Below, piece by piece: positions 1 through 64,000 of a stretch of DNA of 64,000 nt. The translations under genes and the position numbers were made by a program. Every line of letters starts with the position of its first letter. The stretch's first letter is position 1. This stretch comes from Coprothermobacter proteolyticus DSM 5265 (GTDB lineage Bacteria > Coprothermobacterota > Coprothermobacteria > Coprothermobacterales > Coprothermobacteraceae), in contig NC_011295.1 in the NCBI RefSeq assembly GCF_000020945.1, positions 248,001 through 312,000 on the forward strand, given 5' to 3'. Under the pieces are notes generated by a model. That model searched no databases. It saw only the letters and a program-made list of their open reading frames with translations, and was not told the DNA's origin.

Positions 1-412
1 ATACGGACTTGAATTCTCCAAGCACCTGTTGTCTGCTGTTTGAGGGGATTTGCACCATGAAACCCTTGGGTGCGAAGGAAGCGCTGAAATGGCCCCTAGC
101 TCTTATGATTTCAAATCCAGTTCGAACATCCCAAACTCTGGCTTCCACCAAGGCTGCATATTCTCCTGAGCTATGCCCTAAGACTAGGGATGGAGATGGC
201 AGCTTTTCCATGAGGGACGCTTCTACTAGGTAAACAGCAGGCTGTACGAATTCTGTTTCTGTGAGTATTTCTTTATCTTGTTTTTCCAAAGCAGTTATTA
301 ACTTTTGGAAGCTTTCAGTAGCAATTTGCAATGCCTTCCTTGAAAGGTACTTTCCCATTTCAGGGAACTGTGCACCTTGTCCCGGGTACGCATGTGCAAT
401 CTTTGTTGCCAT
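1..412 (-). CDS. fabD: Malonyl-CoA:ACP transacylase FabD (partial, N-terminal part)
   Basis: The minus strand reads openly from an ATG at 412 to the window edge (137 codons), so only the N-terminal part is present. FabD moves malonyl groups from CoA to acyl carrier protein for fatty-acid synthesis. Visible family marks are PGQGAQ near residue 10 and GHSSGEYAAL near residue 80, whose first Ser is the expected nucleophile (usual form GHSLGE). There is no Shine-Dalgarno sequence before the ATG; a TATAAT box ends 6 nt upstream on this strand, so the mRNA may be leaderless. It is divergent from the ThiF-like gene. The family call is confident; the catalytic His lies outside the window. Confidence 0.88.
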   Translation of the reverse strand, partial: MATKIAHAYPGQGAQFPEMGKYLSRKALQIATESFQKLITALEKQDKEILTETEFVQPAVYLVEASLMEKLPSPSLVLGHSSGEYAALVEARVWDVRTGFEIIRARGHFSASFAPKGFMVQIPSNSRQQVLGEFKSV

Positions 413-424
413 AAAAATATTATA
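413..424 (-). promoter_or_regulatory. Predicted leaderless promoter of fabD
   Basis: On the minus strand TATAAT occupies 424 to 419 and the fabD ATG begins 6 nt later, at about the distance where transcription should start. No ribosome-binding site precedes the ATG. Inference: a -10 element whose transcript starts at or next to the start codon. The same arrangement recurs elsewhere in the window. Confidence 0.5.
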
Positions 425-480
425 GATCCACTAAAATGAAATAGTATGAGCATGAACTCCTCTCCTAAGGAGGACTAATT

Positions 481-1242
481 GTGAACGAACGGTATGTGGT
501 TCAGGAAAAGTTTCCCCCACTGGGGGTGGAAGGCCAGAAGCTGCTTAGAAAAAGTAGTGTTGTTTTAGTTGGCGTGGGCGGTTTAGGAACTTTTATTGCT
601 CAGTACTTAGTCAGAGCAGGCGTGGGTCGTCTTAGGTTGATTGATTTTGACGTTGTTGAGCTATCAAATCTGCAAAGACAGATTTTGTACGACGAAGGTG
701 ATGTGGGAAAGTCCAAAGCCCAATGTGCTTATACACACTTGAGACGAATTAACAGTGAGGTAATCTTGGAGCCGGTGGAAGATAAACTCACTGGCCAAAA
801 TGCTGAGAGTCTTCTTACGGGCTTTGACGTAATTATGGATGGGACGGACAATTATCAAGCACGTTTTGTAATGAACGACGTGGCCAAGAAGAATGGCATC
901 CCTTTTGCATTTGGTAGTGTTGCTGGCGCCTATGGCATGTCGAAAATGTTCCTTCCTGATGAAAAGATATGTTTGCGCGACGTAGTGGGAGACAGCCTTG
1001 ATGTTTCTAACGCACCTACAGCCGCCACAGGAGGGCTAATAAGCCCTATTTTAGGTGTGGTCACCGCTTTCATGGCTACCGAGACCATAAAAGTACTCAC
1101 AGGCGCCTTGGATAAAGTGGAAAGGAGGCTCATGGTTTTCGATCTTTGGCAAAACCAATGGAGTCAACTCTACATTGCTGAAAATCCCCAATGCGAGGTC
1201 TGTTCCGGTAAACGTTATCCAGCGTTAGAGGGCGATTTTTAG
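481..1242 (+). CDS. ThiF/MoeB/HesA-family E1-like adenylyltransferase
   Basis: This 253-residue cytosolic enzyme starts at GTG 481 behind a good AAGGAGG at 467-473. The family adenylates the C-terminal Gly of a ubiquitin-like sulfur carrier (ThiS/MoaD type). Nucleotide-binding GVGGLG is at residues 31-36, the DFDVVELSNLQRQ segment at 55-67, and DGTDN near 120. A C-terminal CxxC (Cys238, Cys241) matches half of the MoeB zinc site; the other usual CxxC is reduced to a single Cys in the DEKICLRD stretch. No ThiS/MoaD partner is visible here, so the pathway (thiamine, molybdopterin or another sulfur transfer) cannot be decided. It is followed after 9 bp by an MFS gene. Confidence 0.85.
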   Translation: MNERYVVQEKFPPLGVEGQKLLRKSSVVLVGVGGLGTFIAQYLVRAGVGRLRLIDFDVVELSNLQRQILYDEGDVGKSKAQCAYTHLRRINSEVILEPVEDKLTGQNAESLLTGFDVIMDGTDNYQARFVMNDVAKKNGIPFAFGSVAGAYGMSKMFLPDEKICLRDVVGDSLDVSNAPTAATGGLISPILGVVTAFMATETIKVLTGALDKVERRLMVFDLWQNQWSQLYIAENPQCEVCSGKRYPALEGDF

Positions 1243-1251
1243 GTAGATGGC

Positions 1252-2490
1252 ATGAAAGGAACCTACGCGAAATACTTCTTGATGAGTCTTGGTTACATGG
1301 GGATTTCGGTCATATTGAGTTTGTACGAAGCAGATGTTCCAGTGATGTTGGAAGAAACATTTAGCTTGAGCAACCTTGCTACAGGATTGGTCATAAACAT
1401 TGATGCTTTTTTCGCAGTGGCTTTCATGCCGATTGTTACGGCATATTCTGATATCGTGCGAACGAGAACTGGAAGACGATTGCCTTTTTTTCTGACAGCC
1501 ATGCCATTAATGGCTTTCTTCTTTGCTCTAAGTGCGTTGATACCGATGGTACTGGGCAGTAGTACTTGTTCACTTTTAGTGTTCATACTCATGCTAATAC
1601 TAACTAATGTTTTTCTGGGTGTAGCTAAGGGACCATTTATGGCTCTAATGTGTGACGTCACTGAACCAAGGGAACGCTCTGTTGCTTACGGGTTTCTGAA
1701 CTTTATGGGCGGTTTGGGTTCTATTTTGGTTTATTTGGGTATCGGACACATTAGCAGTTACAACAGATTTGCTGGTTTCGCTATGGCATCTGCGGTAGCT
1801 CTCCTCTGTGCCTCGGTGGTAGGTTCTTACGTAAAAGAAGTTCCTCGCGTGTCGCCTTTGGTCAATAGCGGCAGTTGGTGGCATGAGGTTCAAACGATCA
1901 TGAACCCGAAATATACTGGCCTTTGGCTGGAGTTGTTCGGTGTTTTCCTCTGGTTTATGGCAGTAAGCGGCATAGAGGTTTTTTACGTTGTATTCGTTGC
2001 TATGGAGTCAGGATTTCCTGAAGCCATCGCTGAAACGTTGGCGAAACTTAATCTTGGGATTATGTCTTCAGCTTTCGCTTTTTTTGCTGTTCCCGCGGGC
2101 TGGCTCGGAGCACGATTTGGCAGCAAGCGCGTCATGATACTTGGTCTTCTGCTTACTGGATTTGCAGTATCCGGTATCATGTCCGCTGGAAGCCCGGTAA
2201 CGTCACGAGGTTATTTCGCCATAGCGGGTGTTGGCATGGCCATGGTCGGTATTAATTCTTATCCCGCAGTTATGGACATGGCCAAACCAACACAAAATGG
2301 TACTTTTACGGCTTTCTACTTATTTGCCTCTCAAATTGCTTACCTCATATCAGCTCCATTGATAGGATTTGCATCTGACTTAGTGGGAAGTCGAAGCGTT
2401 GTTTTTGAGCTAACGCTTGTTTTTGTTTTTCTTGCTCTCGTTTTCATGGTTTTCGCAAAGACCGAAAAGATTCGTGAGGATGTCCAGTGA
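1252..2490 (+). CDS. MFS transporter, sugar-symporter-like (first tandem copy)
   Basis: A 412-residue integral membrane protein with about 12 hydrophobic segments. The loop after TM2 carries RTRTGRRLPFF, and a second loop carries GARFGSKR, both MFS signatures. The G-R-R-x-P-F form resembles SLC45-type disaccharide symporters, which suggests sugar uptake but does not fix the substrate. The ATG lies 9 bp after the ThiF-like stop with only a weak ribosome-binding site, so translation may be coupled. The next gene is a full-length paralogue with closely matching blocks throughout, so this looks like a local duplication. Confidence 0.8.
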   Translation: MKGTYAKYFLMSLGYMGISVILSLYEADVPVMLEETFSLSNLATGLVINIDAFFAVAFMPIVTAYSDIVRTRTGRRLPFFLTAMPLMAFFFALSALIPMVLGSSTCSLLVFILMLILTNVFLGVAKGPFMALMCDVTEPRERSVAYGFLNFMGGLGSILVYLGIGHISSYNRFAGFAMASAVALLCASVVGSYVKEVPRVSPLVNSGSWWHEVQTIMNPKYTGLWLELFGVFLWFMAVSGIEVFYVVFVAMESGFPEAIAETLAKLNLGIMSSAFAFFAVPAGWLGARFGSKRVMILGLLLTGFAVSGIMSAGSPVTSRGYFAIAGVGMAMVGINSYPAVMDMAKPTQNGTFTAFYLFASQIAYLISAPLIGFASDLVGSRSVVFELTLVFVFLALVFMVFAKTEKIREDVQ

Positions 2491-2663
2491 ATGCATCATT
2501 GGTAGTCGAACACCTGTTCTTTCTTATAGTGAGGTCTTTTTACTATGACACTATGTTTTTACTCAGTAAGGCTATATCCAGGTTTAGAATGGGTGAATAT
2601 AGTATTGTGCTGTTCACGTGAGGTGAAAAAGGCACGTTCAACACGGCCAGAGGAGGTAAGGGA

Positions 2664-3905
2664 ATGAAAATCGATTACAAGAAGCTTTTCCTACTGGGGT
2701 TTGGTTTTATGGGTATTTCGGTGGTATGGGCTTTGTACAATGCGGATGTGCCTGTCATACTTCAAAGTCAATTTGGTATGAGCAACTTTGCCACCGGTTG
2801 GATCATGAATATCGATAACATCTTTGCAGTTACACTCATACCCATTATAGCTGCTTATTCAGACAAAGTCAGCACCAAAATTGGAAGACGCATGCCTTTT
2901 ATCATAACTGGTATGCCGCTCATGGCTGTATTCTTTGCATTGGTTCCATGGATTCCCTTGTTTTTTGGTACATCAACGACGGGGTTGGTCATTTTCATGA
3001 TTACTGTCATCGTCATGAACATATCGGCTGCAGTGAGCAGAGGCCCTGTCATTGCACTCATGCCTGACATTGTTCCACCTGAGCAGCGTTCACCTGCTAA
3101 CGGTGTGATTAACTTTATGGGGGGTTTAGGGTCTCTGCTGGTGTATTTTGGTATTGGTCGAATAAGCAGCCAGAACCGCCCATTGGGTTTTGGTATTGCT
3201 GCTGTTATCACTCTTGTGGCAGCATTTGTTGTCTATAAGGCCATCAATGAACCACGGGATGCCATTTATTACAAGTCGCAAGCTGAAGAAACACCTTGGT
3301 GGAAGAACATTGGCTCCCTTCTGAATAAAGAACACAAGGACTTGTGGTTCATGCTTTTGGCAATTTTCCTGTGGTTCATCGCTTACAACGCAGTGGAAAC
3401 GTTCTATGTGGTCTACATGAGCTTGGAATCAGGCATGGATCCTACAGTGGCAGAAAACCTCGCTAAACTAAATCTTGGCGTCATGTCTTTGGTTTTCATG
3501 GTTTTTGCTTTACCTGCTGGATGGTTGGCAAACAAGTTTGGTAGAAAACGTGTCATGTCCTTTGGACTGGTTTTTATGCTTCTCGCGGTAACTGGCATCA
3601 TGTTTACCAGAAATGCTCTATGGTTGAACTTACTGTTTGCAATGGCAGGTGTGGGTTGGGCCATGATTAACATTAATTCGCTACCCACGGTGGTGGACAT
3701 GGGCTCTCTTGCTGAGGTTGGTACGTTTACCGGTTTGTATTACTTTTCTTCCCAAGCTGCATCAATTGTTTCTCCGCCACTTATTGGCTTTATCTCCGAT
3801 CTGGCAAAAAGTAAATACGTCATGTTCCCCTATGCATTGATTTTCTTTTTACTGTCACTTATTTGCCTTTCAAACGTGAGAAAGGGTGATATTGTTACTA
3901 AGTAG
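2664..3905 (+). CDS. MFS transporter, sugar-symporter-like (second tandem copy)
   Basis: A 413-residue paralogue of the preceding carrier with about 12 membrane segments, an STKIGRRMPFI loop after TM2 and ANKFGRKRVM in the central loop. Shared blocks include INFMGGLGS and AKLNLG. Unlike its neighbour it has a strong AGAGGAGGTAA ribosome-binding site and 173 bp of upstream non-coding DNA, so it probably has its own promoter. Substrate unknown; the family points to sugars or similar small solutes moved by proton or cation symport. Confidence 0.8.
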   Translation: MKIDYKKLFLLGFGFMGISVVWALYNADVPVILQSQFGMSNFATGWIMNIDNIFAVTLIPIIAAYSDKVSTKIGRRMPFIITGMPLMAVFFALVPWIPLFFGTSTTGLVIFMITVIVMNISAAVSRGPVIALMPDIVPPEQRSPANGVINFMGGLGSLLVYFGIGRISSQNRPLGFGIAAVITLVAAFVVYKAINEPRDAIYYKSQAEETPWWKNIGSLLNKEHKDLWFMLLAIFLWFIAYNAVETFYVVYMSLESGMDPTVAENLAKLNLGVMSLVFMVFALPAGWLANKFGRKRVMSFGLVFMLLAVTGIMFTRNALWLNLLFAMAGVGWAMININSLPTVVDMGSLAEVGTFTGLYYFSSQAASIVSPPLIGFISDLAKSKYVMFPYALIFFLLSLICLSNVRKGDIVTK

Positions 3906-4383
3906 CGTCCAAAGAAGACGTTTCAAGATTGCAGGAGGCAAAGGTTGATATCAATACTAGAGATTAAAGACTTGCGGAAGTACTTTGGTAAAACCAAGCC
4001 TGTAGATGTGATTTCATTTTCTTCCGCTGTCAGAGGCGATCTCCCTCTACAGTGTGGTAGTTGCCAATGTGATTTCTCCACGCAGATGCGAAGGTGTTTA
4101 TGATCTGCTCGCTTACTTACACATGCTTGTGGTGTTTTTGCGTTTGGTTGAATAAGTGCTTTAGCTACAGTCTTATGTGGCATGGAATCTGCTTTTCTAC
4201 GGTTTCAGTTTGGAGTCGGCGCGCTCTTTTGCCACTATTAGCTATCTCAACGACAATTGTTCGGCCGCTTGGAGATGATTTAAGTGCGGGTTAATGCATG
4301 CTTGAATACTGTAAAAATTGAATGGTTAAAAATGGTATGGAAAGGCTTTGTGAACTCTGACCAACGAATGGAGGAGTGAGTAT
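3906..4383. other. 478-bp stretch without an intact gene; holds gene relics
   Basis: Apart from the ABC-ATPase relic at its left end I find no coding region with a clear start and family match. A plus-strand frame at about 4085-4294 encodes a hydrophobic, membrane-like segment ending before a stop at 4292; it could be a decayed permease end, but that is only a guess. The stretch sits between native-looking carriers and the AT-rich island, so it may be an integration scar. Confidence 0.45.
3945..4106 (+). pseudogene. Relic of an ABC transporter ATPase N-terminus
   Basis: A TTG at 3945 follows a clear AGGAGG and opens a frame reading ILEIKDLRKYFGKTKPVDVI. That is the standard N-terminal beta-strand and A-loop region (LxKxFG...AvdgvsF) of ABC-2 type ATPases. 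After about 25 residues the similarity stops where the GEIFGLLGPNGAGKTT Walker A segment should follow, and the frame ends near 4104. No Walker A, signature or Walker B motif is present nearby. I infer that an ABC gene lost most of its body by deletion. Confidence 0.6.
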
Positions 4384-5112
4384 ATGAAAAAAGTTGTTGC
4401 CATAGGGGGAGGAGAGATTTCAAAATTTGAAACTTTGAAAATAGATGAAGAAATAGTTAAACTAACTGGTAAAGCCAATCCAAAAGCTCTTTTTATACCA
4501 ACTGCGAGCGGAGAACCTGAAGGTTACTGTGAAAGTTTTGACCTTGTCTATGGTAAAACGCTTGGATGCAAGACAGATGTTTTGTTTTTAATAAAAGATA
4601 GTTTGGATAGGACGCTAATAGAAGATAAAATCTTGTGGGCAGATTTGATTTATGTTGGCGGTGGTAACACAAAGAGGATGATGGAAATATGGAGGTCCAA
4701 AGGTGTTGACAAGATGTTGATTGATGCTTATCAGAGAGGAACGGTACTTTCAGGATTGAGTGCAGGAGCTATATGCTGGTTCAAATACGGTTTTAGTGAT
4801 TCACTAAGATTTCAGGATGTAGAAACATGGAGTTATATTAAAGTTGAGGGTTTGGGGCTTTTTGATGCCATACTATGTCCTCATCTCGACGAAGAAAATA
4901 GAAGGGAATATTTTGAAAAATTTATGATGAACTTTGATGGTACAGGAATAGGATTAGAGAATGGCTGTGCAATTGAAATCATAGAAGATACTTTTAGAAT
5001 TATTAAGTCTTTTGAAAATGCTCATGCCTATGTATTTAAAAGAAGAAGAGATAAATTGTTTGTTGAAGAGATAAAGAATGACGATTACCTTCCATTTAAT
5101 TTGCTAAGTTAG
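4384..5112 (+). CDS. Peptidase E-like serine peptidase (family S51)
   Basis: A 242-residue cytosolic protein with ATG behind GGAGGAG. Family S51 enzymes (dipeptidase E, cyanophycinase) use a Ser on a nucleophile elbow. Here that is Ser126 in GLSAGA, with the YVGGGNT segment near 90-96 and His167 in CPHLDEEN as the likely general base. Family members cleave N-terminal Asp dipeptides or similar substrates; specificity is not visible. The gene is much AT-richer than the genes to its left and opens the island that runs to about 8.2 kb, which suggests transfer from a low-GC Firmicute. Confidence 0.82.
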   Translation: MKKVVAIGGGEISKFETLKIDEEIVKLTGKANPKALFIPTASGEPEGYCESFDLVYGKTLGCKTDVLFLIKDSLDRTLIEDKILWADLIYVGGGNTKRMMEIWRSKGVDKMLIDAYQRGTVLSGLSAGAICWFKYGFSDSLRFQDVETWSYIKVEGLGLFDAILCPHLDEENRREYFEKFMMNFDGTGIGLENGCAIEIIEDTFRIIKSFENAHAYVFKRRRDKLFVEEIKNDDYLPFNLLS

Positions 5113-5119
5113 ATATTAA

Positions 5120-5193
5120 AATCAAACACCGGGGACGGTTCTTCTTGTTTGATTTTCAAACTTCAAACAAAAAGAACCGTCCCTTTGTTTGAT
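5120..5193. repeat. Long imperfect inverted repeat with GGGACGGTTCTT core
   Basis: The left arm at about 5120-5152 contains ATCAAACA, then GGGGACGGTTCTT, then TTGTTTGA. The right arm at about 5163-5193 repeats these as the reverse complement (TCAAACAA, AAGAACCGTCCC, TTTGTTTGAT). It can fold into a stem of about 30 bp with few mismatches. From general knowledge, palindromes with this GGGACGGTTCTT core are widespread REP-like elements in low-GC Firmicutes. It may also end the upstream transcript. It supports a foreign origin for the island. Confidence 0.7.
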
Positions 5194-5283
5194 TATTTTT
5201 ATTGTTTATCGATAAAAATATATTGATTTTCAATAAATTATGTGTCATAATGTGAGTAAAATAATTGAAATTGAGGTGTAGTT

Positions 5284-5760
5284 ATGAAAAAGTGGATGTT
5301 AAATTTATTAAAAATTTCTTTGGTGGTTATAGGCTTTGTAATACTTATGCTGTCTATTTTCTGGCTTCCAAGTGTAGCAAATACATTAGCTGAACAAAAT
5401 CCAGAATACGCCTATCTAAAATATCCTCTTCTATTTGGTATTTATCTTACATGCATTCCTTTTTATATAGGTGTATACAATGGCTTTGTTATTTTAAGAC
5501 TTATTGAGAAGGATAAAGCTTTTACAGAATATACCAACAAATCTCTCACTTATATATTTTACTCGTCCATTGCTATAATTTTACTTTATGTAATAGGCAT
5601 GGTATATCTCATCTTTAACAACGCCTTACATCCGAGCCTATTTTTATTAGGTGTGGGTATAATTTTTATGTCTTTTATTATAGCATCTGCGGCAGGAGTG
5701 ATTAAAGCTCTTTTAATAAAGGTTATAGAAATAAAAAACGAACATGACCTGACAATTTAG
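5284..5760 (+). CDS. DUF2975 family membrane protein
   Basis: A 158-residue protein with four hydrophobic segments (about residues 8-28, 53-75, 92-115 and 119-145). Size and topology, and the location directly before a YozG-like Xre regulator, match DUF2975 proteins, whose biochemical role is unknown. The ATG follows GAGGTGTAGTT, a usable ribosome-binding site. Codon use is strongly AT-rich like the rest of the island. The function is inferred only from the conserved pairing: probably a membrane sensor or partner of the regulator. Confidence 0.72.
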   Translation: MKKWMLNLLKISLVVIGFVILMLSIFWLPSVANTLAEQNPEYAYLKYPLLFGIYLTCIPFYIGVYNGFVILRLIEKDKAFTEYTNKSLTYIFYSSIAIILLYVIGMVYLIFNNALHPSLFLLGVGIIFMSFIIASAAGVIKALLIKVIEIKNEHDLTI

Positions 5761-5771
5761 GAGGTTGGATT

Positions 5772-5978
5772 GTGATTAGAGTTAATCTTGATGTAATGTT
5801 AGCGAAAAGAAAGATGACGCTATCAGAACTTTCAGAAAAAGTCGGCATAACGATGGCAAATTTGTCAATTTTAAAGACAGGCAAAGCCAAAGCTATTCGC
5901 TTTTCGACTTTGGATGCTATTTGTAGAGTTTTAGAGTGTCAGCCAGGAGATATATTAGAGTATGTAGAAGATGAATGA
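5772..5978 (+). CDS. Small Xre/Cro-family transcriptional regulator (YozG-like)
   Basis: A 68-residue helix-turn-helix protein almost without other sequence. Helices two and three lie around ELSEKVGITMANLSILKTGK (residues 19-38), and the end matches the YozG pattern with CRVLECQPGDIL. The GTG start at 5772 follows AGGAGGTTGG that overlaps the DUF2975 stop, so the two genes form one operon. Such regulators usually control their own operon; operator and signal are not visible. Confidence 0.85.
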   Translation: MIRVNLDVMLAKRKMTLSELSEKVGITMANLSILKTGKAKAIRFSTLDAICRVLECQPGDILEYVEDE

Positions 5979-6297
5979 AGAGCTATTTGCGTTGCCTTAT
6001 ATTGATAAGCAAAGGTGCTTGGGGACAGAAAAAAGGCTTTTGAGTAAACCCATAAGAAGTAAGTTTATTTTACTTCCTATGGGTTTTTAATTTATAGAGA
6101 AAAAAGGAGTAAAAGTTTGAAATTGAGAGTTTTTGAGAGATAAATTGGCTTAATCAATAATAACAAGCTTTTTTGCTACTTTAATAAATTTTACTGGAAA
6201 TTTAAATAATGTTATTATTAAAGCAACAAAGTTTAAAAAATTTAAATTGAAATTTATATAATTTAAAGAAGTAAAATGAAGAATAGGAGGGAGTCAA
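5979..6297. other. Non-coding AT-rich spacer
   Basis: These 319 bases hold the terminator at 6046-6088 and otherwise very AT-rich DNA with no credible gene. A short GC-richer patch at about 6014-6028 (TGCTTGGGGACAG) recalls one arm of the inverted repeat at 5120-5193 and may be a decayed second copy. The promoter for the downstream peptide/ABC operon should lie in 6100-6285, but many AT-rich matches prevent choosing one. Confidence 0.5.
6046..6088 (+). terminator. Rho-independent terminator after the DUF2975/Xre pair
   Basis: AAACCCATA and AAGTAA on the left pair with TTACTT and TATGGGTTT on the right around a short AT loop. The right arm runs straight into a T tract (GGGTTTTTAA). This is a typical intrinsic terminator 68 bp after the regulator's stop codon. 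Confidence 0.85.
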
Positions 6298-6441
6298 TTG
6301 GATTTTATAAAAAGGGGGAAAATTTTTATAGGCTGCTTGTTTATAGGTACGGGCCTAGGAATATTTTTAGGTCATTTCATGGGAGGTCTTTTCTTAGGAT
6401 TTGGAATGGGAATTGTATTAGGAGAAATTTTTGGGAGGTGA
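6298..6441 (+). CDS. 47-residue Gly-rich hydrophobic peptide upstream of ABC exporter
   Basis: A TTG at 6298 lies 5 nt after AGGAGGGAG, and the frame ends with TGA at 6439-6441. After a short basic start (LDFIKRGK) the peptide is almost entirely hydrophobic with glycine every three to four residues (GTGLGIFLG, GGLFLGFGMG), so it probably forms one or two membrane helices. It ends 4 bp before the ABC gene and its last codons contain that gene's ribosome-binding site, so the two are translationally coupled. I do not recognise a named family. It could be a small membrane subunit of the transporter or an exported peptide. Confidence 0.6.
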   Translation: MDFIKRGKIFIGCLFIGTGLGIFLGHFMGGLFLGFGMGIVLGEIFGR

Positions 6442-6445
6442 GGGT

Positions 6446-8131
6446 GTGAAAAAGTACTTTTTCAAAAATAAATTGCTTTTGACTGGGAATATAATTTTAA
6501 CTCTGGCAGAAAGTATTTTGAGCGTTATGTTAGCATTCATTTTAGCAAATTTTGTAGATGCAGCAGTAGAGTATGACATGGCACTTTTATATAAAACATG
6601 TATAATTTTTTCGCTGTATTTAATTTCTGTGTTGATTGTATGGTATTCCCTTAGGATTGTAAGAGCAAGCTATATAAGGCAAATGCTTTTTGATTTAAAA
6701 AATGACATATTTTCTAAGGTAATAAATAAAGAGATTGACCAGTTCCAGAAAGGCAACAGCGCTTCGTATATTTCCACATTAAATAACGATATAACGATAC
6801 TGGAGCAAGATTATTTTAAAAATATATTGACGATGGTAGCGCTAATATTTTCTTTTATAATTGCAACAGTTGCAATTTTTAAATTAAATTTTTTCATCGC
6901 TGTAGGAGTTTTTGTTATAAGTATTTTTCTTGTGGCTATTCCTTATCTTTTTAGAGAAAAAATAAGTAGAGCTAAAAAAGAATTTTCAGATAGTTTATCT
7001 GATTTGACTGTGCAGACAAACGACATACTATCTGGTTTTGAAGTAGTAAAAAGCTTTAATGTGGAAAAATTAGTAGAGGGACAGTATAAAAAATACAATA
7101 AAAAAGTGGAAGATAACCGATTTTTCTTTGAAAAAATGCTTGCTTTGGCAAATTCTCTGACAGAGTTCTTTGGATATTTAATGTTTTTTGCTTCACTGGG
7201 GCTCGGTGCATATCTTGTAATAAAGCGCATTTTAGAACCTGGATTGATGATAGCTGCGGTGCAGTTAATGAATAATATTGTAAATCCCATGATAGGAATT
7301 ATTGAAAGGGTAAATGCTTTGAAAGGGACAGAATCAATACAGAAAAAGATAATGGATATTATGGAAGATAAAGAACAGCAGGAAGGAGAGTTTATCTCAA
7401 AGACAGATTTTAATGACGCAATAGTTTTTGAAAATGTAAGCTTTTCTTATGGGAGGAGAGAAGAACCTACTTTAAAAAATATATCTTTTACGGTAAAGAA
7501 AGGAGAAAAATGTGCGATTATTGGTCCAAGTGGCAGTGGCAAATCAACAATAGTAAAACTTCTTTTAAAATACTATAACAATTTTGAAGGAAGAATTTTA
7601 ATTGACGGAATAGACATAAGAAATATAAAAACTGAAGATTTGTACAACAATCTAATTTCTGTGATACACCAGAACGTGTTTATGTTTGATACAAGTATTA
7701 AAAACAATATAACTCTTTTTAAGGAGTACGATGAAAAAGTTATTGAGAGGGCAATTTCCTTATCTGGGTTAAAGGAATTTATAGAGAAATTACCGGATAA
7801 AGAAAATACAGAAGTGGGAGAAAAGGGCAGTAATTTATCAGGAGGGGAAAGGCAGAGGATAAGCATTGCACGGGCATTAATCAAAGGTACACCTATATTG
7901 GTTTCAGATGAGCCTACCTCATCACTGGATAAAAAAACAGCTTTGAGCATAGAAAATTCCATTTTAAGCATAGAAGGATTGACAGCACTGGTAATAACTC
8001 ATAATACTTCTGAAGAAGTTCTTAAAAAATATGACAAGATAATTTTTGTAGAGGACGGGGAAGTAGTAAAAGTAGGGACTTTCGATGAAATTTTTACTCC
8101 AGCAAGTGTAGTTTTATCTGTAGTAGGTTAA
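6446..8131 (+). CDS. ABC exporter, fused membrane and ATPase domains (MsbA/LmrA type)
   Basis: About 561 residues from GTG 6446, chosen because GGGAGGTGAGG sits directly before it; a TTG at 6431 has no proper site. The N-terminal half has six hydrophobic segments (ABC transporter type 1). The C-terminal half has Walker A GPSGSGKST, signature LSGGERQR, Walker B ILVSDEP followed by the D-loop SSLD, and the switch His in ITHNTS. Such half-transporters dimerise and export lipids, drugs or peptides using ATP. No peptidase C39 domain is present. The coupled small peptide upstream is the only clue to cargo or partner. Base composition marks it as part of the AT-rich island. Confidence 0.88.
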   Translation: MKKYFFKNKLLLTGNIILTLAESILSVMLAFILANFVDAAVEYDMALLYKTCIIFSLYLISVLIVWYSLRIVRASYIRQMLFDLKNDIFSKVINKEIDQFQKGNSASYISTLNNDITILEQDYFKNILTMVALIFSFIIATVAIFKLNFFIAVGVFVISIFLVAIPYLFREKISRAKKEFSDSLSDLTVQTNDILSGFEVVKSFNVEKLVEGQYKKYNKKVEDNRFFFEKMLALANSLTEFFGYLMFFASLGLGAYLVIKRILEPGLMIAAVQLMNNIVNPMIGIIERVNALKGTESIQKKIMDIMEDKEQQEGEFISKTDFNDAIVFENVSFSYGRREEPTLKNISFTVKKGEKCAIIGPSGSGKSTIVKLLLKYYNNFEGRILIDGIDIRNIKTEDLYNNLISVIHQNVFMFDTSIKNNITLFKEYDEKVIERAISLSGLKEFIEKLPDKENTEVGEKGSNLSGGERQRISIARALIKGTPILVSDEPTSSLDKKTALSIENSILSIEGLTALVITHNTSEEVLKKYDKIIFVEDGEVVKVGTFDEIFTPASVVLSVVG

Positions 8132-8248
8132 TGAGTATAAACTAAAAAGAGTTGAGAATCATGGCTATTACGCATTTTTAAACTTAAAAAATCGTTTTAA
8201 TATGTAATACAATTCTTCAGATAAGGTGTATTATGGAGGTGTATAGAG

Positions 8249-9442
8249 TTGAACAATACTGAGAGTAAGAACCTAAAACGTGGAGCTTTTTATTTCATAA
8301 TACTTTTAGGGTTAGTAAGTCTGCTGGCTGACGTTACATACGAAGGAGCCCGCAGCGTCACTGGCCCTTATCTGGGTCTGTTGGGAGCAAGCAGTGCTGT
8401 GGTGGGATTTGCAGCGGGCTTTGGTGAAATGCTTGGTTACGCTTTCCGCTTGGTCTCAGGCTATTGGGCAGATAGAACCCACCGTTACTGGCTCCTAACC
8501 ATTGTGGGATATGCACTTAACCTACTAGCCATACCATTGCTGGCATTTGTGGGCAACTGGCAAGTAGCCGTTCTGCTTCTCATCTTAGAGAGGCTTGGTA
8601 AAGGGCTACGCACCCCTGCGCGAGATGTCATGCTTTCTCAAGCCACGAAGCAAGTAGGTCGCGGCTTTGGATTTGGCTTGCACGAAGCCATGGACCAGAT
8701 CGGGGCTGTAGCAGGGCCTGTTTTTGTGAGTATCGTGCTTGCCCGCAACCTGGGTTACAGGGACGCGTTCTTGTTTTTGGGCATACCAGCTATTCTTGCC
8801 ATGATTCTTGTGGTAACGGCAAGATTTCTTTATCCAAAGCCACAGGAATTTGAACCAGCATATAAAGGTATAGAAACGAAGGGTTATTCGAAAGCTTTCT
8901 GGATTTACTTAGGTGCTGTGGCGCTCATTGGAGCAGGTTACATTGATTACCCACTTATTGGGTACCACCTGCAGCAAAACGGCATACTCCAGGCGCAGTT
9001 CATCGCCCTTCTTTACTCTTTAGCCATGGGGATTGATGCCTTGTCTGCGCTCGTATTCGGTGCATGGTTTGACCGAGCTGGGGTCAGTGTGGTTGGTGTC
9101 TCAGCATTAATTGCTGCGCTGTTCTCACCTTTTGCATTCTTACTCCATGTATGGTGGGGTCCAGTCATTGGTATGGTTCTCTGGGGCATTGGCATGGGAG
9201 CGCAAGAGTCTGTGATGCGTGCTGCACTGGCAGAGATGATACCTACAGAGAGGCGAGGAGTGGCTTACGGGTTTTTCAACACCGTCTATGGCCTGGCTTG
9301 GTTCGCTGGAAGTTTTGTCATGGGCATCATTTATGGTTTTTCTCCAACGCTCATGGTCATAGTTTCCGTAACGCTGGAGCTTTTGGCGGCCCTACTCATT
9401 TTTGTAAATAGGCATAGTCTGGAGCATGGCCATGGAGTATAG
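8249..9442 (+). CDS. MFS transporter
   Basis: A 397-residue membrane carrier with about 12 hydrophobic segments starting at TTG 8249 behind GGAGGTG. The loop after TM2 reads GYWADRTHRYW, and the TM4-5 region has ERLGKGLRTPARD, a form common in a subgroup of uncharacterised bacterial MFS proteins. GC content returns to the window average here, so it marks the right end of the AT-rich island. It overlaps the glycerophosphodiesterase gene, so uptake of glycerophosphodiesters or a breakdown product is plausible, but that is inferred only from context. Confidence 0.78.
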   Translation: MNNTESKNLKRGAFYFIILLGLVSLLADVTYEGARSVTGPYLGLLGASSAVVGFAAGFGEMLGYAFRLVSGYWADRTHRYWLLTIVGYALNLLAIPLLAFVGNWQVAVLLLILERLGKGLRTPARDVMLSQATKQVGRGFGFGLHEAMDQIGAVAGPVFVSIVLARNLGYRDAFLFLGIPAILAMILVVTARFLYPKPQEFEPAYKGIETKGYSKAFWIYLGAVALIGAGYIDYPLIGYHLQQNGILQAQFIALLYSLAMGIDALSALVFGAWFDRAGVSVVGVSALIAALFSPFAFLLHVWWGPVIGMVLWGIGMGAQESVMRAALAEMIPTERRGVAYGFFNTVYGLAWFAGSFVMGIIYGFSPTLMVIVSVTLELLAALLIFVNRHSLEHGHGV

Positions 9443-10421
9443 TGTGAAGGACACTACTAAGCAGTTTTTACTTCTGGGGCACAGGGGATCATCCTTGCTC
9501 TGGCCAGAAAATACCTTGGAAGCTTTTTCGAAGGCTTTGGAGGCAGGAGCTGACGGTTTTGAGCTTGATGTTATGGTAACCACTGATGGAACTGCTGTAC
9601 TGTTTCATGATCCCAACCTTAAGAGGCTTCATGGCATAGATGTGGGCGTGGAAGAGTTAAGCTATGATCAGCTCAGAGACTTACTCAATGGGAAACAACA
9701 AGTCTGCACCTTACAGGAGGCATTATCATTAGCTGACGACTATGACTGTTGGGTGGACATTGAGATAAAAACTATGCAGTGGCATGTAGTACGTGAAACT
9801 GTAAGTAAATTCAGCCCCAAGAAGAAGATAATTTCATCTTTTAGGCATGACGTGGTTAGTGATTGGGCAAAGCTGGACAACGGACGGTACTTGTTTGCTT
9901 ACATCTATCAGCACTTTCCCAAAGACATTGATGCCTACCTTAGTGAAGTAGACCTGCTTAAGCCGGAGATAAGCTTCTTGGACGAACGCTATGATGGAAT
10001 AGCTGACAGGGTGCTACCTTGGACAGTTAATGAGAAGAATAAAATTGTTGAACTTAAGCAAAAGGCATTCTTTGGTGCTATAAGTGATTTTCCCAACCTT
10101 CTAGAGGAGGAAAACCAGCGAATCAGCCAAAACGCGGGTTATTTAATCTCTGCAGTCAAGAACATAGAAATCACAGCTGATGGCATTAAGCTGGTTCTGG
10201 TAAACACGTTAGCTCCAGTACAAATTAAAGAAATTTCATCTGATGCTGAGGTGGAAACTTCGGAGCAGCTTCCCACTTGGTGGGATGTGGGCAAATCACT
10301 GACGGTGGTCATAAGAGGAAACCCTTCATACCTGCTCGTGGATACCAGCTACACGGGGGTTATGAGTTTTCCCTTTAACCAACTGATGAAGTGGCTACAG
10401 AAGGGTATCAACGAGAACTAA
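9432..10421 (+). CDS. Glycerophosphodiester phosphodiesterase with C-terminal extension
   Basis: The GDPD domain (about residues 13-220) splits glycerophosphodiesters into glycerol-3-phosphate and an alcohol. It shows the expected HRGSSLLWPENT, FELDVMVTTDG and FHDPNL, giving the catalytic His pair and the metal-binding Glu and Asp; DIEIK follows. I take ATG 9432 as start because GGAG lies 7 nt before it; ATG 9426 is too close. The protein is about 100 residues longer than a minimal GDPD; the tail (about 225-329) is not recognised. No signal peptide, so cytosolic, consistent with import by the overlapping MFS gene. Glycerol-3-phosphate would feed the dehydrogenase encoded downstream. Confidence 0.88.
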   Translation: MEYSVKDTTKQFLLLGHRGSSLLWPENTLEAFSKALEAGADGFELDVMVTTDGTAVLFHDPNLKRLHGIDVGVEELSYDQLRDLLNGKQQVCTLQEALSLADDYDCWVDIEIKTMQWHVVRETVSKFSPKKKIISSFRHDVVSDWAKLDNGRYLFAYIYQHFPKDIDAYLSEVDLLKPEISFLDERYDGIADRVLPWTVNEKNKIVELKQKAFFGAISDFPNLLEEENQRISQNAGYLISAVKNIEITADGIKLVLVNTLAPVQIKEISSDAEVETSEQLPTWWDVGKSLTVVIRGNPSYLLVDTSYTGVMSFPFNQLMKWLQKGINEN

Positions 10422-11066
10422 GAAGGTCTTAATGATGACTTCAGCTGCCTCAGGGGAAGGCGAATGTCCCTCCTGAGGCAGCGTTATGAAGAACTTCGTC
10501 GTTCTTAATCGGTCGAATAGCCACTGCTGATAAGCGTGAGGTATGAGTTCATCTTCTGAAGAGGCAAAAATGATTACTGGTACTTTGACATGTTTGAGGT
10601 CATTTCTTACACTGTCAATGGTTTTTCTCAGAGCCCGAAAGGGCTTCATTGATATGTCCAGCTTTTTTTCATAAAAGCGCCCAAACGTTATGGCACGTCT
10701 TTGCTCAGGTGTGAGCCTTACCGCTGGATTAATAACACCTGCCGCTACTAAACCATCTTCTTTTGAATAATGCTGAGCTAAATAAAGTGCTAGTGTTCCG
10801 CCCAAGGAGTGGCCAGCTATGACAACATGTTCTACTTCAGTCCTAAGCTGTTTGAATCCTTTCTCGGCATCCTGTAGCCAATCTTCGGCTTTTACATTTT
10901 CCAAACTATCAGGTAAGTTCTCATGTCCAGATAATCTTGGTAAAAGGCAGGTGATACCATATTTGTTCAGCTCTTGGGCAAAAGGAAGCATCTGCTCAGG
11001 CGAAGAAGTAAATCCATGGATTAGCAGCACTCCCAAACTGCGTGATTTAAGTAATATGGAACTCAT
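10395..11066 (-). CDS. Alpha/beta hydrolase, carboxylesterase/monoacylglycerol lipase-like
   Basis: A 223-residue cytosolic serine hydrolase. The nucleophile elbow is GHSLGG, the acid is probably the Asp in SSEDELIP, and the base is the His in EGHSPSPE. The oxyanion strand carries LLIHGFTSSPEQM. It is compact, like Est30-type carboxylesterases that act on short acyl esters. The ATG overlaps the stop of the related hydrolase upstream, so both are co-transcribed. Its 3' end overlaps the convergent GDPD gene by 27 bp. Two esterases beside glycerol genes suggest use of acylglycerols. Confidence 0.85.
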   Translation of the reverse strand: MSSILLKSRSLGVLLIHGFTSSPEQMLPFAQELNKYGITCLLPRLSGHENLPDSLENVKAEDWLQDAEKGFKQLRTEVEHVVIAGHSLGGTLALYLAQHYSKEDGLVAAGVINPAVRLTPEQRRAITFGRFYEKKLDISMKPFRALRKTIDSVRNDLKHVKVPVIIFASSEDELIPHAYQQWLFDRLRTTKFFITLPQEGHSPSPEAAEVIIKTFLVLVDTLL

Positions 11067-11785
11067 AGCAACTTTTGAATGAACTCCAGACTTTTTTGCT
11101 CAATGAGCTCTAAATCGTAATCCATGGTAGCTACATGGTAGCTGTTCTCCAATGTTACAAGTTCTTTGGTCTGTGAGCTTACGTTTTCGTAAATCCATCT
11201 TTGGTTCTCTGGTGGTACCACATGATCTTCCTTGGAAGAGAAGATAAGTATGGGTTGATCGACATCTTTTATATTGTTTCTGACCAATCTTAGCAGTAAA
11301 GCAAGCTGTTTTGTGGCTCGTATCGGTGTAAGCTCATATGCTGGCTCTTTGATGCCTTTCTTGATGTCACTACCTACGCCCTTTGCAAATCTTGGTATAC
11401 CCAAGGACCCTAATATGAGCATGGAGGTCTCATTTGGCATTCGTACTGCTGCGTTTATGGTTATAAGCCCCGTAATGTCTTTGTGCTTTTCGCCCATATA
11501 GAGTGTTAACGTACCGCCCATAGAAAGTCCTGTCACAAATCGTTTACTAGTGCGCTCTTTTAGCCATTCATATGCTTTTTCCACGTCTTCTATCCATTCT
11601 TGATATTTACGCTTTTCAAGGTCTTCTGGAGTTGTACCGTGACCAGCAAGTCTTGGCAAAGCGACAGTGAAACCTTGATCGGCATAGAATTGAGCCAGGT
11701 CGCGCATGCTTCCTGGCGACCCCGTAAAGCCGTGTATAACCAAAACACCTACATCATTTCCCTCTTTGAAGAAAGCCTCCTCCAT
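11063..11785 (-). CDS. Alpha/beta hydrolase, Est30-like carboxylesterase
   Basis: A 240-residue paralogue of the next gene. I start it at ATG 11785 because AAGGAGGTGA lies 8 nt upstream; the frame stays open to 11860 but that start has no ribosome-binding site. The triad reads Ser in GLSMGG, Asp in SSKEDHVVP, and His in NSYHVATMDYD, the last a strong match to Est30/YvaK carboxylesterases. LVIHGFTGSPGSM supplies the oxyanion hole. It hydrolyses carboxyl esters, probably short or medium chain. It is divergent from glpK and forms an operon with the overlapping second hydrolase. Confidence 0.87.
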   Translation of the reverse strand: MEEAFFKEGNDVGVLVIHGFTGSPGSMRDLAQFYADQGFTVALPRLAGHGTTPEDLEKRKYQEWIEDVEKAYEWLKERTSKRFVTGLSMGGTLTLYMGEKHKDITGLITINAAVRMPNETSMLILGSLGIPRFAKGVGSDIKKGIKEPAYELTPIRATKQLALLLRLVRNNIKDVDQPILIFSSKEDHVVPPENQRWIYENVSSQTKELVTLENSYHVATMDYDLELIEQKSLEFIQKLL

Positions 11786-11902
11786 GCGCTTGGTCACCTC
11801 CTTGTTACTGCTTACTACATTATATGCCGTGCTCGGCTGCATAGGGATTTCGAGTAGCATCTAGCGCCCGTAAAGAAGGAAACACAGCGCATATTGGTAA
11901 TC

Positions 11903-11908
11903 TATAAT
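11903..11908 (+). promoter_or_regulatory. Candidate -10 element upstream of glpK
   Basis: TATAAT at 11903-11908 lies about 90 bp before the chosen glpK start and just beyond the divergent hydrolase promoter region. I see no convincing -35 hexamer 16-18 bp upstream. It would give a leader of about 85 nt. Confidence 0.35.
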
Positions 11909-11998
11909 AGAGGTAACAACAATGAAAGTCGCTGTGCATTATGGTTTTTTCTCATTTTGTTGCTTACCAAGGCGGATGGGGAGGAGAGGTGCAATTTC

Positions 11999-13495
11999 AT
12001 GGAACAAAAGAAATATGTTTTATCCTTTGACCAGGGTACGACCAGTAGTAGGGCCATGATATTTGACCAAAATGGATGCATAGTAAGCATGGCTCAGAAA
12101 GAATTTCCACAAATTTTTCCAAAACCTGGTTGGGTTGAACATGACCCAGAGGATATATGGAATAGTCAAATAGATGTGGCAAAGGAAGCCATGCTAAAAG
12201 CGGGTCTTACTGCCGAAGACATTGCCGCTTTGGGCATAGCCAATCAACGTGAAACCACAATCCTTTGGGACAGAAATACTGGTAAACCGGTTTACAATGC
12301 CATTGTTTGGCAGTGCCGTAGAACTGCAGAGTTTTGTGACGAGCTCAAGGAAAGAGGATGGGAAAAACCCATAAGGGAAAAGACAGGCTTAGTCATTGAC
12401 GCTTATTTTAGTGGGACAAAGATTAAGTGGATACTAGACAATGTGCCAGGGGTAAGAGAAAGAGCCGAAAAAGGGGAAGTGCTTTTTGGCAACGTGGACA
12501 CCTTCCTCATTTGGCGTCTCACAGGCGGTAAGGTGCATGTAACTGATTACACCAATGCTTCCAGAACTATGATCTTTAACATACATGCATTGGACTGGGA
12601 CGATGACATACTCCAGGAGCTGGACATACCCAGAGCTATGCTTCCAAAGGTGTGTCCTTCATCTCACTTATTTGGTTATACTGATGCCAAATTATTTGGC
12701 GGTGAGATTCCCATAGCGGGTGATGCAGGTGACCAACAAGCTGCGTTGTTTGGGCAAGCCTGTTTCGAACCCGGTTCTGCTAAGAACACCTACGGCACTG
12801 GTTCTTTCCTGCTGGTTAACACTGGCAGTAAGCCGGTGGAGAGCAAACACGGCTTAATTACCACTGTTGCTTTCGGGCTGGAGGACAGCGTTTGCTATGC
12901 TTTAGAAGGTTCCATTTTTATCACCGGTGCTGCTGTTCAGTGGCTTCGTGACGGTTTAGGAATTATAAAGGTAGCAGATGAAGTGGAAACCTTGGCTAGG
13001 CAAGTCGAAGATACAGCTGGCGTTTATTTTGTACCAGCCTTTGTGGGGTTAGGTGCTCCTTACTGGGACATGTATGCCCGCGGTATGATCATTGGAATTA
13101 CACGGGGCACAACAGCATGCCATCTAGCTCGAGCAACGCTGGAGGCCATGGCTTATCAAACCCGAGACGTGTTGGAAGCAATGAAGAGCGATTGCGGTTT
13201 TGACTTAAAACTACTTAGGGCCGATGGAGGAGCCTCTGTGGATAATCTACTGCTTCAAATCCAAGCGGATGTTTTGGGGCTCGCAGTACAAAGGCCAGTA
13301 GTAAGAGAAACTACTGCACTGGGTACGGCCTACTTGGCAGGATTGGCCACAGGCTTCTGGCATAATCTGGAAGAGATCGCGAACATTTGGCAACTGGATA
13401 GAACTTTTGAGCCTCAAATAACAGCAATAAAGAGAGAGGAGATGTACGCTGGATGGAAACGAGCAGTGGAAAGAGCTCGGGGATGGACCCAATAG
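11999..13495 (+). CDS. glpK: Glycerol kinase
   Basis: A 498-residue enzyme that phosphorylates glycerol to sn-glycerol-3-phosphate with ATP in the cytosol. I start it at ATG 11999 behind GGGGAGGAGAGG; the frame is open 35 codons further up but that part is unlike the family. N-terminal DQGTTSSRA binds phosphate, IANQRETT and VWQCRRT line the active site, [13 protein letters not shown] and [12 protein letters not shown] are FGGY signatures, and [12 protein letters not shown]-type and [10 protein letters not shown] segments lie near the C-terminus. Length is normal. It heads an operon with dehydrogenase, oxidoreductase and DUF1667. No glpF or glpP is visible here. Confidence 0.97.
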
Positions 13496-14943
13496 CTGAT
13501 ACCACTTCGTTTGATGTGGTCATAATTGGGGCGGGTATTGTAGGTGCCGCTGCATTCCGTGAGCTATGCAAGTACGACTTGAAAGTGCTGCTACTAGATT
13601 CATTGCACGATGTAGGAGGTGATGCCAGCAGAGCTAATTCAGCCATATTGCATGGCGGATTTGATCCCCAGCCTGGTACGCTCATGAGCATTTTCAACAA
13701 ACAGGGTGTTCAGCTCTGGTTCCAGTGGGCGCAGGATCTTTCCATTGATGTGGAATGGACAGGCTCATTGGTGCTTGCCTTCAATGATGCTGACATAGCC
13801 GAAATTACCAGACTTTACCACAATGGCAAGAAGGTAAGGGTTCCTGTGAAATTCTTAGGACGAGATGAAACGCTAAAAAGAGAACCTGTGGTTAATCCGG
13901 AAGTAAGAGCTTCCTTATATGCGCCGGTTTCAGGTATTATTGATCCTTTCCAAGCGGTGATTGGTTTGGTTGGTAACGGTTTGAAAAACGGCGGTCAGCT
14001 TATGCTGGATACGGAGGTTACAAATCTTAGAAAGTCACCTGATGGTTACATAACTGTGCAAACAAACCATGGCGAACTAAGAACGAAAGTGGTCGTAAAC
14101 GCTGCTGGGTTGAATGCTCATCACATAATGCACATGGCTGGTGAAGACTGGTTTTCCATTCATCCCCGCCGTGGTCAGTATTTTATCTTGGACAAGAATG
14201 TGGGTAACTTGGTGCGCCATGTAGTCTTTAGAGCCCCTACACCAAAAGGAAAAGGCGTTTTGGTTAGCAGAACCACCCATGGCAATTTACTCATTGGGCC
14301 CACAGCTGAAGATCTTACTGAGCCTGACAGGAGAACAACTGCCGAGGGTTTGGCTGAAGTCCTTGAGGGCGCAAAACACTTAGTTCCATTCCCCTATGAA
14401 CGCTATGCCATTGCGCAGTACGCTGGACTAAGAGCCATTGGTTCAGTGGATGACTTCGTGGTACAGCATTCCAAAACCATGGAAGGCCTTGTAAACGCAG
14501 CAGGTATAAAGTCTCCGGGATTAACTGCAGCACCAGGCATTGCACAGGAGTTAGTTAAGCTGGTGGCCGATTTATTGCCGTTAGAAGAGAAAAAGAACTT
14601 TGACCCTTATTTTGAGTTTCCACCCATACTAAGAGAACTGCCCTTTGCGGACCGCGAAAAATTGATAGATGAAGATCCCGCCTACGGACACATGGTTTGC
14701 CGCTGTGAACTGGTGACTGAAGGGGAAATCAAAAGTGTACTCAAGATGCAACCAGCGGCCAGTGATCTGGATGGCATCAAGCGGCGCGTGAGAGCCACAG
14801 CTGGTCGGTGTCAGGGCGGTTTTTGCACGCCAAGAATTATCGACATTCTGTCGCGGGAGCTGAACCTGAGTTATGACCAGATAACGAAATTTGGCAGGAA
14901 TTCGAAGCTTATTTACGGCGATAACCGACGAGGTGATGAATAG
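13483..14943 (+). CDS. glpA: FAD-dependent glycerol-3-phosphate dehydrogenase with C-terminal [2Fe-2S] domain
   Basis: About 486 residues. The N-terminal Rossmann motif is [15 protein letters not shown], followed by a DAO-type oxidoreductase fold. The C-terminal BFD-like domain has Cys406, Cys408, Cys443 and Cys448 (CRC and RCQGGFC), expected to hold an iron-sulfur cluster. The product should oxidise glycerol-3-phosphate to dihydroxyacetone phosphate. I prefer ATG 13483, which overlaps glpK by 13 bp; ATG 13453 is also open. The following genes encode a FAD/NAD oxidoreductase and a Cys-rich DUF1667 protein, the same trio found in Thermotoga and clostridia, so the three probably form a complex. 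The gene symbol is by analogy with GlpA. Confidence 0.88.
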
Positions 14944-16178
14944 TGTTTGTGGCAGTAGTGGGCGGAGGCCCTGCTGGCATGGCAGCCGCAGTGTCTGCGA
15001 AAAAAGCTGGGGCAGACCATGTGGTAATCATTGAGCGTGCAGAGCGTTTAGGGGGCGTATTACCCCAGTGTATCCATTCGGGGTTTGGTGTGAACTATTA
15101 CGGTGAGGATTTGACTGGTCCAGAATTTGCGGAGCGTTTGCGTGCCGATGTAAAGGCAGCCAACATTGAGGTGTGGCTCAATGCCATGGTTATCGAAGCT
15201 TACCCAGATAAAACACTCACAGTTTCAAGACCAGAAGGAATAAGTTCAGTTAAGCCTGACGCTGTTATTTTTGCTGTGGGTGCCAGGGAACGTCCTCGTG
15301 GGGCTATTGCCATACCAGGTACACGTCCTGCGGGCGTTTACACAGCGGGTACTGCGCAGTACATGATAAACATTCAAGGGTTTGAAGTTGGCAAAGAAGT
15401 CTTTGTACTGGGTTCAGGTGATATTGGACTCATAACAGCCAGGAGGATGGCTTTAGAGGGAGCCAAGGTACATGGTGTAGCGGAGCTTATGCCTTTCCCT
15501 GGTGGTTTGGCTAGGAATGTGCAGCAGTGCCTAAAAGACTTTGACATACCTTTACTACTTTCTCATACTGTTACTGAAGTTTTAGGATCAGAGCGCGTGG
15601 AAGCTGTAAAGGTGGCCGAAGTTAGAAATGGAAAGGCTGTGCCTAATACTGAGAGAGTATTTCCTGTGGATACGCTTGTGCTGTCGGTGGGTTTGCTTCC
15701 TGAAGCAGAACTTCTGAGACAGATCGGTTTGCGCATATTGCCCTATACCGGTAGCGCCGCCGTGGATCAATTCTTTCAAACGGACATACCTGGCGTTTTT
15801 GTTGTGGGTAACGGAGTGGGCATTTGGGACTTGGTTGATAACGTGGCAATTTCTGCTTCCATTGCTGGAGCACGCGCTGCAAAATCCCAAGGTGACAGGT
15901 CAGAATTTGCTGAGGTTTCGCCTACTGACACTGTTAGGGTGGTCATCCCTCAGCGTTTATCCTTGGGAGAGTTAGAGCCACCACGTCTTTGGTTTAGGGT
16001 AGCCTGTCCCATGCCAGTTGGTGTGGCATTGCTCACTCGTGGTGAAGATGAGGTCATTGCCAGGAAAGGTTTTGCTGGATTAAAACCTGCTGAAATGGCT
16101 GAATTCCCTCTAAAGGAAGAGCAGTACCGTGCCATAAAACCGGGCGATAAGCTTCAATTAAAGGTGGCACAGCCATGA
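14943..16178 (+). CDS. FAD/NAD(P)-dependent oxidoreductase of the glycerol operon
   Basis: A 411-residue pyridine-nucleotide-disulfide-oxidoreductase-fold protein. FAD-binding VVGGGPAGMAAAV lies at residues 5-17, a second dinucleotide site VLGSGDIGLITARRM in the middle, and GVFVVGNGVGIWDL near the C-terminus closes the FAD site. The PQCIHSGFG segment is typical of the group always found beside GlpA-like dehydrogenases. It probably transfers electrons from glycerol-3-phosphate oxidation to NAD or another carrier. GTG 14943 shares its G with the upstream TAG and follows GAGGTGATG. It overlaps the next gene by ATGA. Confidence 0.88.
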   Translation: MFVAVVGGGPAGMAAAVSAKKAGADHVVIIERAERLGGVLPQCIHSGFGVNYYGEDLTGPEFAERLRADVKAANIEVWLNAMVIEAYPDKTLTVSRPEGISSVKPDAVIFAVGARERPRGAIAIPGTRPAGVYTAGTAQYMINIQGFEVGKEVFVLGSGDIGLITARRMALEGAKVHGVAELMPFPGGLARNVQQCLKDFDIPLLLSHTVTEVLGSERVEAVKVAEVRNGKAVPNTERVFPVDTLVLSVGLLPEAELLRQIGLRILPYTGSAAVDQFFQTDIPGVFVVGNGVGIWDLVDNVAISASIAGARAAKSQGDRSEFAEVSPTDTVRVVIPQRLSLGELEPPRLWFRVACPMPVGVALLTRGEDEVIARKGFAGLKPAEMAEFPLKEEQYRAIKPGDKLQLKVAQP

Positions 16179-16561
16179 CTGAGGAATATGAGCAAAACAA
16201 AACAATGGCGTTTACCTGCATCGTTTGCCCAGTGGGCTGCACCCTAAACGTTACTGTGGGAGAAGGCAATAACATAAAGGTTTTAGGTAACAAATGCCCC
16301 AAGGGAGCCGAATACGCACTTAGGGAAGTAACAAATCCTCAAAGGTATGTTCAGAGCACAGTGGTTCTGCTGGGTAGCAAGACTGAGCGTAGGTTACCCG
16401 TAAAAACTGACAAACCTGTTCCTAAAGACCGCATTTTTGACGTCGTTAAGGAAATACGAAAGGTAAAAGTAAATGCTCCTGTGAAGGTGGGCGACGTGGT
16501 TCTGGAAGATGTTCTTGGACTTGGCGTAAATGTGATTGCCACTAGAACAGTGGAGGAGTAA
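16175..16561 (+). CDS. DUF1667 Cys-rich protein of glycerol-3-phosphate oxidation
   Basis: A 128-residue protein whose N-terminus has CIVCPVGC (Cys15, Cys18, Cys22) and NKCPKGAEYA (Cys41), the four-cysteine pattern seen in molybdopterin-oxidoreductase iron-sulfur domains and in DUF1667. The rest (PVKTDKPVPKDRIFDVV) is the family's conserved tail. ATG 16175 overlaps the oxidoreductase stop and AAAGGTGG precedes it. It is the last gene of the glpK operon. I infer an electron-carrying subunit of the dehydrogenase complex; the biochemistry is not established. Confidence 0.87.
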   Translation: MTEEYEQNKTMAFTCIVCPVGCTLNVTVGEGNNIKVLGNKCPKGAEYALREVTNPQRYVQSTVVLLGSKTERRLPVKTDKPVPKDRIFDVVKEIRKVKVNAPVKVGDVVLEDVLGLGVNVIATRTVEE

Positions 16562-16634
16562 AGGAAAAAACTCACATAAATTGGTCGGCTGTTTCTAATT
16601 ATTCTAGCCTGTCCTTATCTTAGCTCTAACGTAC

Positions 16635-17345
16635 TTACCGCCTGAGTACTCTTTTTGCCGCTTTGAATACCCTAGGCATATGCATTCTTACGTAGGATTT
16701 TATATCCTCCCAGGCGAACATGTAGCTTTCTCCAATGGAAATAAGAAACCTGATTGGTAGTTTTGGTGAGAGGATAATGTTGTCCATCATTCGGCTGAGT
16801 CCAGAGTTTTCACCGTGGCTTCTGTAAAAACGCCTGAGGAAACCAAAATACACGGCAAAAAATGCGACTTCTTCCTTTGAAAAATTGGGCTGGTCAAGAA
16901 AAGTGAACTGGGTGTAATCAATGGGAAGTTTCACGTAACCTTTTTCCACACTGATCTTGTAAAGTATGGTTGAGGGGTAAGGAGAAAATACACTCACTAT
17001 GGAATCGTCAACCTTTATAGAGGCGTTGAGTTTAACCGTGGAAAGAGCTTTTTGTCTGTTTTCTCCGGGTAAGCCCACCATGTTGAACGCAAAAGCGCGT
17101 ATACCGTTATCGTGCAATCGATCTACGCCTTTCTTTAGGAGCTCGTTGCTAATGGTTCTTTCAAGCACTAACTTACGGAGCTCTTCATCGCCTGACTCCA
17201 CTCCAAGATACACCTGCTTGCAATTGGCTTCTTTGAGCAACTTTACCCGGTCGTCAGTTAGTAGTTCGACTCTCTCGTCACAGGAAAATGGTAAATTCAC
17301 ACGGCGTTTGTACAGCTTTGTAGAGTGCTGATTTATGCTGTCCAG
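16635..17345 (-). pseudogene. 5'-truncated radical SAM (B12-binding type) protein
   Basis: The readable part begins at a stop codon (17346-17348) and includes LPFSCDERVELLTDDRVKLL, VYLGVESGDEELRK and AFNMVGLPGE. These are the middle and C-terminal landmarks of radical SAM enzymes of the B12-binding-domain class. The N-terminal half with CxxxCxxC for the 4Fe-4S cluster is absent, and the recognisable homology runs right up to the in-frame TAA without a start or ribosome-binding site. A GTG at 17300 could start 221 residues, but such a product would have no cluster. I call it a relic left by deletion. It lies on the opposite strand to both flanking plus-strand operons. Confidence 0.72.
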
Positions 17346-17481
17346 TTACATTGTCTTGATGTAGAAATCGATAACCCATGGTGAAGTAAATGTGTCGGAA
17401 ATAATGTGCCAACACCAGTCATTATCGGTACGAGATTGAAGCACTACCTTGTGGGCTTTTGAGGAATAGAAGAAGGACGTT

Positions 17482-17546
17482 CAAAAAAAGATAAGCCAGC
17501 CCTCAGAAGTACATAAGCTTCAGTCAGCTAACCAGGGGCTGGCTTA
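17482..17546 (-). terminator. Rho-independent terminator of rpmB
   Basis: TAAGCCAGCCC (17492-17502) pairs with GGGCTGGCTTA (17536-17546) around a long loop. On the minus strand the hairpin is followed by CTTTTTTTGA, giving the required U tract, 36 bp after the rpmB stop. Confidence 0.8.
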
Positions 17547-17582
17547 CTTATTGTGTTGGTGTTTCACGGTTTTCCTCTATTG

Positions 17583-17774
17583 TTAGAGGATCTCTACTTT
17601 ACCTGCTTTCAAGCACTTTACACACACGTAAGCGGTGCGCACTTTCCCATCTGGAAAACGCCCATGTACACGCTTAAGGTTGGCTACCCAACGCCGATTG
17701 GTTCTTCTGTTGGAGTGGCTCACATTATGACCGAACGTGGTTCCTTTTCCACAAACAGAGCAAACTCTTGCCAT
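17583..17774 (-). CDS. rpmB: Ribosomal protein bL28
   Basis: A 63-residue basic protein of the large ribosomal subunit. It has the full bL28 pattern: MARVCSVCGKGTTFG, VSHSNRRTNRRW, and CVKCLKAGK. Both zinc-binding CxxC pairs (Cys5/Cys8 and CVKC) are kept. A strong CAGGAGGAG precedes the ATG. It has its own promoter and terminator and is divergent from the Asp23-fakA-recG genes, an arrangement well known in Bacillus. Confidence 0.96.
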   Translation of the reverse strand: MARVCSVCGKGTTFGHNVSHSNRRTNRRWVANLKRVHGRFPDGKVRTAYVCVKCLKAGKVEIL

Positions 17775-17815
17775 ATCTATCTCCTCCTGATATGCGTTGT
17801 GGTCTACGAGTTTTT

Positions 17816-17824
17816 ATTATATCA
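17816..17824 (-). promoter_or_regulatory. Extended -10 promoter of rpmB
   Basis: On the minus strand TGATATAAT is a perfect extended -10 element, about 40 bp before the rpmB start, with a normal ribosome-binding site in between. The identical nonamer is found upstream of pckA. Confidence 0.65.
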
Positions 17825-17899
17825 TGTGATTGAGATTCCTGCTTTGGTTCAAGCGAGATTTTGTCGCATGTTAAAATAACAGCCAGGTGGTGGTAAACA

Positions 17900-18226
17900 T
17901 TGAAAATAAGAATAAAGGCAAAAGCAATAGCTCAATACTTGTCTAAGGTTATAAAGAGTTGCTACGGGATCACGTCTGTCCCGAAATCTTCGCTGAAAGA
18001 CTATGCCAGTGGTCTGGTGGGGTTATATGCGTACGATGAAGGCGTCTTGGTTCGCATAAAGGATAATGTGGTTTATGCCACTGTGCATGTGGTAGTGGAT
18101 CCGCTTAGCCCCATAGCAGCGATTGTGAAGAACCTAAGAGAATCCTTGGATTATGCTTTCAAGAAGCTGTTAATAAAAGACTATGAAGTTGACGTGAAAA
18201 TACACGTCGCCAAAGAGAGGGCTTAA
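17900..18226 (+). CDS. Asp23/Gls24 family protein (YloU-like)
   Basis: A 108-residue protein starting at TTG 17900 after CAGGTGGTGG. It carries the Asp23/DUF322 features: alternating beta-strands VLVRIKDNVVYATVHVVVD, the P-hinge, then a C-terminal helix and VDVKIHV strand. The same family precedes the fatty-acid kinase gene in Bacillus (yloU-yloV). Its molecular role is unclear; family members take part in envelope stress or membrane scaffolding. A -10-like TAAAAT lies at 17872-17877. The stop is 2 bp before fakA. Confidence 0.82.
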   Translation: MKIRIKAKAIAQYLSKVIKSCYGITSVPKSSLKDYASGLVGLYAYDEGVLVRIKDNVVYATVHVVVDPLSPIAAIVKNLRESLDYAFKKLLIKDYEVDVKIHVAKERA

Positions 18227-18230
18227 CGTA

Positions 18231-19808
18231 ATGAAAGATCATCTTACTGTGAGGGAGTTTATTTCTGCTTTTGATAGTGGCTACAGTCTGGTTAAGCAGT
18301 TGCAGGACGACATAAACGCGCTAAATGTGTACCCTGTGCCAGACGGTGATACGGGGATCAACATGTCCTTGACTTTGGAAAGTGTCGTAAATGAAATCAG
18401 GAAAATGGAAGAGGCAGACTTCTCTGAAGTGGGGCACGCACTTATAAAAGCTTCTTTGTCCGGAGCACGTGGTAATTCTGGTGTCATTCTTTCGCAAATA
18501 CTTAAGGGTTTCGGCAGGGTTTTACAATCCACAGATGGCAGGCGGCTCACCTTATCAAATTTCCTCCTAGCTATTGTGGAAGGTAAGAAAACTTCATACC
18601 ATGCTGTCATAAAACCCGTTGAGGGAACCATCCTTACGGTCATAAGGAAGATTTCTGAACGTATTGAGACAAAAACTTATCAGTCTTTCGAAGAAGCTTT
18701 GCACGACGTAGTTGAGGTGGGCTGGCAAACCGTATTGGAGACGCCAGAGATGTTAGATGTTTTAAAGAAAGCCGACGTAGTTGATGCTGGCGGATATGGT
18801 CTTTATGTGTTCTTTGAGGGTTTTAGAGCAGCTGTGGCTGGAGAAACTCCTAAACCTCACCGAGTAACTCAGAGAGTGTCAGAAACGTTTATTAGTGAAA
18901 GTGGTTATGGAGAGTATAAGTTCTGCACAGAAGCTTATTTCAAGTCTGACAATATGGATTTTGAGTACGCTAAAAACTTTTTGTCCTCTCAAGGTGATTC
19001 CATTGTTCTTGGACAAGAAGGCGGATTGTGGCACTTTCATGTTCACACTAACGAGCCTTTCTTAGTTTTGCAGGAGATGGGCAAGTTCGGAGAGCTCATA
19101 CAGGTAAAGATTGACAATATGGCGGCCCAAGTGGAAGGCAGATTCCAAGTAGAGGAAAAGCCTTTTGCAGTGGTAGCTGTGGCTCCCTCACCTAAATGGG
19201 CTGAGTTGTTTCGTTCCATAAAGGTGGATTTTGTGGTGATGGGTGGTCAGACCATGAACCCTTCAGTGGGACAAATACTCGATGGGGTTAAACATGTTCA
19301 CAGCAACAAAGTCTACATTTTGCCCAATAATCCAAACATCATTTTGTCGGCAGAGCAGGTAAGAGAATTAACAGATAAAGAGGTTGTTGTCATTCCAACG
19401 AAGAATCCTGCACAGGCTGCAGTTGGGCTTTCCTTGTATTTCGGGGTTGAGGATCCGTTGGATGTATTCTTTAAACAGATCCTCGATCATACGAATTTTA
19501 TCGAGCTTACTAGAGCCACAAAAGATTCGCACGTAGATGGGCTTGACGTCAAAGCTGGAGACTGGCTCGTCCTCTGGGATGATCAGTTGAAAGCAGCTTG
19601 CAGCAGATGGGATTGTGTACTTGAAACACTGCAGGAGCTGACCAAGAACTCTGGCTACACCATTGCCAGCATTTTCAAAGGCTTGGATGCGAAAGAGCAA
19701 GAGACCCAAACCATGAAAGAGCTTTTTGCATCACTAGGCATGGAAGTTGAAGAATACGACATGGATCAGCCTTTTTATCCTTATTGGGTGCTGGTAGAGA
19801 AAAGTTGA
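18231..19808 (+). CDS. fakA: Fatty acid kinase, ATP-binding subunit FakA (YloV, DAK2 domain)
   Basis: A 525-residue kinase. The N-terminal DhaL/DAK2 domain (about residues 1-205) has PVPDGDTGINMSLTL, whose aspartates bind Mg-ATP, SGARGNSGVILSQI, and DAGGYGLYVFFEG. The remainder is the FakA middle and C-terminal domain (VLPNN, IPTKN). FakA phosphorylates fatty acids bound to a FakB/DegV protein so that they enter phospholipid synthesis; no FakB gene is seen here. Gene order Asp23-fakA-recG is classical. Its TGA overlaps the probable recG TTG. Confidence 0.93.
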   Translation: MKDHLTVREFISAFDSGYSLVKQLQDDINALNVYPVPDGDTGINMSLTLESVVNEIRKMEEADFSEVGHALIKASLSGARGNSGVILSQILKGFGRVLQSTDGRRLTLSNFLLAIVEGKKTSYHAVIKPVEGTILTVIRKISERIETKTYQSFEEALHDVVEVGWQTVLETPEMLDVLKKADVVDAGGYGLYVFFEGFRAAVAGETPKPHRVTQRVSETFISESGYGEYKFCTEAYFKSDNMDFEYAKNFLSSQGDSIVLGQEGGLWHFHVHTNEPFLVLQEMGKFGELIQVKIDNMAAQVEGRFQVEEKPFAVVAVAPSPKWAELFRSIKVDFVVMGGQTMNPSVGQILDGVKHVHSNKVYILPNNPNIILSAEQVRELTDKEVVVIPTKNPAQAAVGLSLYFGVEDPLDVFFKQILDHTNFIELTRATKDSHVDGLDVKAGDWLVLWDDQLKAACSRWDCVLETLQELTKNSGYTIASIFKGLDAKEQETQTMKELFASLGMEVEEYDMDQPFYPYWVLVEKS

Positions 19809-22186
19809 AAAGTGAATTACAGAACAAGCTCTCTTTGGCTCTAAAACGTGAAGTGGACAGCAAGTTTGCTGTTACGCAAACCGAAGACGAATGGTTCCAC
19901 TATGTGGTAGTGGAATATCTCAGTGAGCTAAGAAAGTCTGTGAACACACCTCTTGAGCTTGTCCAAATAGACGAGCTTATTGCGGAGTTTAACCGTTACC
20001 CCTTACTCCCTCTATCGGAGCGAAAGAAACTTTGTCAGCATTTAGTCGGCCTTGTGAAAAAGCACTCCAAAGAAGCTGATGAAGGGGGCGCAGGCGTTCA
20101 ACAGCGTCCATATGAACCAGCTGAACTTTGGGAAGAGCCTGTGAGCAAGTTAAAGGGGGTTGGCAGCAAAGTAGGAGCTTCTTTGGAAAAACTTGACGTA
20201 ACTACCGTTTGGGACCTTATCCATTATGTGCCCATGAGGTTCGTAGATAGAAGCAAGATACTTAAAGTAAAGCAGCTTCGGACGGGTATTGATGCCACGG
20301 TGTTAGGGACAGTGGTGGATGTGAAGTTGCAAAAGACATATCGTGGATACAGATTGCTCACTGTGACCTTGCAAGATGACACAGGCAGGGTTGACTTGGT
20401 TTTCTTCAATCAAGAGTTCTTAGCTAGGAAATTCCGCCGAGGTCAACTTGTAATGGTTACTGGTAAAGTTGAATCAAATCATGGACGCTTGCAGCTAACA
20501 AATCTTCGCTCTGATTCCTTTGAGGTTTTGGAGCCTGGGAAAGAAATACTGCCCATGATTCCTGTCTACAGAGCTGGAGCAGGAACTACGACTAACACAA
20601 TAAGGAAGGTAATCTTCAACGCCCTAGATCAGTATTCGCACAAAGTACCTGAGATTTTTCCATATTGGCAAGAAAAAGGTTTTTTAAGTTACCCTGATGC
20701 AGTTGAAAAACTGCATCGTCCTGAAAATCAGGCGCAGTTTGAAAAGGCACGTTCTGAAATTGCCTACAGAGAGATTTTTGTACTCCAGGTGCTCCTCGCA
20801 TTAAGGAAAAAAGTCATAGGTCAAGCACAGGGTATCAGTTTTAGGGTGGAACGAGATTGGATCGAAGAACTAGAGAGAAAGCTACCTTTCACTCTGACGA
20901 ATGCTCAAAAACGTGTGATTTTAGAAATACTAAATGACATGCAAAAAAGTAAGCCCATGAATAGGCTCCTGCAAGGCGACGTAGGTTCTGGAAAGACCGT
21001 GGTTGCCATGTTTGCCATGTTTGTGGCAGCAAAGAATGGCAAACAGTCGGCTGTCATGGTACCCACGGAAGTGCTGGCTTTTCAGCACTACATGGTGTTT
21101 TCTCAGTGGGCTGAACAGTTTGGGCTAAGAGTTGGGCTTTTGGTTGGTTCACTATCTGCATCAGAAAAGAGTAAGGTGAAGCGTTACCTTAAGTCAGGTC
21201 AACTGGACATCGTGGTGGGTACCCATGCGCTCATTCAGGAAGATACAAGTTTTAAGGACTTAGGACTGGTGATTATTGACGAGCAACACCGCTTTGGAGT
21301 TTATCAACGAGCTGCACTGATTAGCATGGATAAAAGCAAACAGCCTGACGTACTAGTGATGAGTGCCACCCCCATACCCAGGACTTTGGTGCTTACTTAC
21401 TACGGTGACTTGGATGTGTCGGTGATTGACGAACTTCCTCCCAATAGGAAGCCAGTCAAAACCTTTTGGGTTTCAGAAAAGAGGCGTAGTTCCGTTTATG
21501 AAGCTGTGAAGCGTGAGCTTGATGAAGGTCGTCAAGCTTACGTAGTAGCCCCTCTCATTGAGGAGTCAGAATCCATCGAGGCAGCGGCAGCTACCAGCCT
21601 CTATGAAGAACTGTGCAGTACTTTCCTGAAGGATTACAAAGTGGGGCTTTTGCACGGAAAAATGAACAAAGAAGAAAAGAAAAACGTCATGGATGAATTT
21701 AGGAAAGGTTCATTGCAGGTTCTTGTTTCTACCACTGTGATTGAAGTAGGTGTGGATGTGCCAAATGCCACTGTCATGGTTATTGAGGGCGCTGATCGCT
21801 TCGGGCTTTCACAACTACATCAACTCAGGGGTAGGGTGGTACGAAGTTCTTATCAAGCTTACTGCTATTTAATAGCAAATGCGAAGACGCAGGAGGCTGT
21901 TGAACGTTTGGAATCCATGGTCAAATACAGTGACGGTTTTGCCCTTGCTGAGAAGGATTTGCTTCTTAGAGGACCTGGTGAACTCATGGGGGAGCGTCAA
22001 CACGGTTTTTCCGGTATGCGTGTGGCTGATCTTATAAAAGACATGAAAATGCTGGAACCGGCTCGTCAAGATGCTGAACGTTTAGTAAGTGAAGATCCAA
22101 ATTTGGAACGACCTAGTTCCAGTTTCCTAAGACGTTACCTCCTTAAGGAGTTTGGTGACGCCAGTTTCCTTCTGGGTGTGGCTTGA
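19805..22186 (+). CDS. recG: ATP-dependent DNA helicase RecG
   Basis: About 793 residues. RecG remodels stalled forks and Holliday junctions. After a variable N-terminus comes a helix-hairpin-helix-like SKLKGVGSKVGASLEKL, a wedge/OB domain (TVLGTVVDVKLQKTYRGY), then the helicase domains: Walker A LLQGDVGSGKTVVA, the diagnostic IIDEQHRFGVYQR, SATPIPRT, STTVIEVGVDVPNA and QLRGRVVR. The end EFGDASFLLGVA is family-typical. I choose TTG 19805, which forms TTGA with the fakA stop; TTG 19784 is also in frame. Neither has a strong ribosome-binding site. Confidence 0.95.
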   Translation: MKSELQNKLSLALKREVDSKFAVTQTEDEWFHYVVVEYLSELRKSVNTPLELVQIDELIAEFNRYPLLPLSERKKLCQHLVGLVKKHSKEADEGGAGVQQRPYEPAELWEEPVSKLKGVGSKVGASLEKLDVTTVWDLIHYVPMRFVDRSKILKVKQLRTGIDATVLGTVVDVKLQKTYRGYRLLTVTLQDDTGRVDLVFFNQEFLARKFRRGQLVMVTGKVESNHGRLQLTNLRSDSFEVLEPGKEILPMIPVYRAGAGTTTNTIRKVIFNALDQYSHKVPEIFPYWQEKGFLSYPDAVEKLHRPENQAQFEKARSEIAYREIFVLQVLLALRKKVIGQAQGISFRVERDWIEELERKLPFTLTNAQKRVILEILNDMQKSKPMNRLLQGDVGSGKTVVAMFAMFVAAKNGKQSAVMVPTEVLAFQHYMVFSQWAEQFGLRVGLLVGSLSASEKSKVKRYLKSGQLDIVVGTHALIQEDTSFKDLGLVIIDEQHRFGVYQRAALISMDKSKQPDVLVMSATPIPRTLVLTYYGDLDVSVIDELPPNRKPVKTFWVSEKRRSSVYEAVKRELDEGRQAYVVAPLIEESESIEAAAATSLYEELCSTFLKDYKVGLLHGKMNKEEKKNVMDEFRKGSLQVLVSTTVIEVGVDVPNATVMVIEGADRFGLSQLHQLRGRVVRSSYQAYCYLIANAKTQEAVERLESMVKYSDGFALAEKDLLLRGPGELMGERQHGFSGMRVADLIKDMKMLEPARQDAERLVSEDPNLERPSSSFLRRYLLKEFGDASFLLGVA

Positions 22187-22190
22187 GAAG

Positions 22191-23138
22191 ATGGTAGAAG
22201 AGGAAAGTCGACGGCTTCATCTTAACGAAATGCAACTTCCTTTGCCACCAGCGTTGTTCGAAGGTTTGGATTTGGATTGTGTTAGATTCTATCCTCCTGA
22301 AGAGCTTGAAGAACAACTGCGCTTACAGATTGCCGACTACGCAGGTGTGGATCCCTCTTTCGTTTTTATTTATTCTGGCATTGATGGTCTTATCGAGCTC
22401 ATGTACAAGGTGTTTTGGGACAGAGCTTTTCTCATACATGATCCTGCTTACTACGTCTATGAGCATGAAGCATTAAGGCAGGGAATATCTTTATCTAAGG
22501 TGAAACTTAGATTCTCTAAGTTGCCTAGCGACTTTTCAGTGCAAGCTCAGGGAAAAGTGACCGTGGTGGTGAATCCCAATAACCCAACTGGAAACATACT
22601 AATGGATGAAACCTTGGCTGAGAAACTTCTTTCAAATGTTGAACTGTTGGTAGTTGATGAAGCATACTATGAATTTTCAGGTGTCACCTTTGCTCCCTTG
22701 CTTGAGAAATGGCCGAACTTGGCCATTTTCCGTACCTTTTCCAAGGCTTTTGGTCTAGCTGGTGCCAGGGTTGCCTACATGTTGGCGCATCCAAAAACTG
22801 TTGGCCTTTTTTCACAGTACTCAGAGGTTTACAGAGTTTCCACTCTTTCACTAATGCTGGCTAAAAATGCTTTAGCAGATACGAGCTATGTAACTGAGTA
22901 TGTGCAAGTAGTAAAAACGCAGATGGAGCGTTTAATAAATGCCCTGAGCACTCTTCATATCAGTTCAAGACCCAGTGTCTGCAACTTCATTTTGGTGGAC
23001 AAGGACTTTGCTGAATTCTTGGTTTCAAAAGGTTTTAAAATAAAGTTCTTTGAAAAGTGGGGCAGGCTGACAGTGCCAAGCCCAAGCGTTACGGAAGAGG
23101 TGATTGCTCTTGCTGAAAATTACAGGCGGCTCACTTAA
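22191..23138 (+). CDS. Class I/II PLP aminotransferase, histidinol-phosphate-aminotransferase-like
   Basis: About 315 residues. Fold-type I motifs are visible: VNPNNPTGN (aspartate/Asn contacts), VVDEAYYEF (PLP Asp and Tyr), and RTFSKAFGLAGARVAYM, in which the Lys of SKAF forms the internal aldimine. Overall it resembles HisC or CobD-type enzymes, but no histidine or cobalamin gene is nearby, so the substrate is open. It is slightly shorter than typical HisC (about 350). ATG 22191 lies 4 bp after the recG stop; the frame is open to TTG 22152. It overlaps rsmD at its end. Confidence 0.82.
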   Translation: MVEEESRRLHLNEMQLPLPPALFEGLDLDCVRFYPPEELEEQLRLQIADYAGVDPSFVFIYSGIDGLIELMYKVFWDRAFLIHDPAYYVYEHEALRQGISLSKVKLRFSKLPSDFSVQAQGKVTVVVNPNNPTGNILMDETLAEKLLSNVELLVVDEAYYEFSGVTFAPLLEKWPNLAIFRTFSKAFGLAGARVAYMLAHPKTVGLFSQYSEVYRVSTLSLMLAKNALADTSYVTEYVQVVKTQMERLINALSTLHISSRPSVCNFILVDKDFAEFLVSKGFKIKFFEKWGRLTVPSPSVTEEVIALAENYRRLT

Positions 23139-23631
23139 GAATTTATCCATGAACCCACCTGATGTGCCTGCTCTAAGGCCTCTTCCGCAAAGAGAACGGC
23201 TTGCCCTTTTTTCCATGTTGGGAAATGTGGAAGGAAGCCGCGTCGTAGACCTTTATGCTGGTTCAGGCATTGTCGCTTTCGAGTTCTTGTCCAGGGGAGC
23301 AGTAGAGGCTGTTGGCGTTGAAAACAATAGAAAACTGTGCCAGTTTATGCGAACACAGGCTAAAAAATGGAACGTGAATTTGAAAGTGGTTTGTGAGGAT
23401 GTGTTTCGTTTTCTTAGGCGTCCCCTAGAAGCCGATTATTTATTTATGGGACCTCCAAACCACAAAGGCCTTGTAACAAAGACACTGGATGCGCTTAGCG
23501 CTATTGAGTTCACAGGCATTGTCATTATTCAGCACTCCTCCCGAGAGCCATTGCCACCGAGCGTAAAGGTGCTTAGGTCTACTGGTAAAGATGAAAGTGT
23601 AGTCGATATTGTTAAGTTAATTTTAGATTAG
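23110..23631 (+). CDS. rsmD: 16S rRNA (guanine-N2)-methyltransferase RsmD-like
   Basis: About 173 residues starting at TTG 23110, 6 nt after AGAGGTGA. The N-terminus LKITGGSLK matches RsmD's R-I-I-G-G start, and ALRPLPQRERLALFSML corresponds to the TRPT..VREALFNIL segment. The SAM-binding motif is VVDLYAGSGIVAFEFLSRGA, with VEN as the acidic strand end. The catalytic (D/N)PPY motif is changed to GPPN, so activity is uncertain. RsmD methylates G966 of 16S rRNA. It overlaps the aminotransferase by 29 bp, which suggests co-transcription from recG. Confidence 0.82.
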   Translation: MLKITGGSLKNLSMNPPDVPALRPLPQRERLALFSMLGNVEGSRVVDLYAGSGIVAFEFLSRGAVEAVGVENNRKLCQFMRTQAKKWNVNLKVVCEDVFRFLRRPLEADYLFMGPPNHKGLVTKTLDALSAIEFTGIVIIQHSSREPLPPSVKVLRSTGKDESVVDIVKLILD

Positions 23632-23634
23632 CGG

Positions 23635-23640
23635 TATAAT
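23635..23640 (+). promoter_or_regulatory. -10 element upstream of the Mth938-like gene
   Basis: TATAAT at 23635-23640, starting 4 bp after the rsmD stop and followed by an A/T-rich start region and a GGGGGTGA ribosome-binding site. The -35 match is weak. Confidence 0.45.
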
Positions 23641-23663
23641 TGTTTTACAAAGGGGGTGAGGAG

Positions 23664-24005
23664 TTGGTTAGCGAAGGTTTGGCTTTTGGGGAAATCGTTA
23701 TCCAAGGCAAGTCTTATCGAGACGATGTGTTCCTTGGATATGGCGAGCCGCAACCTTGGCAAAGAATAGAACCCCATCAAGTGGTATTGGAGGATGTACA
23801 GGAGCTAATTCCTTCTGATGTTTGCTATGTAGTTTTCGGAACAGGTTTCACTGGGCGTATGGTAGTTTCGCCTGTTGTGGCAGAGCACCTCCACAAGAAA
23901 GGTATAGCTTGTGTGGAGCAGAAAACGCCACAGGCTTTGGAGACTTACGAGAAGCTCCTAAGCAAAGGCGAAAAAGCTGTGGCGTTTCTGCATTTGGGCT
24001 GCTAA
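23664..24005 (+). CDS. Mth938-like / DUF498 family protein
   Basis: A 113-residue protein with TTG 23664 behind GGGGGTGA. Family landmarks are FGEIVIQGKSYRDDVFL at the start, a VVFGTGFTGRMVVSP strand-turn, and the C-terminal EKAVAFLHLGC. Mth938 domains (related to mitochondrial NDUFAF3) have no settled function in bacteria. The gene is convergent with pckA and 24 bp from its end; no terminator hairpin is evident in the gap. Confidence 0.8.
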   Translation: MVSEGLAFGEIVIQGKSYRDDVFLGYGEPQPWQRIEPHQVVLEDVQELIPSDVCYVVFGTGFTGRMVVSPVVAEHLHKKGIACVEQKTPQALETYEKLLSKGEKAVAFLHLGC

Positions 24006-24029
24006 ACGTCTAACAACTGCCAGTGCTAA

Positions 24030-25502
24030 TTAAATAGATTCCTTTATCTGGTCATAAAGATCAGGGAACTGTTGCAAATGTTTTCTTCGGTCGTTTCTGA
24101 GTGCTTCCATCATGTTCTTGTATTCTTCTTTACCATAGATCTTATAAGGGTCAAATTGTGAAAGGTCTAAACCAGGTACTTCTACAGGAATTTCGTATCC
24201 CAGATCTTCGTTGTATTGCCACTTTATGGTACCTCTGGCTATGTTTTCCACTATTTTAAGTGTGACTTCAGGTGTAATCTTTATTCCGTCCAATCCACCA
24301 ATTTTACCTGTGTTCACAATGTACACATCAATGGGATGGTTGCTTAGTATTTCGTAAAGCCTGTTCCCACTTTTTTCTGGTTTGTTTATGATAAATGGGT
24401 CGAAACCTACCACACGAGTCGTCTCGCCCACACGTGTGGGGTCATCGGCGCTAGTAATAGTACTCTCACCGAGCATGAAGAAAGCGGCAGCCTGTGCCGG
24501 ACCTGTGAGTTTACCTACAGGCGGAATATCATAGCGCCTTGTGTTAAATAGGAAGAAATTTACTTGCGGAAGATCGATGCGGTCGCTGGTGTTAGGAATA
24601 CGCCTTCGGTTTATCACAGCCCGGCCGTTGGTACTTATGCTCATGTTGTCAAAATCTATTTCCCCTTCAGGAGAGACATACACGTTCTCAAGTATGGCAT
24701 CTTCAGCTAAACAGGCATCTTGAAGTTCTGGTGTGGAGCTTACTGAATCTGTTTTCACATAAAAGTTCTTTTCAGTGCCGTAGGAATTTCCTTTTGTGGT
24801 GAGCATGTTAATGTCGTCTTGCAGTATTTCTACGCCCTCCGGTGCCACCAAATTGTGGCTGTTTACGCTTATGGTAGTTTTACCGGTACCTGACAAACCG
24901 AAAATTAAGGCACCTCTTTCAGTAAGTTGTCCTTGGGCATTCTTGACTCGGTATATTTTGCTACCTGCATGTAGCCCAATGCCGCCCCGTTCTTCGCGCA
25001 TTATGTGCATTGCCATTCTCAAACCAGCCATCTTCGATTCTCCATAGTAATCTGAACCAAGAATCATGGTGAAGTGCAAATTAGGGAACACCAATATGCG
25101 TCTGTCAGGCCAATCAGGGAATGCAGCAATGTAAATGTCAGGATCTTTTTGCCCCACTGGGTCAAAGTTATTATGAGTCATCATAAAGGCAAGGCGTGCG
25201 TATTCCGATGGCACAATATAAAGCTGTCTGAATAAGTTTTCCGGTGACTGCCCAATGTTTCTTTCCACTTTTATCCATTTTCTGGATTGGTAGTGCTGGA
25301 AAACCTCTTGAAATAAAGTCTCCAAGTCAGGCGTAATCTCATAGTGATACTCGGTAAACTTGGCACTCCTGGACTTGATTTTCGAGTGATACACCGGGAT
25401 ACCATAACGATTTGGAATTTCATCCTTCTTAGCCATCTGCCGAAGATCAGAAAGCTCAGGGTTCTCCATAAATGAAAAATCGGTAAAGAACTTTTCCCAC
25501 AT
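24030..25502 (-). CDS. pckA: Phosphoenolpyruvate carboxykinase, ATP-type (divergent)
   Basis: A 490-residue cytosolic enzyme that interconverts oxaloacetate and phosphoenolpyruvate with ATP. P-loop GLSGTGKTT is at 202-210, and the metal/phosphate Asp pair is D229-D230 in LQDDIN. LGSDYYGESKMAGLRMAMH, ERGGIGLHAG and GETTRVVGFDP are also typical of the wider family. It is shorter than usual ATP-PEPCK (about 520-540), and the region after DD differs from the common DEHGW form, so it is a divergent branch. AATAGGAGG lies directly before the ATG. A promoter with overlapping palindrome sits just upstream, so transcription is probably regulated. Confidence 0.88.
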   Translation of the reverse strand: MWEKFFTDFSFMENPELSDLRQMAKKDEIPNRYGIPVYHSKIKSRSAKFTEYHYEITPDLETLFQEVFQHYQSRKWIKVERNIGQSPENLFRQLYIVPSEYARLAFMMTHNNFDPVGQKDPDIYIAAFPDWPDRRILVFPNLHFTMILGSDYYGESKMAGLRMAMHIMREERGGIGLHAGSKIYRVKNAQGQLTERGALIFGLSGTGKTTISVNSHNLVAPEGVEILQDDINMLTTKGNSYGTEKNFYVKTDSVSSTPELQDACLAEDAILENVYVSPEGEIDFDNMSISTNGRAVINRRRIPNTSDRIDLPQVNFFLFNTRRYDIPPVGKLTGPAQAAAFFMLGESTITSADDPTRVGETTRVVGFDPFIINKPEKSGNRLYEILSNHPIDVYIVNTGKIGGLDGIKITPEVTLKIVENIARGTIKWQYNEDLGYEIPVEVPGLDLSQFDPYKIYGKEEYKNMMEALRNDRRKHLQQFPDLYDQIKESI

Positions 25503-25518
25503 GGCGCAGCCTCCTATT

Positions 25519-25549
25519 AAGTAAAAGTTAATACCTTAACCTTTACTTT
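25519..25549. promoter_or_regulatory. Palindromic operator candidate at the pckA transcription start
   Basis: AAGTAAAAGTTAA (25519-25531) and TTAACCTTTACTT (25537-25549) form 13-bp arms with one mismatch around 5 bp. It begins about 2 bp downstream of the -10 box, so it covers the predicted start site and most of the leader. No T tract follows on the minus strand, so it is unlikely to be a terminator. Probably a repressor site. Confidence 0.6.
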
Positions 25550-25551
25550 AC

Positions 25552-25560
25552 ATTATATCA
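25552..25560 (-). promoter_or_regulatory. Extended -10 promoter of pckA
   Basis: TGATATAAT on the minus strand is a perfect extended -10 element, identical to that of rpmB. It overlaps the stop codon of the upstream isomerase-like gene. No good -35 is visible, as expected for extended -10 promoters. Confidence 0.65.
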
Positions 25561-26668
25561 GCTGCCAGCCAAATTCCTCCAGTAGTGCTAGTTCTTTGCT
25601 CCAGTCACCTGGTACAAGCACCATGTGGTTGCCAATGCTACGCTTGAATGGGTTCTGCTTTAGCCTCAGCGTGATCTGGGTTCGGCACATGTTTTCCACA
25701 TGCGGTTTTTCCACAGTTTCTCCTACAAAGTACTTGTATTTTTTGTCTTTACCCATTCTAAACGCTGTGTAAACGCCTTCATGGAATTGTCCATTGATGC
25801 CCACGTTGTAGCCTGTTTCAAAATGAGTGGTCAAGGAGTAGCTATCTACTAAATCAAGCGCTATGGTGCAATGAGCAAAGGTATACTCGGGATGGTTTTT
25901 GCGTGCCAAGTTTATCATGAAGCCCGGTGTCCCCATTAGCTGATTCGCTATCATCATTGTTACTAGGCTTTCTACATCCCCTTCACAGGCAGCTGGTATT
26001 TTCTTGGTATTGAATAGGGAAAGAGATAAGCAGCCTGTTATCTTGAGTTGAACTGCCATATCAAAACATCGGAGTGCAAAAGCGGTCAGCTGGTATTTAT
26101 CGATAATCTTCTGCAAGGCAGTGTAAACCTTTGTGCCCTTTAGGACTTCCTCTTTCTCAATACCTGAGGACGATGCCTTATCCCAGATTTCATCAGCTAG
26201 TGATTCCTGTTCTTGAAGCAAACTATTCAACTCTTCCAAAGGTATTTCCATATAAGGTATCTGTAACTGATTGAGGATGGTGTAATCACCACTCTTTATG
26301 AGCCATGAACTGGGCTTACCAATGAGGCCCGCTTTCTGCTGCTTTAAATTTTCAAAAACACTAAGCCACTTAACGTAATTATCTGAAAGTTCACTAACTA
26401 AAGGGACATTAAACCCTTGCTCCAAGGCGTAACTTTGAATCTCTAAACTAGCAGCTAGACCATTGGCAGTACCGAAAGGTATGAGGATGACGCCTGGTTT
26501 TAAGAAGTCTTTTGCAATCTCTTCGCTTCCTCCACTAAGTACAATCAACGCTTCAGGGTCTTGCGATTCTTCCAAAGCGATCCCGTGAGCGTTAAAGAAC
26601 TCCGTAGCTTCCTTTTTCATCGATTCCGCTAAGTTCATGATGGGACTTGCAACGAATTTGACTTTCAC
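25553..26668 (-). CDS. L-fucose isomerase-like protein
   Basis: About 371 residues starting at GTG 26668 behind GCGAGGTGA; longer starts lack a site. N-terminal alternating strands (VKFVASPIMN, ALIVLSGGSEE, VILIPFGTANG) and a C-terminal domain with IPAACEGDVESLVTMMI and FAHCTIALDL resemble the fucose/arabinose isomerase fold. The Glu in ACEGDV and His in AHCT sit where metal-binding residues are expected. No sugar kinase or aldolase is nearby, so the substrate is unknown and the role may not be fucose metabolism. It follows the small exporter gene with 4 bp between. Confidence 0.62.
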   Translation of the reverse strand: MKVKFVASPIMNLAESMKKEATEFFNAHGIALEESQDPEALIVLSGGSEEIAKDFLKPGVILIPFGTANGLAASLEIQSYALEQGFNVPLVSELSDNYVKWLSVFENLKQQKAGLIGKPSSWLIKSGDYTILNQLQIPYMEIPLEELNSLLQEQESLADEIWDKASSSGIEKEEVLKGTKVYTALQKIIDKYQLTAFALRCFDMAVQLKITGCLSLSLFNTKKIPAACEGDVESLVTMMIANQLMGTPGFMINLARKNHPEYTFAHCTIALDLVDSYSLTTHFETGYNVGINGQFHEGVYTAFRMGKDKKYKYFVGETVEKPHVENMCRTQITLRLKQNPFKRSIGNHMVLVPGDWSKELALLEEFGWQLI

Positions 26669-26672
26669 GTTT

Positions 26673-27131
26673 TCACCTCGCAATTTGCATAGCAGACCAT
26701 GTTATGAGCGTAACCACTGTGCAAGCTATTAGCACGCCAGCAGCCAGTGAAGCCCATGCCAGAGGTCTTTTTACTTCTAGTGCTTCTGCAACTACTGCCC
26801 CTGTGAATGCACCTGTACCAGGCAATGGAATTCCCACAAAGATGGCTAAGGATACAGCTATACCCGTTTCGTATTGTTTGAATCGCTTTAAGGCGTTTCT
26901 CACATAGTTCTCATAGTAATTCCTCAGTTTTGGGTACCTTAGTAGCCAGGACTTGAGTAGCTTTACTCCTTCGTAAACTACTATGCCCATTAATGTGTTA
27001 CTGAAGAACGCTACTATGAAAACTCCAACTACGGGCAGCCCTGCTAATAATCCGTATGGAATGCTGCCTCGGCATTCCACAATGGGGCTCATAGAAATAA
27101 GTGTTAAGTAGATCCATTTATTCAGGTTCAC
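26673..27131 (-). CDS. Small multidrug export family membrane protein (PF06695/COG2426-like)
   Basis: A 152-residue integral membrane protein with about four hydrophobic segments. Diagnostic segments are SMSPIVECRGSIPYG near residue 14 and VGIPLPGTGAFTGA near residue 102, matching the COG2426 family. The family name implies drug export, but direct evidence is weak. It starts at GTG 27131 without a ribosome-binding site; TATAAT ends 7 nt upstream on this strand, so translation is probably from a leaderless mRNA. It is divergent from an exported protein gene only 23 bp away. Confidence 0.8.
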   Translation of the reverse strand: MNLNKWIYLTLISMSPIVECRGSIPYGLLAGLPVVGVFIVAFFSNTLMGIVVYEGVKLLKSWLLRYPKLRNYYENYVRNALKRFKQYETGIAVSLAIFVGIPLPGTGAFTGAVVAEALEVKRPLAWASLAAGVLIACTVVTLITWSAMQIAR

Positions 27132-27154
27132 AGTGGCTATTATACAATACTGTT
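27132..27154. promoter_or_regulatory. 23-bp bidirectional promoter driving two leaderless genes
   Basis: The central ATTATACAAT gives TATAAT on the minus strand (27144-27139), 7 nt before GTG 27131, and TACAAT on the plus strand (27143-27148), 6 nt before ATG 27155. Neither side has a Shine-Dalgarno sequence. The two -10 elements overlap, so polymerase can serve only one direction at a time. The minus side has a CTGACT -35 at 16-bp spacing. Confidence 0.55.
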
Positions 27155-27622
27155 ATGGTCAGTCAGGTTAAGGCTTTTATTTTAGCTGTTGTTTTTGCTT
27201 TGGGGTCTTTTTTTGGTTATGCAACTTTGGGACCTTTTACTGATTTGGAACGTCAGAAGGCATTTGACTCATATCAAACGTTAGTTGAAGACACTGTAAG
27301 GGAGCAGCTAGAGCGCATCTCGTCTTTCACTGGGGAGCACACTGTGGGTCATGACTCACTGGTTTTCAAGGGCGTTGGCTATGCGGATACGGATTTTGAG
27401 AGTTACAACATGGTGCTGGAGATGAAAGGGTATGTTGTGGCCAAGTATGAGATTCGTCTAGTTGACGGTAACCTTATGTGCACTTCAACGCTAAGTTCTT
27501 ATGCTGCATTCTTCAAGGCTCACGATGAAATCAAAATGTCTAGTTTTTCCCTTGCTCCCGCTGGCGAAAACAGCAGTAGTTGTTCACTTTCAACTTTTAA
27601 TGCGGCTAGACAGAATCATTGA
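27155..27622 (+). CDS. Exported or membrane-anchored protein of unknown function
   Basis: A 155-residue protein with an N-terminal hydrophobic stretch (VKAFILAVVFALGSFFGYA, about residues 5-23) that can act as signal peptide or anchor. The rest is soluble, with a helix rich in charged residues followed by beta-type sequence. No lipobox and no family that I recognise. It begins at ATG 27155 right after a -10 box with no ribosome-binding site. The 3' end overlaps the convergent ABC ATPase gene by 33 bp. Confidence 0.62.
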   Translation: MVSQVKAFILAVVFALGSFFGYATLGPFTDLERQKAFDSYQTLVEDTVREQLERISSFTGEHTVGHDSLVFKGVGYADTDFESYNMVLEMKGYVVAKYEIRLVDGNLMCTSTLSSYAAFFKAHDEIKMSSFSLAPAGENSSSCSLSTFNAARQNH

Positions 27623-28366
27623 GTAAACTTTGTCTAGGATTTCTTCAAAAGCCTTGTCACGAGAATCACGGGGTCTTGGTAGGTCTACACTTATTTCTCC
27701 AATGATGTGACCAGGTCTGGCGCTTAGCACTAAAATGCGGTCTGCCAAAAAAACAGCTTCTTCCATGTTATGAGTAACCATGAGTACGGACTTAAGGGGC
27801 AGACGTTTCTCTAGCCACAAATTCACTACTTGTTCTCTGAGGTCCGCTGCGGTTAGTACGTCCAAAGCAGAAAATGGTTCATCCATGAGTAGAATTTCAG
27901 GCTCCACTGCCAAAGCTCTAGCTATTCCTACTCGCTGTTTCATGCCACCAGAAAGTTCTCTTGGGTAGGCATCTTCAAAGGAATCCAATCCTACCATGTC
28001 GATGTATCTTAGGGCTGTTCTTATCCTCTGGCGTGGGGCTATACCTCGAGCTTCCAAAACGAGCTCTATATTCTCTTGTACAGTTAGCCAAGGTATGAGT
28101 GCGAAGCTTTGGAAAACCATGCTCACGTTTGGGTTCGGTTGAGGGTTAGGCTCTCCCTTGTAGAGAACCTCGCCAGTGTATTCATTCAGGATACCACTTA
28201 TGATTCGCAGTATGGTGGATTTTCCAGAGCCAGAGGGTCCAACCAAACAAAGGAATTCGCCTTCGTCTAAGGTAAAACTAATATCTTCCAATACAGAAAG
28301 CTCTTTTCCCTTCTCTTTAAATGTCAGGTTTAAATTTCTAACATCCAATAACGTCACCGCACTCAT
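27590..28366 (-). CDS. ABC transporter ATPase, nitrate/sulfonate/taurine (NrtD/SsuB) type
   Basis: A 258-residue ATPase. Walker A GPSGSGKST, Q-loop in MVFQSFALIPW, signature LSGGMKQRVGIARAL, Walker B ILLMDEPFSALD and the switch His in VTHNMEEA are all present. FSALD and the lengths match importers of the NrtD/SsuB/TauB group. I start it at ATG 28366, sharing its A with the upstream TGA and preceded by GGAG. It pairs with the duplicated permease directly upstream. No substrate-binding protein gene accompanies it. Confidence 0.9.
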   Translation of the reverse strand: MSAVTLLDVRNLNLTFKEKGKELSVLEDISFTLDEGEFLCLVGPSGSGKSTILRIISGILNEYTGEVLYKGEPNPQPNPNVSMVFQSFALIPWLTVQENIELVLEARGIAPRQRIRTALRYIDMVGLDSFEDAYPRELSGGMKQRVGIARALAVEPEILLMDEPFSALDVLTAADLREQVVNLWLEKRLPLKSVLMVTHNMEEAVFLADRILVLSARPGHIIGEISVDLPRPRDSRDKAFEEILDKVYSMILSSRIKS

Positions 28367-29865
28367 CACTCCGTTATATTGTACTTTTCCGCTGCTTTGC
28401 TGTACCAAGGTCTCCAAAAGAGCATGTTAACCAAAACAATCAGCGCTGTCATGCTTAGCACGATAAGGAGCAGTGCCTTTGTATCAGCAGTTGACTGTAC
28501 TAGCAGTGCCCCAATACCTGGTATGGAATACACCTTGTCACCAAACTGCACATGCTCAGCCACAATGGAAGCGTTCCATGCTCCTCCCCATGCTGTTAGA
28601 GCTCCAGTTATTAAAGGTGGCAGGATAGCTGGAATGAGTATGTTCTTGTAGTAAAGCCAACCTTTTATATTGAATACTTGTGCCATTTCTGTTAACACAC
28701 CTGGTAAAAGCATGGCTCCCTTGCTCATGTTAAACAATGCATACCAAAATGAGCCTGTAAGTAAAAGTAATATGGACAAAGGCTCCATGTAAGCACGCCC
28801 TCCTAAAGCCACAATTGGAGGATAAAAAACAACTGCCGGTATGCTCCCTAGTATAGAGGCCAATGAGTAAATGTTTTGGGCGGCCGCCACGTTTTTAACG
28901 CTTCTTATTACAAAAGGTAAAGCCAAGAGGACAGCAATTACTACTGCAGCTACTACGCGCATTGTGGTAACTGTGAGAGCAGCAGGGATTTGTGAAAGAA
29001 TGTTACTAGGATAGGGAGGCGAGAACAACCAGAAGATAAGATACCCCAGACCTCCTACTAAGGCAGCACCTATTACATAAAAAACGTACTTAGCTACGGC
29101 ACTCAGTTTCTTAGTGCCTAGGCTAACCAGTTTTACCAAAACGGTATCGACCTTTAAAGCTTTTCCAAAGTCGAAGAGCACGTCTGCCACAGTAGGCCAT
29201 TCAGGTGCTGTTCCAACAGCATTGTACTGGAACAGCTCGGACCATTTAACTAATGGTCTAAAAATGAGTACTTGAAGCAAAGCGTTTATCAGAACGATGG
29301 TTCCAATGCACATGACTACGCCCAAAATGTTGCCTTGCGCCAGGTAATTCATCATGCTAGACCCCAAACCAGGCAATTTTACTTCTTGGCTACCCAAGGT
29401 TATAATTTCACTTGCCATCAAGAAATACCAGCCATTGGCCATACTAACACCGCTGTTAAACACGATGGTTGGCACCATGGCTGGCAAATAAATACGTTGG
29501 ATTGTAAACGTTTTGCTAAAATTGAAAGCCTTACCTACTTCCACTAATTCCCTTGGTAATGTTTTGACTGTCTCGTATACACCGAAGGCGATGTTCCACG
29601 CTTGAGAGGTAAAAATAAGAAATATGGCTGCCAGTTCTAAGCCTATACGCTGGCCTCTAAAAACAGCGACGAAGAACGCTATAGCAACAGGGAAGAAGCC
29701 TAGTATGGGGACAGACTGAAGTATGTCCAAAATGGCTATCATGATTTTTTCTCTTCTGGGACCCGAGCTGGCAGATACTCCGTAAAAGATCCCAAAAGCC
29801 AAAGAAAGAAAATATGCGACAAAAATACGATATGTAGACCACAAAGCAGCTGATATCAGTTGCAC
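28366..29865 (-). CDS. Duplicated ABC permease (two BPD_transp_1 modules, COG4986-like)
   Basis: A 499-residue membrane protein made of two importer permease domains in tandem (about residues 10-225 and 290-490) joined by a linker. Each has an EAA-type loop: PRELVEVGKAFNFSKTF in the first and LTEMAQVFNIKGW in the second. Fused permeases of this kind form the COG4986 'anion-type' group. GTG 29865 lies 11 nt after AGGAGG and an in-frame stop is just upstream, so the first helix may be shorter than in relatives. The partner ATPase overlaps at the 3' end; a AAA-associated-domain gene precedes it. Confidence 0.85.
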   Translation of the reverse strand: MQLISAALWSTYRIFVAYFLSLAFGIFYGVSASSGPRREKIMIAILDILQSVPILGFFPVAIAFFVAVFRGQRIGLELAAIFLIFTSQAWNIAFGVYETVKTLPRELVEVGKAFNFSKTFTIQRIYLPAMVPTIVFNSGVSMANGWYFLMASEIITLGSQEVKLPGLGSSMMNYLAQGNILGVVMCIGTIVLINALLQVLIFRPLVKWSELFQYNAVGTAPEWPTVADVLFDFGKALKVDTVLVKLVSLGTKKLSAVAKYVFYVIGAALVGGLGYLIFWLFSPPYPSNILSQIPAALTVTTMRVVAAVVIAVLLALPFVIRSVKNVAAAQNIYSLASILGSIPAVVFYPPIVALGGRAYMEPLSILLLLTGSFWYALFNMSKGAMLLPGVLTEMAQVFNIKGWLYYKNILIPAILPPLITGALTAWGGAWNASIVAEHVQFGDKVYSIPGIGALLVQSTADTKALLLIVLSMTALIVLVNMLFWRPWYSKAAEKYNITE

Positions 29866-29917
29866 ACTTCTCTATACCTCCTAGTAAAAACGTTGTTCTA
29901 GGTATTATCTATCTAAT

Positions 29918-30448
29918 TCACTCTTCTGCTTGGTCGTTTTGCTCAGGATTGTTTTCTTCGTCTTCCTCGGTTTCCAGGTGGATGGTTTGTTCGTCAGAAT
30001 CCACCCAGATAAGCTCAGCAAATCTCGCCCAGTCCAAGAGATTTCTAACGAAGTACTTAACTTCTCTTTCGCTGTATTCACCGTCAATAATTCTCTCTAA
30101 GTATTCCATGTCGACACTGTGTTCCTCAGATTCTGCCAGTGCCGTGAGCAATTCCACCATATAAGGCAGTTTACTTAGTACCTCGGAAATATAGGTTTTA
30201 CGCTGTTCCATGTTCTGGTCAGTGAATTGTTTTCCTACTTCTGTGAACACCACGTCTCCGTTATCCACTTCCACCAGATTGAACAGTTGGGCAGTCTCAA
30301 TGGTGGATATAAGCTCGTCAATATCATGTCCCAATGTCCTTCCCAACTTGTACAAGTCCACATGGCCGCCTTCATCATCCAGGATCTCCAAGAGTCCTAA
30401 TACTTCGCTAACACGAGCTTTTGGCAATGGAACGTCCATTTTATGCAT
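29918..30448 (-). CDS. Stand-alone AAA-associated domain protein (AAA_assoc_C) of the ABC system
   Basis: A 176-residue soluble protein. Winged-helix-like segments VSEVLGLLEILDDEGGHVDLYKL and the later VEVDNGDVVFTEVGKQF, then a helical part ending DWARFAELIWVDSDE, match the domain usually fused to the C-terminus of COG4986-associated ATPases in archaea and some bacteria. Here it is a separate gene 52 bp upstream of the permease, same strand. The last 20 residues are strongly acidic. I infer a regulatory or coupling subunit. Confidence 0.68.
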   Translation of the reverse strand: MHKMDVPLPKARVSEVLGLLEILDDEGGHVDLYKLGRTLGHDIDELISTIETAQLFNLVEVDNGDVVFTEVGKQFTDQNMEQRKTYISEVLSKLPYMVELLTALAESEEHSVDMEYLERIIDGEYSEREVKYFVRNLLDWARFAELIWVDSDEQTIHLETEEDEENNPEQNDQAEE

Positions 30449-30532
30449 CAGTCCTCCCTAATTGGGTATATCTACGAACATCTTTACATTTTTTGATTTT
30501 ACCATGTTAGATAAAGGTTTAGTTCGTGTTGG

Positions 30533-30625
30533 GTTAAAATAACAAATAGGAGGATAGGGAGGGCGCGGGGCCCGCCTGGGCTCCGCGTTTTACAGTACAT
30601 CCCTTGTTTTGGAGTATTTATAATT
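30533..30625 (+). promoter_or_regulatory. Promoter and leader of the PilZ gene
   Basis: GTTAAAATAACA at 30533-30544 contains a -10-like TAAAAT and is shared exactly with the region before the Asp23 gene. The leader that would follow has two GGAGG-like stretches (30548-30562) not followed by a start codon, then a strong hairpin. The gene's own GGAG is at 30611. Possible attenuation; see the terminator entry. Confidence 0.4.
30564..30591 (+). terminator. GC-rich hairpin with T tract in the PilZ leader (possible attenuator)
   Basis: CGCGGGGCCC (30564-30573) pairs completely with GGGCTCCGCG (30578-30587), counting one G-U pair, around a GCCT tetraloop, and TTTT follows. It has the form of an intrinsic terminator, yet it lies 35 bp before a gene and far from any upstream plus-strand gene, so it most likely acts on this gene's own leader. 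Confidence 0.6.
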
Positions 30626-31327
30626 ATGGCAAAACGAAAAGAACCAAAAGTGGGCGATAGAGGAATTCTCAGGGTTAGGGAACCGGGGGAAACTGGTGTT
30701 GAGTACTATTCTACCCGGATTGAGGACGTGAGGGACGGTTTGATCGCCTGTTCTCAGCCCATGCGCGGTCAGGTTTATGTGAAGATCCTATCTAGTCCAG
30801 TGGAGCTTACGTATCTAAAGGGCGATAGTGTCTTTAGTTTGATGTGTGAAGTCATTGAACAGGGCAAAGGCGATCCTCCCTTAATTGTGCTCAAACCAAT
30901 TAGTGGTATTTATAGGTCCGATAGGAGAGAGTACGTGAGAGTTCCTTGGATGCTTGATGCTGAGTTGTTATTTGTAAAAACGTTTCCTGCTGATGTAAAA
31001 AAGTTCTGGGAAGATCATTCCCATGAGTCAGTTCGAGCTGTCATATTGGATCTAAGTGCCGGCGGGTGCCGGCTTTCGCTAGCAGAAGCTTGCATGGTGG
31101 GAGAGAAAGTACTGATTCGTTTCACAGTCCCGGAACCAAACCCTGACACTTTTCTGTTACCTGCTCTTATAAAACGTGTTGAACCTGGTAGTGAGCCTGG
31201 AGTAACCAATGTAGGTTTGCAGTTTGTTGATGTAAAGGACGTTATTCGAGATAAGCTGTGTAGGTCAGTGTTCTGTAGGCAGAGAGAACTAATAAAGAAA
31301 GGCTTTTACGAACTTGAGGAAGAATGA
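30626..31327 (+). CDS. PilZ-domain c-di-GMP receptor (YcgR-like)
   Basis: A 233-residue protein with an N-terminal YcgR-type beta domain and a C-terminal PilZ domain. The c-di-GMP-binding residues are present: RREYVR (residues 100-105) and DLSAGG (142-147). In relatives, the ligand-bound protein slows the flagellar motor. Its place at the edge of the motility genes fits that role. ATG 30626 is preceded by GGAG at 11 nt spacing. The 3' end overlaps the convergent methyltransferase-like gene by 22 bp. Confidence 0.88.
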   Translation: MAKRKEPKVGDRGILRVREPGETGVEYYSTRIEDVRDGLIACSQPMRGQVYVKILSSPVELTYLKGDSVFSLMCEVIEQGKGDPPLIVLKPISGIYRSDRREYVRVPWMLDAELLFVKTFPADVKKFWEDHSHESVRAVILDLSAGGCRLSLAEACMVGEKVLIRFTVPEPNPDTFLLPALIKRVEPGSEPGVTNVGLQFVDVKDVIRDKLCRSVFCRQRELIKKGFYELEEE

Positions 31328-31653
31328 CTCTCTTTCCATGCCAGGTACAATGCACCTATTGTCCACACCAGTGCTACTATCCACAGAACAACAGATTCCA
31401 TGGCCACAGAAACGCCCATCAGAAAAAGTGATGTGCCCAAGTACATGGGGTGTCTCACATAGTCGTAGATACCCTTGCCTTCCTTAGTAAAAACGTAGTG
31501 TTCCTCGGCTTTTCCTATTAAATAAGCACCGAAGGCTGTAAAAGCCATACCAAGCGTTACCAGGCTGGGATGCAAACTCTCCTTACCAGAAACTGCAAAA
31601 CCGAAAACAAGAGAGATCACTAACCACACAGGACTTATTTTTCTAGGCAGCAT
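31306..31653 (-). CDS. Isoprenylcysteine/phospholipid methyltransferase-like membrane protein
   Basis: About 115 residues with three to four hydrophobic segments. The diagnostic segment GIYDYVRHPMYLGT is the SAM-binding RHP(M/I)Y motif of the ICMT/PEMT family. I choose ATG 31653, 8 nt after GAGGTGG. It probably methylates a lipid or other membrane substrate with SAM. It is at the short end of the family, and the late second motif (usual RIxxEE) is only WKESHS, so activity is uncertain. Confidence 0.75.
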   Translation of the reverse strand: MLPRKISPVWLVISLVFGFAVSGKESLHPSLVTLGMAFTAFGAYLIGKAEEHYVFTKEGKGIYDYVRHPMYLGTSLFLMGVSVAMESVVLWIVALVWTIGALYLAWKESHSSSSS

Positions 31654-31679
31654 AAATCGTTCCACCTCATATCATCCTA

Positions 31680-31685
31680 TATAAT
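31680..31685 (+). promoter_or_regulatory. -10 element for a predicted leaderless DUF2225 mRNA
   Basis: TATAAT at 31680-31685 lies 7 nt before the ATG at 31693 and no Shine-Dalgarno sequence is present, so transcription should begin at the start codon. Confidence 0.5.
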
Positions 31686-31692
31686 AGATGAC

Positions 31693-32799
31693 ATGGAAGG
31701 CGTTTACACTAAAAAGCTCACGTGCCCTGTGTGCAAGAGCGAAGTGTACGTTGCGCGTTTGAAACATGGTGCTTATACCGTTATTTCCAGGGATTCGGAC
31801 TTGCATCCTTGGGTAAACGGAATTAATCCCATTTATTACGTTGGTGCTGTTTGCGAGAATTGTGGATATGCTGCTTTGGAGTCCCATTTCGAGGAAGTCC
31901 CTCCCGATGAGATTAAGAAACTTCTACCTTTACTAGCCAAGAAACGTTTGGCAGGCATAAAAGGTGTGAGGGAAGAAAGAACATGGGAAGACGCTCTGTA
32001 CGTACTGTCTTCTGTTTTTGAGCAGTACGAGATTAGAAATACTGATCCGTATAACCTAGGCTATGTGGCTCAAAATATCGCCTGGCTGTACAGGGAAATA
32101 AAAGACGAAGAGAACGAGCAGGTTTGGCTTGAAAAAGCTCTTCAGTACTATTTGAAGGCCTATGAATCCAGTGCACAGTTACCGTCAACGCTTGGTGAGG
32201 CAGGTTTGGGTTATCTTATAGCGGATTTGTATGCAAGGTTAGGCAATTACAGGGATGCTTTACAGTGGGCATCACGAGTGGTGCAGATGCCCAAAAACAG
32301 AAAGAAAGTATTGTTCGACCAACTTTCCAGGGAACTATGGCAAGACCTTAGGGAGAAATACAAATCCTCATCTCAAGAGGAGAGAAATTGGCGCACCACT
32401 TTGAGGACAGATGTGCAAAGAACCTTGCAGAGTAAGGGAGTTCTAACTACAACAATGGACTCGCTTATTAGAAATGTGGGGCTATGGGCTAGTGGAGAAA
32501 TTGTTAAGGATTTACAAGATCTTACTAAAGAGGATATCGAGGCTGTGGCTTCTTTCGAGTGGTTTAATAAATTAATAGAGATTAGTTCAGGACATAAAAT
32601 AATAGGAGACATCCAGTTGGCAAAATTATTGTCCAGTGGGCAGGAAGAACCTGCAGTGTATCTGATGCCGGAACGCTGGCCTGAGCCTCCTGCCATGGTT
32701 TTAACGGACCAACCCTTAAGCTCAGGCAAAAAGATTTTGTGGCAAGGGTATGGCTTTCTGAAAGGGAAAGTGAGGAAGTTGTTCATTATGGAGGTGTAG
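31693..32799 (+). CDS. DUF2225 zinc-ribbon / TPR-like protein
   Basis: A 368-residue cytosolic protein. The N-terminus has CPVCKSEV and CENCGYAA, two CxxC pairs forming a zinc ribbon, with HPWVNGINPIYYVGAVCENCGYA typical of DUF2225. A helical region (about residues 85-215) looks TPR-like (ENEQVWLEKALQYYLKAYE). The C-terminal part is unassigned. Function unknown. It starts the chemotaxis/flagellar run: its last codons hold the cheW ribosome-binding site and cheW begins 2 bp after the stop, so it is probably co-transcribed with cheW-cheA. Confidence 0.82.
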   Translation: MEGVYTKKLTCPVCKSEVYVARLKHGAYTVISRDSDLHPWVNGINPIYYVGAVCENCGYAALESHFEEVPPDEIKKLLPLLAKKRLAGIKGVREERTWEDALYVLSSVFEQYEIRNTDPYNLGYVAQNIAWLYREIKDEENEQVWLEKALQYYLKAYESSAQLPSTLGEAGLGYLIADLYARLGNYRDALQWASRVVQMPKNRKKVLFDQLSRELWQDLREKYKSSSQEERNWRTTLRTDVQRTLQSKGVLTTTMDSLIRNVGLWASGEIVKDLQDLTKEDIEAVASFEWFNKLIEISSGHKIIGDIQLAKLLSSGQEEPAVYLMPERWPEPPAMVLTDQPLSSGKKILWQGYGFLKGKVRKLFIMEV

Positions 32800-32801
32800 A
32801 A

Positions 32802-33209
32802 GTGGAGGAATATGTTGTATTTACCCTTGGCGACAGGAAATATGCCATAGCACTCTCGAATGTGGTAGAAATACTACTGCCAGGTTCTGTATACCCGATA
32901 CCGAACAGTGCTGCAAACGTACTTGGCCTTACTAATATAAGAGGCAATATTTTGCCAGTGTTGGATATAAAGCCACTGCTTGGAGAAAGAGAAAATTCAA
33001 GCTCTGAATTGAGGCGGCACGTTTGGATACGATCTGGCAATGAAGATATTGTTATCGTGGTGGACAAAGTCGATGGTATAAAGAGAGTTAGCGAGGAGGA
33101 TGTGGCTCAGCCTCCAGAAGATCTCACTGTAGGGAAGCGCATTAAGAAAGTGATACTGGCAAATAATGATCTCATATTGGTAGTAGATCCTCTGGATTTG
33201 GTGGGGTGA
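32802..33209 (+). CDS. cheW: Chemotaxis coupling protein CheW
   Basis: A 135-residue two-lobed beta protein linking receptors to CheA. GTG 32802 follows GGAGGTG with ideal spacing; longer frames run into the upstream gene. Landmarks are YAIALSNVVEIL, VLGLTNIRGNILPVLDIK (CheW signature NxRGxxxPVxD) and IVVDKVDGIKRV. It overlaps cheA by GTGA. No receptor gene is in the window. Confidence 0.94.
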   Translation: MEEYVVFTLGDRKYAIALSNVVEILLPGSVYPIPNSAANVLGLTNIRGNILPVLDIKPLLGERENSSSELRRHVWIRSGNEDIVIVVDKVDGIKRVSEEDVAQPPEDLTVGKRIKKVILANNDLILVVDPLDLVG

Positions 33210-35269
33210 TCAGTATGGACGATATGAACGAGTACCTTCCCATCTTTCTTCAGGAAAGCTACGACTATATAAATTTGTTGAATAACAACTTGGTTTTATT
33301 GGAGCAAGATCCCAGTAATAAACAAGCGTTAGCAGAAGTTTTTAGGGCTGCTCATACACTCAAAGGTATGTCTGCTACAATGGGTTTCCAATTCTTGGCT
33401 GATGCGGCACATGAATTAGAAAGTGCTCTACAAATTTACCGTGATACACACGAACCTGTGGATGAGAAAGCTATTGAGCTTGGCTTTCGAGTTCTCGACT
33501 ATATGGAGAACCAAATGAAAAGAATCGAGGCTAACGAGTCACTTGAGCCGTTTCACGTTACTTCCTCAAATGAGGTAAACGAGAAGGGAAAAAAAGAAAC
33601 TACCCTTGAGGTTACGTCTAGCTTTGCCTTAGGTGCTTTTGAGGAAGAGGTTGTTCGCGCAGCGTTGGAGCAAGGGCAAAAGGCAGCCATCTTAGAAATC
33701 AATTTAGAACAAGGTGTTTTGATGAAGGGTGTCAGAGCTTTCATGGTATTCAAAGCCATTGAGGATTCTGGTTTTGAAGCTATAAGTTCTCAGCCCGATG
33801 CAGAAAGTCTTGAAAAAGAAGAGTTCGATCTAGAGTTTAGAGTGCTCGTGGTGGGTAGCGGAGATCTTGACAGCTTAAGGAACAAAATTCTTCGCATTGC
33901 TGAAGTAGCTTCTGTGGATGTAATTGAGATCGGTCTCAACGAACAAGCATTTCCCAGTAGTAGCAATGAGCTACGCGAACAAACTTCAACCAAGCAGTCC
34001 GATAGCGGAGAAGGGACAAAAAACCCGAACTCTTCAGACAGCTTGGCTCAAGCCTATGCGGCCAGCGCTGCAGCAACAGCAGAAGAAGTTGACCAGCAAC
34101 AACAGAAAAAGCCCATAAAGAACTATATCAGGGTGCCTGAAGAACATGTTAATAATCTCATGTCTGCTATTTCTGAACTGGTACTTGAAAAAGCTGAGCT
34201 GGAACTAGCCATAAAAACGGGAAACGAGGAAGCTCTATGGTCACTGTATGAACGCTTGAGCCGTTCTATTAATTTGGCGCAAGGCGAAATCACGGCGCTA
34301 CGTATGACTCCTTTGTCTTTTGTATTTGAGCGTTTCCCAAGGATGGTGCGTGATCTTTCCAGAGATTTACAAAAACAGGTTAGGTTCATTATGGAGGGTG
34401 GGGACACTGAAATAGACAGAACAATAATCGATCGACTGGGTGACCCGTTAGTGCACCTATTAAGAAATGCAGTAGACCATGGTATTGAAAGACCTGAAGA
34501 TAGAATAAAGGCTGGCAAGGATCCAACGGGAACTGTTAGATTAAAAGCCTATCATGAAGGCAACAACGTTTACATAGTAGTGGAAGATGATGGTGCAGGG
34601 ATTGATACTGCGAAGGTTCTTGCAAAAGCTGTGGAGCGTGGTTTGGTAACTTCAGATCAGGCATCTTTTCTTTCTCAAGAAGAAATATTTAGTTTCTTAT
34701 TCTTACCTGGTTTTTCTACGTCGGATACTGTTTCAGAAATATCAGGGCGTGGCGTGGGTATGGATGTTCTAAAAAACACTGTGGAAGAGTTAGGAGGAAC
34801 TGTACAAGTGCGCTCAGTTCTCGGTAAGGGGACCACAGTAATTATGCGCTTACCTCTGACCATGGCTATCATTAGTGCTCTGCTCGTAAAGGTGAATGGA
34901 TTGATCTTTGCACTGCCTCTTTCGGTGGTCGAGGAGATTAGCAATGATGTTGAAGCTGTTAAAGAAACACCGCAAGGGAATGTGCTTTTGCTCAGAGGTG
35001 AGCTTTTGCCTGTGTATTCTGTGGCAGGTTTGCTGAATTTACCTGATAATGGACAGAATAACCATATTGTGGTCATAAGGAATGGTCAGAAAAAAGCTGC
35101 ACTCTTAGTGGCTGAAACAGTTGGCAAACAGGAAATCGTTATAAAACCTTTGAAATCGAGGTTTGTACCACGCTACGTTGATGGTGCTACCTTGTTGGGC
35201 GACGGAACAATAGGTTTAGTTGTAAACACATCCATGTTATTGGAGGGCCACAATAATGTCAAAAGATGA
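33206..35269 (+). CDS. cheA: Chemotaxis histidine kinase CheA
   Basis: A 687-residue kinase with all five domains. P1 (about 1-105) has the phosphorylated His50 in RAAHTLKGMSATMG. A P2-like CheY/CheB-docking domain spans about 140-240, then a Gln/Ser-rich linker. P3 dimerises (about 300-370). P4 has the N-box HLLRNAVDHGIE, G1 DDGAGID and G2 GRGVGMDVLKN. P5, CheW-like, ends the protein (PLTMAIISALLV, VYSVAGLLNL). GTG 33206 overlaps the cheW stop; ATG 33215 would move the His to 47. It phosphorylates CheY; it overlaps cheC by 14 bp. Confidence 0.96.
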   Translation: MISMDDMNEYLPIFLQESYDYINLLNNNLVLLEQDPSNKQALAEVFRAAHTLKGMSATMGFQFLADAAHELESALQIYRDTHEPVDEKAIELGFRVLDYMENQMKRIEANESLEPFHVTSSNEVNEKGKKETTLEVTSSFALGAFEEEVVRAALEQGQKAAILEINLEQGVLMKGVRAFMVFKAIEDSGFEAISSQPDAESLEKEEFDLEFRVLVVGSGDLDSLRNKILRIAEVASVDVIEIGLNEQAFPSSSNELREQTSTKQSDSGEGTKNPNSSDSLAQAYAASAAATAEEVDQQQQKKPIKNYIRVPEEHVNNLMSAISELVLEKAELELAIKTGNEEALWSLYERLSRSINLAQGEITALRMTPLSFVFERFPRMVRDLSRDLQKQVRFIMEGGDTEIDRTIIDRLGDPLVHLLRNAVDHGIERPEDRIKAGKDPTGTVRLKAYHEGNNVYIVVEDDGAGIDTAKVLAKAVERGLVTSDQASFLSQEEIFSFLFLPGFSTSDTVSEISGRGVGMDVLKNTVEELGGTVQVRSVLGKGTTVIMRLPLTMAIISALLVKVNGLIFALPLSVVEEISNDVEAVKETPQGNVLLLRGELLPVYSVAGLLNLPDNGQNNHIVVIRNGQKKAALLVAETVGKQEIVIKPLKSRFVPRYVDGATLLGDGTIGLVVNTSMLLEGHNNVKR

Positions 35270-35858
35270 CTTGTCAAATCCAGTAATACTTGATGTCTTG
35301 AAGGAACTAGCTAATATTGGTACCGGTCACGCTGTTACAGCTTTGTCTTCCATGATTGGCAAGTTTGTTGGGATAACGGTCCCAGAGGTCTATTTGGAAA
35401 GCCTTGGGAAGGTAGCCAATATACTCGGTGATCCTGAAGAAGAAGTAGCAGCAGTTTATGTGGGCTATCATGGTGAGCTCGATGGAGGTGCCATGGTCAT
35501 ATTTGATGCTAGTTCCACTCATGGTTTGTTTCAGGCACTTATGGGTTCTGATATGGACCTTTGTGATCCCATGGGTTTATCCATGATACAGGAAGTTGGG
35601 AATATTTTAGTAGGTTCTTTTGTTAGCGCTCTGGCAACTTTCTTTGGTAGCACCATTTTAGCAGAGCCACCTGGGGTTGCTGTGGATATGCTCGGTGCTG
35701 TGTTAAACGTTCTACTTGCTGAGGTGGGGCAACACGCAGATTATCTCATAGTTGCAAAGACTACCATTTCCATTGAAGACGTGAACATTAGGGGTTGGAT
35801 AGTGGACATCCCCACGCCAGAAAGTTTCAAGAGGATTACTGAAAAGCTCGGGTTATGA
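35256..35858 (+). CDS. cheC: CheY-P phosphatase CheC
   Basis: A 200-residue protein with both CheC active-site helices. The first reads DVLKELANIGTGHA (D-x3-E-x2-N), with the conserved Pro 23 residues after the Asn. The second reads SMIQEVGNILVG (S-x3-E-x2-N). CheC removes phosphate from CheY and is activated by CheD, which is encoded next with an ATGA overlap. Length is normal. Its pairing with cheD and not cheZ fits the Bacillus/Thermotoga type of chemotaxis. Confidence 0.95.
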   Translation: MSKDDLSNPVILDVLKELANIGTGHAVTALSSMIGKFVGITVPEVYLESLGKVANILGDPEEEVAAVYVGYHGELDGGAMVIFDASSTHGLFQALMGSDMDLCDPMGLSMIQEVGNILVGSFVSALATFFGSTILAEPPGVAVDMLGAVLNVLLAEVGQHADYLIVAKTTISIEDVNIRGWIVDIPTPESFKRITEKLGL

Positions 35859-36334
35859 CTAATATGTTGAATGTGGGCATTGGAGAGATAGCGGTTCTTG
35901 ACAAGCCTGGGAAGATTGGAGCAATTGGACTGGGTAGTTGTGTTGCTGTCGCCATGTACGATCCCATAGCCAAAGTAGGCGGCATGGTTCATGTTTTGCT
36001 ACCTGATTCTAGGGGACAAAAAACGGAACTGCCTGGTAAATTTGCTAATACGGGAGTTCCTTATTTACTGAAGCTCATGGAACAAAAAGGAGCCAGAAAA
36101 GACAGAATCATTGTGAAAATTGCTGGAGGAGCCTCTTTGATGAATGTTAGTGTGGGCAATTTTGGAGACATCGGTAAAAGAAATATCGAGGCTGTGAAAG
36201 AGCAGCTCAATGCTTTGGGACTCCGCTTGCAAGGTGAAGATACTGGTGGTAATGAGGGTCGTACGTTTATTCTGGATTTAGCCACGGGTACCTTTACTGT
36301 AAAAACGGCGCGCAGCGGTTTGCGCCAAATCTGA
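35855..36334 (+). CDS. cheD: Chemoreceptor glutamine deamidase CheD
   Basis: A 159-residue enzyme that deamidates receptor glutamines and binds CheC. The catalytic Cys is in GLGSCVAV and the His in GGMVHVLLPDS, followed by IVKIAGGASL and NIEAVKEQL, all family landmarks. Start ATG 35855 overlaps the cheC stop. No cheB or cheR is seen in this window. Confidence 0.95.
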   Translation: MTNMLNVGIGEIAVLDKPGKIGAIGLGSCVAVAMYDPIAKVGGMVHVLLPDSRGQKTELPGKFANTGVPYLLKLMEQKGARKDRIIVKIAGGASLMNVSVGNFGDIGKRNIEAVKEQLNALGLRLQGEDTGGNEGRTFILDLATGTFTVKTARSGLRQI

Positions 36335-36336
36335 TC

Positions 36337-36936
36337 ATGATGGTGGAAAAGGGATGGATTATAGCAGCTAGGAAAGGCGATGACAAAGCTCGCGAACAGG
36401 TACTTATGAGCTTACAAAGGGTCATAGAAAGGCAGGCATCTCAGCTTACCTATTACAACATTTCGTTGGAGTGGGATGACCTTCTGGCGGTAGGACTCAT
36501 AGCTGCAAATGAGTGCATTGATTTATATAACTTGGAAAGCGAAATTCCATTTGAGGCTTTTGCTTCAAAGGTAATAAGAAACAAAATGGTGGATTACCTG
36601 CGCACCACAGGCACATTTACTAAGAGCGATGTGGCAAAATACAAACAGGGGCAGCTCACCTTGAATAAGGAAGAACTTTCTTTGGAAGCGCTCATTGAGC
36701 AGGGTATTGAAGAAGTCGGAGAGCAAGGAATTATTCTGGAACTAGAAGAAGCTTTGAACCGTTTAGATTTACGGCATAAGCAGGTGTTACAGTTTAGATA
36801 TGTTGATAATCTCTCAGTCAAGGAGGTTGCCGATATATTGGGTGTCAGTCCTGGCAGAGTTTCTCAACTGGTGAATGAAGCTCTAGACCTGCTAAGGGAA
36901 GATATTGGTATAAAATTCAATAAAGGTGATAACTAA
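36337..36936 (+). CDS. fliA: Flagellar sigma-28 factor FliA, compact form
   Basis: A 199-residue sigma factor. Region 2 is at about 40-95 (SLEWDDLLAVGLIAANECIDLY, FEAFASKVIRNKMVDYLR) and region 4 at about 145-195 (LEEALNRLDLRHKQVLQFRY, helix-turn-helix LSVKEVADILGVSPGRVSQL). Only about 45 residues separate them, where FliA normally has about 100 including region 3, so this domain appears missing. FliA directs late flagellar and chemotaxis promoters; candidate sites occur before flgM, fliS and flagellin. Starts at ATG 36337 or 36340, both without a clear ribosome-binding site, so coupling to cheD is likely. Confidence 0.88.
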   Translation: MMVEKGWIIAARKGDDKAREQVLMSLQRVIERQASQLTYYNISLEWDDLLAVGLIAANECIDLYNLESEIPFEAFASKVIRNKMVDYLRTTGTFTKSDVAKYKQGQLTLNKEELSLEALIEQGIEEVGEQGIILELEEALNRLDLRHKQVLQFRYVDNLSVKEVADILGVSPGRVSQLVNEALDLLREDIGIKFNKGDN

Positions 36937-37619
36937 TGCTTAGAGGAATTTACAATGCTGTGTCGAGTAATCTCATGCTACTTAGGGCTCAGGATGTAAT
37001 TGAGGACAATTTGTTACACATTCAAACTCCAGGTTACAAGCAGAAAAACTTCGCCTTCACATTAACTGAGCAGCGTCCTATTGTAGGGCTTGGGAATGTA
37101 AGTTTCGGTGGCCTTCTAAGCTACCCATATGTGTCTATTGAGCAAGCATCTCTAGAAGAAACGGGACGTAATCTGGACTTGGCGGTCTCTGGTGGTTTCT
37201 TGGCTGTGGATGCAAATGGTCAACGCCTCTGGGCAAGTAGTTTAAGAATGCTTGTGGACGAGCAAGGTTATCTTGTAACTCCGGAGGGCTACCGAGTACT
37301 GGGAAAGAACGGCCCCATCAAATGGAATGAAAACTACAACGTGGATCAACAAGGTAACATTTTGTTGAACGATCAAATAGTAGACAGTTTTCTAATTTCT
37401 GACGTGAACGTTCAAGAAGTTGTGAACGATCGATACTTTGTAGGTGAGCAGCTTCAGTCAAATTTCCGTGTCTTTCAAACATATTTGGAGACAAGCAACG
37501 TGGATGAGATCGGTCAGGTAACCGCACTTATGACCATTTTGAGGCATTATCAATCCAATGTGAAAGTGGTTCAAGCAGAAGATGCCGCTTTAGCCAAGAT
37601 TATCAATATTATGGTGTGA
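36936..37619 (+). CDS. flgF: Flagellar rod/hook-family protein (FlgF/FlhO-like)
   Basis: A 227-residue extracellular rod protein of the FlgE/F/G family. The N-terminal helix has the pattern MLRGIYNAVSSNLMLLRAQDVIEDNLLHIQTPGYKQ (discontinuous match to ..NIANVNTxGYK), and LDLAVSGGFLAV, LVTPEGYRVLG follow. The C-terminal coiled-coil part is MTILRHYQSNVKVVQ. The ATG shares its A with the fliA stop (TAATG). Gene order sigma factor, then two rod genes resembles Bacillus flhO-flhP. Which of FlgF or FlgG it represents is uncertain. Confidence 0.82.
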   Translation: MLRGIYNAVSSNLMLLRAQDVIEDNLLHIQTPGYKQKNFAFTLTEQRPIVGLGNVSFGGLLSYPYVSIEQASLEETGRNLDLAVSGGFLAVDANGQRLWASSLRMLVDEQGYLVTPEGYRVLGKNGPIKWNENYNVDQQGNILLNDQIVDSFLISDVNVQEVVNDRYFVGEQLQSNFRVFQTYLETSNVDEIGQVTALMTILRHYQSNVKVVQAEDAALAKIINIMV

Positions 37620-37641
37620 GGCGTAATAAGGAGGTGCATAT

Positions 37642-38307
37642 ATGGTAGAGCTGTATGGAATAGCCAGGGCGGGCATGCGTCTCTCAGTGGGTTATCTCAA
37701 TGTGGCTGCGTTTAATATTTCTAATGTTAATACTGAAGCTTTTAAAGCCTTGGAGCCTGTTGAATCTTCTGGTAATGCTCATGAGTTTCCTGTGGCTAAT
37801 GGGAGAGCGAATATTGTTGATAATGCTTACCTTTTTACAGTAAATCGTGATAACATGGGCCCTCTGAGCAATACCTCAGGCTATGCTTTAACAAATCCAC
37901 AAGCCTACTTTGTAATAACCGACGGAACAAACAGATGGCTTACTAGAAAAGGCAACTTTGAGCTGGATCGGGATGGTAATGTCAGCTTACAAGGATTTTA
38001 CGTAATGAACAGAGATGGTGCAGTTGCTAAGGCTACGGATCTCTATTCTGGGAATCTTTTGCTTGTTGAGGCTGATACCTCTCAGTACGATAGAGATAGC
38101 ATTGGGTTCGTTTCTACAGGACAAGAACGTATCATAAACGTTGATGAAGCGGGGCTCACAGCAAACGCTTTAGAAATGTCTAACGTTGATCTTTCTGCGG
38201 AGATGGTCAAACTTATTGCTGCTCAAAGGGCTTATCAGTTCTCAGCAAAAGCGTTTCGCAACGCTGACGAGCTAATAGAAGCAAGCATAAACTTAAGAGG
38301 AGCCTAA
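37642..38307 (+). CDS. flgG: Flagellar rod protein (FlgG/FlhP-like)
   Basis: A 221-residue paralogue of the previous gene. N-terminal YLNVAAFNISNVNTEAFKA and C-terminal ALEMSNVDLSAEMVKLIAAQRAYQFSAKAFRNADELI are the two conserved ends of rod and hook proteins; the latter is the FlgG-type end. The strong AAGGAGGTG lies 7 nt before the ATG. It is slightly shorter than FlgG of enteric bacteria (260). Exported by the flagellar type III system. Confidence 0.85.
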   Translation: MVELYGIARAGMRLSVGYLNVAAFNISNVNTEAFKALEPVESSGNAHEFPVANGRANIVDNAYLFTVNRDNMGPLSNTSGYALTNPQAYFVITDGTNRWLTRKGNFELDRDGNVSLQGFYVMNRDGAVAKATDLYSGNLLLVEADTSQYDRDSIGFVSTGQERIINVDEAGLTANALEMSNVDLSAEMVKLIAAQRAYQFSAKAFRNADELIEASINLRGA

Positions 38308-38311
38308 GTGC

Positions 38312-39154
38312 ATGCCCATACCTTCTTTGGACCAGCTTATTGATCAAGTAGACAAAGTTTTACCAGTACCGTCTGTAGCTATGCAGGTGATCAAACTTTT
38401 GGATGTACCAGACAGTAGTGTAAAAGACGTAGCTGAAGTTCTTTCTCAAGATCAAGGGCTCACGGCAAATGTGCTGAAGCTTGCTAATTCAGCTTACTAT
38501 GGGATGCCTCGAAGGGTAACGTTACCTATGGAGGCAGTGGCTTTGCTGGGTTTTAAGACTGTTAGGAGTATTGTATGGTCTTCTGTCATGGAAGTTCTTT
38601 ACAGTAAACCGCTGGTGGGTTATAAACTGGAAAGCGGTATGTTGTGGGAACACTCATTGGCAGCAGCTGTAATAGGAAAGTATTTGGCTAAAACTTTTAA
38701 ACTTAGAGATCCTGAAAGTTTTTATGTTTCTGGTCTTCTCCATGACGTAGGCAAACTCATATTGAATATATATCTTCCCGTGGAATTTAGTAATATCATT
38801 GCTCTTGTAGAAGAAGGAAAGACTTTTGCTGAAGCGGAGAGAAAAATTCTTGGTTATGATCATGCCCAAGTAGGGGGTATCATTTGCGATAAGTGGCAAC
38901 TTCCTGAAGTCATAGTAGAAGGCGTTAAGTACCACCATACCCCCAAATTGGGTTCTCAAAGCAGTCATATAACCCATTTGGCTAATGCTATGGCCTTAAT
39001 GTTGGGACACGGGACAATGGGCGTGGCTACAATGGCTGCCAGTCTTGATGAAGAGATACTTTCTCTTTATGTGCCAAGCGAGGATCAATGGTTTGATCTT
39101 TTGGAAAAGGCAGAAGAACAAGTCATGTTAGCCTTGCATGCATCTAAATACTAA
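38312..39154 (+). CDS. HDOD-domain signalling protein
   Basis: A 280-residue protein with the HDOD landmarks LPVPSVAMQVIKLLDVP, LSQDQGLTANVLKLANSAYYG and AVALLGFKTVRSIVW. GLLHDVGKL keeps an HD pair, which many HDOD proteins have lost, and HH appears in KYHHTPKLG. HDOD proteins act in signalling and often in motility, but no general catalytic activity is established. It lies 4 bp after the flgG-like gene behind AGGAG, so it belongs to the cheW-fliA operon, and ends just at a sigma-28 promoter. Confidence 0.88.
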   Translation: MPIPSLDQLIDQVDKVLPVPSVAMQVIKLLDVPDSSVKDVAEVLSQDQGLTANVLKLANSAYYGMPRRVTLPMEAVALLGFKTVRSIVWSSVMEVLYSKPLVGYKLESGMLWEHSLAAAVIGKYLAKTFKLRDPESFYVSGLLHDVGKLILNIYLPVEFSNIIALVEEGKTFAEAERKILGYDHAQVGGIICDKWQLPEVIVEGVKYHHTPKLGSQSSHITHLANAMALMLGHGTMGVATMAASLDEEILSLYVPSEDQWFDLLEKAEEQVMLALHASKY

Positions 39155-39178
39155 AGAACAATGAGGTTTATCCGAATA
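39152..39178 (+). promoter_or_regulatory. Sigma-28 promoter of flgM
   Basis: TAAA (39152-39155), a 15-bp spacer, then TCCGAATA (39171-39178). This matches the sigma-28 consensus TAAA-N15-GCCGATAA at the core positions and is nearly identical to the flagellin promoter. The flgM ATG lies 21 bp downstream. The TAAA overlaps the end of the HDOD gene. Confidence 0.8.
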
Positions 39179-39199
39179 AACTGTTGGGTGATGTAAGCC

Positions 39200-39472
39200 A
39201 TGAGAATAGATGGTAGCGGATCAATAGATCCAAAACATGTGGAACTTGTAAAACGAGTCTCAGAGCGTTTCAAGTTAACTGATGCGCAAAGTGTGGAAAG
39301 AACAGATAAAAGAATGTCTGATATTGTGTTGGCAAGGGTCCTACAAAGCTTCAAAGAGAGTAGAGTCAATCACCTTGACGAGGTGCGTGAGCGCTCTAAA
39401 GATAATGCAGTGGACGTTGAAAGAATAGCACGCTCTTTGGTGGAAAAAACAAAAGAAGATGCAGAAGTCTGA
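39200..39472 (+). CDS. flgM: Anti-sigma-28 factor FlgM
   Basis: A 90-residue, highly charged, probably largely disordered protein. The start MRIDGSGSIDP is typical of Gram-positive FlgM. The C-terminal helices SDIVLARVLQSFKESRV and DVERIARSLVEKT correspond to the sigma-binding part. FlgM holds FliA inactive until the hook is complete and is then exported. A sigma-28 promoter directly upstream gives negative feedback. It overlaps the next gene by 14 bp. Confidence 0.85.
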   Translation: MRIDGSGSIDPKHVELVKRVSERFKLTDAQSVERTDKRMSDIVLARVLQSFKESRVNHLDEVRERSKDNAVDVERIARSLVEKTKEDAEV

Positions 39473-39782
39473 TGAATTAGAACTTGTGAAGAAAGCTCGT
39501 CTCCTGGCTGCGGAGCTCACAGCATCCTATGCTGCGCTTCGTTCTGAAAATGTAGAAAACACATCCGCTGAGCTCGAAGAAACGGTAAGAGCGTTGGCTG
39601 AGCGAATAGAGTCTTATGAAGGACAAGAGCTGCCAAAGGAACTTGTTGATGAAATCGTTGCCTTTGTTCACGATTTAGAGGGGCTGGTTGACCTAGGCCG
39701 TGAAGTGCTGGGGTTTTATGAGTCCTTGCTTTCGCCCTCTGTCCAGGTTTACGGCCCGTCAGGTAAGGTGAACAAGAAATGA
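39459..39782 (+). CDS. flgN: FlgN-like flagellar export chaperone
   Basis: A 107-residue, mostly helical protein between flgM and flgK, the normal place of flgN. The C-terminus SPSVQVYGPSGKVNKK recalls the YxxxGK end of FlgN, and a heptad-like helix spans about 20-90. FlgN binds FlgK and FlgL for export. Sequence similarity alone is weak, so the call leans on location and size. The start codon lies inside flgM and the stop overlaps flgK by ATGA. Confidence 0.68.
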   Translation: MQKSDELELVKKARLLAAELTASYAALRSENVENTSAELEETVRALAERIESYEGQELPKELVDEIVAFVHDLEGLVDLGREVLGFYESLLSPSVQVYGPSGKVNKK

Positions 39783-41401
39783 TCTGGTCCTTAGAAATAG
39801 CTAAACGTAGTCTTCAAGCTCAGATGCTTGCACTGGATGTCACTTCCCATAATATTGCCAACGTTAATACGCCCGGTTATAGCCGCCAAGAAGCGGTTTT
39901 TCGCCCAACGCAGCCCTATGGTATAGTCTCATGGCTGGGTACGATAAACCCCGGGCAGGTGGGTACAGGCGTTCAAATAAGCAGTATTCGGCGGCTTCGT
40001 AATGACTTCGTGGACATGAACTACCGGAATGTGACGTCGGAAAGTTCTTATTACAGTGTGAAGGATCAAGTATTTAGCATTTTGGAGAGCTCCATCAATG
40101 AGATAAAAGATTCGGGGCTTCAGAAGGCGCTGAGCGATTTTTTTGATGCATGGCATGAGGGTAGTGTAAGTCCTGAGGATCCCACAGTAAGGCGCATTAT
40201 TGTTGAACAAAGCCAAAACTTGATTGATGCTTTTAAATATGTGCAAAACCAACTGGTTTCCACACGTTCTGATGTGGACTTTCAAATAGTGAACTCTGTG
40301 GCACGTATTAATGACATAGGTAAAGAAATAGCAAAACTCAACGAGCAGATTTCCTTATCGACTTCTCAAGGACAACAGCCCAACGACCTTCTAGATCAGC
40401 GAGACAACCTATTGGATGAGCTTTCGCAGTACGTAAATATCCAGAAGGTTGCTTTGCCTACTGGTTCCGTGTCGGTCTTTATTGGTGGCCTATCTTTTGT
40501 AGATGATAGAACAGTAAATGAAATAAAAGCTATTGACAATGACCGCCTTATCGACAGCGGGGAAGGTTATAAATACACAGAAGGATTAGCTACTTACAGT
40601 GTGTTACCTGGCTTGATTCAAAATGATAAGTGGAATGAAAGCATTGCCTTAGGAACTGAAGATATCTACAATGGCCATGTATCCACCCTGTGGTTGACCA
40701 TGGGGAATTCATTGGTTCCTTTGGATGATAGACATTTAGCTGGTGGCAAGCTGAAGGGTTTAGTGGAAATGCGTGATGACGTAATCGCATATGGTGAGGA
40801 ACCCGGACGCGGACTGCTTGGGAAGATAAACGAGATGGCTTATTATTTCTTCGACAAGATAAACTTGATGCTCAAACAAGGAAAGGACCTTAATGGCGAT
40901 GCCTACAGTTCAAACTTCTTCAACTGGGATGTTAATGTAGTTCCTAAAAACATCATATCTGCAGTTGCATTGGATCCCACAGTAGTCAGTGACCCAACGA
41001 AGCTCCCTATTGGGGTTACTGGTTTGGCCGGCGATGGCTCTTTAGCTTTGCTCATTGCTCAAGAGCAGAACAATGCCCTTGAGACAGTTCCCGAGATTCT
41101 AAATTCGACGCTGTGGAATCCCAGTCTTCCCGGATTTCTTAAGGGGCAAAGCGTTGCTCAGAGTTGGCGGACACTAGTTGCTGAGTGGTCTGCAGATATT
41201 TCCCGTAATAGGGCTTTCATGGAAGGTACGAATAATGTGAAAAGCGAGCTAACACTTTTAAGGACTTCCGAGTCCGGCGTAAACCTCGATGAAGAGGCAG
41301 TCAACCTGATTCGTTTTCAAAAGGGTTATGCCATGTCTGCACGCATTGTTTCAGTGGTGGACGGCATGCTGGATCTCATCATAAATATGGGGGCACGGTA
41401 G
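39779..41401 (+). CDS. flgK: Hook-filament junction protein FlgK (HAP1)
   Basis: A 540-residue exported protein. The N-terminal MLALDVTSHNIANVNTPGYSRQEA and the C-terminal SGVNLDEEAVNLIRFQKGYAMSARIVSVVDGMLD are the conserved ends, forming the coiled core that joins hook and filament. LNEQISLSTSQGQQPNDLLDQRDNLLDELS is typical of FlgK. Starts at ATG 39779 within the overlap with the FlgN-like gene. Expressed probably from the flgM sigma-28 promoter. Confidence 0.95.
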   Translation: MIWSLEIAKRSLQAQMLALDVTSHNIANVNTPGYSRQEAVFRPTQPYGIVSWLGTINPGQVGTGVQISSIRRLRNDFVDMNYRNVTSESSYYSVKDQVFSILESSINEIKDSGLQKALSDFFDAWHEGSVSPEDPTVRRIIVEQSQNLIDAFKYVQNQLVSTRSDVDFQIVNSVARINDIGKEIAKLNEQISLSTSQGQQPNDLLDQRDNLLDELSQYVNIQKVALPTGSVSVFIGGLSFVDDRTVNEIKAIDNDRLIDSGEGYKYTEGLATYSVLPGLIQNDKWNESIALGTEDIYNGHVSTLWLTMGNSLVPLDDRHLAGGKLKGLVEMRDDVIAYGEEPGRGLLGKINEMAYYFFDKINLMLKQGKDLNGDAYSSNFFNWDVNVVPKNIISAVALDPTVVSDPTKLPIGVTGLAGDGSLALLIAQEQNNALETVPEILNSTLWNPSLPGFLKGQSVAQSWRTLVAEWSADISRNRAFMEGTNNVKSELTLLRTSESGVNLDEEAVNLIRFQKGYAMSARIVSVVDGMLDLIINMGAR

Positions 41402-41411
41402 GTGATATTAA

Positions 41412-42473
41412 ATGCGAATTACGACAGCATATCAGTATGAACGTAGTGTCCAAACGCTTCAAACCGTTCTTGGCAAACTCACGCAACTACAAGATCAATT
41501 GTCCACATTAAAGCAAATTCAAAAGCCTTCAGATGCTCCCTTGGACAGCGCGCTGGTAATGAACTGGAAAGCCTACAATGCACAGGTTGAAAGGTGGCAG
41601 AACAACATAAAGGAAGTTGAAAACCGTTATTCTTATACAGAACAAAACCTGACGCACATAAAAGATCTCATGCTTAATGTACGTGATTTAGTAATAAGGG
41701 GCGGCGGTAGCGACGCTTTAGGCCCTGAAGAAAAGATGGCTGTAAGCCGGCAACTAATCCAGCAGGCTGATGAGATGCTTAGCAGCTTAAATGCAAAGTA
41801 CGCTGGCAGGTTTGTTTTGGCAAACGCACAGGTAACGAAACCTGAAGATCCTGCATGGAAGCCTTTCAAAGTACTAATACAGGATTCAGGTGGAAACTTC
41901 ACTTTTGTAGACACCATTACACAGGCCGAGGATATGGTTCAGAAGGATCCAGGTAGTAAGTGGATGGTGGTGTTTGAGCCGAAAACGTTTGATGAGCTGA
42001 ACGATCCTTCACGTAGAGCTGTTTCAGTGGAAATAGGTAATAACAGTACCATTCCGCAAGTTTTAGCAGTTGAGGATTACTTTAAGTTCTCAGGTACTGT
42101 GGATGTAAACGGAGCATCTTATCATCGGATGGATATGTTTGATAAGCTTTTTACCTTTTCTGAAACCTTAAGAAATGGCGGAAGTTTGGCTTCTCCTGAT
42201 AATACTGGAAAGACAGCTCTGGATTACACCGACGAAATCCTGGATGGACTCACAGATTCCATTGCCAGCATCGGAGCTCGAGTGCAGCGGCTGGGCTCTC
42301 TGGACGATTTTTACAAAAATGTTAGTACGAATGTAGAAGCGTTGAGGAGCTCGTATGAAGATGCAGATTTGGCTAGGACATATGTTGAATACACTAAATT
42401 TCATACCAGTTATCAATCTTTACTTAAGGTCATAGCATCTATTACGCCTATGTGCTTGGTTGATTACCTCTAA
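41412..42473 (+). CDS. flgL: Hook-filament junction protein FlgL (HAP3)
   Basis: A 353-residue flagellin-like protein. N-terminal MRITTAYQYERSVQTLQ, KPSDAPLDSALVMNWK and the coiled region match FlgL. The end AYVEYTKFHTSYQSLLKVIASI replaces the more usual ETQYQAALQAAARI. It caps the junction next to FlgK. Starts 10 bp after flgK. Length is normal. The C-terminal few residues (PMCLVDYL) are unusual, with a cysteine in a normally Cys-free exported protein. Confidence 0.92.
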   Translation: MRITTAYQYERSVQTLQTVLGKLTQLQDQLSTLKQIQKPSDAPLDSALVMNWKAYNAQVERWQNNIKEVENRYSYTEQNLTHIKDLMLNVRDLVIRGGGSDALGPEEKMAVSRQLIQQADEMLSSLNAKYAGRFVLANAQVTKPEDPAWKPFKVLIQDSGGNFTFVDTITQAEDMVQKDPGSKWMVVFEPKTFDELNDPSRRAVSVEIGNNSTIPQVLAVEDYFKFSGTVDVNGASYHRMDMFDKLFTFSETLRNGGSLASPDNTGKTALDYTDEILDGLTDSIASIGARVQRLGSLDDFYKNVSTNVEALRSSYEDADLARTYVEYTKFHTSYQSLLKVIASITPMCLVDYL

Positions 42474-42490
42474 GGTAAACTGTATCTATA

Positions 42491-42715
42491 ATGTACATAC
42501 TCAGGCGCAAGAGCGGTGAGGGAATTCGAATTTCGAAGGATATAACGGTCTATGTGCTTGGTATTAGTGGCAACGAGGTAAAGCTTGGTATTGATGCTCC
42601 AAAAGACATACCAATTATTCGCTTGGAGATTCTGGAGACCACAGCCAATGCCTCTGCGGTTTTTTCTGAAGAAAAGCTCAGGGAGATTTTGAAAAGTGAA
42701 GATCAGGGAACTTAG
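42491..42715 (+). CDS. csrA: Carbon storage regulator CsrA
   Basis: A 74-residue RNA-binding dimer. MYILRRKSGEGIRI matches the ML(I/V)L(T/S)RKxGE start, and the RNA-contacting Arg44 is in PIIRLEIL. CsrA blocks translation of flagellin mRNA in Bacillus by binding GGA sites in the leader. Here it follows flgL directly, but its antagonist gene fliW, usually adjacent, is not seen. The C-terminal tail is longer than in enteric CsrA (61). It overlaps the next gene by 20 bp. Confidence 0.94.
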   Translation: MYILRRKSGEGIRISKDITVYVLGISGNEVKLGIDAPKDIPIIRLEILETTANASAVFSEEKLREILKSEDQGT

Positions 42716-44600
42716 GGATTTCGGTTTTTTTGCTATAAAGGAAGCTTTGCTTATCCTCCCCATCGTATTATCTGTGGCAGTGCCTAAAACGTTTTTGGGT
42801 ACCTGGGGTCTTTTATACGCTTTCACGGCACCATCAGCGGTGGTCTTGGCATTTTCGAGGCGCACATGGAGCTCCTTTACTTATCCTAAAGCTCACTTCT
42901 TGAGTGCTATGGCTGTTTTGGGTGGTATCATATTGTTTCGGTCACAGACCAGCTTCTTTGCCTCCTGGGCCGTGCTTCTGTACGCTATTTTGCTGGCTGT
43001 CCATCCTTTCTTTAAAGGCATGGTGACGGCTGTAGGAAATTCAGAAAGATCTACAGGAGCTTGGATAAGATTATCTGCTTTGTTCGTGGGCTTAGTCATT
43101 TGGAATCTAACCCGATTCTCTCCTTACGAGGTAAAGTTGTGGATTCTTACTGTTCCTCCCTTGGTTTTGTCTTTAAGTATCATATTTGCAGGAAGAAACT
43201 GGATTTTCCTTTCAGGGAAGGCGAGTTTTGGAAGAGAGTTTGGAAGCATGGGCAATCCTATGCCAGCAAGCAGTTTACTTGTCATGGCATTGCCAGTTGT
43301 GTCTGAGCTAACGTTTTTGGGGGTCAGTACGGGGCGGTATTGGTACTTACTCGTTCTTCCACTATACGCCTACGGTTTTTTTGCCTCTGCTGGTAGGGGC
43401 GCTGTGTTTGGAGTTCTTCTGAGTGTACCCTTTATCGCATATTTGGGCTTTCAGTACAGTCCTTGGTGGTTACTCATTGGCATACTTTTCTTTGTGGTAG
43501 CCGCACTTGCTGCACGGAAATACTTAAAAGAACTATGGCAAAGGGTTGTCTGGACATTTAAAAGGGGGCTTACGAAGGAGCCAAGATTTTTCTTATGGCG
43601 TGATACTCTCTATTTCTGTGTAAAGGAGCCCTTAGGTAGTGGTTACGATAACTTTAGAAGGTCATTTATGCCTTATAGGTCTAAGGAATCATATCTAGCC
43701 GAGCCCACCGTTCATTATGACAAAGTACATAACGTTTTTTTGGAGGAGTGGGCAGAAGGTACCGTTGTTGCGTTTGTGTTATTGATTGTTATTCTAGTGG
43801 AACTGTTCTTGAAGGGAACTTTGACTTTGAAAGGAGCCATTTTTGCGGTCATAGGAGATGGCTTTTTTGGTATTTACAACCCCGCAAACTGGCTTTACTT
43901 ATGGATGTTAGGGTCGTTAGCTCCTCTTAGCAGTGTTTTTAGTGTGTACTGGCTCTACCCTTGCTGGGCATTAGTGGTTTTTGCATTTGTGCTGACGTCT
44001 TTAAACCATATGCCGCAGGTTACCGCTGGAAATGCACACAGCTCACGCCTCGCTGGACAGCGAGACATAGCAGCACAGCTTTTCAATGCTGCTTATACCG
44101 TTTTCCCTTGGTGCGTGGACTACCTGTCCGAGTGGGCTCTTCTTCAAATGGCACTACTCAATGAAGCAAAACTTAATGATGATATGGCTGTTGGCTACCA
44201 CAATACCTTCAAGGGACTACAACCCTACCTAGATCGATTCGCTTCAAACATCGACGACATCTATAGCTCTTGGCTCATGTTCTGTGGTAAGTACGCTTCA
44301 CTGAGAAAAGAAGGAGAAGCGATCTACGGGCGTCTGCAGCAGGTGAATCCTTACAGCTTTCGTGTCCGAAAAGCTTGCGCACATTACTTGGGAAATGTTG
44401 GAGATTGGGACTTAGCTATGTCTTTTCTAGAGGAAAACATAAACGAATACCCCTTTGATGCTGACTCCTATTACATGCTGGTATTGGCCTGTTATGAACA
44501 ACATTTGTGGAGCACTGGAAGAAAGTATCTCCAGCTTTGGCGTGATAGGTTCCCAAACGATAGCCGCCTAACTGAGTTGGAAAGAGCTCTGGGTATTTAA
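42696..44600 (+). CDS. O-antigen ligase-like (Wzy_C) membrane protein with C-terminal TPR domain
   Basis: A 634-residue protein. The first about 440 residues form some twelve membrane helices with Wzy/WaaL-type motifs: SAGRGAVFGV (231-240), GSGYDNF (314-320) and KVHNVFLEEWAEGT (343-356), which carry the Arg and His thought to act on lipid-linked sugars. The last about 190 residues are soluble and TPR-like (WDLAMSFLEENINEYPFDADSYYML). Family members polymerise or ligate polysaccharides, or attach glycans to proteins (PglL/PilO type). It starts at GTG 42696 inside csrA and ends at the fliS promoter. Location suggests flagellin or surface glycan attachment, but this is inference. Confidence 0.78.
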   Translation: MKIRELRDFGFFAIKEALLILPIVLSVAVPKTFLGTWGLLYAFTAPSAVVLAFSRRTWSSFTYPKAHFLSAMAVLGGIILFRSQTSFFASWAVLLYAILLAVHPFFKGMVTAVGNSERSTGAWIRLSALFVGLVIWNLTRFSPYEVKLWILTVPPLVLSLSIIFAGRNWIFLSGKASFGREFGSMGNPMPASSLLVMALPVVSELTFLGVSTGRYWYLLVLPLYAYGFFASAGRGAVFGVLLSVPFIAYLGFQYSPWWLLIGILFFVVAALAARKYLKELWQRVVWTFKRGLTKEPRFFLWRDTLYFCVKEPLGSGYDNFRRSFMPYRSKESYLAEPTVHYDKVHNVFLEEWAEGTVVAFVLLIVILVELFLKGTLTLKGAIFAVIGDGFFGIYNPANWLYLWMLGSLAPLSSVFSVYWLYPCWALVVFAFVLTSLNHMPQVTAGNAHSSRLAGQRDIAAQLFNAAYTVFPWCVDYLSEWALLQMALLNEAKLNDDMAVGYHNTFKGLQPYLDRFASNIDDIYSSWLMFCGKYASLRKEGEAIYGRLQQVNPYSFRVRKACAHYLGNVGDWDLAMSFLEENINEYPFDADSYYMLVLACYEQHLWSTGRKYLQLWRDRFPNDSRLTELERALGI

Positions 44601-44623
44601 TAATCCATCCAATTTTCCGAACA
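44597..44623 (+). promoter_or_regulatory. Candidate sigma-28 promoter of fliS
   Basis: TTAA (44597-44600), 15 bp, then TCCGAACA (44616-44623): one mismatch in each half against the flgM and flagellin promoters here. It overlaps the stop codon of the ligase-like gene and lies 28 bp before the fliS ATG. Confidence 0.55.
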
Positions 44624-44651
44624 ATGTAATAGCAGGAGGTGTAAAACAAAA

Positions 44652-44975
44652 ATGGCAAATGCTTATGGAAAGGCTCGTCAACGCTTTGTTGAACAGGAAA
44701 TAATGAATGCTCCAGTGCAGAAGCTCGTGCTCATGGTTTACGATCTCATCATAACATCGCTGCAGAAGGGTGACATATTTAAAGCCAGATCAGCTATCAA
44801 AGAACTCATAGATGGCCTGGATTTCGAAAATGGCGGTGAGGTGGCAAAGAACTTAATGAGCCTTTATGAATATGCTTACCGACTCATAGGAGAAAATCAG
44901 ATAGAGGAAGCCTCAAAGGTATTTGAAGAACTTAGAGAGGCCTGGGTTCAGGCTTTCTTCCCCAACGGTTATTAG
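44652..44975 (+). CDS. fliS: Flagellin export chaperone FliS
   Basis: A 107-residue helical protein. ANAYGKARQRFVEQEIMNA and PVQKLVLMVYDLIITSL are the FliS landmarks (usual form ..YQ...V.TAsP..LI.MLYDG). FliS binds the flagellin C-terminus and prevents premature polymerisation. AGCAGGAGGTG precedes the ATG. The gene lies directly before flagellin, separated by a sigma-28 promoter; it normally follows fliD, so the order differs from Bacillus. Confidence 0.92.
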   Translation: MANAYGKARQRFVEQEIMNAPVQKLVLMVYDLIITSLQKGDIFKARSAIKELIDGLDFENGGEVAKNLMSLYEYAYRLIGENQIEEASKVFEELREAWVQAFFPNGY

Positions 44976-44977
44976 AT

Positions 44978-45004
44978 TAAATTCTAGAGGCACAATACCG
45001 AATA
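44978..45004 (+). promoter_or_regulatory. Sigma-28 promoter of flagellin
   Basis: TAAA (44978-44981), a 15-bp spacer, then ACCGAATA (44997-45004). It agrees with the sigma-28 consensus and with the flgM promoter. The start site should be near 45011, giving a leader of about 55 nt. Confidence 0.85.
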
Positions 45005-45013
45005 CATGATTGG

Positions 45014-45032
45014 AATGGGCATGAAGCCCATT
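45014..45032 (+). promoter_or_regulatory. Hairpin in the flagellin mRNA leader
   Basis: AATGGGC (45014-45020) and GCCCATT (45026-45032) pair perfectly around five bases, right at the predicted 5' end of the flagellin mRNA. It may protect the transcript. A GGA at 45012-45014 at its base and the AAGGAGG ribosome-binding site are potential CsrA contacts. Confidence 0.6.
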
Positions 45033-45065
45033 ACCTAAAAACTCCATGAAGGAGGTAAAGAAACT

Positions 45066-46121
45066 ATGGCACAAGCAGATTTAAGTAGGATTAACTCGAA
45101 CATCGGTGCTTTGAATGCGCTGAACTCCCTAAGGATTATCCAGAATGACATGGCACTCAGGCAGCTACGCCTTGCTACTGGCAACCGCATTACTCAAGCA
45201 GCAGACGACCCTGCTGGTTTTCGTATTGCTGTTAAGTTGAATGCTCGCTCAAGAGGTCTTTCTCAGGCAGTGGACAACATTGGCGACGCGAGGAACATGC
45301 TTTCCACTGCAGAAACAGGTTTGACCAAGATTAAAGACCTACTGCTCACCATCCGTGACAAGTTGGTTTCTGGTGCTAACGACACACTGGGTTCGGAAGA
45401 GCGTTTAGCTATTGCCCAGCAAGTGCGTGAGTACATGCATGAAATCACGCGTTTGGCTCACGAAACTAGGTGGAACGACATTGGCTTGCTAGACGATTCT
45501 TCTCCAGCTGCTTCTACAACTACAGCATCTACCACATTCTACTTCCAGACGGGTTCTGATGCAAATGAAACCACTATTTGGTCAAGAGGCTTCAAGATTG
45601 TCACGACCCCATTTACCGAAAATGATTGGAACGTCAATTGGACTACTGCTGCTGCTACTTTGGAAGTGAAGTTGACCACAGCAGCGAACACAGCTTCAGT
45701 GCAAACTTACAAAGTTTATGACAGTGCTAGTGGCTCGGTAAGTGCTTCTGCGAGTTTCTCTGTAGCAGATGTTTACGCTGCTTTCGGTGTGGCGCAGCAG
45801 GCTGGCATTGGCTCCGCAAGCGACAGCACCAACGTTAGCGCTTCTGTTAACGCTCTAATTAAGAATGTGGATGCGGCCATAAGAGGGGTCTCTGACTGGA
45901 TTGCAGGCATCGGTGCTTTGAGTGCAAGGTTGGACACCAAGGCTCAATCTGTATCAGCCATGCAGGTAAACGTTGAAGCGTCCTACAACAGAATATTCAA
46001 CGCTGACATGGCCTACGAGCAACTGCAGCTCACCAAGGCTCAGATTTTGCAGCAAACAGCAGTAGCTATGCTTTCTCAAGCTAACCTTGCTCCTCAGCAA
46101 ATCTTGACACTCTTTAGGTAA
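45066..46121 (+). CDS. hag: Flagellin
   Basis: The 351-residue filament subunit. The N-terminal D0/D1 helices are INSNIGALNALNSL (10-23), RLATGNRITQAADDPAGFRIA (35-55) and the coiled region to about 142. The C-terminal part has NRIFNADMAYEQLQLTKAQIL and MLSQANLAPQQILTLF. The surface-exposed middle (about 145-262) is short and rich in Ser and Thr (SSPAASTTTASTTF), a possible O-glycosylation target. AAGGAGGTAAAG precedes the ATG. Transcribed from its own sigma-28 promoter and followed by a strong hairpin. Confidence 0.96.
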   Translation: MAQADLSRINSNIGALNALNSLRIIQNDMALRQLRLATGNRITQAADDPAGFRIAVKLNARSRGLSQAVDNIGDARNMLSTAETGLTKIKDLLLTIRDKLVSGANDTLGSEERLAIAQQVREYMHEITRLAHETRWNDIGLLDDSSPAASTTTASTTFYFQTGSDANETTIWSRGFKIVTTPFTENDWNVNWTTAAATLEVKLTTAANTASVQTYKVYDSASGSVSASASFSVADVYAAFGVAQQAGIGSASDSTNVSASVNALIKNVDAAIRGVSDWIAGIGALSARLDTKAQSVSAMQVNVEASYNRIFNADMAYEQLQLTKAQILQQTAVAMLSQANLAPQQILTLFR

Positions 46122-46152
46122 TCAGCTAAGCAGTATTTAAGCAAAAACACAT

Positions 46153-46184
46153 TCTGTGGGAGAGCCATTGTGCTCTCCCACAGA
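46153..46184 (+). terminator. Perfect 13-bp hairpin after flagellin
   Basis: TCTGTGGGAGAGC (46153-46165) and GCTCTCCCACAGA (46172-46184) around six bases. No T tract follows on the plus strand, so it may partly terminate or protect the abundant flagellin mRNA while letting some transcription reach flaG-fliD. Confidence 0.6.
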
Positions 46185-46204
46185 ACTAAATGGGGGAGGT
46201 AAGC

Positions 46205-46603
46205 ATGGCTCAAGATCCTGAGGAAGTAGCAAGAATTTCTGGTGTGCGTAATATTGGAGTGCAGGGTAACCAGATGCAGTCTTTTTTAGCCAGCGATCAA
46301 CTAAAAAACGTTACTGAAATCCCTGTTGATATAAACAGGAGACAGGTAGAACCTACTAAAGAAGAAGATATTGAGTCTACAGTGAATAAAGTGAAGCGTG
46401 TGGTGGAGATCATAAACCCCAATATTGAGGTAAGAATGGAGCATCATCCTGCAATTAGAGATGTCATACTGGGTACCAGACTTGTTTTCTATGACAAGGA
46501 AAAGGATAAAGTAATAAAAGAGGTTCCTACTGAGAAAGCTCTAGAACTTTACGCTGAAGTCTTAAAGAAACTAAATTCATTGTTTGTTGACACCGAAATA
46601 TAG
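46205..46603 (+). CDS. flaG: FlaG family flagellar protein
   Basis: A 132-residue protein starting at ATG 46205 behind GGGGGAGGT. The N-terminal half is low-complexity and charged. The C-terminal half has VEIINPNIEVRMEHH, LGTRLVFYDKEKDKVIKEVPTEKALEL, the FlaG pattern (usual ...VKVVDxxTgEVIRQIPpEExL). FlaG influences filament length in some bacteria. It lies between flagellin and fliD as usual. Confidence 0.85.
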   Translation: MAQDPEEVARISGVRNIGVQGNQMQSFLASDQLKNVTEIPVDINRRQVEPTKEEDIESTVNKVKRVVEIINPNIEVRMEHHPAIRDVILGTRLVFYDKEKDKVIKEVPTEKALELYAEVLKKLNSLFVDTEI

Positions 46604-46621
46604 TCATGAAGGTGAATAAGG

Positions 46622-48004
46622 TTGGTTAACTTCGATCCCACACAAGTACAGACAAACATACAAAAGTATGTAGACACGCTTTTGGTTTATGATAAGAAGA
46701 AAATAACAGAGCTAGAGAACCGTCAAAGTGCTCTGCAGCAGAAATCTTCTGCTGTCTCCCAAGTTATCTCTTTGCTGTCTTCGTTTTCCTCATCATTAAG
46801 CGTAAACTTTGATTCCTTAGCGGTGCGCTCTACTAACGAAAGTGTTGCCCAGGCTACAGCTTCTGGAAAAATAAGTGGTAGTGTCTCAATAAATGTAGAC
46901 AGATTAGCCAGTTATCAAGTTTTAGATTGGACCAAACTTTCTGGGAGTGATTCTTCAAGTGCTTTCCACTTTGATAGTTCTAGCCAGGTTTCTGCTAACA
47001 GTTTTTGGAGTTCATTGGTAGGTTCAAAGTTTAATATTACCTTCGAGCTGGGAGATGGTAGCTCTGAATCTATTGAAGTTGACCTAACACGCTTTAGCCA
47101 AGATTCGGTTCTTTCTCAGGTTTTAGATGATTTTGCTTTCCAAGTCAATGCTCACTCTAGTAAGGTGCGCCTGTACAAGCAGAAGTTGAATGATGGCACC
47201 TTTATTCTGCAAAGCAGTGCTCTGGGTAGCGGTAAGAACAATGCGATAAAATCTGTAGCTTTCGGGAGCATGATTTTTTCTAATGAAGAAGATCTCAGTG
47301 CTTTGGATGCTTCTTTTACTGTGAATGGTTACTCTTACACTCGCAGTTCGAATACGTTTTCAGACATCATTCCCAATTTGACAGTAACATTGAAGGGCAT
47401 TGGTTCTACCATGGTTACAGTATCTAGCGATACTTCCACGATTCTACAAGGCATGTCAAACTTTGTGCAGTCCTTTAAAGCATTTAGTGACAAACTTCGA
47501 GGTCTCATAAACGTTGACCCTTCTAACCAAGGCGCTCTAGCCTCGGATGCTTCTACATTAAGGCAAGTGCTGGATGGTATACGTACAAGACTAATGAGTG
47601 CAAGAGCTGTCAACGTAGACGGTGTTGAATATGGTTTCAATCCCAGTCTTATTGGCATCTCTTTTGACGAATATGGAACTATATCTTTAGACACTAGTAA
47701 GTTGAATAATTACCTTTCCTCAAATGTGAAAGGGCAAGACATTCTCCGCAATTGGTGGGCAGATGTGTCTTCTGATATCCGAAAGTACATCGACAAGGCA
47801 CTTGGCAGTAATGGTACTATTGGCAGGTTGCAGTCAAACTACAATAGCAGTATCAAAGGAATCTCTGATCAGATTAAGCAGCTAAACGCTCAGATGGAAG
47901 AAAAGAGAGCCACGTTAGTAAGTCAGATGGGGGTGATATTTAACAGTCTCTATCAGTACCAGAGTATGTTCGCACAAATGAACTCCTATTTTTCTGTTTC
48001 CTAG
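46622..48004 (+). CDS. fliD: Filament cap protein FliD (HAP2)
   Basis: A 460-residue exported protein. The N-terminal coil (KYVDTLLVYDKKKITELENRQSALQQKSSAVSQ, given here as a landmark around residues 14-48) and the C-terminal coil with LQSNYNSSIKGISDQIKQLNAQMEEKR are the conserved ends; the centre is Ser-rich. FliD caps the filament and helps flagellin fold. Start TTG 46622 follows AAGGTG. Length is typical. Confidence 0.9.
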   Translation: MVNFDPTQVQTNIQKYVDTLLVYDKKKITELENRQSALQQKSSAVSQVISLLSSFSSSLSVNFDSLAVRSTNESVAQATASGKISGSVSINVDRLASYQVLDWTKLSGSDSSSAFHFDSSSQVSANSFWSSLVGSKFNITFELGDGSSESIEVDLTRFSQDSVLSQVLDDFAFQVNAHSSKVRLYKQKLNDGTFILQSSALGSGKNNAIKSVAFGSMIFSNEEDLSALDASFTVNGYSYTRSSNTFSDIIPNLTVTLKGIGSTMVTVSSDTSTILQGMSNFVQSFKAFSDKLRGLINVDPSNQGALASDASTLRQVLDGIRTRLMSARAVNVDGVEYGFNPSLIGISFDEYGTISLDTSKLNNYLSSNVKGQDILRNWWADVSSDIRKYIDKALGSNGTIGRLQSNYNSSIKGISDQIKQLNAQMEEKRATLVSQMGVIFNSLYQYQSMFAQMNSYFSVS

Positions 48005-48038
48005 AACGCCGGTCTTATTAACGTTTTTCTTTTTCTGA

Positions 48039-48081
48039 ACACCTGGCTGAGTCGGTGAGCAGGACAGGTGTATGTTATAAT
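48039..48081 (+). promoter_or_regulatory. Promoter of the fliT-like gene with adjacent inverted repeat
   Basis: ACACCTG (48039-48045) and CAGGTGT (48065-48071) form an inverted repeat ending just before TGTTATAAT, a perfect extended -10 with TATAAT at 48076-48081. The ATG follows 7 nt after the box and no ribosome-binding site is present, predicting a leaderless mRNA. The repeat spans the -35 region and could bind a regulator. Confidence 0.5.
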
Positions 48082-48088
48082 TTTTCAC

Positions 48089-48412
48089 ATGGAAGGTGTG
48101 GATGCACTTCTAAAGCGTTACTCTGAATTATTGGACGATGTTATCGATGCCATTTCTCATTCTGACTTAGATAAAGTTTCAAAGTATGTTTTGGTTCTGC
48201 AAGATGTTATTACTTTGATAGCTCAGGAGCTAGAGGAACATCCCGAAGAGAAGCATAAACATGCAGATACCGTAAAAGTTATCCACGAAAAACAACAGAA
48301 GATCATCTCTCTTCTAGAACTGCAGGCTCAAGACTTATTACGAGAAGTGGAAGAAACCACAAATACGTATCAAGCAAGAAAGACCTATGAGCAAAACAAA
48401 GGCATTCGTTAG
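48089..48412 (+). CDS. FliT-like helical protein of the flagellar operon
   Basis: A 107-residue, almost fully helical, charged protein located after fliD where fliT is usually found. Pattern LLKRYSELLDDVIDAISHSDLDKV at the start and a long C-terminal helix fit a FliT-type chaperone of FliD, but identity is not compelling. I choose ATG 48089, 7 nt after TATAAT. It overlaps the lipoprotein gene by 26 bp. Confidence 0.6.
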   Translation: MEGVDALLKRYSELLDDVIDAISHSDLDKVSKYVLVLQDVITLIAQELEEHPEEKHKHADTVKVIHEKQQKIISLLELQAQDLLREVEETTNTYQARKTYEQNKGIR

Positions 48413-48881
48413 CCTTCTTTTGATTCTTTGTTCGGTTGGTTTAACTGGCTGTAAGCCAAAACCCTTTTCTGAAACGGATATCAGCCAATCCAAGGTTGTT
48501 TTGCAGGATGTATTGAATGCTTTTGCTAAGAACGATGTAAATGCATTGCAGGGTAATTTTGTCCCCACCGCTACGGAACTGATTAGCACTGTTGTAGAAG
48601 TTAAGAATGTGTGATTCGACACCTTAAAGTCGATTGGCGTCGAGTCAGCTTCGGTTTCTGGTTATCGGGTTGATCAATTTGATGTAGTAAAAAACGAACC
48701 TGATCGCTTAACTGCTTCAGTTCTGTACACGGGGACATACACCTTCACAGCAACGAAATCAAGCAAAACCTATGTGTGTTCACACCAAGTGGAGGTCGTT
48801 TTTGTTAAATACGAGGGGAAGGTTCTTGTAGGTAACCTGCAGCAGCAGGGGGCGCCGCCTTCTTGCAAGGAGGTGAAGTGA
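48387..48881 (+). CDS. Lipoprotein gene interrupted by one in-frame TGA (48612-48614)
   Basis: ATG 48387 opens a lipoprotein: a basic start, a hydrophobic signal (AFVSLLLILCSVGL) and lipobox LTGC with Cys22. The first 75 codons end at TGA 48612. The same frame then continues without further stops for 89 codons (..FDTLKSIGVESASVSGYRV..VLYTGTYTFTA..VEVVFVKYEGKVLV..) and finishes at TGA 48879-48881, which overlaps the flgB ATG. The second half looks coding (regular beta-strand pattern, no compression). So the full frame is 164 residues plus one TGA: a nonsense mutation, sequence error, or recoding. The mature part faintly recalls NTF2-like lipoproteins; role unknown. Confidence 0.7.
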
Positions 48882-49222
48882 TGTCCGTTGATAGCCTTAA
48901 AACAATGATGGGTATTGTTTTTCAGAATCTGCAGGCAGTACAATCAAACTTGGCAAATGTCGATACGCCTGGATATAAAAGGCAAGAAGTTGATTTTCAA
49001 ACTGTTTTCATGGAGCTACAGAATCATGGAGAATTACTTCAACCGAGTAGTAATTATGTAAAGATTGATAACACCACGTCTTGGAGGCTAGACGGTAACA
49101 ACGTTGACCCTGATAAGGAGATAACAACCCTCATAGAAACAGCTTTGTGGTATCAAGGCATTACGGAAATGCTCAGTCGCCATTTTTCTACTGCCAGGCA
49201 AGTTTTACAGATGTTGAGGTGA
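48881..49222 (+). CDS. flgB: Flagellar proximal rod protein FlgB
   Basis: A 113-residue rod protein. LQAVQSNLANVDTPGYKRQEVDFQ carries the N-terminal rod signature (NiANvdTPgYKa). ATG 48881 follows AAGGAGGTGA and overlaps the preceding TGA. It starts the classical flgB-flgC-fliE-fliF-fliG-fliH-fliI-fliJ order of the basal-body operon. Slightly shorter than usual (about 130). Confidence 0.92.
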   Translation: MSVDSLKTMMGIVFQNLQAVQSNLANVDTPGYKRQEVDFQTVFMELQNHGELLQPSSNYVKIDNTTSWRLDGNNVDPDKEITTLIETALWYQGITEMLSRHFSTARQVLQMLR

Positions 49223-49228
49223 TGAAAA

Positions 49229-49633
49229 GTGTCAGGATTCTCTTTGCTGCGTATTGCTGGTTCGGCACTGACGGCTCAGCGCTTTAGAATGGATGTAATT
49301 TCTTCAAACATTGCTAACTTGGAGACCACGCGAACTCCAGAGGGAGGCCCGTATCACCGAAAAATCGTTAGTTTTCAGTCTATGATGGTAGGAGAAAATC
49401 AAGGGCAGGGTGTAAAGGTTGCTCAGCTCACTGAAGATCCTTCAGAACGATTGGTTTATGATCCTTCACATCCTGATGCAGATCCCGAAACGGGCATGGT
49501 GCATTACCCCGATATGGATCTTATTACGGAGCTCACCGACCTGATGTCTGCTCAGAGATCTTTTGAAATGAATAGTAATGCAATTGCCATAGCACGCCAG
49601 GTCTACACAAAGAGCATGGAAATCGGCAGATAG
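49229..49633 (+). CDS. flgC: Flagellar proximal rod protein FlgC
   Basis: A 134-residue rod protein with LTAQRFRMDVISSNIANLETTRTPEGGPYHRK near the N-terminus and DLITELTDLMSAQRSFEMNSNAIA at the C-terminus, both FlgC landmarks. GTG 49229 follows GAGGTGATG, which overlaps the flgB stop. Length is standard. Confidence 0.95.
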   Translation: MSGFSLLRIAGSALTAQRFRMDVISSNIANLETTRTPEGGPYHRKIVSFQSMMVGENQGQGVKVAQLTEDPSERLVYDPSHPDADPETGMVHYPDMDLITELTDLMSAQRSFEMNSNAIAIARQVYTKSMEIGR

Positions 49634-49646
49634 GGAGGTAAGATGA

Positions 49647-49943
49647 ATGGGCATTGATCCTGTTAGTGGCTTTGGTCCCATTAAACCCATAAGTCCCATA
49701 GATGTTTCTAAGACAGGAGAGACGCAAGGGGCGACTGATGCTTTTTCGAAGTTGCTTGACCAACTAAGCGCAAAAGAGTCGGAACAAGACCTCTACAGAA
49801 ATGCTATTGCGCAGGGCAATATGGACATACTGCCGGAAGCCCTCGTTTCAGCCACAGAATTTCAAGTGGGTTTGCTTCTTGTTACTCAAATACGTAATCA
49901 GCTGGTCAGCGCTTTTCAGGAGTTTATGAGACTACCATTATGA
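49647..49943 (+). CDS. fliE: Flagellar hook-basal body protein FliE
   Basis: A 98-residue adaptor between MS ring and rod. The C-terminal half has the FliE pattern with GNMDILPEALVSATEFQVGLLLVTQIRNQLVSAFQEFMRL (usual ..v..A.eKA.ls...a.qvRnKvv.aYqEimrM). GGGAGGTAAG precedes the ATG. Position between flgC and fliF confirms the call. Confidence 0.92.
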   Translation: MGIDPVSGFGPIKPISPIDVSKTGETQGATDAFSKLLDQLSAKESEQDLYRNAIAQGNMDILPEALVSATEFQVGLLLVTQIRNQLVSAFQEFMRLPL

Positions 49944-49967
49944 AACAGAGGCTACATGAGATAAAAA

Positions 49968-51533
49968 ATGAATCTTGAAAACATTCCGGTTCTTAAAGAT
50001 CTAGTGAATTTTTGGAAAAACCTGGAGAAGAACCAGAAGCGAAATATCATCGTCGTTCTTGTCGTGGCATTGGTTGCTATTGGAGGGTTGGTGTATTACC
50101 TTAATCGTCCTCAGTATGCGCTTTTATTCAGTGATTTGATGCCTGAACAGGCACAGGCTATTGTTTCACAGCTGGAAAGCCAAAATGTTCGCTATAAGCT
50201 ATCTTCGGATGGAGCTTCTATTTACGTGCCCAATGATAAAGTTACCAGCTTACGTCTTGAACTGGCATCTTCAGGTTTAGTAGGATCTACAAAACCAGGC
50301 TATGAGCTTTTTGACAACATATCCAACATATTCCTTACTCAGGAAGAACAGCAGATCATGTATCAAAGAGCGTTGGAAGGTGAGTTGGAAAGAACGATAT
50401 CAGGCATGCCTGGGGTGAAATCGGTGAGCGTTCACTTGAGCTTGCCACAGCGCTCTTTATGGACAGTGACTTCTACTCAAACTGCTCAAGGTGCTGTGTA
50501 TTTGACTTTAAAACCAGGCTACAGCTTGAGTGCAAACCAAGTGGAAGCCATAAGGCAGTTGGTAGCTCACGCTGTGGAAGGGATGAGTCCAGAGAACGTT
50601 GTTATAGCTGAAGCTAGCACGGGTATTCTAGCTGGTGATCTTGCTCAAAGCGGTGTTGACAAGGGCTACCTTGAAATAAAAAAGCAATTGGATGAGTTGT
50701 ATGCTTCCAAGATAAGAAGCTTTCTGGGACAGACTTTTGGACCAGAGAACATCATGGTTAGTGCCGACGTTGATGTGGAAGTAACAAAGCAAAACATACA
50801 ATCTGAAACCTGGGGAAACACGGCAACAAAAAACGTGTCAGACACAGAAAGTTGGAGCAGCAGTTCGTCCTCCGGAGGTCCTGTGGGGACGGCTACCAAC
50901 GTACCTGGAGCTATACCTTCTTATGTGTACACTAGTACCGGTGAGGGGCCTTATAACTACTACAGGCAGCAACAAATCAATTATGAGATTTCTAGGACAA
51001 TTTCAGAAATTGTGCCGCAAGAAGTTGAAATTAAGAACGTGAAAATAGCGGCCATTGTTGATTCCAGTGTTTTTAAGGATTACGCAGTAACGGCGTCCAC
51101 TGTGGAGAGTCTCATAGCCAGCGCAGCAGGACTCGATAACGCTAGAGGAGATGTGGCTTTGGTAACGTCCATGCCGTTTGCTTCATTAGCTCGTGAGAAA
51201 GAAGCGCAGGAGGCTCAGCTGCTAGCCGAGGCTCAGAGAAGAGCTCGGCTCTACAGCTACATAGCCATAGCAGTTGTAGCGTTGCTAATATTGGCTATGG
51301 TTTTCATTTTGTTGAGACGCAGCAGAAGAACAGCTCCCGCACCTGTACCTGCTGGAGCTGGCTTGGGAGAAGCACTTGGTCAACCTAGACCAATTATTAG
51401 CCTAGAAAGGCCACTTACACCTGAGGAGGAAAAAATAAAACTTGCCATGGAAGAGATACAAAAAGCTCTGCAAGAGCATCCCAATGACGTGGCAGATCTG
51501 GTGAGAATGTGGATGCAGGAGGAGTGGCGGTAA
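49968..51533 (+). CDS. fliF: MS-ring protein FliF
   Basis: A 521-residue inner-membrane protein with helices at about 24-44 and 427-448. The periplasmic ring-building motifs include LFSDLMPEQAQAIVSQLE, YELFDNISNIFLTQEEQQIMYQRALEGELERTI (family landmark YcfG-like region) and the Ser-rich stretch SWSSSSSSGGPVG. The cytosolic C-terminus (EEEKIKLAMEEIQKALQEHPNDVADLVRMWM) binds FliG. Confidence 0.95.
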   Translation: MNLENIPVLKDLVNFWKNLEKNQKRNIIVVLVVALVAIGGLVYYLNRPQYALLFSDLMPEQAQAIVSQLESQNVRYKLSSDGASIYVPNDKVTSLRLELASSGLVGSTKPGYELFDNISNIFLTQEEQQIMYQRALEGELERTISGMPGVKSVSVHLSLPQRSLWTVTSTQTAQGAVYLTLKPGYSLSANQVEAIRQLVAHAVEGMSPENVVIAEASTGILAGDLAQSGVDKGYLEIKKQLDELYASKIRSFLGQTFGPENIMVSADVDVEVTKQNIQSETWGNTATKNVSDTESWSSSSSSGGPVGTATNVPGAIPSYVYTSTGEGPYNYYRQQQINYEISRTISEIVPQEVEIKNVKIAAIVDSSVFKDYAVTASTVESLIASAAGLDNARGDVALVTSMPFASLAREKEAQEAQLLAEAQRRARLYSYIAIAVVALLILAMVFILLRRSRRTAPAPVPAGAGLGEALGQPRPIISLERPLTPEEEKIKLAMEEIQKALQEHPNDVADLVRMWMQEEWR

Positions 51534-51540
51534 AGCTAAT

Positions 51541-52542
51541 ATGGCGGAAAAGAAGAAGATATCAAAAGCTGCTATTCTCATGATTGCTTTGGGAAGGGAT
51601 CTAGCAGCCAAGATTATGCGGCAGCTCAAGGAAGAGGATGCGGAAAAACTAGCTCTGGAAATATCTTCTGTCACGGACTTGGATGAGCGGACGAAAGCCA
51701 ACATATTGGAAGAATTTGTTAACGTGGTCAAAGCTAAAGAATTTCTTGGTCAAGGCGGAATAGAGTATGCAAAGGATCTTCTTGAGAGAGCCTTTGGCCC
51801 ACAAAAGGCAAAAGAAATCTTAGAAAGACTAATGGAAGCGGTTCAGGTTATGCCTTTCGAGTTCTTGCGAAAACTAGATGGTCAACAAATAGCCAACCTT
51901 ATTCAGAATGAACATCCCCAAACTATTGCCTTAGTAATGAATTACCTGAATCCTGACCAAGCTGCCATTGTTTTTACATCGCTTCCACCTAACCTGCAAG
52001 CTGAAGTTGCTTTCAGAATGGCGGTGCTGGAAAGAACGTCTCCTGATATCATAGAAGCCATCGAAGAACAATTCCGGCAGCGTTTTGCAACGGTTGCTGT
52101 TCGTGGCGACTTGACCAAGGTAAATGGTATCGATGCATTGGTGAAAATTCTTAACTCATTGGACCAGCAAACACAGTCCAATGTGCTCAACTACTTAGAT
52201 TCTCAAGATCCTGAGCTAGCAGAGGAAGTGCGAAAGAAAATGTTCACCTTCGATGATCTCATTCTTCTTGATGATAGGGCTATTCAGCGTATCCTCAGAG
52301 AAGTTGATACCAAGGATTTAGCTTTGGCTCTTAAGGGTGCTTCAGAGCAAGTTAAAGAAAAGATGTTCAAAAATATGTCTCAGAGAGCTCGTGAAATGCT
52401 GCAAGAAGAGATGGATTTCATGGGTCCTGTTCGACTGAGGCAAGTGGAGGAAGCTCAATCAAAGATCATCACCGTGGTAAGGCGATTGGAAGAGGCAGGC
52501 GAGATCATCATATTCCGAGGTGGTGAGGAAATTGTCACGTAA
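51541..52542 (+). CDS. fliG: Motor switch protein FliG
   Basis: A 333-residue C-ring protein. KAAILMIALGRDLAAKIM at the N-terminus binds FliF; the middle EHPQTIALVMNYL carries the FliM-binding EHPQR-like motif; the C-terminal domain (FDDLILLDDRAIQRILREVD, MSQRAREMLQEEMDFMGPVRLRQVEEAQ) contacts MotA through charged residues. Length is normal. It overlaps fliH. Confidence 0.96.
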   Translation: MAEKKKISKAAILMIALGRDLAAKIMRQLKEEDAEKLALEISSVTDLDERTKANILEEFVNVVKAKEFLGQGGIEYAKDLLERAFGPQKAKEILERLMEAVQVMPFEFLRKLDGQQIANLIQNEHPQTIALVMNYLNPDQAAIVFTSLPPNLQAEVAFRMAVLERTSPDIIEAIEEQFRQRFATVAVRGDLTKVNGIDALVKILNSLDQQTQSNVLNYLDSQDPELAEEVRKKMFTFDDLILLDDRAIQRILREVDTKDLALALKGASEQVKEKMFKNMSQRAREMLQEEMDFMGPVRLRQVEEAQSKIITVVRRLEEAGEIIIFRGGEEIVT

Positions 52543-53185
52543 ACTATACCGTTTGGAGAAGCCTTCACAGGAAGACGTCTTGGGGTTTAGAAGGGGTTAT
52601 TTACGCGGCTACAAAGAGGGTTACGAACGTGGGTACAAAGAGGGTTTCGATAACGGATTCAAAGAGCTTTATGAGATAAAGGAGCAATGGGAGAAGGATC
52701 TACAAGAATATATTGGGCAGCTTTCCACCTTGGTCTCCAGACTAAATGAAGAGAAAGAACGCTTGCAAAAGGAGTATGAAGAGGCAATTGAGACCTATAA
52801 GCGCGGAATTGAAGAGGAGCTTGCAGAGGTTGTCTCTGTGGCGGCCAGTAATTACCTAAATCGCTCGTTGGAGCACGACGCCACACTCATAACAGGAATT
52901 TTGGAGAAATGCCTGCAACGTTTCAGTGGCGATTATCCTTTGGAGATCCATGTTGATGAGCGTTTTGTAGGCGAGGTGGAGAAATTCTTGCAGAGTTCAG
53001 AGTTGCTGTCTAGGAATCTAAAATCAGTGCAAATTGTCAAAGACAATCGTATTGGTTTTGGAGTTCTCATCGATTCTGAGGAAGGACGTGTGGACGCCCG
53101 TGTGGAAACGTTATCAAGAAACTTGAGAACTTTAGTGGAGTCATCCTTACATGACAACCCCGAAGATCAGTTATATAAAGGATAA
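52520..53185 (+). CDS. fliH: Flagellar export regulator FliH
   Basis: A 221-residue protein that anchors the FliI ATPase. It begins with a striking GxxxG run (GYLRGYKEGYERGYKEGFDNGF, about residues 25-46), the hallmark of FliH, then a long coiled coil and a globular C-terminus. It overlaps fliG by 23 bp; GTG 52520, GTG 52523 and TTG 52532 are all possible starts. Confidence 0.88.
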   Translation: MVRKLSRKLYRLEKPSQEDVLGFRRGYLRGYKEGYERGYKEGFDNGFKELYEIKEQWEKDLQEYIGQLSTLVSRLNEEKERLQKEYEEAIETYKRGIEEELAEVVSVAASNYLNRSLEHDATLITGILEKCLQRFSGDYPLEIHVDERFVGEVEKFLQSSELLSRNLKSVQIVKDNRIGFGVLIDSEEGRVDARVETLSRNLRTLVESSLHDNPEDQLYKG

Positions 53186-54467
53186 AGTTGCTAACGTAGA
53201 TCTTTTTGAGGTCTATGGAAAGGTTTTGAATGTTAGTGGCTTAAGTATTGAGGCTTTGACCCCTGCTTCTTTCGTGGGAGAGCTTTGCTCAGTGAACAGG
53301 TTTGACGGTAAACCCATGTTCGCTGAAGTGGTTGGTTTCAAAGAAGGTAAAACACTTCTCATGCCCATTGGAGATGTACAGGGTATTGGTCCTAACAGCC
53401 TTATCAGGGCCATGGGGCGACCTCTTTGGATAAAAGTAAGTGACGGTTTGGTAGGCAGAGTAGTTAACGCCATAGGTGAGCCTTTAGATGATAAAGGGCC
53501 CGTATATGGCGAAAAGAGAAGCGTCTATCAAGATCCTCCTCATCCGCTAAAGCGAAAAATCATCACTGAACCCTTGCAAACCAGTATCAAAGCCATAGAC
53601 GGACTCTTAACCGTGGGTAAGGGGCAAAGGGTTGGTATATTTGCAGGCTCAGGTGTGGGTAAATCGACACTTCTTGGTATGATCGCTCGTAATTCTTCTG
53701 CGGATGTGAACGTGATCATATTGGTTGGAGAACGTGGTCGTGAGGTAAGGAAGTTCATTGAAGAAGACTTAACCGAAGAAGGTGCTAAGAGATCGGTAGT
53801 AGTGGTGGCTACCAGTGATCAACCAGCGTTGTTAAGGGTAAAGGCTGTACTCACAGGAATGACCATCGCTGAGTATTTCAGAGATCAGGGTAAAGATGTT
53901 CTGGTTATGATGGATTCAGTCACCCGTTTAGCCATGGCTCAACGGGAGGTAGGATTATCTATTGGTGAGCCTCCTACCACCCGCGGCTACACACCTTCTG
54001 TGTTTGCACTGCTTCCCAAGATTCTTGAAAGGGCTGGCAATTCTGATAAGGGCAGCATAACAGCTTTTATCACAGTGCTCGTGGAAGGTGACGACATGAA
54101 TGAACCCGTTGCCGATGCTGTAAGATCCATATTGGATGGCCACATTGTGCTTAGTAGAGCTCTTGCTCACCGAGCACACTACCCAGCCATAGACGTTTTG
54201 CAGTCCATAAGCAGGGTCATGAATGATGTGGTTAGCGCTAAGCACTTAAAATTGGCGAACCGAATGAGAGAGCTTCTGGCTGTCTACACCGAGGCTGAGG
54301 ATCTAATAAACATAGGGGCCTACCAACGGGGAAACAATCCTAAAATTGATGAAGCACTAGATTATATCGATGCCATAAATCATTTTCTTTTGCAGCAGGT
54401 TAAAGAAAGTTACACCTTGGAACAGACTGTTAGCCTGATGGAGGAAGTCCTTGGCACTGTCAGCTAA
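53151..54467 (+). CDS. fliI: Flagellum-specific ATPase FliI
   Basis: A 438-residue ATPase of the type III export system. Walker A FAGSGVGKST, ILVGERGREV with the catalytic Glu, Walker B VLVMMDSVTRLAMAQRE, and GEPPTTRGYTPSVF are all standard. It begins inside fliH (35-bp overlap) and its end overlaps fliJ by 17 bp. Confidence 0.96.
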   Translation: MTTPKISYIKDKVANVDLFEVYGKVLNVSGLSIEALTPASFVGELCSVNRFDGKPMFAEVVGFKEGKTLLMPIGDVQGIGPNSLIRAMGRPLWIKVSDGLVGRVVNAIGEPLDDKGPVYGEKRSVYQDPPHPLKRKIITEPLQTSIKAIDGLLTVGKGQRVGIFAGSGVGKSTLLGMIARNSSADVNVIILVGERGREVRKFIEEDLTEEGAKRSVVVVATSDQPALLRVKAVLTGMTIAEYFRDQGKDVLVMMDSVTRLAMAQREVGLSIGEPPTTRGYTPSVFALLPKILERAGNSDKGSITAFITVLVEGDDMNEPVADAVRSILDGHIVLSRALAHRAHYPAIDVLQSISRVMNDVVSAKHLKLANRMRELLAVYTEAEDLINIGAYQRGNNPKIDEALDYIDAINHFLLQQVKESYTLEQTVSLMEEVLGTVS

Positions 54468-54858
54468 AAAAGCAGCTCGCATTCTCAGAGTTAGAAAAAT
54501 TGAGGAGGACATAGCAAAGAATGACTTTTTCTTAGCTGTTAAGCAATACAGATTGGCAGCTGAGCAGGCAAGAGATGTAGGTCGTTCATGGCTGGAAGTA
54601 AGAGCTGCTCAGGTTAATGACCGTGTGGTGACCTATGATGCCTATTTTCATGCTCGTGAAAAAGCTAAGGAGACGGTAAAAGGTACCTACAGATTGGTTT
54701 TGGAGAAGCGGGAATTGTTACTTCAGAAGGCTGTTTCTCGAAGAAGTGGGGAAAAACTGTTAGAATATGCCAAAAGAGAGGCGCAAACAAAGGCGTTCCG
54801 TCAGGAGCTGTCTTTGTTAGATGAAATAGGATCGCGCAAGAAAGGAGGTGAATTGTGA
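54451..54858 (+). CDS. fliJ: Flagellar FliJ-like coiled-coil protein
   Basis: A 135-residue, almost entirely coiled-coil protein after fliI, the usual place of FliJ, the central stalk of the export ATPase. TTG 54451 follows GATGGAGGAAG. Sequence similarity in FliJ is low, so the call rests on position, length and helix pattern. Overlaps fliK by ATGA-type GTGA. Confidence 0.82.
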   Translation: MALSAKKAARILRVRKIEEDIAKNDFFLAVKQYRLAAEQARDVGRSWLEVRAAQVNDRVVTYDAYFHAREKAKETVKGTYRLVLEKRELLLQKAVSRRSGEKLLEYAKREAQTKAFRQELSLLDEIGSRKKGGEL

Positions 54859-57173
54859 CGAGTGGTGCTGCAAACCTCAGTTTCTTGACACAGTTTTGGG
54901 ATTCTGATTTTTCTGCTATGCCACCGAAATTAAAGAAACAAAACTCTGGAGTATTTGAACAGACAAGTGAACAAGCTGTGGACTTCTCAGCAATGCTTGC
55001 TTTGATTAGTGGACTAGCGCCTGATCTTGTAGAATGCTTAAGTTGTGTGCAAGGCTCCCCAGAGGCCGGAGAAAATGGCTTTCAATCTGCGGTTTCCATT
55101 GAGGCTGTTGTGCCTTACGAATCGAATACGCATGTTTGCTTTACCGCTTCAATGGAAAAACTGCTTGCAGACGCTGAACCTCTTTTAGATGTGCCCGAAC
55201 CTACAACCAGTGAAACAAAGGAAGTTGCTACGCTATCTGATAAGCCTGAATACGGAATACATACAAACTACGCTATTTCTTATGAACAATCAAGTGATGT
55301 TGATCTTACCGTTGCTAGCGAAATCACTGCTAGTCATTCTGGCGCGTCGTCAGAAGATGATTTAGGATTCAAGCATGCTTCCATGCAAGAGCGGGGCTTA
55401 GGAAAAGAACGTGAACTGCCAGTAATGGATCAATATGCCGATCAACGAATCTCTGAGTTTCAAGTGGGGGATTCTAGAAGCACTGGTGGAATGGCAAAGA
55501 ACGCTGCCCAGGAGGAAACTAGTAATTGGACATGGCCTAATAAAGAAGTGGACAGCAAAGTTGTTAACTACTATGGCGTTATCACGAACCGAGACGGTGG
55601 CGTGCTAGCAGGTGATGGGCCAAAGAACGATGAATTGAAGGAAGAGCATTTCTACTCAGAGGAAGCAGCTGATCCAAAGGTTGACTTGGTAAAGAGCAAA
55701 GTACCTGAAGGGATTGATTTTCTTTCTGGAGTTCAAACGCAGTCTTTATCTCAGGAGAACGTTTCTAGCTTAGCTGAGCCCGATCGTTTTGGTATTGGTA
55801 CCTCCCCGAACGCTGAAGAGGTTGTAGAATTATCGGCCTCGACGGGAAAATGGCTTGCTGGGTGTGAGTCTGATGCAGATGCAGATTCCGTTTCAGCTAT
55901 GGAACCAAAGCATTTACAGTTTGGAAAGGCCGTCGACTTCCTCAAAGAACAAGCTGCATCTATCCAAGTTCAAGAAGCGGTTGAAGTTTTTGGATCTACG
56001 TCAGGAAGTATGCAGTTAATGGACGTAGAAGGTCTTAACCCGGCGTATGATCTGGATGCGATAGTTGGAAGGGAGAATACTTTTCCAGTTGACCCAAAGA
56101 AGGAAGTAAATCTTGCTGCGCAAGGCGTTGAGGCAAGGTCCAAACAAGATGGTAATGATGAACTTTCAAAGGGACAAAGCTTAAAAGGGTCAGAAGTTAT
56201 CGAAGCGTCTTCCAACAAAGCACCAATAACGGATGACGATGTGCCTAGAAGTGTTCTATTAGGGGCAGAAAGATCGGAAAAATCAGCTGAAGGTAGCGAA
56301 GGAAAGAGTGTTTCTTCAACCGATGAAGTAAACAAAGTGGCTGAAATGCCGGCTTTCCCTTCAGGCGGATCTGTAAAGGAGACAGCTACTACAACAGACC
56401 AATTACGCAAAGGCGAAGTTTTTAACATCACCTATCCAGAAATGACAGAAAACGTAGCACTAAGGGTGCCTTATCAAGAAGATGCTGCAGCTGATGAAAC
56501 CGCAAGGATGAGTCAGGATCAGACTGCTAAAAATGTCAAAGCAAAAGATAAAGCTCCGGATGAAGCTAAACAAGTGACAGATGAAACCTTGTTTGTAGAT
56601 AAAAACGCTTTAGAAACTCTGCATTCAAGGGAAGAAGTTTCTGGACAAATGCGAGAAAGTGGCGGAACCGCTTTTGAGCAACACGATGTTCTAGTAGCTG
56701 AAGAAAGTCTCTCGGGAAAAGCAGAAAAGCAGACTCAGCTATCAAAGGAAAAAGATGAAACAAGTGCTGTGCAACGAGCTCTTGAGTCTTTTCCAAGGAG
56801 TGTTGAAGATGCTGCGCATCAGGACATTTCTTCCAGTTTGAGACCCGAAGGGCAATATTCCCCGGGCAAACTTAGCTCCGATGCGACTAACGTTAAGCTA
56901 TCCAATGAGGCTCTTCTTGAACAAAAGTCGTCTTTGGCGATGCGGTTGGCAGAACTTCCGCTAAGGTTCGGCATCGATGTGCGTGGTGGTGAACTTCTGC
57001 TTACCATAATGGCTAATTCTGACCAGGATGCGAGTCACCTAAAGGAACACAGTGGCTACATTAAGCAAAGGTTGGCAAGAAAAGGCTACGAATTTGATGC
57101 TGTGAATGTAGTTAACAGTTCTCAGGTGACTGTGCAGGACTACAAAGTTTACCATTACGACATGGTAGTTTAA
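54855..57173 (+). CDS. fliK: Hook-length control protein FliK-like, unusually long
   Basis: A 772-residue protein between fliJ and flgD. The first about 690 residues are acidic, Ser/Glu-rich and probably disordered. The compact C-terminal end (ELPLRFGIDVRGGELLLTIMANS, then LKEHSGYIKQRLARKGYEF) matches the FliK C-terminal domain, where L-x-P..L G.v.v......ve..a. is usual. FliK measures hook length as it is exported and switches FlhB specificity. FliK is commonly 400-550 residues, so this ruler is long. GTG start behind AGGAGGTG. Confidence 0.8.
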   Translation: MTSGAANLSFLTQFWDSDFSAMPPKLKKQNSGVFEQTSEQAVDFSAMLALISGLAPDLVECLSCVQGSPEAGENGFQSAVSIEAVVPYESNTHVCFTASMEKLLADAEPLLDVPEPTTSETKEVATLSDKPEYGIHTNYAISYEQSSDVDLTVASEITASHSGASSEDDLGFKHASMQERGLGKERELPVMDQYADQRISEFQVGDSRSTGGMAKNAAQEETSNWTWPNKEVDSKVVNYYGVITNRDGGVLAGDGPKNDELKEEHFYSEEAADPKVDLVKSKVPEGIDFLSGVQTQSLSQENVSSLAEPDRFGIGTSPNAEEVVELSASTGKWLAGCESDADADSVSAMEPKHLQFGKAVDFLKEQAASIQVQEAVEVFGSTSGSMQLMDVEGLNPAYDLDAIVGRENTFPVDPKKEVNLAAQGVEARSKQDGNDELSKGQSLKGSEVIEASSNKAPITDDDVPRSVLLGAERSEKSAEGSEGKSVSSTDEVNKVAEMPAFPSGGSVKETATTTDQLRKGEVFNITYPEMTENVALRVPYQEDAAADETARMSQDQTAKNVKAKDKAPDEAKQVTDETLFVDKNALETLHSREEVSGQMRESGGTAFEQHDVLVAEESLSGKAEKQTQLSKEKDETSAVQRALESFPRSVEDAAHQDISSSLRPEGQYSPGKLSSDATNVKLSNEALLEQKSSLAMRLAELPLRFGIDVRGGELLLTIMANSDQDASHLKEHSGYIKQRLARKGYEFDAVNVVNSSQVTVQDYKVYHYDMVV

Positions 57174-57199
57174 AGCTTGAATGATGGAGGTGAAAACTG

Positions 57200-57493
57200 G
57201 TGTATGTACCGCCTACAAGTAGTAGCCAAGGTGCAACAGGCTCAGAGCAAAAAGTGCCAGGCTTGAATCGTGATGATTTTCTAAAATTGTTGCTGGCTGA
57301 ATTGAAAGCTCAAGACCCGCTTTCGCCCATGGATACTAATACCATGACGACCCAGATTACACTACTGAACGTGCTTCAGGAGCTTATTGAAATTAAGACC
57401 ATGCTGCAAAACTTAGTATCTGCTAAGTCACAAGAAGGTACAGAGTCCAGCACTACTGACGGAGCCGAGGAGGTAGCAGGTGATGGATCTTAG
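57200..57493 (+). CDS. flgD: Hook-capping protein FlgD, N-terminal domain only
   Basis: A 97-residue protein with the FlgD N-terminal signature LNRDDFLKLLLAELKAQDPLSPMDTNTMTTQI (landmark L.....FL.LL..QL..QDPl.Pmdn.....qla). The Ig/tudor C-terminal half of typical FlgD (140-230 residues in total) is missing. FlgD caps the growing hook. Start GTG 57200 lies 10 nt after GGAGGTGAAAA. It overlaps the next gene, so no frameshifted remainder exists. Confidence 0.88.
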   Translation: MYVPPTSSSQGATGSEQKVPGLNRDDFLKLLLAELKAQDPLSPMDTNTMTTQITLLNVLQELIEIKTMLQNLVSAKSQEGTESSTTDGAEEVAGDGS

Positions 57494-57845
57494 GATTGGC
57501 CCCACAAGTGGTGTGAACCAGGTTAGCAATCTTAAAAAGGCGCCGGCTAAAAGTTCTGTTGATTTTACCGAAGCGTTATTGAACGGTTATGGAATAAAAC
57601 TTTCGAATCATGCTAATAGTCGCCTAGTCTCCAGGGAAGTTTCTTTGGATGAGGAAAGAATCCAAAAAATAGCTCAGGGTATAGAAGAGCTCAGTAAGAA
57701 AGGCATTCGAGAAGGAGTAATCATACTCAAGGATCTTGCAGTAGTAGTCGGTGTGCCGAGTAGGACCATTGTTACGTTTAAGACGCCTCCTTTTACCAAG
57801 GGAGGAGTGTTTAGCCAGATTGACGGAGCAGTCATTCTTGAATAG
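57483..57845 (+). CDS. Flagellar operon protein of the TIGR02530 family
   Basis: A 120-residue protein. LSNHANSRLVSREVSLDEERIQKIAQGIEELSKKG corresponds to the conserved 'HA..RL.sR.i.l......i..A...a..KG' block and FSQIDGAVIL to the end. The family always lies between flgD and flgE; its exact role is unknown, probably hook assembly. ATG 57483 follows GGAGGTAGCAG within flgD. The segment FKTPPFTKGG is encoded by a small imperfect DNA palindrome and is unusual for the family. Confidence 0.82.
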   Translation: MDLRIGPTSGVNQVSNLKKAPAKSSVDFTEALLNGYGIKLSNHANSRLVSREVSLDEERIQKIAQGIEELSKKGIREGVIILKDLAVVVGVPSRTIVTFKTPPFTKGGVFSQIDGAVILE

Positions 57846-57932
57846 GAAAACGGGGCTGGACCGCTTTGCGGAGGCTCCCAAAGGAAGCGTCGATCGACTG
57901 AGACGCGCACACAATTGGGAGGTGAATCATAA

Positions 57933-59492
57933 GTGTTAAGAAGTTTCTTTAACGGCATATCTGGTCTGAAAGTTCATCAAATAAGGATTGATGTCATATC
58001 AAACAATATCGCTAACGTGAATACCACTGCTTACAAAGCAGCTCGGGCCACTTTTAGTGATGTTGTGGCTTTAACGCTTAAGGGCGCTAGAGCACCTTAC
58101 GGTGGTCGAGGCGGAACAAACCCGTCCCAAGTGGGCTTAGGTGTGGGACTAGCTACTATTGATAACATCATGACGCAGGGCCCAACAAACAATACAAACC
58201 GAGCTTCAGATTTGGCCATACAAGGTGATGGCTTCTTTGTAGTGTCAGACGGCCAGAGGAACTGGTTTACTCGTGATGGTGCTTTCGATATTGACCTCAC
58301 TGGTAGACTCATACAATTGTCAACGGGTTTGAAAGTCCAAGGATGGTCTATGATACCCACGCAGAAGATCAGGTTCGGTGGCACTGTTGGTACTGCTTCC
58401 ACATCCTTTGGTTTCAGGGTGTACGACAATGAAGGTAACGAACATGTATTCACAGCTTTGGTTCAACCTACGCCAAGCGGTAGCACAGCAGCCATTCACA
58501 TTTATGAAGGCACGGATACCGCCTCTCCTAACCTTGTGCTTACTCAGACCTTGGGTTTTGCAAATGGAGTGGTACAAGCCGGTCAAACAGGTGTTCTCAA
58601 TTGGAACAATATGTCTATAAACTTGGATTTTACATCTTTAGGTATGAGTAATGCTACTGTAAGTGCGCTTGTGGCTGATCCGGTGGTGGAGCCAGACACT
58701 AATAAGGTAGGAGACATTGTCATACCTCGAAGTCTGACCATACCTCCAACACCTACCACTAATGTCCAGTTCCAAGGTAATCTAAATGCAAACGCTCCTG
58801 AGGGCGCTAATGTTACTTTTACAGTGAGCAACGTTATAGACAGTCTGGGAGTCACCCACTCCATGCTTATCAATGCGGTTAAGAGTGCTAGTCCAAATAC
58901 CTGGGATGTCACGGTGTCCATGGAATCTGCAAGCCCTGTTCAATATGTGGTCACTTTTGATTCAGACGGGAGGATTAGTGATGTAAAAAAGGATGGCCAA
59001 AGTTATGGAACCACTCCTACAATCGATTTCGACCCGGGTAACGGAGCACAGACGAGACAAATAACTTTGAATTTCTCCGCGATAACACAGTATGCTGCCG
59101 ATTCCAGGGTGGTTGGCCTTGTAGATGGCAATGTGAACGGTAAGCTACTAAGCTGGTTTGTCACGGACGAAGGTAAAGTCATGGGCGAATTCGATAATGG
59201 CCAAATTAGGGAACTGGCACAGATCGCTTTGGCTAACTTTCAGAATCCCGCAGGGTTAAGCCGTGAAGGAAACAACTTGTGGCAGAATACTGCTAACAGC
59301 GGTTTTCGTGGTTACGTGGAAGCTGGTGACCTTGGTTCTCTCATTATTCGAGGTGCTTTGGAGTCTTCAAACGTTGATTTGGCTGAAGAATTCACTAACC
59401 TTATTATTACGCAGCGTGGTTTCCAGGCGAGTACTAGAGTTATAACCACCTCAGACGAAGTTACACAGGATATAATTGGATTGAAGAGGTAA
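57933..59492 (+). CDS. flgE: Flagellar hook protein FlgE
   Basis: A 519-residue exported hook subunit. N-terminal MLRSFFNGISGLKVHQ and VISNNIANVNTTAYKAARATF, DLAIQGDGFFVVSDG, and C-terminal ALESSNVDLAEEFTNLIITQRGFQASTRVITTSDE are the expected conserved parts. GTG 57933 follows GGGAGGTGAATC. The variable Ser/Thr-rich middle forms the outer hook domains. Confidence 0.95.
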   Translation: MLRSFFNGISGLKVHQIRIDVISNNIANVNTTAYKAARATFSDVVALTLKGARAPYGGRGGTNPSQVGLGVGLATIDNIMTQGPTNNTNRASDLAIQGDGFFVVSDGQRNWFTRDGAFDIDLTGRLIQLSTGLKVQGWSMIPTQKIRFGGTVGTASTSFGFRVYDNEGNEHVFTALVQPTPSGSTAAIHIYEGTDTASPNLVLTQTLGFANGVVQAGQTGVLNWNNMSINLDFTSLGMSNATVSALVADPVVEPDTNKVGDIVIPRSLTIPPTPTTNVQFQGNLNANAPEGANVTFTVSNVIDSLGVTHSMLINAVKSASPNTWDVTVSMESASPVQYVVTFDSDGRISDVKKDGQSYGTTPTIDFDPGNGAQTRQITLNFSAITQYAADSRVVGLVDGNVNGKLLSWFVTDEGKVMGEFDNGQIRELAQIALANFQNPAGLSREGNNLWQNTANSGFRGYVEAGDLGSLIIRGALESSNVDLAEEFTNLIITQRGFQASTRVITTSDEVTQDIIGLKR

Positions 59493-59498
59493 CTATGA

Positions 59499-59693
59499 AT
59501 GATTAAACTGACTTCGCCAAAAGACGAAGAATTTTACCTCAACGAAGATCTAATTGAAAAGGCGGAAGAGCGCGGTGATTTCACCGTGCTCTTCCTGGTT
59601 AACGGTCATAAGTACTTGTGTAAAGAATCTGTAAGTGAGATCATCAAACGCATAGTGCGGTTTAAAAACATGGTGAAAGATCAATGGACATAG
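59499..59693 (+). CDS. flbD: Flagellar protein FlbD
   Basis: A 64-residue protein with MIKLTSPKDEEFYLNEDLIEKAEE and GHKYLCKESVSEIIKRIV, the FlbD pattern (MI.lT..nG..i.lN..lIe.ie..PDT.I.l.nG.k..V.Es..eii..i). Function is unsettled. It lies between flgE and motA as in many Gram-positive and Thermotoga clusters. Start ATG 59499. Confidence 0.88.
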   Translation: MIKLTSPKDEEFYLNEDLIEKAEERGDFTVLFLVNGHKYLCKESVSEIIKRIVRFKNMVKDQWT

Positions 59694-60481
59694 GGGTATT
59701 AGGTGGACTTGCGATAACGTTTGGTCTGATAGTACTATCCGTAATAGCTGATCTGAATTCTTTTATTGATTTTAACAGCATGCTTGTTACCATTGGTGGC
59801 TCCTTCGGTTCTACTCTTGTAGCTGTGGGTTTTGACCGCATGAAAAATCTGCCGAAGTATGTTATGGCAGCTTTTAAGAAGAAGACTTTTGATAAGGCAG
59901 GTACTATAAAACTCTTGGTGGATCTGTCTAACAAGGCAAGAAGGGAAGGACTGCTGGCTTTAGAGGATTCACTCGAAGAACTGGAAGATCCTTTTGTTAA
60001 ACGTGGCCTACAATTGGTCATCGATGGTGTAGAACCTGAGTCAGTTCAAAACATACTGAATTTGGACATAGAAGCCATGCAAAACAGACATGCCGATGGC
60101 AAGATGATCTTTGACGTCTGGGCGGGTTTTGCCCCATCTTTCGGTATGTTGGGAACCATAATGGGACTAGTGCAAATGCTTAAACGGTTGGATGACCCTT
60201 CCACCATAGGGCCCGCTATGGCACTGGCGTTAATCACAACGTTCTATGGTGCTGTGCTGGCCTACGGCGTCTTTCAGCCCATGAGTAACACATTACAGCG
60301 TAAGAGTGACATGGAAAGTGATTTTAGAGAAATGATCGTGGAAGGCATATTGGGTATCCAAAGCGGTGAAAATCCTCGGCTTTTGGAGGAACGTTTAGTT
60401 TCGTTCTTGTCACCTGCTGAACGGGAGCAGTACGAGAGAACCAGGGCTCAAAAGACTGAAGAGGTGGCAGAAGTTGCCTAA
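59684..60481 (+). CDS. motA: Flagellar stator protein MotA
   Basis: A 265-residue membrane protein with four helices and a large cytosolic loop. GVLGGLAITFGLIVLSVI at the start, RREGLLALEDSLEELEDPFVKRGLQLVIDG in the loop (charged residues contacting FliG) and GFAPSFGMLGTIMGLVQMLKRLDDPSTIGPAMALALITTFYG with the conserved Pro are typical; the loop is quoted in parts. It overlaps flbD and motB. Confidence 0.95.
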   Translation: MDIGVLGGLAITFGLIVLSVIADLNSFIDFNSMLVTIGGSFGSTLVAVGFDRMKNLPKYVMAAFKKKTFDKAGTIKLLVDLSNKARREGLLALEDSLEELEDPFVKRGLQLVIDGVEPESVQNILNLDIEAMQNRHADGKMIFDVWAGFAPSFGMLGTIMGLVQMLKRLDDPSTIGPAMALALITTFYGAVLAYGVFQPMSNTLQRKSDMESDFREMIVEGILGIQSGENPRLLEERLVSFLSPAEREQYERTRAQKTEEVAEVA

Positions 60482-61187
60482 GAGAAAGGAGTCTTCGGGC
60501 CCGGGCGCTCCTCTTTGGTGTCTGTCTTACGGAGACCTAGTTACTAACATGTTAGTATTTTTTGTCATGTTATTTGCTTTCTCTACGCTGAATGCAACTA
60601 AATTCGAGCAGATGGCATACTCTTTTGTGGTGGCTCTGGGTGGAGGCATGGGCGTTTTGCCATCAAATCCTACCTTTAGTCCACCCATGCCCATACCGCC
60701 TGACTTCATAATGCAGGGTCCAATGACTGTGGCGGAGCTCTATAGTAATTTGGGGGGAGTTGAGAAGAGTATTCAGCAGCAGTACGGATCTGAGGCGATC
60801 GAAGTAATAGAAGGCGTCAATGAAGTCAGAGTTAGGATCTCAGGGGACCTTTTGTTTATGCCCTGCTCAGCCTCTATCAGACCCGAGACTAGCCAGATAC
60901 TTTCTGCTTTAGCACCAGAGCTTGTTAAGGCACAGAAGGAGGGCTATCGAGTTTACATCGAGGGGCATGCCGCCTATACCTTATCAACATGCCCTGGCTA
61001 CATAGACGATTTCCACATATCTAGCGATCGGGCGTTAAATGTTTTGGAGCGATTCAAGTCTTTGGGCTTAGACGACTCTAAAATGGCGTTGGTTGGGTAC
61101 GGTGATAATGTCCCGGTGGGAGATGTGAATACCCCTCAAGGACAGGCAAAGAATCGCCGAGTGGAGATTACCATTAGGAGGGACTGA
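60474..61187 (+). CDS. motB: Flagellar stator protein MotB
   Basis: A 237-residue protein with one N-terminal membrane helix holding the ion-binding Asp21 (SYGDLVTNMLVFFVML) and a C-terminal OmpA-like peptidoglycan-binding domain (VYIEGHAAYT, ISSDRALNVLERF, GYGDNVPV, NRRVEITI). Start TTG 60474 overlaps motA. Whether H+ or Na+ drives it cannot be read safely from these residues. Confidence 0.95.
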   Translation: MPKRKESSGPGAPLWCLSYGDLVTNMLVFFVMLFAFSTLNATKFEQMAYSFVVALGGGMGVLPSNPTFSPPMPIPPDFIMQGPMTVAELYSNLGGVEKSIQQQYGSEAIEVIEGVNEVRVRISGDLLFMPCSASIRPETSQILSALAPELVKAQKEGYRVYIEGHAAYTLSTCPGYIDDFHISSDRALNVLERFKSLGLDDSKMALVGYGDNVPVGDVNTPQGQAKNRRVEITIRRD

Positions 61188-61633
61188 TGAAGAAGATATT
61201 AGTTTATTTGCTTGTGGTAATACTGTTGCTTGGTGCAGGTATGGCACTTGGCGTTTATGTACTTGCCCCTGTTGTCAAGGATATGGGTTCGAATACAGCA
61301 GCACAAAGTAAGCCTGAGCCTGTGCTTCAGCCTTTGGGCAAGTTCACTACAAACCTAAGTAACCCTAAATACATTATTCAGGTGACAGTGAATTTGGAAT
61401 TCTATGATAAAAAAGCGCTTAGTGAGATTCAAAAAATGGATCCAAGTTTCTTGGTAATTCAGGACGAACTCTTGAAGTATTTCAAGACGTTAAAACCTGA
61501 GGATTTTTCCACAGATAAAGGCCTTAGCCAAATACAGGACAATTTTGTAAAAAGGATAAACAACTTGTATGGAAAGACCGTTTTAAGTGATGTGCTTTTT
61601 GGGGCTGATACGGTTATAACGGTGATGCCATAA
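61187..61633 (+). CDS. fliL: Flagellar basal body protein FliL
   Basis: A 148-residue single-pass membrane protein: helix at about 5-25, then a periplasmic stomatin-like domain with LGKFTTNLSNPKYIIQVTVNLEF and the C-terminal FVKRINNLYGKTVLSDVLF. FliL encircles and supports the stator. The start overlaps the motB stop by one base and the stop overlaps fliM. Confidence 0.92.
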   Translation: MKKILVYLLVVILLLGAGMALGVYVLAPVVKDMGSNTAAQSKPEPVLQPLGKFTTNLSNPKYIIQVTVNLEFYDKKALSEIQKMDPSFLVIQDELLKYFKTLKPEDFSTDKGLSQIQDNFVKRINNLYGKTVLSDVLFGADTVITVMP

Positions 61634-62613
61634 TGGCAGAAACGCTGTCGCAAGAAGAAATTGATACTTTGCTAAGTGCTATTAAAGCCGGCCAAGCAGA
61701 GCTTGTTCAAACCAAAGAGAAAGTAGTTCGTAAATACGACTTTAGAAGACCTGACAAGCTCTCGAAAGAGCAGTTAAGGACCATTCAAATGCTGCACGAG
61801 AATTTTGCCCGTGGAGCAAGTACGGAGCTTGCAGGGTACTTAAGGTCTGCCATGTCTATTTCCATTGTTTCCGTAGACCAAGTAACTTACCAAGAGTACA
61901 TAAGATCCTTATCAGACCCTACGTTCATGTATTTGGTGCCCATCATCGATGTGACCAGTGTGATTTTCGAAATGTCTTTGGATTTCGTTTTCGCCATTAT
62001 TGACAAACTTTTAGGCGGACCTGGTAAACCGTTAAGAGAAGTTAGAGAGCTTACCTCTGTTGAAGCAACCTTAATGAATCGGGTTATGGACGTTTACTTA
62101 AAGCATTGGTTGGAAGCATGGAAGCCCATTGTTCAGTGGAATTTGGGTAAGCCAACACTAGAATACTCTCCAGGGTTCGTGCAGATAATGCCTGGCAGCG
62201 ATGTGGTCATAGTTATCACCTACGAAGAGAAGCTTGGTGAGAAAACTGCCATTGGTACCATATGTGTGCCATATATGGCTATGGAGGGTTTTGTTCAAAA
62301 CCTTACTGCTCACCGTTGGTTTGGGGTAAGCAAGCCAACGCCTGATGATTGGAAAACTACGCTCATGGAGGTTATTGAGGACATAACAGTAGAAGTCTCT
62401 GCAGTCTTAGGAGAAGCGTCCGTCGGTATTGGTGAGATCTTGAAGTGGAATGTGGGCGATGTTATTGAGCTTAGCAGGAGAAGTGATGAGGAAGTGGACC
62501 TTTTAGTTGAGGGGAATCTATTTGCCAAGGGTATACCTGGGATTTACCAGCGAAGGAAGGCTTTGCTTGTTACTGGTCGAAGCGAAGAAGACAGGAAAGA
62601 GGAGGTGGGCTAA
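61633..62613 (+). CDS. fliM: Motor switch protein FliM
   Basis: A 326-residue C-ring protein. The N-terminal LSQEEIDTLLSAI is the CheY-P-binding peptide; VRKYDFRRPDKLSKEQLRTIQMLHENFAR and the CheX/CheC-like core follow; the SPOA domain (VGEILKWNVGDVIEL) is C-terminal. The start shares a base with the fliL stop (TAATG). Confidence 0.95.
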   Translation: MAETLSQEEIDTLLSAIKAGQAELVQTKEKVVRKYDFRRPDKLSKEQLRTIQMLHENFARGASTELAGYLRSAMSISIVSVDQVTYQEYIRSLSDPTFMYLVPIIDVTSVIFEMSLDFVFAIIDKLLGGPGKPLREVRELTSVEATLMNRVMDVYLKHWLEAWKPIVQWNLGKPTLEYSPGFVQIMPGSDVVIVITYEEKLGEKTAIGTICVPYMAMEGFVQNLTAHRWFGVSKPTPDDWKTTLMEVIEDITVEVSAVLGEASVGIGEILKWNVGDVIELSRRSDEEVDLLVEGNLFAKGIPGIYQRRKALLVTGRSEEDRKEEVG

Positions 62614-62619
62614 GACCAT

Positions 62620-63483
62620 ATGTCAGATTTCATTGGGAGTTTGAAACGTTTGCTAAGTGAGATTACGAATGGCGCTGTAAAGTTGGGTAATTTCTATAAG
62701 ACAGAAAATTTGCCTTCTGAACAAGGAGAGTTTGTGATTGTTGACTTTGCACTTGGTGACTTTGGTGATGGCTTCATCGTGCTTAGTGAGGACTTAGCTA
62801 AAACATTGGGTAATGAAATGCTTAGAATATTCCAGCTTACCGTAGATAATCTTAATGATGATTTAGTGCTTAGTACTATTGGAGAAGCAATAAATCAAAG
62901 TGTCAATGGTGCTGTTCAGGAAAATGCAGAACAGTTTGGGATGATCCCTTCTGTTAGTGTGGGTGCAGCTCAAGTCGTGACAGCTGAAGCCCTAAAGGAA
63001 AAAGTGAGTGGTTTATCTTTTATTGAAGTGGAAGGTGGTTTATGGTTTTGTGTGCCCAATAAACTTTCCTCCATACTCTTGATGGGATACAGTGATGTGT
63101 CGGAAAGAGCTGACGCTGTGTCTAGCGAAGTCGAGAAAACATCAGCCTCAGTTATGCAAGAAAATGACGTTGAAGATGTTACCTTTCCACAGCTGCGACC
63201 TGAAGGTGACATTCAGCCCTTACCTAGGAACTTGGAGCTTCTTCTGGATGTAAAAGTTAATGTGTCCGTAGAACTGGGGCGTAGTCGAGTAAGCATCAAA
63301 GACCTTTTGTCATTAGGGTCGGGCTCCATAATCACACTGGACAAATTGGCAGGAGAGCCCGTTGACATTTTAGTCAATGGTAAGCCTATAGCCAAAGGGG
63401 AAGTGGTTGTAATTGACGAGTCTTTCGGTGTTAGAATTCTTGATATAATAGCTCCCAAGGAAAGGCTAAAGGCAGAACTTTAG
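62620..63483 (+). CDS. fliY: Switch phosphatase FliY/FliN
   Basis: A 287-residue protein with an N-terminal CheC-like domain and a C-terminal FliN SPOA domain (about 205-285: [32 protein letters not shown], in two parts). One CheC-type site is visible: [14 protein letters not shown] (S-x3-E-x2-N), so CheY-P phosphatase activity is plausible. It lacks a clear N-terminal CheY-binding peptide like that of Bacillus FliY. GGAGGTG precedes the ATG. Confidence 0.88.
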
Positions 63484-63499
63484 ACAGCAGGAGGTTAAG

Positions 63500-63868
63500 A
63501 TGAGTAAACGGGTTTTAATTGTGGACGATGCAGCTTTTATGCGAATGATGATAAAGAACGTTTTAACGCAGAACGGTTATGAGGTTGCAGGAGAGGCTTC
63601 CAATGGACAGGAAGCTTTAGTTTTGTATGAAAAAGTTAAGCCGGATCTGGTAACGTTAGATATAACGATGCCTGAGATGGATGGTATCCAAACACTTAAA
63701 GAACTCCTGAAAATGGATCCTTCTGCTAACGTGATCATGGTAACTGCTATGGGACAGCAGCAATTAGTAATCGAGGCTATCCAAGTGGGAGCAAAGGATT
63801 TTGTGGTAAAACCATTCCAACCTGACCGTCTTATAGAGGCGGTAAGGAAGGCTCTGGGGGATGAGTAG
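63500..63868 (+). CDS. cheY: Chemotaxis response regulator CheY
   Basis: A 122-residue receiver domain. Asp9 and Asp10 bind Mg, Asp54 (VTLDITMPEMDG) is the phosphorylation site, Thr82 and Lys104 (VVKPF) complete the active site. Phosphorylated by CheA, it binds FliM. Its place after fliY and before fliO is usual in Gram-positive clusters. AGCAGGAGG precedes the ATG. Confidence 0.96.
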   Translation: MSKRVLIVDDAAFMRMMIKNVLTQNGYEVAGEASNGQEALVLYEKVKPDLVTLDITMPEMDGIQTLKELLKMDPSANVIMVTAMGQQQLVIEAIQVGAKDFVVKPFQPDRLIEAVRKALGDE

Positions 63869-64000
63869 TTTTTGGCAGTGGTTCTTCCTCCTGCTGTTTT
63901 TTGTTGTTCTTATTGGCGTTTTATGGTTTTTAAGTAGATACGGCAGGCGTTGGCTGGGCAATTTCCGCGTACCCGCTCAGGGGAAACAGCTGAAGGTATT
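63861..64000 (+). CDS. fliO: Flagellar export component FliO-like (partial, N-terminal)
   Basis: ATG 63861 lies inside the end of cheY and reads to the window edge: a short polar start, a hydrophobic helix (WFFLLLFFVVLIGVLWFL, about residues 7-24), then basic GRRWLGNF. Only 46 residues are visible. FliO is a small single-pass membrane protein that helps FliP assembly and normally follows cheY. The sequence is poorly conserved in the family, so the call is mainly positional. Confidence 0.72.
   Translation, partial: MSSFWQWFFLLLFFVVLIGVLWFLSRYGRRWLGNFRVPAQGKQLKV

Follow-up and report, generated by a model that had tools for sequence, protein, structure and literature searches.

A flagellar-operon lipoprotein gene of Coprothermobacter proteolyticus DSM 5265 carries an in-frame TGA that is best explained as a recent single-base nonsense mutation; UGA probably terminates translation there, the resulting fragment is probably non-functional and the stem at the site is coincidental. 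On this lineage, a G-to-A change at 48614 would recently have turned the conserved TGG of Trp76 into TGA, translation would end at codon 76, and a fragment of 75 residues would result, devoid of the beta-rich C-terminal half. An initial annotation of this DNA had raised selenocysteine (Sec) at the codon while regarding a nonsense mutation or an error as simpler. The simpler reading is upheld by tryptophan in the orthologues and by a stem that is not conserved, while the selenocysteine idea loses ground at a site without a loop of the GrdA/GrdB type.

The gene and its internal stop

The genome is a single contig of 1,424,912 bp, from which a stretch of 64,000 nucleotides was analysed (the window; positions 248,001 to 312,000 of NC_011295.1). 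Positions refer to the window unless marked as contig positions (Table 1). As initially annotated, the frame from ATG 48387 is broken only by the TGA at codon 76 and stays open until the TGA at 48879-48881, which overlaps the flgB ATG at 48881 (TGATG); counted through codon 76, the full frame has 164 residues. The description of the product as a flagellar-operon lipoprotein also proved sound. An LTGC lipobox lies at residues 19-22 (read from the sequence), its cysteine (C22) is invariant across orthologues, as is typical of bacterial lipoproteins, and the gene is located between fliD and flgB. It is preceded by fliD (46622-48004) and then a small gene (48068-48412), and followed by flgB, flgC, fliE, fliF, fliG, fliH, and fliI. 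No Pfam family was found for the lipoprotein, and plasmid and viral collections searched with its sequence gave no match.

Table 1 Features of the lipoprotein gene, its surroundings, and the selenocysteine genes (window positions unless marked as contig)
Feature	Position	Strand	Remark
Flagellar-operon lipoprotein gene, one in-frame TGA inside	48387..48881	+	Intact orthologues in relatives
Expected product if the TGA terminates, 75 residues	48387..48614	+	Signal peptide with lipobox and N-terminal helices only
TGA codon 76	48612..48614	+	TGG (Trp) in 6/6 orthologues; G-to-A difference at 48614
9-pair stem, 48612-48620 / 48639-48647	48612..48647	+	Probably chance; not conserved, without SECIS-like apical GGU
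Beta-rich C-terminal half	48615..48878	+	Pattern of coding evolution on this lineage until recently
flgB	48881..49222	+	Start overlapping the lipoprotein stop; own ribosome-binding site
selC	contig 209200-209291 (G000:C1)		Anticodon TCA; outside window
selD	contig 225519-226442 (G000:C1)		One in-frame TGA; outside window
selA	contig 226867-227955 (G000:C1)		Outside window

The next possible in-frame start, GTG 48774, lies far downstream and would give a product without signal peptide. In the predicted structure of an intact orthologue (low confidence, mean pLDDT 61), helices extend to residue 82 and are followed by a beta sheet; on this model the 75-residue fragment would be without the entire sheet, and it is probably non-functional. 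Fold-search matches were weak, some of them NTF2-like, and are not relied on here. A strong ribosome-binding site (AAGGAGGTG) immediately 5′ of the flgB ATG means that flgB may still be translated despite the upstream stop.

Codon 76 in orthologues

Searching 60 genomes in six frames identified six orthologues, three from the same genus, one from a sister genus, and two from a sister family; a seventh match (E = 0.007) was unrelated and was not counted. Codon 76 is Trp in all six, including the most distant family, and Cys or TGA in none, a result that the initial annotation had specified beforehand as a sign of mutation or error. In the nearest relative, which shares 91% DNA identity over the gene, the codon differs by one base, G there against A here. 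The coding-strand change is thus G to A (TGG to TGA) rather than the C to T first suggested. A single substitution from a conserved sense codon, with an undecayed frame downstream, is the pattern of a recent nonsense mutation.

New selenoproteins are recognised by TGA/Cys pairs among homologues (PMC1088965, PMC9312934) and by a TGA that recurs in two or more different sequences, since a lone TGA may be a sequencing error (PMC1088965). The lipoprotein departs from both patterns, with neither Cys nor Sec at the position in its homologues and a TGA found only in this genome. A general reassignment of TGA to Trp (genetic code 4 type) was rejected, because 22 of the window's 64 genes end in TGA and TGG occurs 220 times.

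Age of the stop and selection on the frame

Changes on the branch leading to this genome were polarised against two relatives. Before the stop there are 6 synonymous and 3 nonsynonymous changes, and after it 7 and 2 (P = 0.001 under neutrality), small counts in both cases. These figures point to purifying selection on the frame beyond the stop through most of the period since this lineage and its nearest relative diverged. The stop would therefore be very recent, or a sequencing error, or read through; since every relative has Trp, selected readthrough is the least probable of these options.

A survey for disrupted genes covered the window and 19.5 kb downstream. Protein alignments with another species of the genus, spanning about 57 kb of coding sequence, showed no conserved gene with an internal stop apart from the lipoprotein gene, and the survey detected none among the remaining genes of the flagellar export cluster (fliO, fliP, fliQ, fliR, flhB, flhA, and after). 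Several further stops were dismissed as lying at alignment ends, upstream of real starts, or beyond real stops. Elsewhere in the window, 1252-2490 and 2664-3905 are two tandem paralogues, which match a single gene of another species in the genus at approximately 47% and 82% identity.

The stem at the TGA

Folding confirmed that the TGA stands at the base of a stem of nine pairs with one G-U, as originally described: 48612-48620 (UGAUUCGAC) joins 48639-48647 (GUCGAGUCA) through 8 Watson-Crick pairs and the G-U. The folding energy at the site is −15.3 kcal/mol (48 or 50 nt folded), which is moderately unusual (z = −1.59), with 13 of 200 shuffles folding at least as well. When each of 201 TGG codons in genes of the window was turned in silico to TGA, 8 gave equally stable folds and 2 equally long helices, and a helix of equal length starts at 144 of the 17,781 codons of the window's genes (0.8%). 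Comparison with four relatives showed the stem broken in each, 2 to 7 of the 9 pairs being gone; the nearest two keep 3-4 Watson-Crick and 3-4 G-U pairs with two mismatches, and two more distant relatives lose 7 of 9. The stem at the lipoprotein TGA is probably coincidental.

The stable stem closes a 12-nt loop (UUAAAGUCGAUU) that contains no GGU and starts just some 9 nt past the UGA. No GGU-tipped hairpin was found 3′ of the TGA; by chance, such a hairpin follows 2.2% of random codons. A SECIS hairpin with a small apical loop and a conserved G after the UGA was found only in the loosest sense, that of a G starting any small loop, and then only as weak alternative hairpins, one at −3.4 kcal/mol; 71% of random codons have as much. 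An Rfam search of the whole window and of the site itself returned no match.

Selenocysteine machinery and genuine Sec sites

The initial annotation would have taken an absence of sel genes as refuting recoding, an argument that does not apply here: selA, selB, selC, and selD are all encoded, approximately 66-87 kb upstream of the lipoprotein gene, so that SelA, SelB, tRNA-Sec, and SelD are jointly represented. Contig 209200-230996 (G000:C1) holds this full selenocysteine system (selC, selD, selA, selB) together with a glycine reductase operon. GrdA of glycine reductase and SelD each have one in-frame TGA, as does GrdB, in a TSTUGTCTRC motif. Judged from its gene content, this genome very probably decodes Sec. 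A limited literature search found no paper devoted to the Sec system or glycine reductase in Coprothermobacter.

Among relatives carrying grdA or selD, the TGA codon of each gene is conserved. GGU-tipped hairpins follow the Sec UGA 26 nt downstream in GrdA and 18 nt downstream in GrdB, and that of GrdA is identical within the genus. A rule that every Sec site has a GGU loop was nevertheless rejected, as it fits only GrdA (in the genus) and GrdB: SelD here is not clean (loop GUA or GUU), and GrdA of the more distant family also departs from it. The missing GGU at the lipoprotein stem is therefore a supporting argument only and not a decisive one.

Alternative explanations

A sequencing or assembly error would mean that the cultured strain has TGG and an intact lipoprotein. 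That a single base separates the site from the codon of all relatives, that the downstream frame is without decay, and that no second case was found in the window all speak for an error, which is set against a genome sequenced with Sanger reads at 10x under double-clone coverage with manual editing (PMC4022818) and surrounding genes free of other errors of the kind. This standard of sequencing favours a real mutation; the base is probably real in the cultured strain, error being clearly the weaker of these two options, and as an account of the site as a whole error is unlikely. Two points count against the nonsense mutation itself: the Sec machinery present might in principle decode some of the UGA here as Sec, and purifying selection after the stop is equally expected from readthrough.

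Insertion of Sec at UGA76 would have SelB bind the stem at 48612-48647 and bring Sec-tRNA, giving a full-length selenolipoprotein. The sel genes and the in-frame UGA codons of GrdA, GrdB, and SelD are consistent with it, as are a stem that begins at the UGA and a downstream frame that stayed under selection; it is very improbable given Trp rather than Cys in the relatives, a TGA and stem unique to a single sequence, a loop placed and built unlike the GrdA and GrdB hairpins, the silent Rfam search, and a loose G-loop pattern no better than that of random codons. A variant in which UGA76 came to be read as Sec, or otherwise read through, by capture of a chance stem would be a Trp-to-Sec replacement, unlike the usual Cys-Sec exchange, and seems just as remote. 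Of the stop codons, UGA generally leaks most, and some full-length lipoprotein could come from ordinary readthrough, or from a near-cognate tRNA such as tRNA-Trp suppressing the stop, in a frame that is conserved downstream; no readthrough signal was found and genes in this genome commonly end in TGA, which leaves this possibility highly unlikely as well. Recoding at codon 76, if true, would give a selenolipoprotein of the flagellum, to our knowledge a new kind of protein, and the evidence argues against it. The preferred reading, a recent nonsense mutation, carries a caution: even where the genome decodes Sec and a stem accompanies an in-frame TGA, the codon may be no more than an ordinary nonsense change, and it is orthologues that settle which of the two is present.

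Motility

A published description gives DSM 5265 as nonmotile (PMC4022818); for a further two isolates of C. proteolyticus, the genetic potential for flagella was reported to be absent (PMC7501288). In this strain described as nonmotile, the flagellar and chemotaxis cluster is largely complete (31693-63868 and L053:1-9027). The lipoprotein gene is the only disrupted gene found in that cluster, and it is tempting to suppose that the stop contributes to the loss of motility, although this is a correlation only. FlgD (57200-57493) is very short at 97 residues, with little beyond the N-terminal hook-capping domain.

Comparison with known systems

The orthologue model resembles NTF2-like lipoproteins in its predicted order of helices and then a curved beta sheet, but no match reached E <= 0.001, TM-scores were low, and the mean pLDDT of the model is that given above. 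With grdA, grdB, and selD of the same genome, the lipoprotein gene shares an in-frame TGA and a downstream stem in a Sec-decoding genome. It differs from them in that its homologues have Trp and not Cys and in that its TGA and stem are unconserved, and it has no GGU-tipped hairpin of the kind seen in grdA and grdB. The gene can also be compared with strain-specific nonsense mutations (recent pseudogenes) in motility genes. The effect on motility is here only a candidate link, a point of difference from such cases; shared with them are a change of one base, intact orthologues, an undecayed downstream frame, and an intact operon.
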